DNA from: Lachnospiraceae bacterium UBA3801
GTDB taxonomy: Bacteria > Bacillota > Clostridia > Lachnospirales > Lachnospiraceae
Length of the DNA stretch: 13,382 nucleotides
Direction: 5' to 3'
Assembly (NCBI GenBank): GCA_002368685.1
Contig: DFEN01000103.1
Location: 1-13,382, forward strand
The position numbers and the translations under genes were made by a program. Positions within the stretch are counted from its first letter, which is position 1; the number at the start of each line of letters is the position of its first letter. Positions 1 through 13,382 of this stretch are shown here, in pieces. The notes beneath the pieces are model-generated. The model did not search any database, was not told where the DNA came from, and saw only the letters and a list, made by a program, of their open reading frames with translations.

Positions 1-5
1 GGGAC

Positions 6-67
6 TATGCAAATAGGGACGTTTCTGTTTTGCACATATGCAAAACAGAAACGTCCCTATTTGCATA
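6..67. repeat. Perfect inverted pair of REP-like repeats
   Basis: Two copies of the repeat family face each other: 6-34 reads forward (TGCAAATAGGGACG start, GTTTTGCA end) and 39-67 is its exact reverse complement, with a 4-nt loop CATA at 35-38. The 29-bp arms pair perfectly, so the element can form a long hairpin in RNA or a cruciform in DNA. It lies upstream of the first CobW gene's promoter. The short tail after it has no clear U-tract, so it is not a convincing intrinsic terminator. The same unit recurs around the RAYT gene at 11110-12231. Confidence 0.93.
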
Positions 68-81
68 TACTCATGTCTTTT

Positions 82-94
82 ATATTAATAATAT
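82..94. promoter_or_regulatory. Candidate operator, 6-1-6 inverted repeat
   Basis: ATATTA-A-TAATAT is a perfect inverted repeat with a one-base centre, the general shape of Fur/Zur/PerR-family boxes (usually 7-1-7). It overlaps the -35 position of the candidate promoter at 109-117. Placement before a CobW gene makes a metal-responsive repressor attractive, but the sequence does not match the Bacillus Zur consensus and A/T-rich palindromes arise easily by chance. Confidence 0.25.
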
Positions 95-108
95 GCTCTT
101 GACACGTT

Positions 109-117
109 TGATACAAT
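109..117 (+). promoter_or_regulatory. Candidate extended -10 promoter for the CobW pair
   Basis: TGATACAAT is an extended -10 (TGn before TACAAT, one mismatch to TATAAT), putting transcription start near 124. A TTGACA at 99-104 is nearby but too close to serve this -10, and no good -10 lies 16-18 bases after it. TACAATTGTA (112-121) is a 10-bp palindrome over the -10. This is a plausible rather than proven promoter. Confidence 0.35.
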
Positions 118-155
118 TGTAGTTAGAGAAAACTATCTAAGAGGAGGAAAATGCG

Positions 156-1286
156 ATGACAAAGATAGATATTATTTCAGGCTTTTTGGGCGCTGGAAAA
201 ACAACCCTTATCAAGAAGCTTATCGGTGAAGCATTTAAGGGCGAACAGGTAGTACTTATTGAGAATGAGTTTGGCGAAATAGGAATAGATGGTGGCTTCC
301 TGAAGGATGCAGGCGTTAATATAACTGAGATGAATCAGGGATGTATTTGCTGCTCACTAGTAGGAGATTTCGGTGAGGCGCTTCATAAGGTTGTTACTGA
401 GTATAAGCCAGATAGAGTAATAATAGAGCCATCAGGAGTTGGTAAGCTGAGTGATGTTATCAAGGCTATCCAGAAGGCGGGAGAAACAGTTGAAATAGCT
501 CTTAACAGCGCCACAACAGTTGTTGATGTTACTAAGGCGAAAATGTATATTAAGAACTTCGGTGAGTTCTTCTTAAATCAGATAGAGGCTTGTGGAACTG
601 TTGTTCTTAGTCGTACTCAGAATGTAGATGAGGTAAAGCTTCTTACTGCCGTTGATATGATCAAGGAGCATAACTCAGAGGCGAGAATAATCACAACTCC
701 TTGGGATGATATTACAGGTGAGATAATTCTTGATGCTATGGAGCATTCTTCATCTATAGAGGATATAATGAAGAACTTCAAGTATGACCCAGAGGTAGAT
801 GACGAAGAACATCATCACCATCATCATGATCATGAGGAACACGACCACCATCACGATCACGATGACCATGAGCATGAACACCACCATCACGACCATGAGC
901 ATGAGCATCATCATCATGACCACGATGATCACGAGCATCATGAACATCACTATGATGAGAACGGTGTATGCAGCTGCGGTCATCATCATCACCATCATGA
1001 TGCAGATGAGGTATTTACAAGCTGGGGTAAAGAGACAGCCCACAAGTATAGCACAGAAGAACTGAAGACTATCCTTGATAAGCTTTCTGTAGAAGAAGAT
1101 AACGAGTTCGGTATCATCCTTAGAGCAAAGGGTATCGTTCCTGACAAGGATGGTAACTGGCAGGAGTTTGACCTCGTTCCAGGTGAGTATGAGGTAAGAG
1201 AAGGAAAACCTGACTATACAGGTAAGCTCTGTGTAATCGGAAGCGAACTTAAAGAAGATAAGATCGCAGAACTTTTCGGACTCTAA
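156..1286 (+). CDS. CobW/COG0523 GTPase, histidine-rich metallochaperone
   Basis: A G3E-family P-loop GTPase of 376 residues, likely a cytosolic zinc or other metal chaperone or insertase. Walker A is GFLGAGKTT (9-17), ENEFGEIGID (36-45) follows, and the hallmark metal motif CICC is at 63-66. The switch-II region reads EPSGVG (91-96). The position of the usual [NT]KxD guanine-specificity motif reads SRTQ (152-155), a departure from consensus. Residues 219-281 hold about 36 His mixed with Asp and Glu plus a CSC, a long metal-binding tail inserted before the C-terminal CobW domain (about 285-376). GAGGAGG at 141-147 supports the start. A second CobW-type gene follows after a repeat-filled gap of 107 bases, so the pair probably forms one operon. 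The metal is inferred, not shown. Confidence 0.9.
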   Translation: MTKIDIISGFLGAGKTTLIKKLIGEAFKGEQVVLIENEFGEIGIDGGFLKDAGVNITEMNQGCICCSLVGDFGEALHKVVTEYKPDRVIIEPSGVGKLSDVIKAIQKAGETVEIALNSATTVVDVTKAKMYIKNFGEFFLNQIEACGTVVLSRTQNVDEVKLLTAVDMIKEHNSEARIITTPWDDITGEIILDAMEHSSSIEDIMKNFKYDPEVDDEEHHHHHHDHEEHDHHHDHDDHEHEHHHHDHEHEHHHHDHDDHEHHEHHYDENGVCSCGHHHHHHDADEVFTSWGKETAHKYSTEELKTILDKLSVEEDNEFGIILRAKGIVPDKDGNWQEFDLVPGEYEVREGKPDYTGKLCVIGSELKEDKIAELFGL

Positions 1287-1301
1287 AAGTTTACAAAAGA
1301 T

Positions 1302-1379
1302 GTCACTGGGGACGGGTCCCAGTGACCTCATTTCACAAGAAGTTCACAAAAGTTGTCATTGGGAACCGTCCCCGTGGCA
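1302..1379. repeat. Inverted pair of a sister REP-like repeat
   Basis: Two imperfect hairpins face each other between the CobW genes. The first (1302-1326) pairs GTCACT with AGTGAC and GGGAC with GTCCC. The second (1354-1379) is the reverse-orientation relative containing GGGAACCGTCCCC. Both carry the GGGACGG core of the repeats at 6-67 and 11110-12231, but with entirely different flanking arms (CACTG/CAGTG type instead of TGCAAA/TTTGCA). The pair starts 16 bases after one stop codon and ends just before the next gene's AAGGAG, so it is probably transcribed within the operon. Confidence 0.85.
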
Positions 1380-1393
1380 TCAAAAGGAGAAAT

Positions 1394-2353
1394 ATGGTTA
1401 ATAGAGAGGTTAAAGAGATTCCGGTATATGTCTTTATGGGATTTCTGGGTAGTGGTAAGACTACCTTTGCAATAGATACGCTTATTAAGCAAGGATTTAC
1501 GGAGAGTACTCCGACACTTCTTCTCGCTTGCGAGGATGGAGAGGTGGAGTATGACGTGGAGGAGCTTGAGAAGGAGAATATCCATCTGGAGTTTATTAAT
1601 GAAGAAACTCTGTCACAGGATCATTTGCTCGAGCTTGGTGCAAAGTATAATCCTGAAAATGTTATCGTAGAATATAATGGAATGTGGGAGCTGGATAGGC
1701 TCTTCCAGGTAAAAGTTCCAAATGGCTGGACAGTGGTTCAGGTTATCTCATTTGTTGATGCAACTACCTTTGATGTATATGTAAATAACATGAAGAAGAT
1801 AATGATGGATCAGCTGAGAAATGCCGATATGATTATCTTCAATAGATGTGATGAGAATACTAAGACTGCGGAATATAGAAGAAGCATCAGAGCCGTAAAT
1901 AGACGTGGCCAGGTTATCTTCGAGGATAAGTCAGGACGTCCGCTTCAGGTGGAGGAGGAAGTTATTCTTCCTTATGATCTAGAACAGCCTGAGATAGTTC
2001 TTGAGGAAGAAGATTTTGGTATCTTCTATATAGATGCAGCGGATAATCCAGATAAGTACCTAGGCAAGAAGATAAAGTTCAAGGCTCAGTTCCATAAGCC
2101 ATCTAATTATGAAGACGGTGAATTCGTTCCAGGAAGATTTGCAATGACTTGTTGTGCGAACGATATAGCATTTATTGGCTTTAAGGCATATTACAAGGGT
2201 ATTGCCGCATTTACGGATAGAGACTGGATAATTGTAGAAGGTACTATCAAGAAGGAATTCTATCCTGAGTTCCAGGGCGAGGGACCTGTAATTTATGCAG
2301 ATAGTGTAGCGATAACAGGACCTGCTAAGGATGATCTTGTATACTTCAATTAA
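1394..2353 (+). CDS. Divergent CobW-type GTPase with DUF1980-like C-terminus
   Basis: A 319-residue protein. The N-terminal half is a CobW-like P-loop domain: Walker A GFLGSGKTT at 16-24, an EYNGMWE switch-like segment at 93-99, and NRCD at 150-153 in the place of NKxD. The CxCC metal motif is absent; the equivalent region reads LLACEDGEVEYD (43-54). The C-terminal part (about 207-319), with FVPGRFAMTCCAND (244-257) and a final WIIVEGTI...GPVIYADSV pattern, resembles the C-terminal domain of TIGR03943/DUF1980 proteins (B. subtilis YcgQ type, linked to zinc limitation). That match is from memory of the family. I chose ATG 1394 because AAGGAG at 1384-1389 precedes it; an upstream GTG at 1322 lies inside the repeat and would add 24 repeat-derived residues. 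Probably works with the preceding gene. Confidence 0.8.
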   Translation: MVNREVKEIPVYVFMGFLGSGKTTFAIDTLIKQGFTESTPTLLLACEDGEVEYDVEELEKENIHLEFINEETLSQDHLLELGAKYNPENVIVEYNGMWELDRLFQVKVPNGWTVVQVISFVDATTFDVYVNNMKKIMMDQLRNADMIIFNRCDENTKTAEYRRSIRAVNRRGQVIFEDKSGRPLQVEEEVILPYDLEQPEIVLEEEDFGIFYIDAADNPDKYLGKKIKFKAQFHKPSNYEDGEFVPGRFAMTCCANDIAFIGFKAYYKGIAAFTDRDWIIVEGTIKKEFYPEFQGEGPVIYADSVAITGPAKDDLVYFN

Positions 2354-2377
2354 TTAATAGTTTACATAATACGAAGA

Positions 2378-2431
2378 AATGACAGCTTTTGTAGCATAGT
2401 TCACAGAATCTATACAAAAGCTGTTATTTTT
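2378..2431 (+). terminator. Intrinsic terminator after the CobW pair
   Basis: Arms 2378-2393 and 2413-2428 pair around a 12-bp perfect core (ACAGCTTTTGTA with TACAAAAGCTGT), followed by a T-rich tail TTATTTTTATG. The stem is A/T-rich with a 19-base loop, but position and tail fit rho-independent termination. Confidence 0.75.
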
Positions 2432-2434
2432 ATG

Positions 2435-2463
2435 TTGTAAATCGAAATGCCATTTCATAGAAT
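2435..2463 (+). promoter_or_regulatory. Candidate promoter of comM-dprA
   Basis: TTGTAA (2435-2440) and TAGAAT (2458-2463) are separated by 17 bases, giving a start near 2470. A transcript starting there would lack an in-frame ATG at 2447, agreeing with the ATG at 2504 as the true comM start. Confidence 0.5.
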
Positions 2464-2503
2464 AATTGTGACGCTCCTGAGAGACGGGAAATGGAGCAAA
2501 ACA

Positions 2504-4051
2504 ATGTATAGTAAAATCTTAAGCGGAACAGCTCTGGGAATTGATGGCATGATAATCACTGTTGAGACGGATATCAGCCTAGGAATACCAGGGCTAAATC
2601 TTGTTGGTTATTTGGCATCCTCTGTTAAGGAAGCAGGGGAGAGGGTCAAGACGGCAATGAAGAATTCGGGCATGCCTATACCTTCACGTAAAATAACTGT
2701 CAATTTATCTCCGGCGGATGTCAGGAAGGATGGCGCAGGCTATGACCTGGCTATTGCAGTAGGAATACTTTTATCTATGGAGATATTTCCTGAAAATGAA
2801 AAACTAAATAGTGATCTGGAGAATACTCTTATTATTGGAGAGTTGGGTCTGGACGGGAAGGTGTTGCCAGTAAGAGGTGTGCTTCCTATAGTCGATTACG
2901 CAGAGAAGCAGGGAATAAAGAGAGTTATTCTTCCTGCTGAAAATGCAGATGAAGCTTCTTTTGTAAAGGGAATAGATATTATTCCAATACTAAGCCTTGA
3001 GGAAATGATAGGTATTATCAGTAGTGGCGTATGGCCCGTCCCCTTTAAGCCAGAAAGGATAGATACATTTGACAGGACAGATACAGCGAATGATCTGGTA
3101 AATGTAAAAGGCCAGGAGACACTTAAGCGGGGCATTATTATTGCGGTCGCAGGCTTTCATAACATTATAATGACGGGCTCAGCAGGCTCAGGTAAATCTA
3201 TGATAGCTAAATGTATCCCAGGTCTTATGCCGCCCCTTACGTATGAGGAGAGCATGAAGCTTACGAAGATATATAGTGTAGCGGGGCTACTTAATAATGA
3301 AATGAGATTTATAAGTAAGCGTCCCTTCAGAAGCCTGAACCAGAATATCTCTCAGGTCGCCCTACTTGGAGGAGGCGCAAGTCCGAAGCCAGGAGAGGTG
3401 AGTCTTGCTAATTCAGGGGTTCTATTTCTAGACGAATTTCCGGAATTTAGTAGAGGGATAGTAGAGAGCCTGAGACAGCCTATGGAGGACAAGGTTATAA
3501 ATATTTCAAGAGTTAAGGCCTCATATACATTTCCGGCGGACTTTATGCTGGTTTCAGCAAGAAACAATTGTCCGTGCGGCTTCTATCCGGACAGGAAGCG
3601 TTGCAGATGCAATATGGGAGAGATATATAGATACCAGAATAAGATAAGTCATCCAATAATGGATAGAATCGATATCCGGCTCGAAGTTAGAAATGTAGAA
3701 TTCGATGAACTGATGAGTGATGAGAAATGCATCAGCTCGGCCGAGGCGAGAGAAATGATAAGTCGCGCCAGAGACAGACAGCTTAGACGGTATAAGGACG
3801 AAGACTTTGATTTTAACTCTCAGTTACCCCAGAGTAAGATAGATAAGTACATCCATCTAAGTGAAGGTCAGCAGAAATATTTAAGGGACTATTATGAGAG
3901 TAATGATATATCGGCCAGGGGATATTTTAGGATACTACGGCTCATCAGAACCATAGCTGATATCGAGGATAGAGAGGAGATACTCGACACAGATATAGTG
4001 GAGGCAACATTTTATAGAAATGAATCAGAAGCGGGGAGGAACATGATATGA
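2504..4051 (+). CDS. comM: ComM/YifB-type AAA+ ATPase (Mg-chelatase-like)
   Basis: A cytosolic AAA+ protein of 515 residues, near the family's usual length of about 505-510. ComM in transformable bacteria is a hexameric helicase driving branch migration of incoming DNA. Order: N-terminal LonC-like domain (MYSKILSGTALGIDG start, PGLNLVG, SVKEAGERV, NLSPADVRKDG), Walker A GSAGSGKS (225-232), GEVSLANSGVLFLDE with Walker B at 306-311, a zinc-knuckle-like CPCG...CRC (356-369), HPIMDRIDI (383-391), and the C-terminal domain with SARGYFRILRLIRTIAD (470-486). ATG 2504 gives the family's standard MYSK start, with GGAG at 2493-2496; an upstream ATG at 2447 would add 19 unrelated residues. It overlaps dprA by four bases, so the two are translationally coupled. 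Whether this strain is transformable cannot be seen. Confidence 0.93.
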   Translation: MYSKILSGTALGIDGMIITVETDISLGIPGLNLVGYLASSVKEAGERVKTAMKNSGMPIPSRKITVNLSPADVRKDGAGYDLAIAVGILLSMEIFPENEKLNSDLENTLIIGELGLDGKVLPVRGVLPIVDYAEKQGIKRVILPAENADEASFVKGIDIIPILSLEEMIGIISSGVWPVPFKPERIDTFDRTDTANDLVNVKGQETLKRGIIIAVAGFHNIIMTGSAGSGKSMIAKCIPGLMPPLTYEESMKLTKIYSVAGLLNNEMRFISKRPFRSLNQNISQVALLGGGASPKPGEVSLANSGVLFLDEFPEFSRGIVESLRQPMEDKVINISRVKASYTFPADFMLVSARNNCPCGFYPDRKRCRCNMGEIYRYQNKISHPIMDRIDIRLEVRNVEFDELMSDEKCISSAEAREMISRARDRQLRRYKDEDFDFNSQLPQSKIDKYIHLSEGQQKYLRDYYESNDISARGYFRILRLIRTIADIEDREEILDTDIVEATFYRNESEAGRNMI

Positions 4052-5205
4052 TACTGGAGGAACTGGCAGGAAGTGAGAGAACGGCAGGCGATATTGCTAA
4101 TATGTGGCTGAATCACCTGACTACATTTCGAATAAGAGATATACAGATACTCAGAAAGCTGTACGGAGACGAGGTTGAGATAGTAAGGAATCTGAAAGAC
4201 GACAGTGAACTGGACATGCTGGTAAGTAAGGGCGTGCTGAAGCAGAGCACTGGCGCAGAAATAAGGGAGTCAGATATAGCTGGGTGGTACGATAATCTGA
4301 CGAAGCTAATGAATAGTAATAAGATAAAATGCATAACCCCGGCAAATGAGATGTACCCGGATAAGCTTAGGTGTATAGATCATAGTCCCCTTGCTCTATA
4401 TTTTCGGGGAAAACAGGACCTGTTCTACTCGGAGCACAGTATAGCAATAATAGGTAGTAGAAGACCTACTCACTACGGAGTAACTCAGGCGGAGCATTTC
4501 AGCGCAGAGCTTGCTATTAAGGGGATAACAATAATTAGCGGGATGGCTTACGGGATAGATTCCAAGGCACATGACACTGCTATAAAAAATGGCGGAGGTA
4601 CGATTGCTGTCCTTGGCGGCGGAGTAGATATATGTTATCCAAGGACGAATATGTCGATATATCAGGAAATGTGCAACACCCAACTGGTGATTTCAGAGTA
4701 CGAGCCTGGCACCGCTCATATCTCTCAGCATTTTCCTCTTAGAAACAGGATAATAAGTGGTCTATCGGATGGGGTGCTTCTAGTAGAGGCGGCACTTAGG
4801 AGCGGGACTCTTATAACAGCTGACTATGCCCTCGAGCAGGGGAAGAGTATATATGGTATACCAGGTAGACCTACGGATGTGATGTCGAGAGGAGTAAATA
4901 GCATTATCAAGCAGGGGGCAATGCTGGTGGATAGTCCGACGGATATTATTCTGGATATGTTTAAGTCAGAACTGGAGGTGGAGCGGCCAAAGAGGAAGAG
5001 ACGAAAGAAGGAGGCAGAGGAGGATGAAAAACTTAGTGCGACAGAGAAGCAAATAATAGGCATTTTGGGATATGAGCCTCTTTTTATAGATGACATTATC
5101 AGACATAATGAAATGCATGTTGCAGAGACCCTGCAGACCTTAAATGAGCTCGTTTCGAAGGGTAAAATTAAGTGCGTCGAAAAAGGCTACTATATATTAA
5201 GCTGA
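4048..5205 (+). CDS. dprA: DNA-processing protein DprA (Smf)
   Basis: Loads RecA on incoming single-stranded DNA during transformation and is also widespread in non-competent Firmicutes. The 385 residues show a helical N-terminal region, then the Rossmann-like DprA core: YPDKLRCIDHSPLALYFRG (103-121), IIGSRRPTHYG (134-144), SGMAYGIDSKAHDTAI (164-179), LGGGVDICYPRTN (189-201), SEYEPG (216-221), FPLRNRIISGLS (229-240), RSGTLITADYALEQG (251-265). A basic/acidic linker at 311-328 leads to a DprA winged-helix domain (about 329-385). The start ATG overlaps the comM stop as ATGA, with GGGGAGG at 4033-4039 inside comM. Complete, with no damage seen. Confidence 0.95.
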   Translation: MILEELAGSERTAGDIANMWLNHLTTFRIRDIQILRKLYGDEVEIVRNLKDDSELDMLVSKGVLKQSTGAEIRESDIAGWYDNLTKLMNSNKIKCITPANEMYPDKLRCIDHSPLALYFRGKQDLFYSEHSIAIIGSRRPTHYGVTQAEHFSAELAIKGITIISGMAYGIDSKAHDTAIKNGGGTIAVLGGGVDICYPRTNMSIYQEMCNTQLVISEYEPGTAHISQHFPLRNRIISGLSDGVLLVEAALRSGTLITADYALEQGKSIYGIPGRPTDVMSRGVNSIIKQGAMLVDSPTDIILDMFKSELEVERPKRKRRKKEAEEDEKLSATEKQIIGILGYEPLFIDDIIRHNEMHVAETLQTLNELVSKGKIKCVEKGYYILS

Positions 5206-5217
5206 AAAAATCTCCCC

Positions 5218-5246
5218 TTGATAACTCAAAAAAAATGGTGTATAGT
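5218..5246 (+). promoter_or_regulatory. Promoter of topA
   Basis: TTGATA (5218-5223) and TATAGT (5241-5246) are separated by exactly 17 bases, a good sigma-A promoter with start near 5253. It lies in the 93-base gap between dprA and topA, giving topA its own transcription. Confidence 0.65.
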
Positions 5247-5298
5247 GTCGAATCAGCTAACAGGGGTTTTGTTTATATGATAATGATGGAGGACAAAA

Positions 5299-7359
5299 AT
5301 GGCTAAAAATCTTGTCATTGTTGAGTCGCCTACCAAGGCAAAGACTATTAAGAAATTCTTAGGTAAAAACTATGATGTTATTGCCTCAGAAGGACATATA
5401 AGAGATCTTCCTAAAAGTAGTATGGGAATAGATATAGATAATGACTATGAGCCTCATTATATTACTATCAGAGGAAAGGGTGAACTTCTAGCTACGCTCA
5501 AGAAGGCTTCTAAGAAAGCTGATTTTGTGTATCTCGCAACTGACCCGGACCGCGAGGGAGAGGCTATATCATATCATTTATCAGTTGCTCTTAAGCTTGA
5601 GGATAAGAAGTTTAAGAGAATAACATTTAATGAGATTACAAAAAATGCAGTAAAAACTTCTATTAAGAATGCACGTACAGTTGACATGGATCTGGTAGAT
5701 GCTCAGCAGGCCAGAAGAGTCGTAGATAGACTTGTGGGTTATGAGATAAGTCCTCTCCTATGGGAGAAGCTTGGTAAGAAGAGTCTCTCTGCTGGTAGAG
5801 TTCAGTCTGTTGCACTCAAGATGATCTCAGATAGAGAGAAGGAAATAGAGGCATTTATTCCTAAGGAATACTGGACTATAGAAGCTGACGTTAAGGTTCC
5901 TGGACAGAAGGGACTTGTTTCCTTTGAATATAAGGGAGAGATAACAGACGGTAAGGAAGCTGAGGATCTAAAGAAGAAGCTTATGAAGAGTGACTTCATC
6001 GTAAGCGACATCAAGACTTCAACCAGAACTAAGAAGGCGCCAGTGCCATTTACAACTAGTACACTTCAGCAGACGGCTGCAAGTAAGATAAATTTCTCTA
6101 CTTCGAAAACAATGAGAGTTGCTCAGCAGCTTTATGAAGGTGTTGAGATAAAGGGTAGAGGAACAGTTGGTCTTATTACATACCTGAGAACAGATTCGAC
6201 ACGTATCTCTGAAGAGGCGGACGCAAATGTAAGACAGTATATACGTGATACCTTTGGAGCGGAGTACGAGGCTGAGAAGACGGAGCCTACAGGAGATAAG
6301 GCAAAGAACATCCAGGACGCTCACGAAGCTATAAGACCTACGGATGTAACTATTACTCCTGCAGTACTTAAGGGAAATGTAACTGCTGAGCAGTACAAGC
6401 TGTACAAGCTTATATATGAAAGATTTGTTGGCAGTAGAATGAAGCCTGCGGAATATAGCATTTATACTGTTACTATTTCAGCGGATGATAGTCTGTTTAA
6501 GGCTTCCAGCAGCACAGTTACATTTGCAGGATATCAAAATGTATATAATACAGAAGAGGAGAAGGCTAAGAAGGCTGTAAATCTTGGTGGAATCCAGAAG
6601 GGCGACAAGCTCGACTGCGAAGAAATAAGGACTCTGCAGCATTTCACGGAGCCACCTTCACATTATACGGAATCACTTCTGGTTCGTACGATGGAAGAAA
6701 ATGGTATCGGAAGACCATCAACTTATGCCCCAACTATTGCAACTTTGCTCAATAGGCGATATATTGTTAAGGAGCAGAAAAATCTGTATATAACTGAACT
6801 GGGGCAGGCGGTTAATAATGTTATGGAAACTGCCTTCCCGGAGATAGTAGATATAGACTTTACTGCTAATATGGAAACTCTTCTGGATAGCATAGGCGAA
6901 GGAAAAACAGACTGGAAGGTTGTTGTAAGAAACTTCTACCCAGACCTTGAAAATGAGATAAAGCATGCTTCCGAGAATCTTGAGAAGATCAAGATAGCTG
7001 ACGAGGTCAGCGATGAGTATTGTGAAGAATGCGGAGCTCAGTTGGTCATCAAGTATGGTGCTTACGGTAAGTTTCTGGCTTGTCCAAACTTCCCAGAATG
7101 TAGGTTCACAAAACCATATTTTGAGAAGATTGGCGTGGCTTGTCCTGATTGTGGTGGTGATATAGTTAGAAAGACCACTAGAAAGGGACGCCCATTCTAT
7201 GGCTGTATAAATTATCCGGAATGTGAATTCACTTCATGGAATAGACTGGTCAATAAGAAATGTCCTAAATGTGGAAAGTACATGATCATAAAGGGCAAGA
7301 AGATAGTTTGTTCCGATAATGAATGTGGTTACACAGAAGATAGACCGGAAGAGGATTAA
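5299..7359 (+). CDS. topA: DNA topoisomerase I (type IA)
   Basis: Relaxes negatively supercoiled DNA by nicking one strand through a 5'-phosphotyrosine. The 686 residues are typical for Firmicutes. The Toprim domain starts at once (NLVIVESPTKAKTI; E9) with the acidic triad in TDPDREGEA (D82, D84, E86). The active-site tyrosine is Y295 in TYLRTDSTRIS. NGIGRPSTYAPTIATL (468-483) is the conserved core segment. Three C-terminal four-cysteine zinc fingers follow: C575/578/595/601, C615/618/636/642, C655/658/671/676. TGGAGGA at 5287-5293 supports the start. The next gene starts 25 bases after its stop and probably shares its transcript. In B. subtilis topA also follows dprA. Confidence 0.97.
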   Translation: MAKNLVIVESPTKAKTIKKFLGKNYDVIASEGHIRDLPKSSMGIDIDNDYEPHYITIRGKGELLATLKKASKKADFVYLATDPDREGEAISYHLSVALKLEDKKFKRITFNEITKNAVKTSIKNARTVDMDLVDAQQARRVVDRLVGYEISPLLWEKLGKKSLSAGRVQSVALKMISDREKEIEAFIPKEYWTIEADVKVPGQKGLVSFEYKGEITDGKEAEDLKKKLMKSDFIVSDIKTSTRTKKAPVPFTTSTLQQTAASKINFSTSKTMRVAQQLYEGVEIKGRGTVGLITYLRTDSTRISEEADANVRQYIRDTFGAEYEAEKTEPTGDKAKNIQDAHEAIRPTDVTITPAVLKGNVTAEQYKLYKLIYERFVGSRMKPAEYSIYTVTISADDSLFKASSSTVTFAGYQNVYNTEEEKAKKAVNLGGIQKGDKLDCEEIRTLQHFTEPPSHYTESLLVRTMEENGIGRPSTYAPTIATLLNRRYIVKEQKNLYITELGQAVNNVMETAFPEIVDIDFTANMETLLDSIGEGKTDWKVVVRNFYPDLENEIKHASENLEKIKIADEVSDEYCEECGAQLVIKYGAYGKFLACPNFPECRFTKPYFEKIGVACPDCGGDIVRKTTRKGRPFYGCINYPECEFTSWNRLVNKKCPKCGKYMIIKGKKIVCSDNECGYTEDRPEED

Positions 7360-7384
7360 TAATATATAAAGAGGGAAGAAAAGT

Positions 7385-8443
7385 ATGAATGTTGCAGTTA
7401 TTACACTTATTGTCATCGGTATTATAGCTATCGTAGTAAGCTTTGTTCTTACACCGAAGGAAGAGGAAAAGGTAAATCCTAATATTCCTACAGAGCTCAG
7501 TGATGCTGACAAGAAGCATTTGGAAGGTCTTGCTGATAAGCATATGAAGGAATACAGCAAGAAGAAGATAAAGGAAAATGTATCAAACAGCATTAAAGAA
7601 GCTATTGATGAAGAAATTAAGAATAGTGATAAGGCAATTGGTGAAAAACTCGCTGAGAATCTTGGAAAGATAGATGAGAGAGCAACTGAGGATACTCAGA
7701 AGCTTGAGAAGTACTATAACGAAGTTACAGAAGATATCAATAAGAATAAGGCTGAGCTTGAGGACCTGTACAAGAAGGTCAGCGATAAGGAGAAGGATAT
7801 CAAGACATCTCTTGGAATCGTTGATGAATATAAGGAAGGCCTTGATAAGCTTAAGTCAGAGATTCAGGATATGGATTCACAGCTTACAGCTAAGAGAGAA
7901 GAGGCTGAGAAGCTTGCAGCTGCAGCAGCAGCTAGTGCAGCAGTAGCAGCTACTGTTCAGGCAGAGGCTCCAGCGGAGACTCCAAGTAGTGAGGCTGAGA
8001 CAGAAATCCTTAAGGGACCTGTTGAGTTCGTTAATGAAGATATGATAGCTGAGCAGGAGAAGGAATCCAAGTTCGGCAAAAAGAAAAAGAGAAATAAAAA
8101 GAATAAGAAGAAGGTTGCAGAGGCTGCTAAGGAAGAAGCTGCAAAGGAAGAAACTGCAGTAGAAGAGGTTGCGGAAGCTCCTGAAGAGGAAGCTAAGCAG
8201 GAAGAAGCTCCTGCACAGGAAGAAGTAAAGGAAGAGGCTTCTTCAGAAGATTCTTCAAAGGTTGAAACTCCTGATCTTAATGAGATACTTGAGGCTGAGG
8301 GAATAAACCTGGCTGATGGTGATACGGCTGGAAATATAATGGAAATGTTCAACGCTGGACTGAGTATCATAGAGATATCTAAGGTTCTTGGAATTGGTGT
8401 TGGTGAGGTTAAAGCTATTATAGATAAACAGCAGGGAGAGTAA
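7385..8443 (+). CDS. Membrane-anchored coiled-coil protein, DUF6115-like
   Basis: A 352-residue protein with one N-terminal membrane helix (about 3-22) without a cleavage site, then a long charged coiled coil (about 38-178), an Ala-rich stretch (178-198), a strongly basic patch GKKKKRNKKNKKK (231-243), an acidic Glu/Ala-rich linker (244-292), and a small C-terminal helix-turn-helix-like domain (about 298-349; MFNAGLSIIEISKVLGIGVG). This layout matches, from memory, DUF6115 proteins of Clostridia. Its place just before rpsB is that of swrB in B. subtilis, a bitopic membrane protein with a flagellar role. Here no flagellar gene is adjacent. GAGGGA at 7371-7376 precedes the ATG. A role as a membrane-tethered regulator or scaffold is only an inference. 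It is followed after 5 bases by the MltG-like gene. Confidence 0.72.
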   Translation: MNVAVITLIVIGIIAIVVSFVLTPKEEEKVNPNIPTELSDADKKHLEGLADKHMKEYSKKKIKENVSNSIKEAIDEEIKNSDKAIGEKLAENLGKIDERATEDTQKLEKYYNEVTEDINKNKAELEDLYKKVSDKEKDIKTSLGIVDEYKEGLDKLKSEIQDMDSQLTAKREEAEKLAAAAAASAAVAATVQAEAPAETPSSEAETEILKGPVEFVNEDMIAEQEKESKFGKKKKRNKKNKKKVAEAAKEEAAKEETAVEEVAEAPEEEAKQEEAPAQEEVKEEASSEDSSKVETPDLNEILEAEGINLADGDTAGNIMEMFNAGLSIIEISKVLGIGVGEVKAIIDKQQGE

Positions 8444-8448
8444 ATCAT

Positions 8449-9033
8449 ATGAGAAAATATATGCTTAGAGGTATCGGTATAGGTATTCTTATTGGAGCCG
8501 GTGTTATGTACGGTGCATTTGCCACAATCGGTACTGAGGATAAAGGTAAGAATGATAAGGCAGTAGTTGAGACAACAGAGGAAGAGACAACCGAGACAAC
8601 TACTGAAGAAGAAACTACTGAGGCTACTACAGAAGCTACCACTGAGGCAACTACTGAAGCGACCACAGAGGAGGAAACCACTGAGGCTACTACAGAAGCT
8701 ACCAATGAGGAAGTAACTACTGAAGCAACTACAGAGGAAACCACTGAGGCTCAGCCTGAGGAAGAGAAGACCGAGGACAAAGAGGAGAAGAAAGAGGACA
8801 AGAAGGAAGACAAGGCTTCTGGCGATAAGGAGATAACAGTTACTTCCGGAATGACTTCTGAAAATATTGCTTCATTACTGGAGCAGGCAGGACTTGTTGA
8901 TTCTGCAACTGAGTATAACTCATGGCTTATCTCAAAGGGATATGATTCAAATCTGCACATTGGTACATTTAAAATCAAGTCTGGTGCAAGCAACGAAGAG
9001 ATAGCTAAGATCCTTACTACTCAGGGAGAGTAA
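8449..9033 (+). CDS. Small MltG/YceG-like membrane protein, catalytic domain absent
   Basis: A 194-residue protein with an N-terminal membrane helix (about 6-26), a Thr/Glu low-complexity spacer (41-101) built on a repeated TTEA tetrapeptide, a Lys/Glu/Asp-rich stretch (102-127), and a C-terminal domain (128-192): ITVTSGMTSENIASLLEQAG ... NSWLISKGYDS...GTFKIKSGASNEEIAKILT. That domain resembles the LysM-like N-terminal subdomain of MltG/YceG lytic transglycosylases. The catalytic part of MltG (full length about 340 residues) is missing, so no transglycosylase activity is expected. It may bind peptidoglycan or a partner outside the membrane. The preceding gene supplies the ribosome binding site (GGGAGAG just before its stop), so the two are cotranslated. 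A terminator follows. Confidence 0.75.
   Translation: MRKYMLRGIGIGILIGAGVMYGAFATIGTEDKGKNDKAVVETTEEETTETTTEEETTEATTEATTEATTEATTEEETTEATTEATNEEVTTEATTEETTEAQPEEEKTEDKEEKKEDKKEDKASGDKEITVTSGMTSENIASLLEQAGLVDSATEYNSWLISKGYDSNLHIGTFKIKSGASNEEIAKILTTQGE
8569..8751 (+). repeat. Tandem TTEA-coding low-complexity repeat
   Basis: Inside the MltG-like gene, an imperfect 12-bp unit (ACTACTGAGGCT-type, encoding Thr-Thr-Glu-Ala or Thr-Thr-Glu-Glu) is repeated many times. It makes an extended spacer between the membrane helix and the C-terminal domain. Such a tract can change length by replication slippage. It also produces a long open frame on the opposite strand that is not a gene. Confidence 0.85.
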
Positions 9034-9064
9034 AAAAGATCTAAAATCTAATAAAGATTCTTAC

Positions 9065-9096
9065 GAAAACCCCTTGCATCAGGGGTTTTCTTATGT
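9065..9096 (+). terminator. Intrinsic terminator before rpsB
   Basis: A perfect 10-bp stem GAAAACCCCT / AGGGGTTTTC (9065-9074, 9081-9090) with a 6-base loop TGCATC and a T-rich tail TTATGTT. It ends the topA/DUF6115/MltG-like unit and separates it from rpsB-tsf. Confidence 0.88.
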
Positions 9097-9102
9097 TATT
9101 AT
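9074..9102 (+). promoter_or_regulatory. Candidate rpsB-tsf promoter overlapping the terminator
   Basis: TTGCAT (9074-9079) in the terminator loop and TATTAT (9097-9102) are 17 bases apart. The -10 is good and the -35 weak. Start would be near 9109, giving a leader of about 133 bases. No better pair is visible in the gap. Confidence 0.4.
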
Positions 9103-9108
9103 ACTCGT

Positions 9109-9241
9109 TGCGGCTTTGGACCGTGAAAATAAACATGTGGATTTTAATATAAGGTGCCACTTGCTCGGTAGTCCTATAGGACTATTTGTGGTGAACATAT
9201 TTTAAAGACAGGTCCACAGAAGAAAAACCAGGAGGTATATT
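9109..9241 (+). promoter_or_regulatory. Probable structured rpsB 5' leader
   Basis: The leader holds a perfect 16-base palindrome TAGTCC-TATA-GGACTA (9169-9184) enclosed by CCAC (9157-9160) and GTGG (9188-9191). TGGACC (9117-9122) can pair with GGTCCA (9211-9216), closing the whole region. TGTGGA (9136-9141) can instead pair with TCCACA (9213-9218). These competing pairings suggest a regulatory RNA, possibly bound by ribosomal protein S2. I do not recognise a named Rfam family. GGAGG at 9231-9235 is the rpsB ribosome binding site. Confidence 0.45.
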
Positions 9242-9985
9242 ATGAGCGTTATTTCAATGAAACAGTTACTCGAGGCAGGTGTTCACTTTGGTCACCAGAC
9301 TAGAAGATGGAACCCTAAGATGGATGAGTACATCTACACAGAGCGTAACAACATCCACATCATTGACCTTCAGAAGACAGTTGGTAAGATGGATGAGGCT
9401 TACAAGGCAGTATTTGATACTGTTGCTAATGGTGGTACAGTTCTGTTCGTAGGTACAAAGAAGCAGGCTCAGGACTCAATCCAGTCTGAGGCTGAGAGAT
9501 GTGGTATGTACTTCGTAAACCAGAGATGGTTAGGTGGTATGCTCACGAACTTCAAGACAATTCAGTCAAGAATTGAAACATTCAAGAAGTATAAGAAGAT
9601 GGAAGAGGATGGTACATTTGAGGCTCTTCCTAAGAAGGAAGTTGTTAATATTAAGAAGGAAATGGAGAAGCTTCAGAAGAATATCGGTGGTATCGAAGAT
9701 ATGAAGAAGCTCCCTGACATTATATTCGTAGTTGATCCTCACAAGGAAAGAATCTGCGTTCAGGAGGCACATGCTCTTGGAATTCCTCTTATCGGTATTG
9801 CAGATACAAACTGTGATCCTGATGATCTTGACTATGTAATCCCAGGTAACGATGATGCTATTCGTGCAGTAAAGCTTATCGTTTCAAAGCTTGCAGACGC
9901 TGTTATCGAAGCTAACGAGGGTGTTACAGAGGCAGAGGAAGAAGTAGAGGCTGAGGCAGTTGAGACAGCTGAAGATGCAGAGTAA
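9242..9985 (+). CDS. rpsB: 30S ribosomal protein S2
   Basis: Small-subunit ribosomal protein needed for S1/mRNA docking at the 30S platform. At 247 residues it has normal length. Clear family motifs are the start [27 protein letters not shown] (written in part: [16 protein letters not shown], 12-27), [55 protein letters not shown], and [27 protein letters not shown]. It ends in the usual acidic low-complexity tail (about 225-247). The ribosome binding site GGAGG is 6 bases before the ATG, and tsf follows after 21 bases, the conserved rpsB-tsf pair. It is preceded by a probable structured leader. Confidence 0.98.
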
Positions 9986-10006
9986 TTAATAAGGAGGATA
10001 TTCAAG

Positions 10007-11107
10007 ATGGCTATTACAGCAGCAGACGTTAAGAAACTTAGAGAGATGACAGGCGCTGGTATGATGGATTGTAAGAAGGCTCTTACAGAGACAGACGGCG
10101 ACTTTGATGGCGCAGTTGAGTTCCTTCGTAAGAAGGGTCTTGCAACAGCAGAGAAGAAGGCTGGTAGAATCGCAGCTGAGGGTATCGTTGCAACAGTTCT
10201 TTCAGATGATAACAAAACAGCTACTATCATTGAGGTTAACTCAGAGACAGACTTCGTTGCTAAAAATGAAGTATTCCAGACATATGTAAATGGTCTTGCT
10301 ACACAGATTAATAATAATGATTATGCAGATATGGCTGCATTTATGGCAGCTAAGTCAGATATAGATTCTGCTTCAACTGTAGAAGAGTATCACAAGGCTA
10401 TGGTTGCTAAGATAGGTGAGAACCTTACAATTCGTCGTTTTGAAAAGCTTACAGGCGACGTTGTTGTTTCTTACATTCACATGGGCGGTAAGATTGGTGT
10501 TCTTGTAGAAGCTCAGGCTGATCAGACAGGTGATGCTATAACAGAGGCTATGAAGAACGTAGCTATGCAGATCGCAGCAATGAATCCACAGTATGTATCA
10601 AGAGATGAGATCTCAGCTGATACACTTGCTAAGGAGAAGGAAATCGTAATAGACAGCTCACTCGCTGATCCTGCTTCACTTCCAAAGCCAATCCTTAATG
10701 CAGTTATTACTGAGGCTATTGATTCAAATAAGTGGAGCGATGCTGATAAGGCTGCTTATGAAGAGCAGAAGACAAACAAGTTCTGGTATAACTTCATTTC
10801 AGATGAGGGTATGCAGGTTCTTAGAGATATCGCATCAGATCACAAGGCTGAGTACCTTGATAACAAGATCTTCGCTGGTCTTGTAGAGGGACGTTTTGCT
10901 AAGCACCTTAAGGAGATCTGCCTTGTAGATCAGGCTTATGTAAAGGCTGAGGACAAGGAAAACGTTAAGCAGTACGTTGAGAAGGTTGCTAAGGAGACAG
11001 GTTCTAACTTCGCTATCAAGAGCTTCATCAGATATGAGACAGGTGAAGGCCTTGAAAAGAAGAACGAAGACTTCGCAGCAGAAGTTGCAGCTCAGATGGG
11101 CCAGTAA
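10007..11107 (+). CDS. tsf: Translation elongation factor Ts, with insertion
   Basis: Guanine nucleotide exchange factor that recharges EF-Tu with GTP. The N-terminal UBA domain (VKKLREMTGAGMMDCKKAL, 8-26) and the signature TDFVAKN (81-87) are present. The C-terminal end GEGLEKKNEDFAAEVA is typical of clostridial EF-Ts. The protein has 366 residues, whereas most bacterial EF-Ts have about 280-315. The excess lies between EKEI (210-213) and VEGRFAKHLKEICLVDQ (293-309): about 80 residues stand where related proteins have roughly 25. The frame stays open and codon use looks uniform, so this seems a true in-frame insertion, not a frameshift. AAGGAGG at 9991-9997 supports the start. Three REP-like repeats and a terminator follow the stop. 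Confidence 0.96.
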   Translation: MAITAADVKKLREMTGAGMMDCKKALTETDGDFDGAVEFLRKKGLATAEKKAGRIAAEGIVATVLSDDNKTATIIEVNSETDFVAKNEVFQTYVNGLATQINNNDYADMAAFMAAKSDIDSASTVEEYHKAMVAKIGENLTIRRFEKLTGDVVVSYIHMGGKIGVLVEAQADQTGDAITEAMKNVAMQIAAMNPQYVSRDEISADTLAKEKEIVIDSSLADPASLPKPILNAVITEAIDSNKWSDADKAAYEEQKTNKFWYNFISDEGMQVLRDIASDHKAEYLDNKIFAGLVEGRFAKHLKEICLVDQAYVKAEDKENVKQYVEKVAKETGSNFAIKSFIRYETGEGLEKKNEDFAAEVAAQMGQ

Positions 11108-11109
11108 AC

Positions 11110-11200
11110 TATGCAAATAGGGACGTTTCTGTTTTGCACATATGCATATAGGGACGGTTCTGTTTTGCATATATGCAAATAGGGACGCTTCTCATTTGCA
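11110..11200 (+). repeat. Three direct REP-like repeats, 31-bp period
   Basis: Copies start at 11110, 11141 and 11172, each 29 bases plus a 2-base spacer, all in the same orientation. Their cores read GGGACGTTTCT, GGGACGGTTCT and GGGACGCTTCT between TGCA(A/T)A and TTTGCA arms. They begin 2 bases after the tsf stop and precede the tsf terminator, so they are in the tsf 3' untranslated region. Confidence 0.93.
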
Positions 11201-11223
11201 TATATGATAAATGAATAGTAACG

Positions 11224-11261
11224 AATGAGTCATAAGGTGTATAGCCTTATGGCTCATTTTT
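11224..11261 (+). terminator. Intrinsic terminator of rpsB-tsf
   Basis: A 14-bp stem (11224-11237 with 11245-11258, one G-T pair) around a 7-base loop TGTATAG, followed by TTTTT. It is strong and correctly placed for tsf, but separated from its stop by the three repeats. No gene is seen from 11108 to 11395; the rest of that stretch is repeats and A/T-rich DNA with a small GCAAC-GATTT-GTTGC hairpin at 11279-11293. Confidence 0.9.
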
Positions 11262-11308
11262 GCTATTTAGGAAAAAATGCAACGATTTGTTGCGTTATAC
11301 AAACTAAT

Positions 11309-11368
11309 TGTGCAAATAGGGACGTTTCTGTTTTGCACATATGCAAATGGGGACGGTTCTCATTTGCA
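11309..11368 (+). repeat. Two direct REP-like repeats before the RAYT gene
   Basis: Copies start at 11309 (TGTGCAAATAGGGACG, core GGGACGTTTCT) and 11340 (TGCAAATGGGGACG, core GGGACGGTTCT), again exactly 31 bases apart and in the same orientation as those at 11110-11200. The second ends 27 bases before the RAYT start codon. Confidence 0.92.
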
Positions 11369-11395
11369 CATATCAAGTGAAGGAGGGGGATTATT

Positions 11396-12136
11396 ATGCC
11401 AAGAACGGCAAGAAAACAAGGAAAAACGGGATTCTATCATATTATTACTAGGGGAAATGCTAAACAAATACTATTTGAAGATAACAAAGATTACAGCTTT
11501 TATATTTATTTGATTAGCAAATTTAGTAGAGAAATGGGCATAGCAATTAATGCTTATTGCCTTATGGACAATCATGTACATTTATTAGTGTATGATCCAG
11601 TGTTTAACATTTCACAAATGATGAAAAAAATCGATGTAACATACGCGAAATATTATAATGAAAAGTATGAGAGAGTGGGACATCTGTTTCAAGGGAGGTT
11701 TCTCAGTGAGGAAATTGATAATGAATCATATCTTTTGACAGCATTTAGATATATATTGCAAAATCCTGAAAAGGCTGGGGTGGCTATTGCATCTGAATAT
11801 AAGTGGAGTAGTTACAGATATTATGATACAATTAACTCGTTTGTAGACACAAGTGTTTTCACCGCTTTAATAGGTGATTGGAAAAACTATACTACTTTTA
11901 TTTCTTTACAAAATAGTGATAAATGTATGGAATTTGATACATTATCCAATGATGATGATTGGGCACTTACTGTTTTAAGGAATACAATTAGTGTTAGTAG
12001 TGGTACGGCTTTACAAAAATTAAGCAAACACGAAAGGGATAAATGTATTCGTAAGCTAAGAGATAAAGGACTTACAATTACTCAAATTGCAAGATTTACA
12101 GGTTTAAATAGAAATACTGTTTCTCAGGCAAAATAA
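11396..12136 (+). CDS. REP-associated tyrosine transposase (RAYT, Y1/HUH)
   Basis: An IS200-like Y1 nuclease domain of 246 residues, intact. GFYHIITRGN (12-21) opens the fold. MDNHVHLLV (58-66) carries the HUH metal pair H60/H62. The candidate nucleophile is Y119 in AFRYILQNPEKAG (116-128). HLFQGRF (96-102) and WSSYRYY (137-143) are typical of the RAYT branch. The C-terminal part (about 209-246), SKHERDKCIRKLRDKGLTITQIARFTGLNRNTV in essence, looks like a helix-turn-helix for DNA recognition. RAYTs in other bacteria cut single-stranded REP hairpins. Here eight repeat copies flank the gene. GGAGGGGG at 11382-11389 is its ribosome binding site. The coding sequence is visibly more A/T-rich than its neighbours, with TTA and ATA codons, suggesting transfer. 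Confidence 0.9.
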   Translation: MPRTARKQGKTGFYHIITRGNAKQILFEDNKDYSFYIYLISKFSREMGIAINAYCLMDNHVHLLVYDPVFNISQMMKKIDVTYAKYYNEKYERVGHLFQGRFLSEEIDNESYLLTAFRYILQNPEKAGVAIASEYKWSSYRYYDTINSFVDTSVFTALIGDWKNYTTFISLQNSDKCMEFDTLSNDDDWALTVLRNTISVSSGTALQKLSKHERDKCIRKLRDKGLTITQIARFTGLNRNTVSQAK

Positions 12137-12138
12137 AA

Positions 12139-12231
12139 TATGCAAATAGGGACGGTTCTTATTTGCATATAGGCAAAAGAGAAACGTCCCCATTTGCATA
12201 TGTGCAAAAGAGAACCGTCCCTATTTGCATA
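12139..12231. repeat. Three REP-like repeats after RAYT, one forward and two reversed
   Basis: The first copy (12139-12167) is forward, core GGGACGGTTCT, beginning 2 bases after the RAYT stop. The next two (12172-12200 and 12203-12231) are reversed and 31 bases apart, reading AGAAACGTCCCC and AGAACCGTCCCT. The outer end TTTGCATAGT is the mirror of the ACTATGCAAA at 11108-11117, so the RAYT block is bounded by inverted ends. Confidence 0.92.
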
Positions 12232-12251
12232 GTACTAATAAGGAGAAGATG

Positions 12252-13313
12252 ATGGTAGATTATACAGAGATACTTACAAATGTTGATGTGGATGCAGTGC
12301 TTATAACGGATCCATATAATTTAAGGTACTATACTGGCTTCCGTGGTGGAGAGGGCGTGGCGCTTATTTCGAAGGGTTCAAAGATACTCATAACTGACTC
12401 GAGGTACACAGAAGCTGCTGGAAAGGAATGCTATGAAGGCTTTATGGTAAGACAGTTTGGAAATGGTATCTCCACGATAAGTATCATCAAAGAGTACATT
12501 TCTTCTGATGGTATAAATACTCTTGGCTTTGAGGATATGTCTATAAGCTATAGTGATTATCAGAAGTTTTCAGGTGGGCTTGGATGTGAAATGAAGCCTA
12601 TAAAGGACGCACTCCTTATTCCAAGACAAATTAAGTCGCCTGAGGAGATAGAACTTCTCCGTGAGGCAGAGCATATCGGCGATATGGCATTTGACGATAT
12701 TCTTAGTATATTAAAGCCTGGTATGACCGAGCTCGAGGTTGCAGCAGAGATAGAATACAGTATGAAAAGACATGGTGCAGAGGGACTTTCCTTTGATACG
12801 ATTGCGGCGTCTGGGGTAAATTCTTCCATGCCTCATGCGATTCCTTCTGATAAGAAGCTAGAAAATGGCGATTTTCTTACAATGGATTTTGGGTGCATTT
12901 ATAAGGGGTATTGCTCTGATATGACCAGAACTGTTTGTATAGGTAAGGCTAGTGATGAGCAGAAGAAAGTTTATAACATAGTTTTATCTGCACAGCTTTC
13001 AGTGCTTGAAAATCTTAAACCTGGTATGATGTGTAAGGATGTAGATAGAATAGCAAGAGATTACATAAATGCTCAAGGGTATGGTGATTACTTTGGTCAT
13101 GGACTGGGGCATGGCGTTGGACTTTACATTCACGAGTCCCCAGCATTTAACACTCGCGATACTTCGATTGTTAAGCCGGGTATGATAGAAACAGATGAGC
13201 CGGGAATATATTTGCCAGGTAAATTTGGTGTTCGTATAGAAGATATGATTCTAATTACAAAAAATGGTTGTGAACCACTTGCAAGATCACCTAAAGAACT
13301 TATTGAACTCTAA
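12252..13313 (+). CDS. Xaa-Pro aminopeptidase, M24 family
   Basis: A cytosolic metallopeptidase of 353 residues, a usual size for Firmicute PepP/YpdF/YqhT-type enzymes, releasing N-terminal residues ahead of proline. The N-terminal creatinase-like domain (1-125; LRYYTGFRGGEG, LITDSRY) is followed by the pita-bread fold with all five expected dinuclear metal ligands: D212 (MDFG), D223 (SDMTRT), H287 (GHGLGHGVG), E316 (DEPGIYLPG) and E330 (VRIEDM). AAGGAG at 12240-12245 fits ATG 12252, or ATG 12249 with a short spacer; an earlier TTG at 12225 lies inside a repeat. No promoter is visible between the RAYT stop and this gene other than repeats. PepP can be followed by efp in this group, but the window ends. 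Confidence 0.93.
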   Translation: MVDYTEILTNVDVDAVLITDPYNLRYYTGFRGGEGVALISKGSKILITDSRYTEAAGKECYEGFMVRQFGNGISTISIIKEYISSDGINTLGFEDMSISYSDYQKFSGGLGCEMKPIKDALLIPRQIKSPEEIELLREAEHIGDMAFDDILSILKPGMTELEVAAEIEYSMKRHGAEGLSFDTIAASGVNSSMPHAIPSDKKLENGDFLTMDFGCIYKGYCSDMTRTVCIGKASDEQKKVYNIVLSAQLSVLENLKPGMMCKDVDRIARDYINAQGYGDYFGHGLGHGVGLYIHESPAFNTRDTSIVKPGMIETDEPGIYLPGKFGVRIEDMILITKNGCEPLARSPKELIEL

Positions 13314-13315
13314 AA

Positions 13316-13382
13316 TGAGTAAATAGTGTCGTTTCTATTTTGCTCAAAAAGTGAGTAAATAAGAACCGTCCCTATTTGCATA
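13316..13382. repeat. Divergent inverted pair of REP-like repeats
   Basis: A decayed forward copy (13316-13346; GTGTCGTTTCT core, arms TGAGTAAATAG and CTATTTTGCTCA) faces a reversed copy (13352-13382; AGAACCGTCCCTATTTGCATA). The inner arms have GAGTAAAT in place of GCAAAT. The pair begins 2 bases after the peptidase stop and runs to the window edge, so it may be incomplete. Confidence 0.85.

Follow-up and report, generated by a model that had tools for sequence, protein, structure and literature searches.

A TIRYT-type RAYT in a Lachnospiraceae genome and the fixed-core hairpin repeats that are probably its cognate family

How RAYTs recognize their repeats and spread them is not settled, and the literature consulted here approaches it mainly through GTAG systems. 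The locus analysed here poses this question for a RAYT gene enclosed by hairpin units of another form: do the gene and the units belong together, or do they merely lie side by side? The window, by which we mean the whole stretch of 13,382 nucleotides, is the entire contig C153 of the draft genome G000 (1,640,035 bases in 177 contigs, 71% complete), and both ends of this contig fall in repeat copies. The interval 11110-12231 represents the entire cassette, that is, the RAYT gene together with its flanking repeats (Table 1). An earlier sequence-only reading had linked the enzyme with the repeats from adjacency and had proposed an unstudied RAYT system that seeds intergenic regions. We consider it probable that the window carries a TIRYT-type RAYT and a cognate family of REP-like hairpins, which this RAYT would bind, cut, spread and rewrite.

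Table 1. Repeat units and RAYT gene of the window (positions of the whole 13,382-nucleotide stretch)
Feature	Position	Strand	Core	Remarks
Inverted unit pair, REPIN-like	6..67	.		29-nt arms 100% complementary, 4 nt between
Repeat unit	11110..11140	+	GGGACGTTTCT, 11120-11130	TGCAAA arms
Repeat unit	11141..11171	+	GGGACGGTTCT, 11151-11161	
Repeat unit	11172..11202	+	GGGACGCTTCT, 11182-11192	
Repeat unit	11309..11339	+	GGGACGTTTCT, 11319-11329	
Repeat unit	11340..11370	+	GGGACGGTTCT, 11350-11360	Closest to RAYT start
RAYT/TIRYT gene	11396..12136	+		HUH/Y1 domain at residues 14-122 by Pfam; H60, H62, Y119; C-terminal helical region
Repeat unit	12139..12169	+	12149-12159	Directly past RAYT stop; arms perfectly palindromic
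Inverted repeat unit	12170..12200	-	12180-12190	
Inverted repeat unit	12201..12231	-	12211-12221	
Degenerate unit	13316..13346	+	GTGTCGTTTCT	Left arm TGAGTA-type
Hybrid unit	13352..13382	-		Core between a TGCAAA-type and a TGAGTA-type arm

The RAYT gene is an intact open reading frame of 246 codons for amino acids, and its ATG is preceded by GAAGGAGGGGG. Its product matches Pfam Y1_Tnp (E 2.8e-14) and has NHVH at residues 59-62 and Y119-ILQ-NP, in other words, a HUH motif plus a single Tyr with the Y---NP pattern. Across an alignment of 23 sequences (the window protein and 22 homologues) there is no variation at H60, H62, Y119, N123 or P124. With the AlphaFold2 model (mean pLDDT 89.3) as query, the top Foldseek match is the E. 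coli TnpAREP-hairpin complex 4er8 (E 1.2e-7, TM 0.75 by target), followed by the IS608 and ISDra2 transposases; 4er8 was not significant (E 0.48) in a sequence-only search. Helices are modelled at residues 211-223, 228-235 and 239-243, and residues 217-244 give a weak HTH_23-like match (E 4.9e-4, 20.3 bits, under the cut-off of 24.6). Against NF047646, the NCBIfam model of REP-associated tyrosine transposases, the protein scores 54 bits (E 1.6e-14). Since this is under the curated cut-off of 80, the protein is, as judged by score, a relative of that family and not a member of the model. The earlier description of an intact HUH/Y1 protein is borne out.

The repeat units of the cassette are just as had been described, five upstream and three downstream of the RAYT. 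Further copies had been placed at 6-67 and 13316-13382; both are present, but the latter stretch holds a degenerate and a hybrid unit. Each unit consists of an arm, a fixed 11-nt core (GGGACGGTTCT) and a complementary arm, that is, a hairpin with variable self-complementary arms. The genome-wide count is above chance, as there are 58 exact copies of the core GGGACGNTTCT in the 1.64 Mb draft versus 3 for the reversed pattern. The TGCAAA/TTTGCA arms reported at first are found on the cassette units, but they are not the sole type: G000 also has TGAGTA/TACTCA arms on the same core. Rfam gave no match in the window at gathering cut-offs. A terminator-like hairpin is present at window 11223-11259, between the third and the fourth repeat units. 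It is perhaps the tsf terminator, and therefore the repeat units would straddle it.

To describe the arms more fully, we classified 204 units from stretches of G000, G265 and G287, three closely related genomes. Both arms are TGCAAA-type in 50 units (A-A') and TGAGTA-type in 120 (B-B'); 3 units mix the two types, and the remaining 31 are degenerate, intermediate or other. Type A (TATGCAAATA...TATTTGCATA) and type B (TGAGTAAATA...TATTTACTCA) differ at three stem positions, and in each case the partner base is changed too. Stem pair 3 is either A-T (129 units) or T-A (50), pair 5 is either T-A (124) or C-G (53); the pattern is less sharp at pair 2. The paired fraction of the arms is 0.794 versus 0.729 +/- 0.006 with right arms shuffled (the maximum of 1000 shuffles being 0.747). 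There is also a third arm type, TGAGCAAA/TTTGCTCA (L006, L210, L268), which is one paired change away from each of the TGTGCAAA and TGAGTAAA arms. Units are arranged singly, in 31-bp tandems or as inverted pairs. Among the loci analysed, nine same-strand pairs are less than 28 nt apart, and in four of them (L243, L263, L305, L315) the core runs straight into the next left arm. These half-unit tandems hint at joining right after TTCT, although slippage could also give them. The GTAG-hairpin form, already thought to be lacking, is indeed not seen in units from the three genomes: GT[AG]G stands at the 5' foot of the stem in 0 of 202 and at the 3' foot in 1 of 202. Strand-specific folding was considered as well, but the core strand and the reverse strand are predicted to fold about equally well, which leaves strand choice unexplained; of eight units examined, one was predicted to adopt another fold than the one drawn. 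Some units read TTTTGCACA, compatible with the DnaA-box consensus quoted in the accessible text of PMC6006769, but since other genera have different arms, a reading of the units as DnaA boxes was set aside.

The link between the RAYT and the repeats turned out to be stronger than adjacency. It is supported by the presence of the core beside related RAYT genes, by arm type tracking RAYT version at one locus and by dispersed copies that match best the arms of their own RAYT in 7 of 12 genomes. Among named genomes there are at least 582 relatives of the RAYT, of which the best 80 were analysed. These are mostly from Bacillota (Butyrivibrio, Oribacterium, Syntrophomonas, Pelosinus, Desulforamulus and others), and a few are titled Treponema, Prevotella, Coriobacteriaceae, Atribacteria and the like. 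An inverted repeat across the gene is detectable in 62 of these 80, and 59 of the 62 contain GGGAC. With a stricter definition, the core is found within 400 nt of the RAYT gene in 59 of 81 loci (the best 80 plus the window): 45 have it both upstream and downstream, 14 have it on a single side, and the other 22 lack it. In control windows 1.3-1.8 kb from the RAYT, it is found in 2 of 63 loci. The core recurs next to RAYTs with identity as low as about 35%. Arms vary among RAYTs, but their self-complementarity is kept: for the arms nearest the gene, the mean longest complementary run is 5.40 compared with 3.05 +/- 0.13 for shuffled arms (shuffled maximum 3.47; 58 loci with a usable copy). Comparison across loci thus shows a recurrent core surrounded by palindromic arms that vary with the RAYT. 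Arm similarity shows a partial rank correlation of 0.19 with the RAYT N-terminal domain (0 of 300 permutations) and of 0.10 with the C-terminal domain (2 of 300), both over 2926 pairs of 77 loci, one of which is a duplicate record. At L169, L170 and L171 (G286, G297 and G255), where the RAYTs are 36-39% identical, the units are laid out differently, with two GGGACGGTTCT cores in inverted orientation separated by 9 nt. Core copies in these genomes number 33-155, with 155 in the complete genome G255. A replication-strand bias of cores was considered for G255 and dropped, as + and - pairs are both present.

G000 encodes a second Y1 protein, 49% identical to the window RAYT (L001 on contig C5, 1465-2205). 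The inverted pair that comes after it is of another kind, with GGGACAGTCCCC/GGGACGGTTCC as its basis, and a cassette nearly identical to L001 (96% DNA identity) is present in G265. An even closer comparison is offered by G287. Its contig L161 carries tsf, TGCAAA units and a 98%-identical RAYT1, right past which the contig ends. Contig L160 carries the peptidase gene and a 79%-identical RAYT2 with TGAGTA units at positions matching the window cassette. At the nucleotide level, identity between G287 and the window is 96.2% for tsf, 98.9% for RAYT1, 93.4% for the peptidase gene and 80.2% for RAYT2. In other words, arms at RAYT2 are changed from TGCAAA to TGAGTA with the core the same and complementarity kept, so that the comparison shows a joint change of RAYT and arms at one locus. 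RAYT1 and RAYT2 of G287 are either in tandem or come from two strains binned together. They share 92% identity in residues 1-143 and 65% in residues 144-246. The resulting ratio of differences, 4.17, can be set against a background of 253 pairs (median 1.38, maximum 2.49), which are more diverged, and this lowers their ratio. The corresponding dN/dS is 0.06 in the Y1 domain and 0.20 in the C-terminal part. On account of the ratio we considered the C-terminal domain as the arm reader, yet across loci arms track the N-terminal domain more.

The fate of individual sites was followed in 37 comparisons of 23 distinct orthologous sites between the three close genomes. As the stretches were picked for carrying repeats, how often a site has repeats in both genomes cannot be taken as an unbiased rate. 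The arm type is swapped in 10 of the 37 comparisons, corresponding to 8 of the 23 sites, one of which is the RAYT2 flank itself; swaps between G000 and G265 are seen at 4 sites. Among the other comparisons, 14 show a change in unit number, 11 have the same composition and 2 have no unit in the other genome, both of the latter adjoining swapped or degenerate units. Because the arm type differs at 8 of 23 orthologous sites, arm families seem to replace one another in place. The swaps could also represent homologous exchange between genomes. Changes from a single unit to a pair resemble deletions between short direct repeats. No clean insertion junction was found; adding 20 repeat-free G000 contigs gave an empty site in 2 of 20 comparisons, both at one site that is empty in G000, and the intergenic region there is diverged. 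According to naive ORF calls, 3 of 188 copies are inside an ORF, though ORFs cover 86-88% of bases, and of the 79 clusters 45 have co-directional neighbour genes, 33 convergent and 1 divergent ones. A dispersed and nearly always intergenic family, as proposed from the window alone, is what comparison shows, and it may well have been spread by the RAYT itself.

Do dispersed copies match the RAYT of their own genome? For 12 genomes, among which G000, G287 and G265 are related, we compared the arms of 3 to 19 distinct dispersed copies per genome with the arms at the RAYTs. The arms of the own RAYT rank first of 12 in seven genomes (G287, G089, G073, G045, G083, G079 and G255) and second in G000, which has both arm types but, in its assembled part, the TGCAAA-type RAYT only. 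The remaining four genomes show no match to their own RAYT: G265 (rank 12), G215 (11), G276 (8) and G253 (6). For G215, a possible cause may be that copies were drawn with GGGACGGTTCT while GTTTCT/GCTTCT is found in its TIR cores. The genome of G276 is 99% complete and that of G253 fully so (loci L407-L426, L162 and L164). Four of the five copies read in G276 have AAGACAG-type arms, and its RAYT is flanked by GTGCAGTG with GGGACGGACCC. The 19 copies of G253 have GCCA/TGGC-type arms, whereas one of its RAYTs has GTGCA-type arms and the other is without the core. Since copies in G265, G215, G276 and G253 mismatch, families without a matching RAYT are common.

The distribution of repeats and RAYTs among genomes gives a similarly mixed picture. 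Within the genus (61 genomes, 21 of them repeat-rich), 8 of 13 other genomes with a full-length RAYT are rich compared with 12 of 47 without (p 0.02), and 5 of the 13 are repeat-poor. When partial RAYT matches are included, the figures become 10 of 20 and 10 of 40 (p 0.08); the co-occurrence in the genus is weak. In the family (250 genomes, 26 repeat-rich including G000), a RAYT of at least 120 bits is found in 9 of the 25 other rich genomes versus 12 of the 224 remaining ones. Fourteen repeat-rich genomes of the family have no RAYT match, and eight of these have no Y1 match, among them G009 (62 copies) and G193 (28). Genome-level co-occurrence was not accepted as proof of pairing: all six genus genomes whose RAYT reaches 48% identity or more (G000 included) are rich, yet the arms in G253, G276 and G265 mismatch. 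The sequence-only reading had named, as evidence against the link, repeats equally abundant in related genomes that never had this RAYT. In part this is what is seen: a search at E<=1e-6 gave no P0001-like RAYT in 10 of the 20 repeat-rich congeners other than G000, and 4 of 12 genomes with a RAYT are mismatched. Nine of those ten congeners (all but G273) were searched for any Y1 protein. None was found in G303, G295, G282, G285 and G298, and short Y1 proteins or fragments were found in G268, G271, G281 and G284; by length and score the short proteins look like IS200 transposases. The 91% complete draft G303 has 83 core copies and no Y1 protein, with TGAGTA arms in the six units read, all from one contig (L364, L380). 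This repeat family may have outlived its RAYT. RAYT loss or assembly gaps could explain some of the missing or mismatched RAYTs.

How could such a pair work? From its family we infer that the RAYT both binds and cuts the units and is responsible for their spread. It would bind a unit as a single-strand hairpin, with the arms as the stem and the core as the loop. The HUH/Tyr centre would then cut beside the core. The cut may fall after TTCT, the point at which tandem arm-core half-units meet, and the cut ends would be joined either into new places or into resident units. In this way, the family could be spread and rewritten while the RAYT gene remains at one or two copies. New arm types might appear when a RAYT copy diverges along with its flanking units, and families might outlive their RAYT. 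A bolder extension, which we put forward only tentatively and regard as rather doubtful, is that the invariant core is a common docking and crossover site of a whole class of RAYTs. Rival arm families, each with its own RAYT, would overwrite older sites via the core and outlive their enzymes, and a duplicated RAYT would shift its specificity together with all its cassette units, amounting to mobile-element 'speciation' in one genus. Replacement through the shared core is suggested because of the swapped sites and the few hybrids (13352-13382 and its G287 counterpart).

The same observations might have been produced without any contribution of the RAYT. Units could spread and convert by replication slippage and recombination, the RAYT being domesticated for some other job and the nearby repeats being incidental. 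The single-to-pair changes, which look like short-direct-repeat deletions, agree with this explanation, and so do repeat-rich genomes with no detectable RAYT or with a RAYT whose arms differ from those of the abundant family. We nevertheless find it unlikely, as the core is enriched next to RAYTs of many genera, copies match own-RAYT arms in 8 of 12 genomes (with rank 2 of G000 counted), and RAYT version and arm type shift jointly at one locus. It is also conceivable that the host retains the hairpins because they terminate transcription at 3' ends or stabilise mRNA, and that RAYT genes merely happen to be among them. This would be in line with 78 of 79 clusters residing between convergent or co-directional genes and with sites being common to genomes while the arm sequence not always is. 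However, neither of the two terminator-like sites in window 10900-12400 is a repeat unit, and termination needs no fixed 11-nt core beside RAYTs of many genera, which makes such a role as the explanation quite improbable.

A technical explanation concerns the arm swap and the RAYT1/RAYT2 pair, which might be a binning artefact if G287 mixed two organisms. Contamination of G287 is 4%, both of its contigs end in repeats and the RAYT1-RAYT2 tandem order is not seen. Yet the swaps at 4 sites involve G000 and G265, G000 alone has both arm types and, even if RAYT2 belonged to a different organism, one cassette could still be compared between two arm types. We therefore view an artefact as very improbable.

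Returning to the TIRYT-type RAYT with a cognate repeat family, the system of the window, as judged by motifs only, fits the TIRYT class, which is TnpA-Y1 subclass 2.1 or RAYT group 1, and not the GTAG REPtron. The proposed unstudied RAYT system is consequently not of an unknown kind (PMC3733652, PMC6006769). Like the window, the TIRYTs/TIRtrons of Di Nocera et al. 2013 (PMC3733652, accessible text) have a RAYT-type Y1 HUH transposase between terminal inverted repeats, which occur in dimers and clusters and in some families are dispersed. Of the eight positions of their motif GGGGWSAS, window GGGGACGG matches 7, and this only when the last letter of the preceding arm is G; the TIR of the second G000 RAYT, GGGGACAG, matches all of them. 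In contrast to our case, the accessible text of that paper describes neither private palindromes whose loop is a fixed core nor in-place arm exchange; 'Firmicutes' and 'Clostridium' are absent from its main text (figures aside). The same text notes that, compared with RAYTs, TIRYTs may be the less productive ones. In our counts a single genome has up to 210 cores, but the copies of that genome mismatch its detected RAYT. As to subclass 2.1 (Quentin et al. 2018, PMC6006769, accessible text), the window RAYT resembles it in length (246 versus a median of 238), and in the NHVH, Y---NP and FQ motifs; the C-terminal HTH of the subclass (HTH_23/HTH_28/DnaA_C) may have its counterpart in the weak HTH_23-like match. 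Genes of this subclass are said there to have no REP-like sequences nearby, whereas the window RAYT has hairpin units. GTAG REP/REPtron systems and REPINs, according to the accessible text of PMC8266576 and PMC3116915, share with ours dispersed intergenic hairpins, inverted pairs, a low-copy HUH transposase and enzyme-specific repeats, but here there is no GTAG guide at the stem foot and the conserved sequence is between the arms. IS200/IS605 elements have the same HUH/Y1 fold. However, the several near-identical copies expected of them were not seen in the 71% complete G000, where the RAYT is present in two diverged copies.

In the literature searched, which leaves subscription literature mostly outside, we found no fixed-core/private-arm hairpin, genus copy numbers, matched RAYT pair or in-place exchange, and a search with the core letters gave no title on bacterial repeats among the matches listed. 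The natural matched pair, in which the cassette and core are the same and the arms differ, together with many RAYT/arm combinations and sites of family replacement allows direct tests of core-versus-arm recognition, of the cut site and of how new specificities originate. This test case sits in the very subclass that was reported, in the accessible text of PMC6006769, without REP-like sequences.

Several other genes of the window are worth pointing out. Two adjacent CobW-type GTPases, probably metal-handling, are encoded at 156-1286 and 1322-2353, one with a long His/Asp/Glu-rich stretch and the other fused to a C-terminal DUF1980. A short YceG-like protein (8.9e-6, under the cut-off) with a Thr/Glu-rich repeat linker is encoded at 8449-9033.
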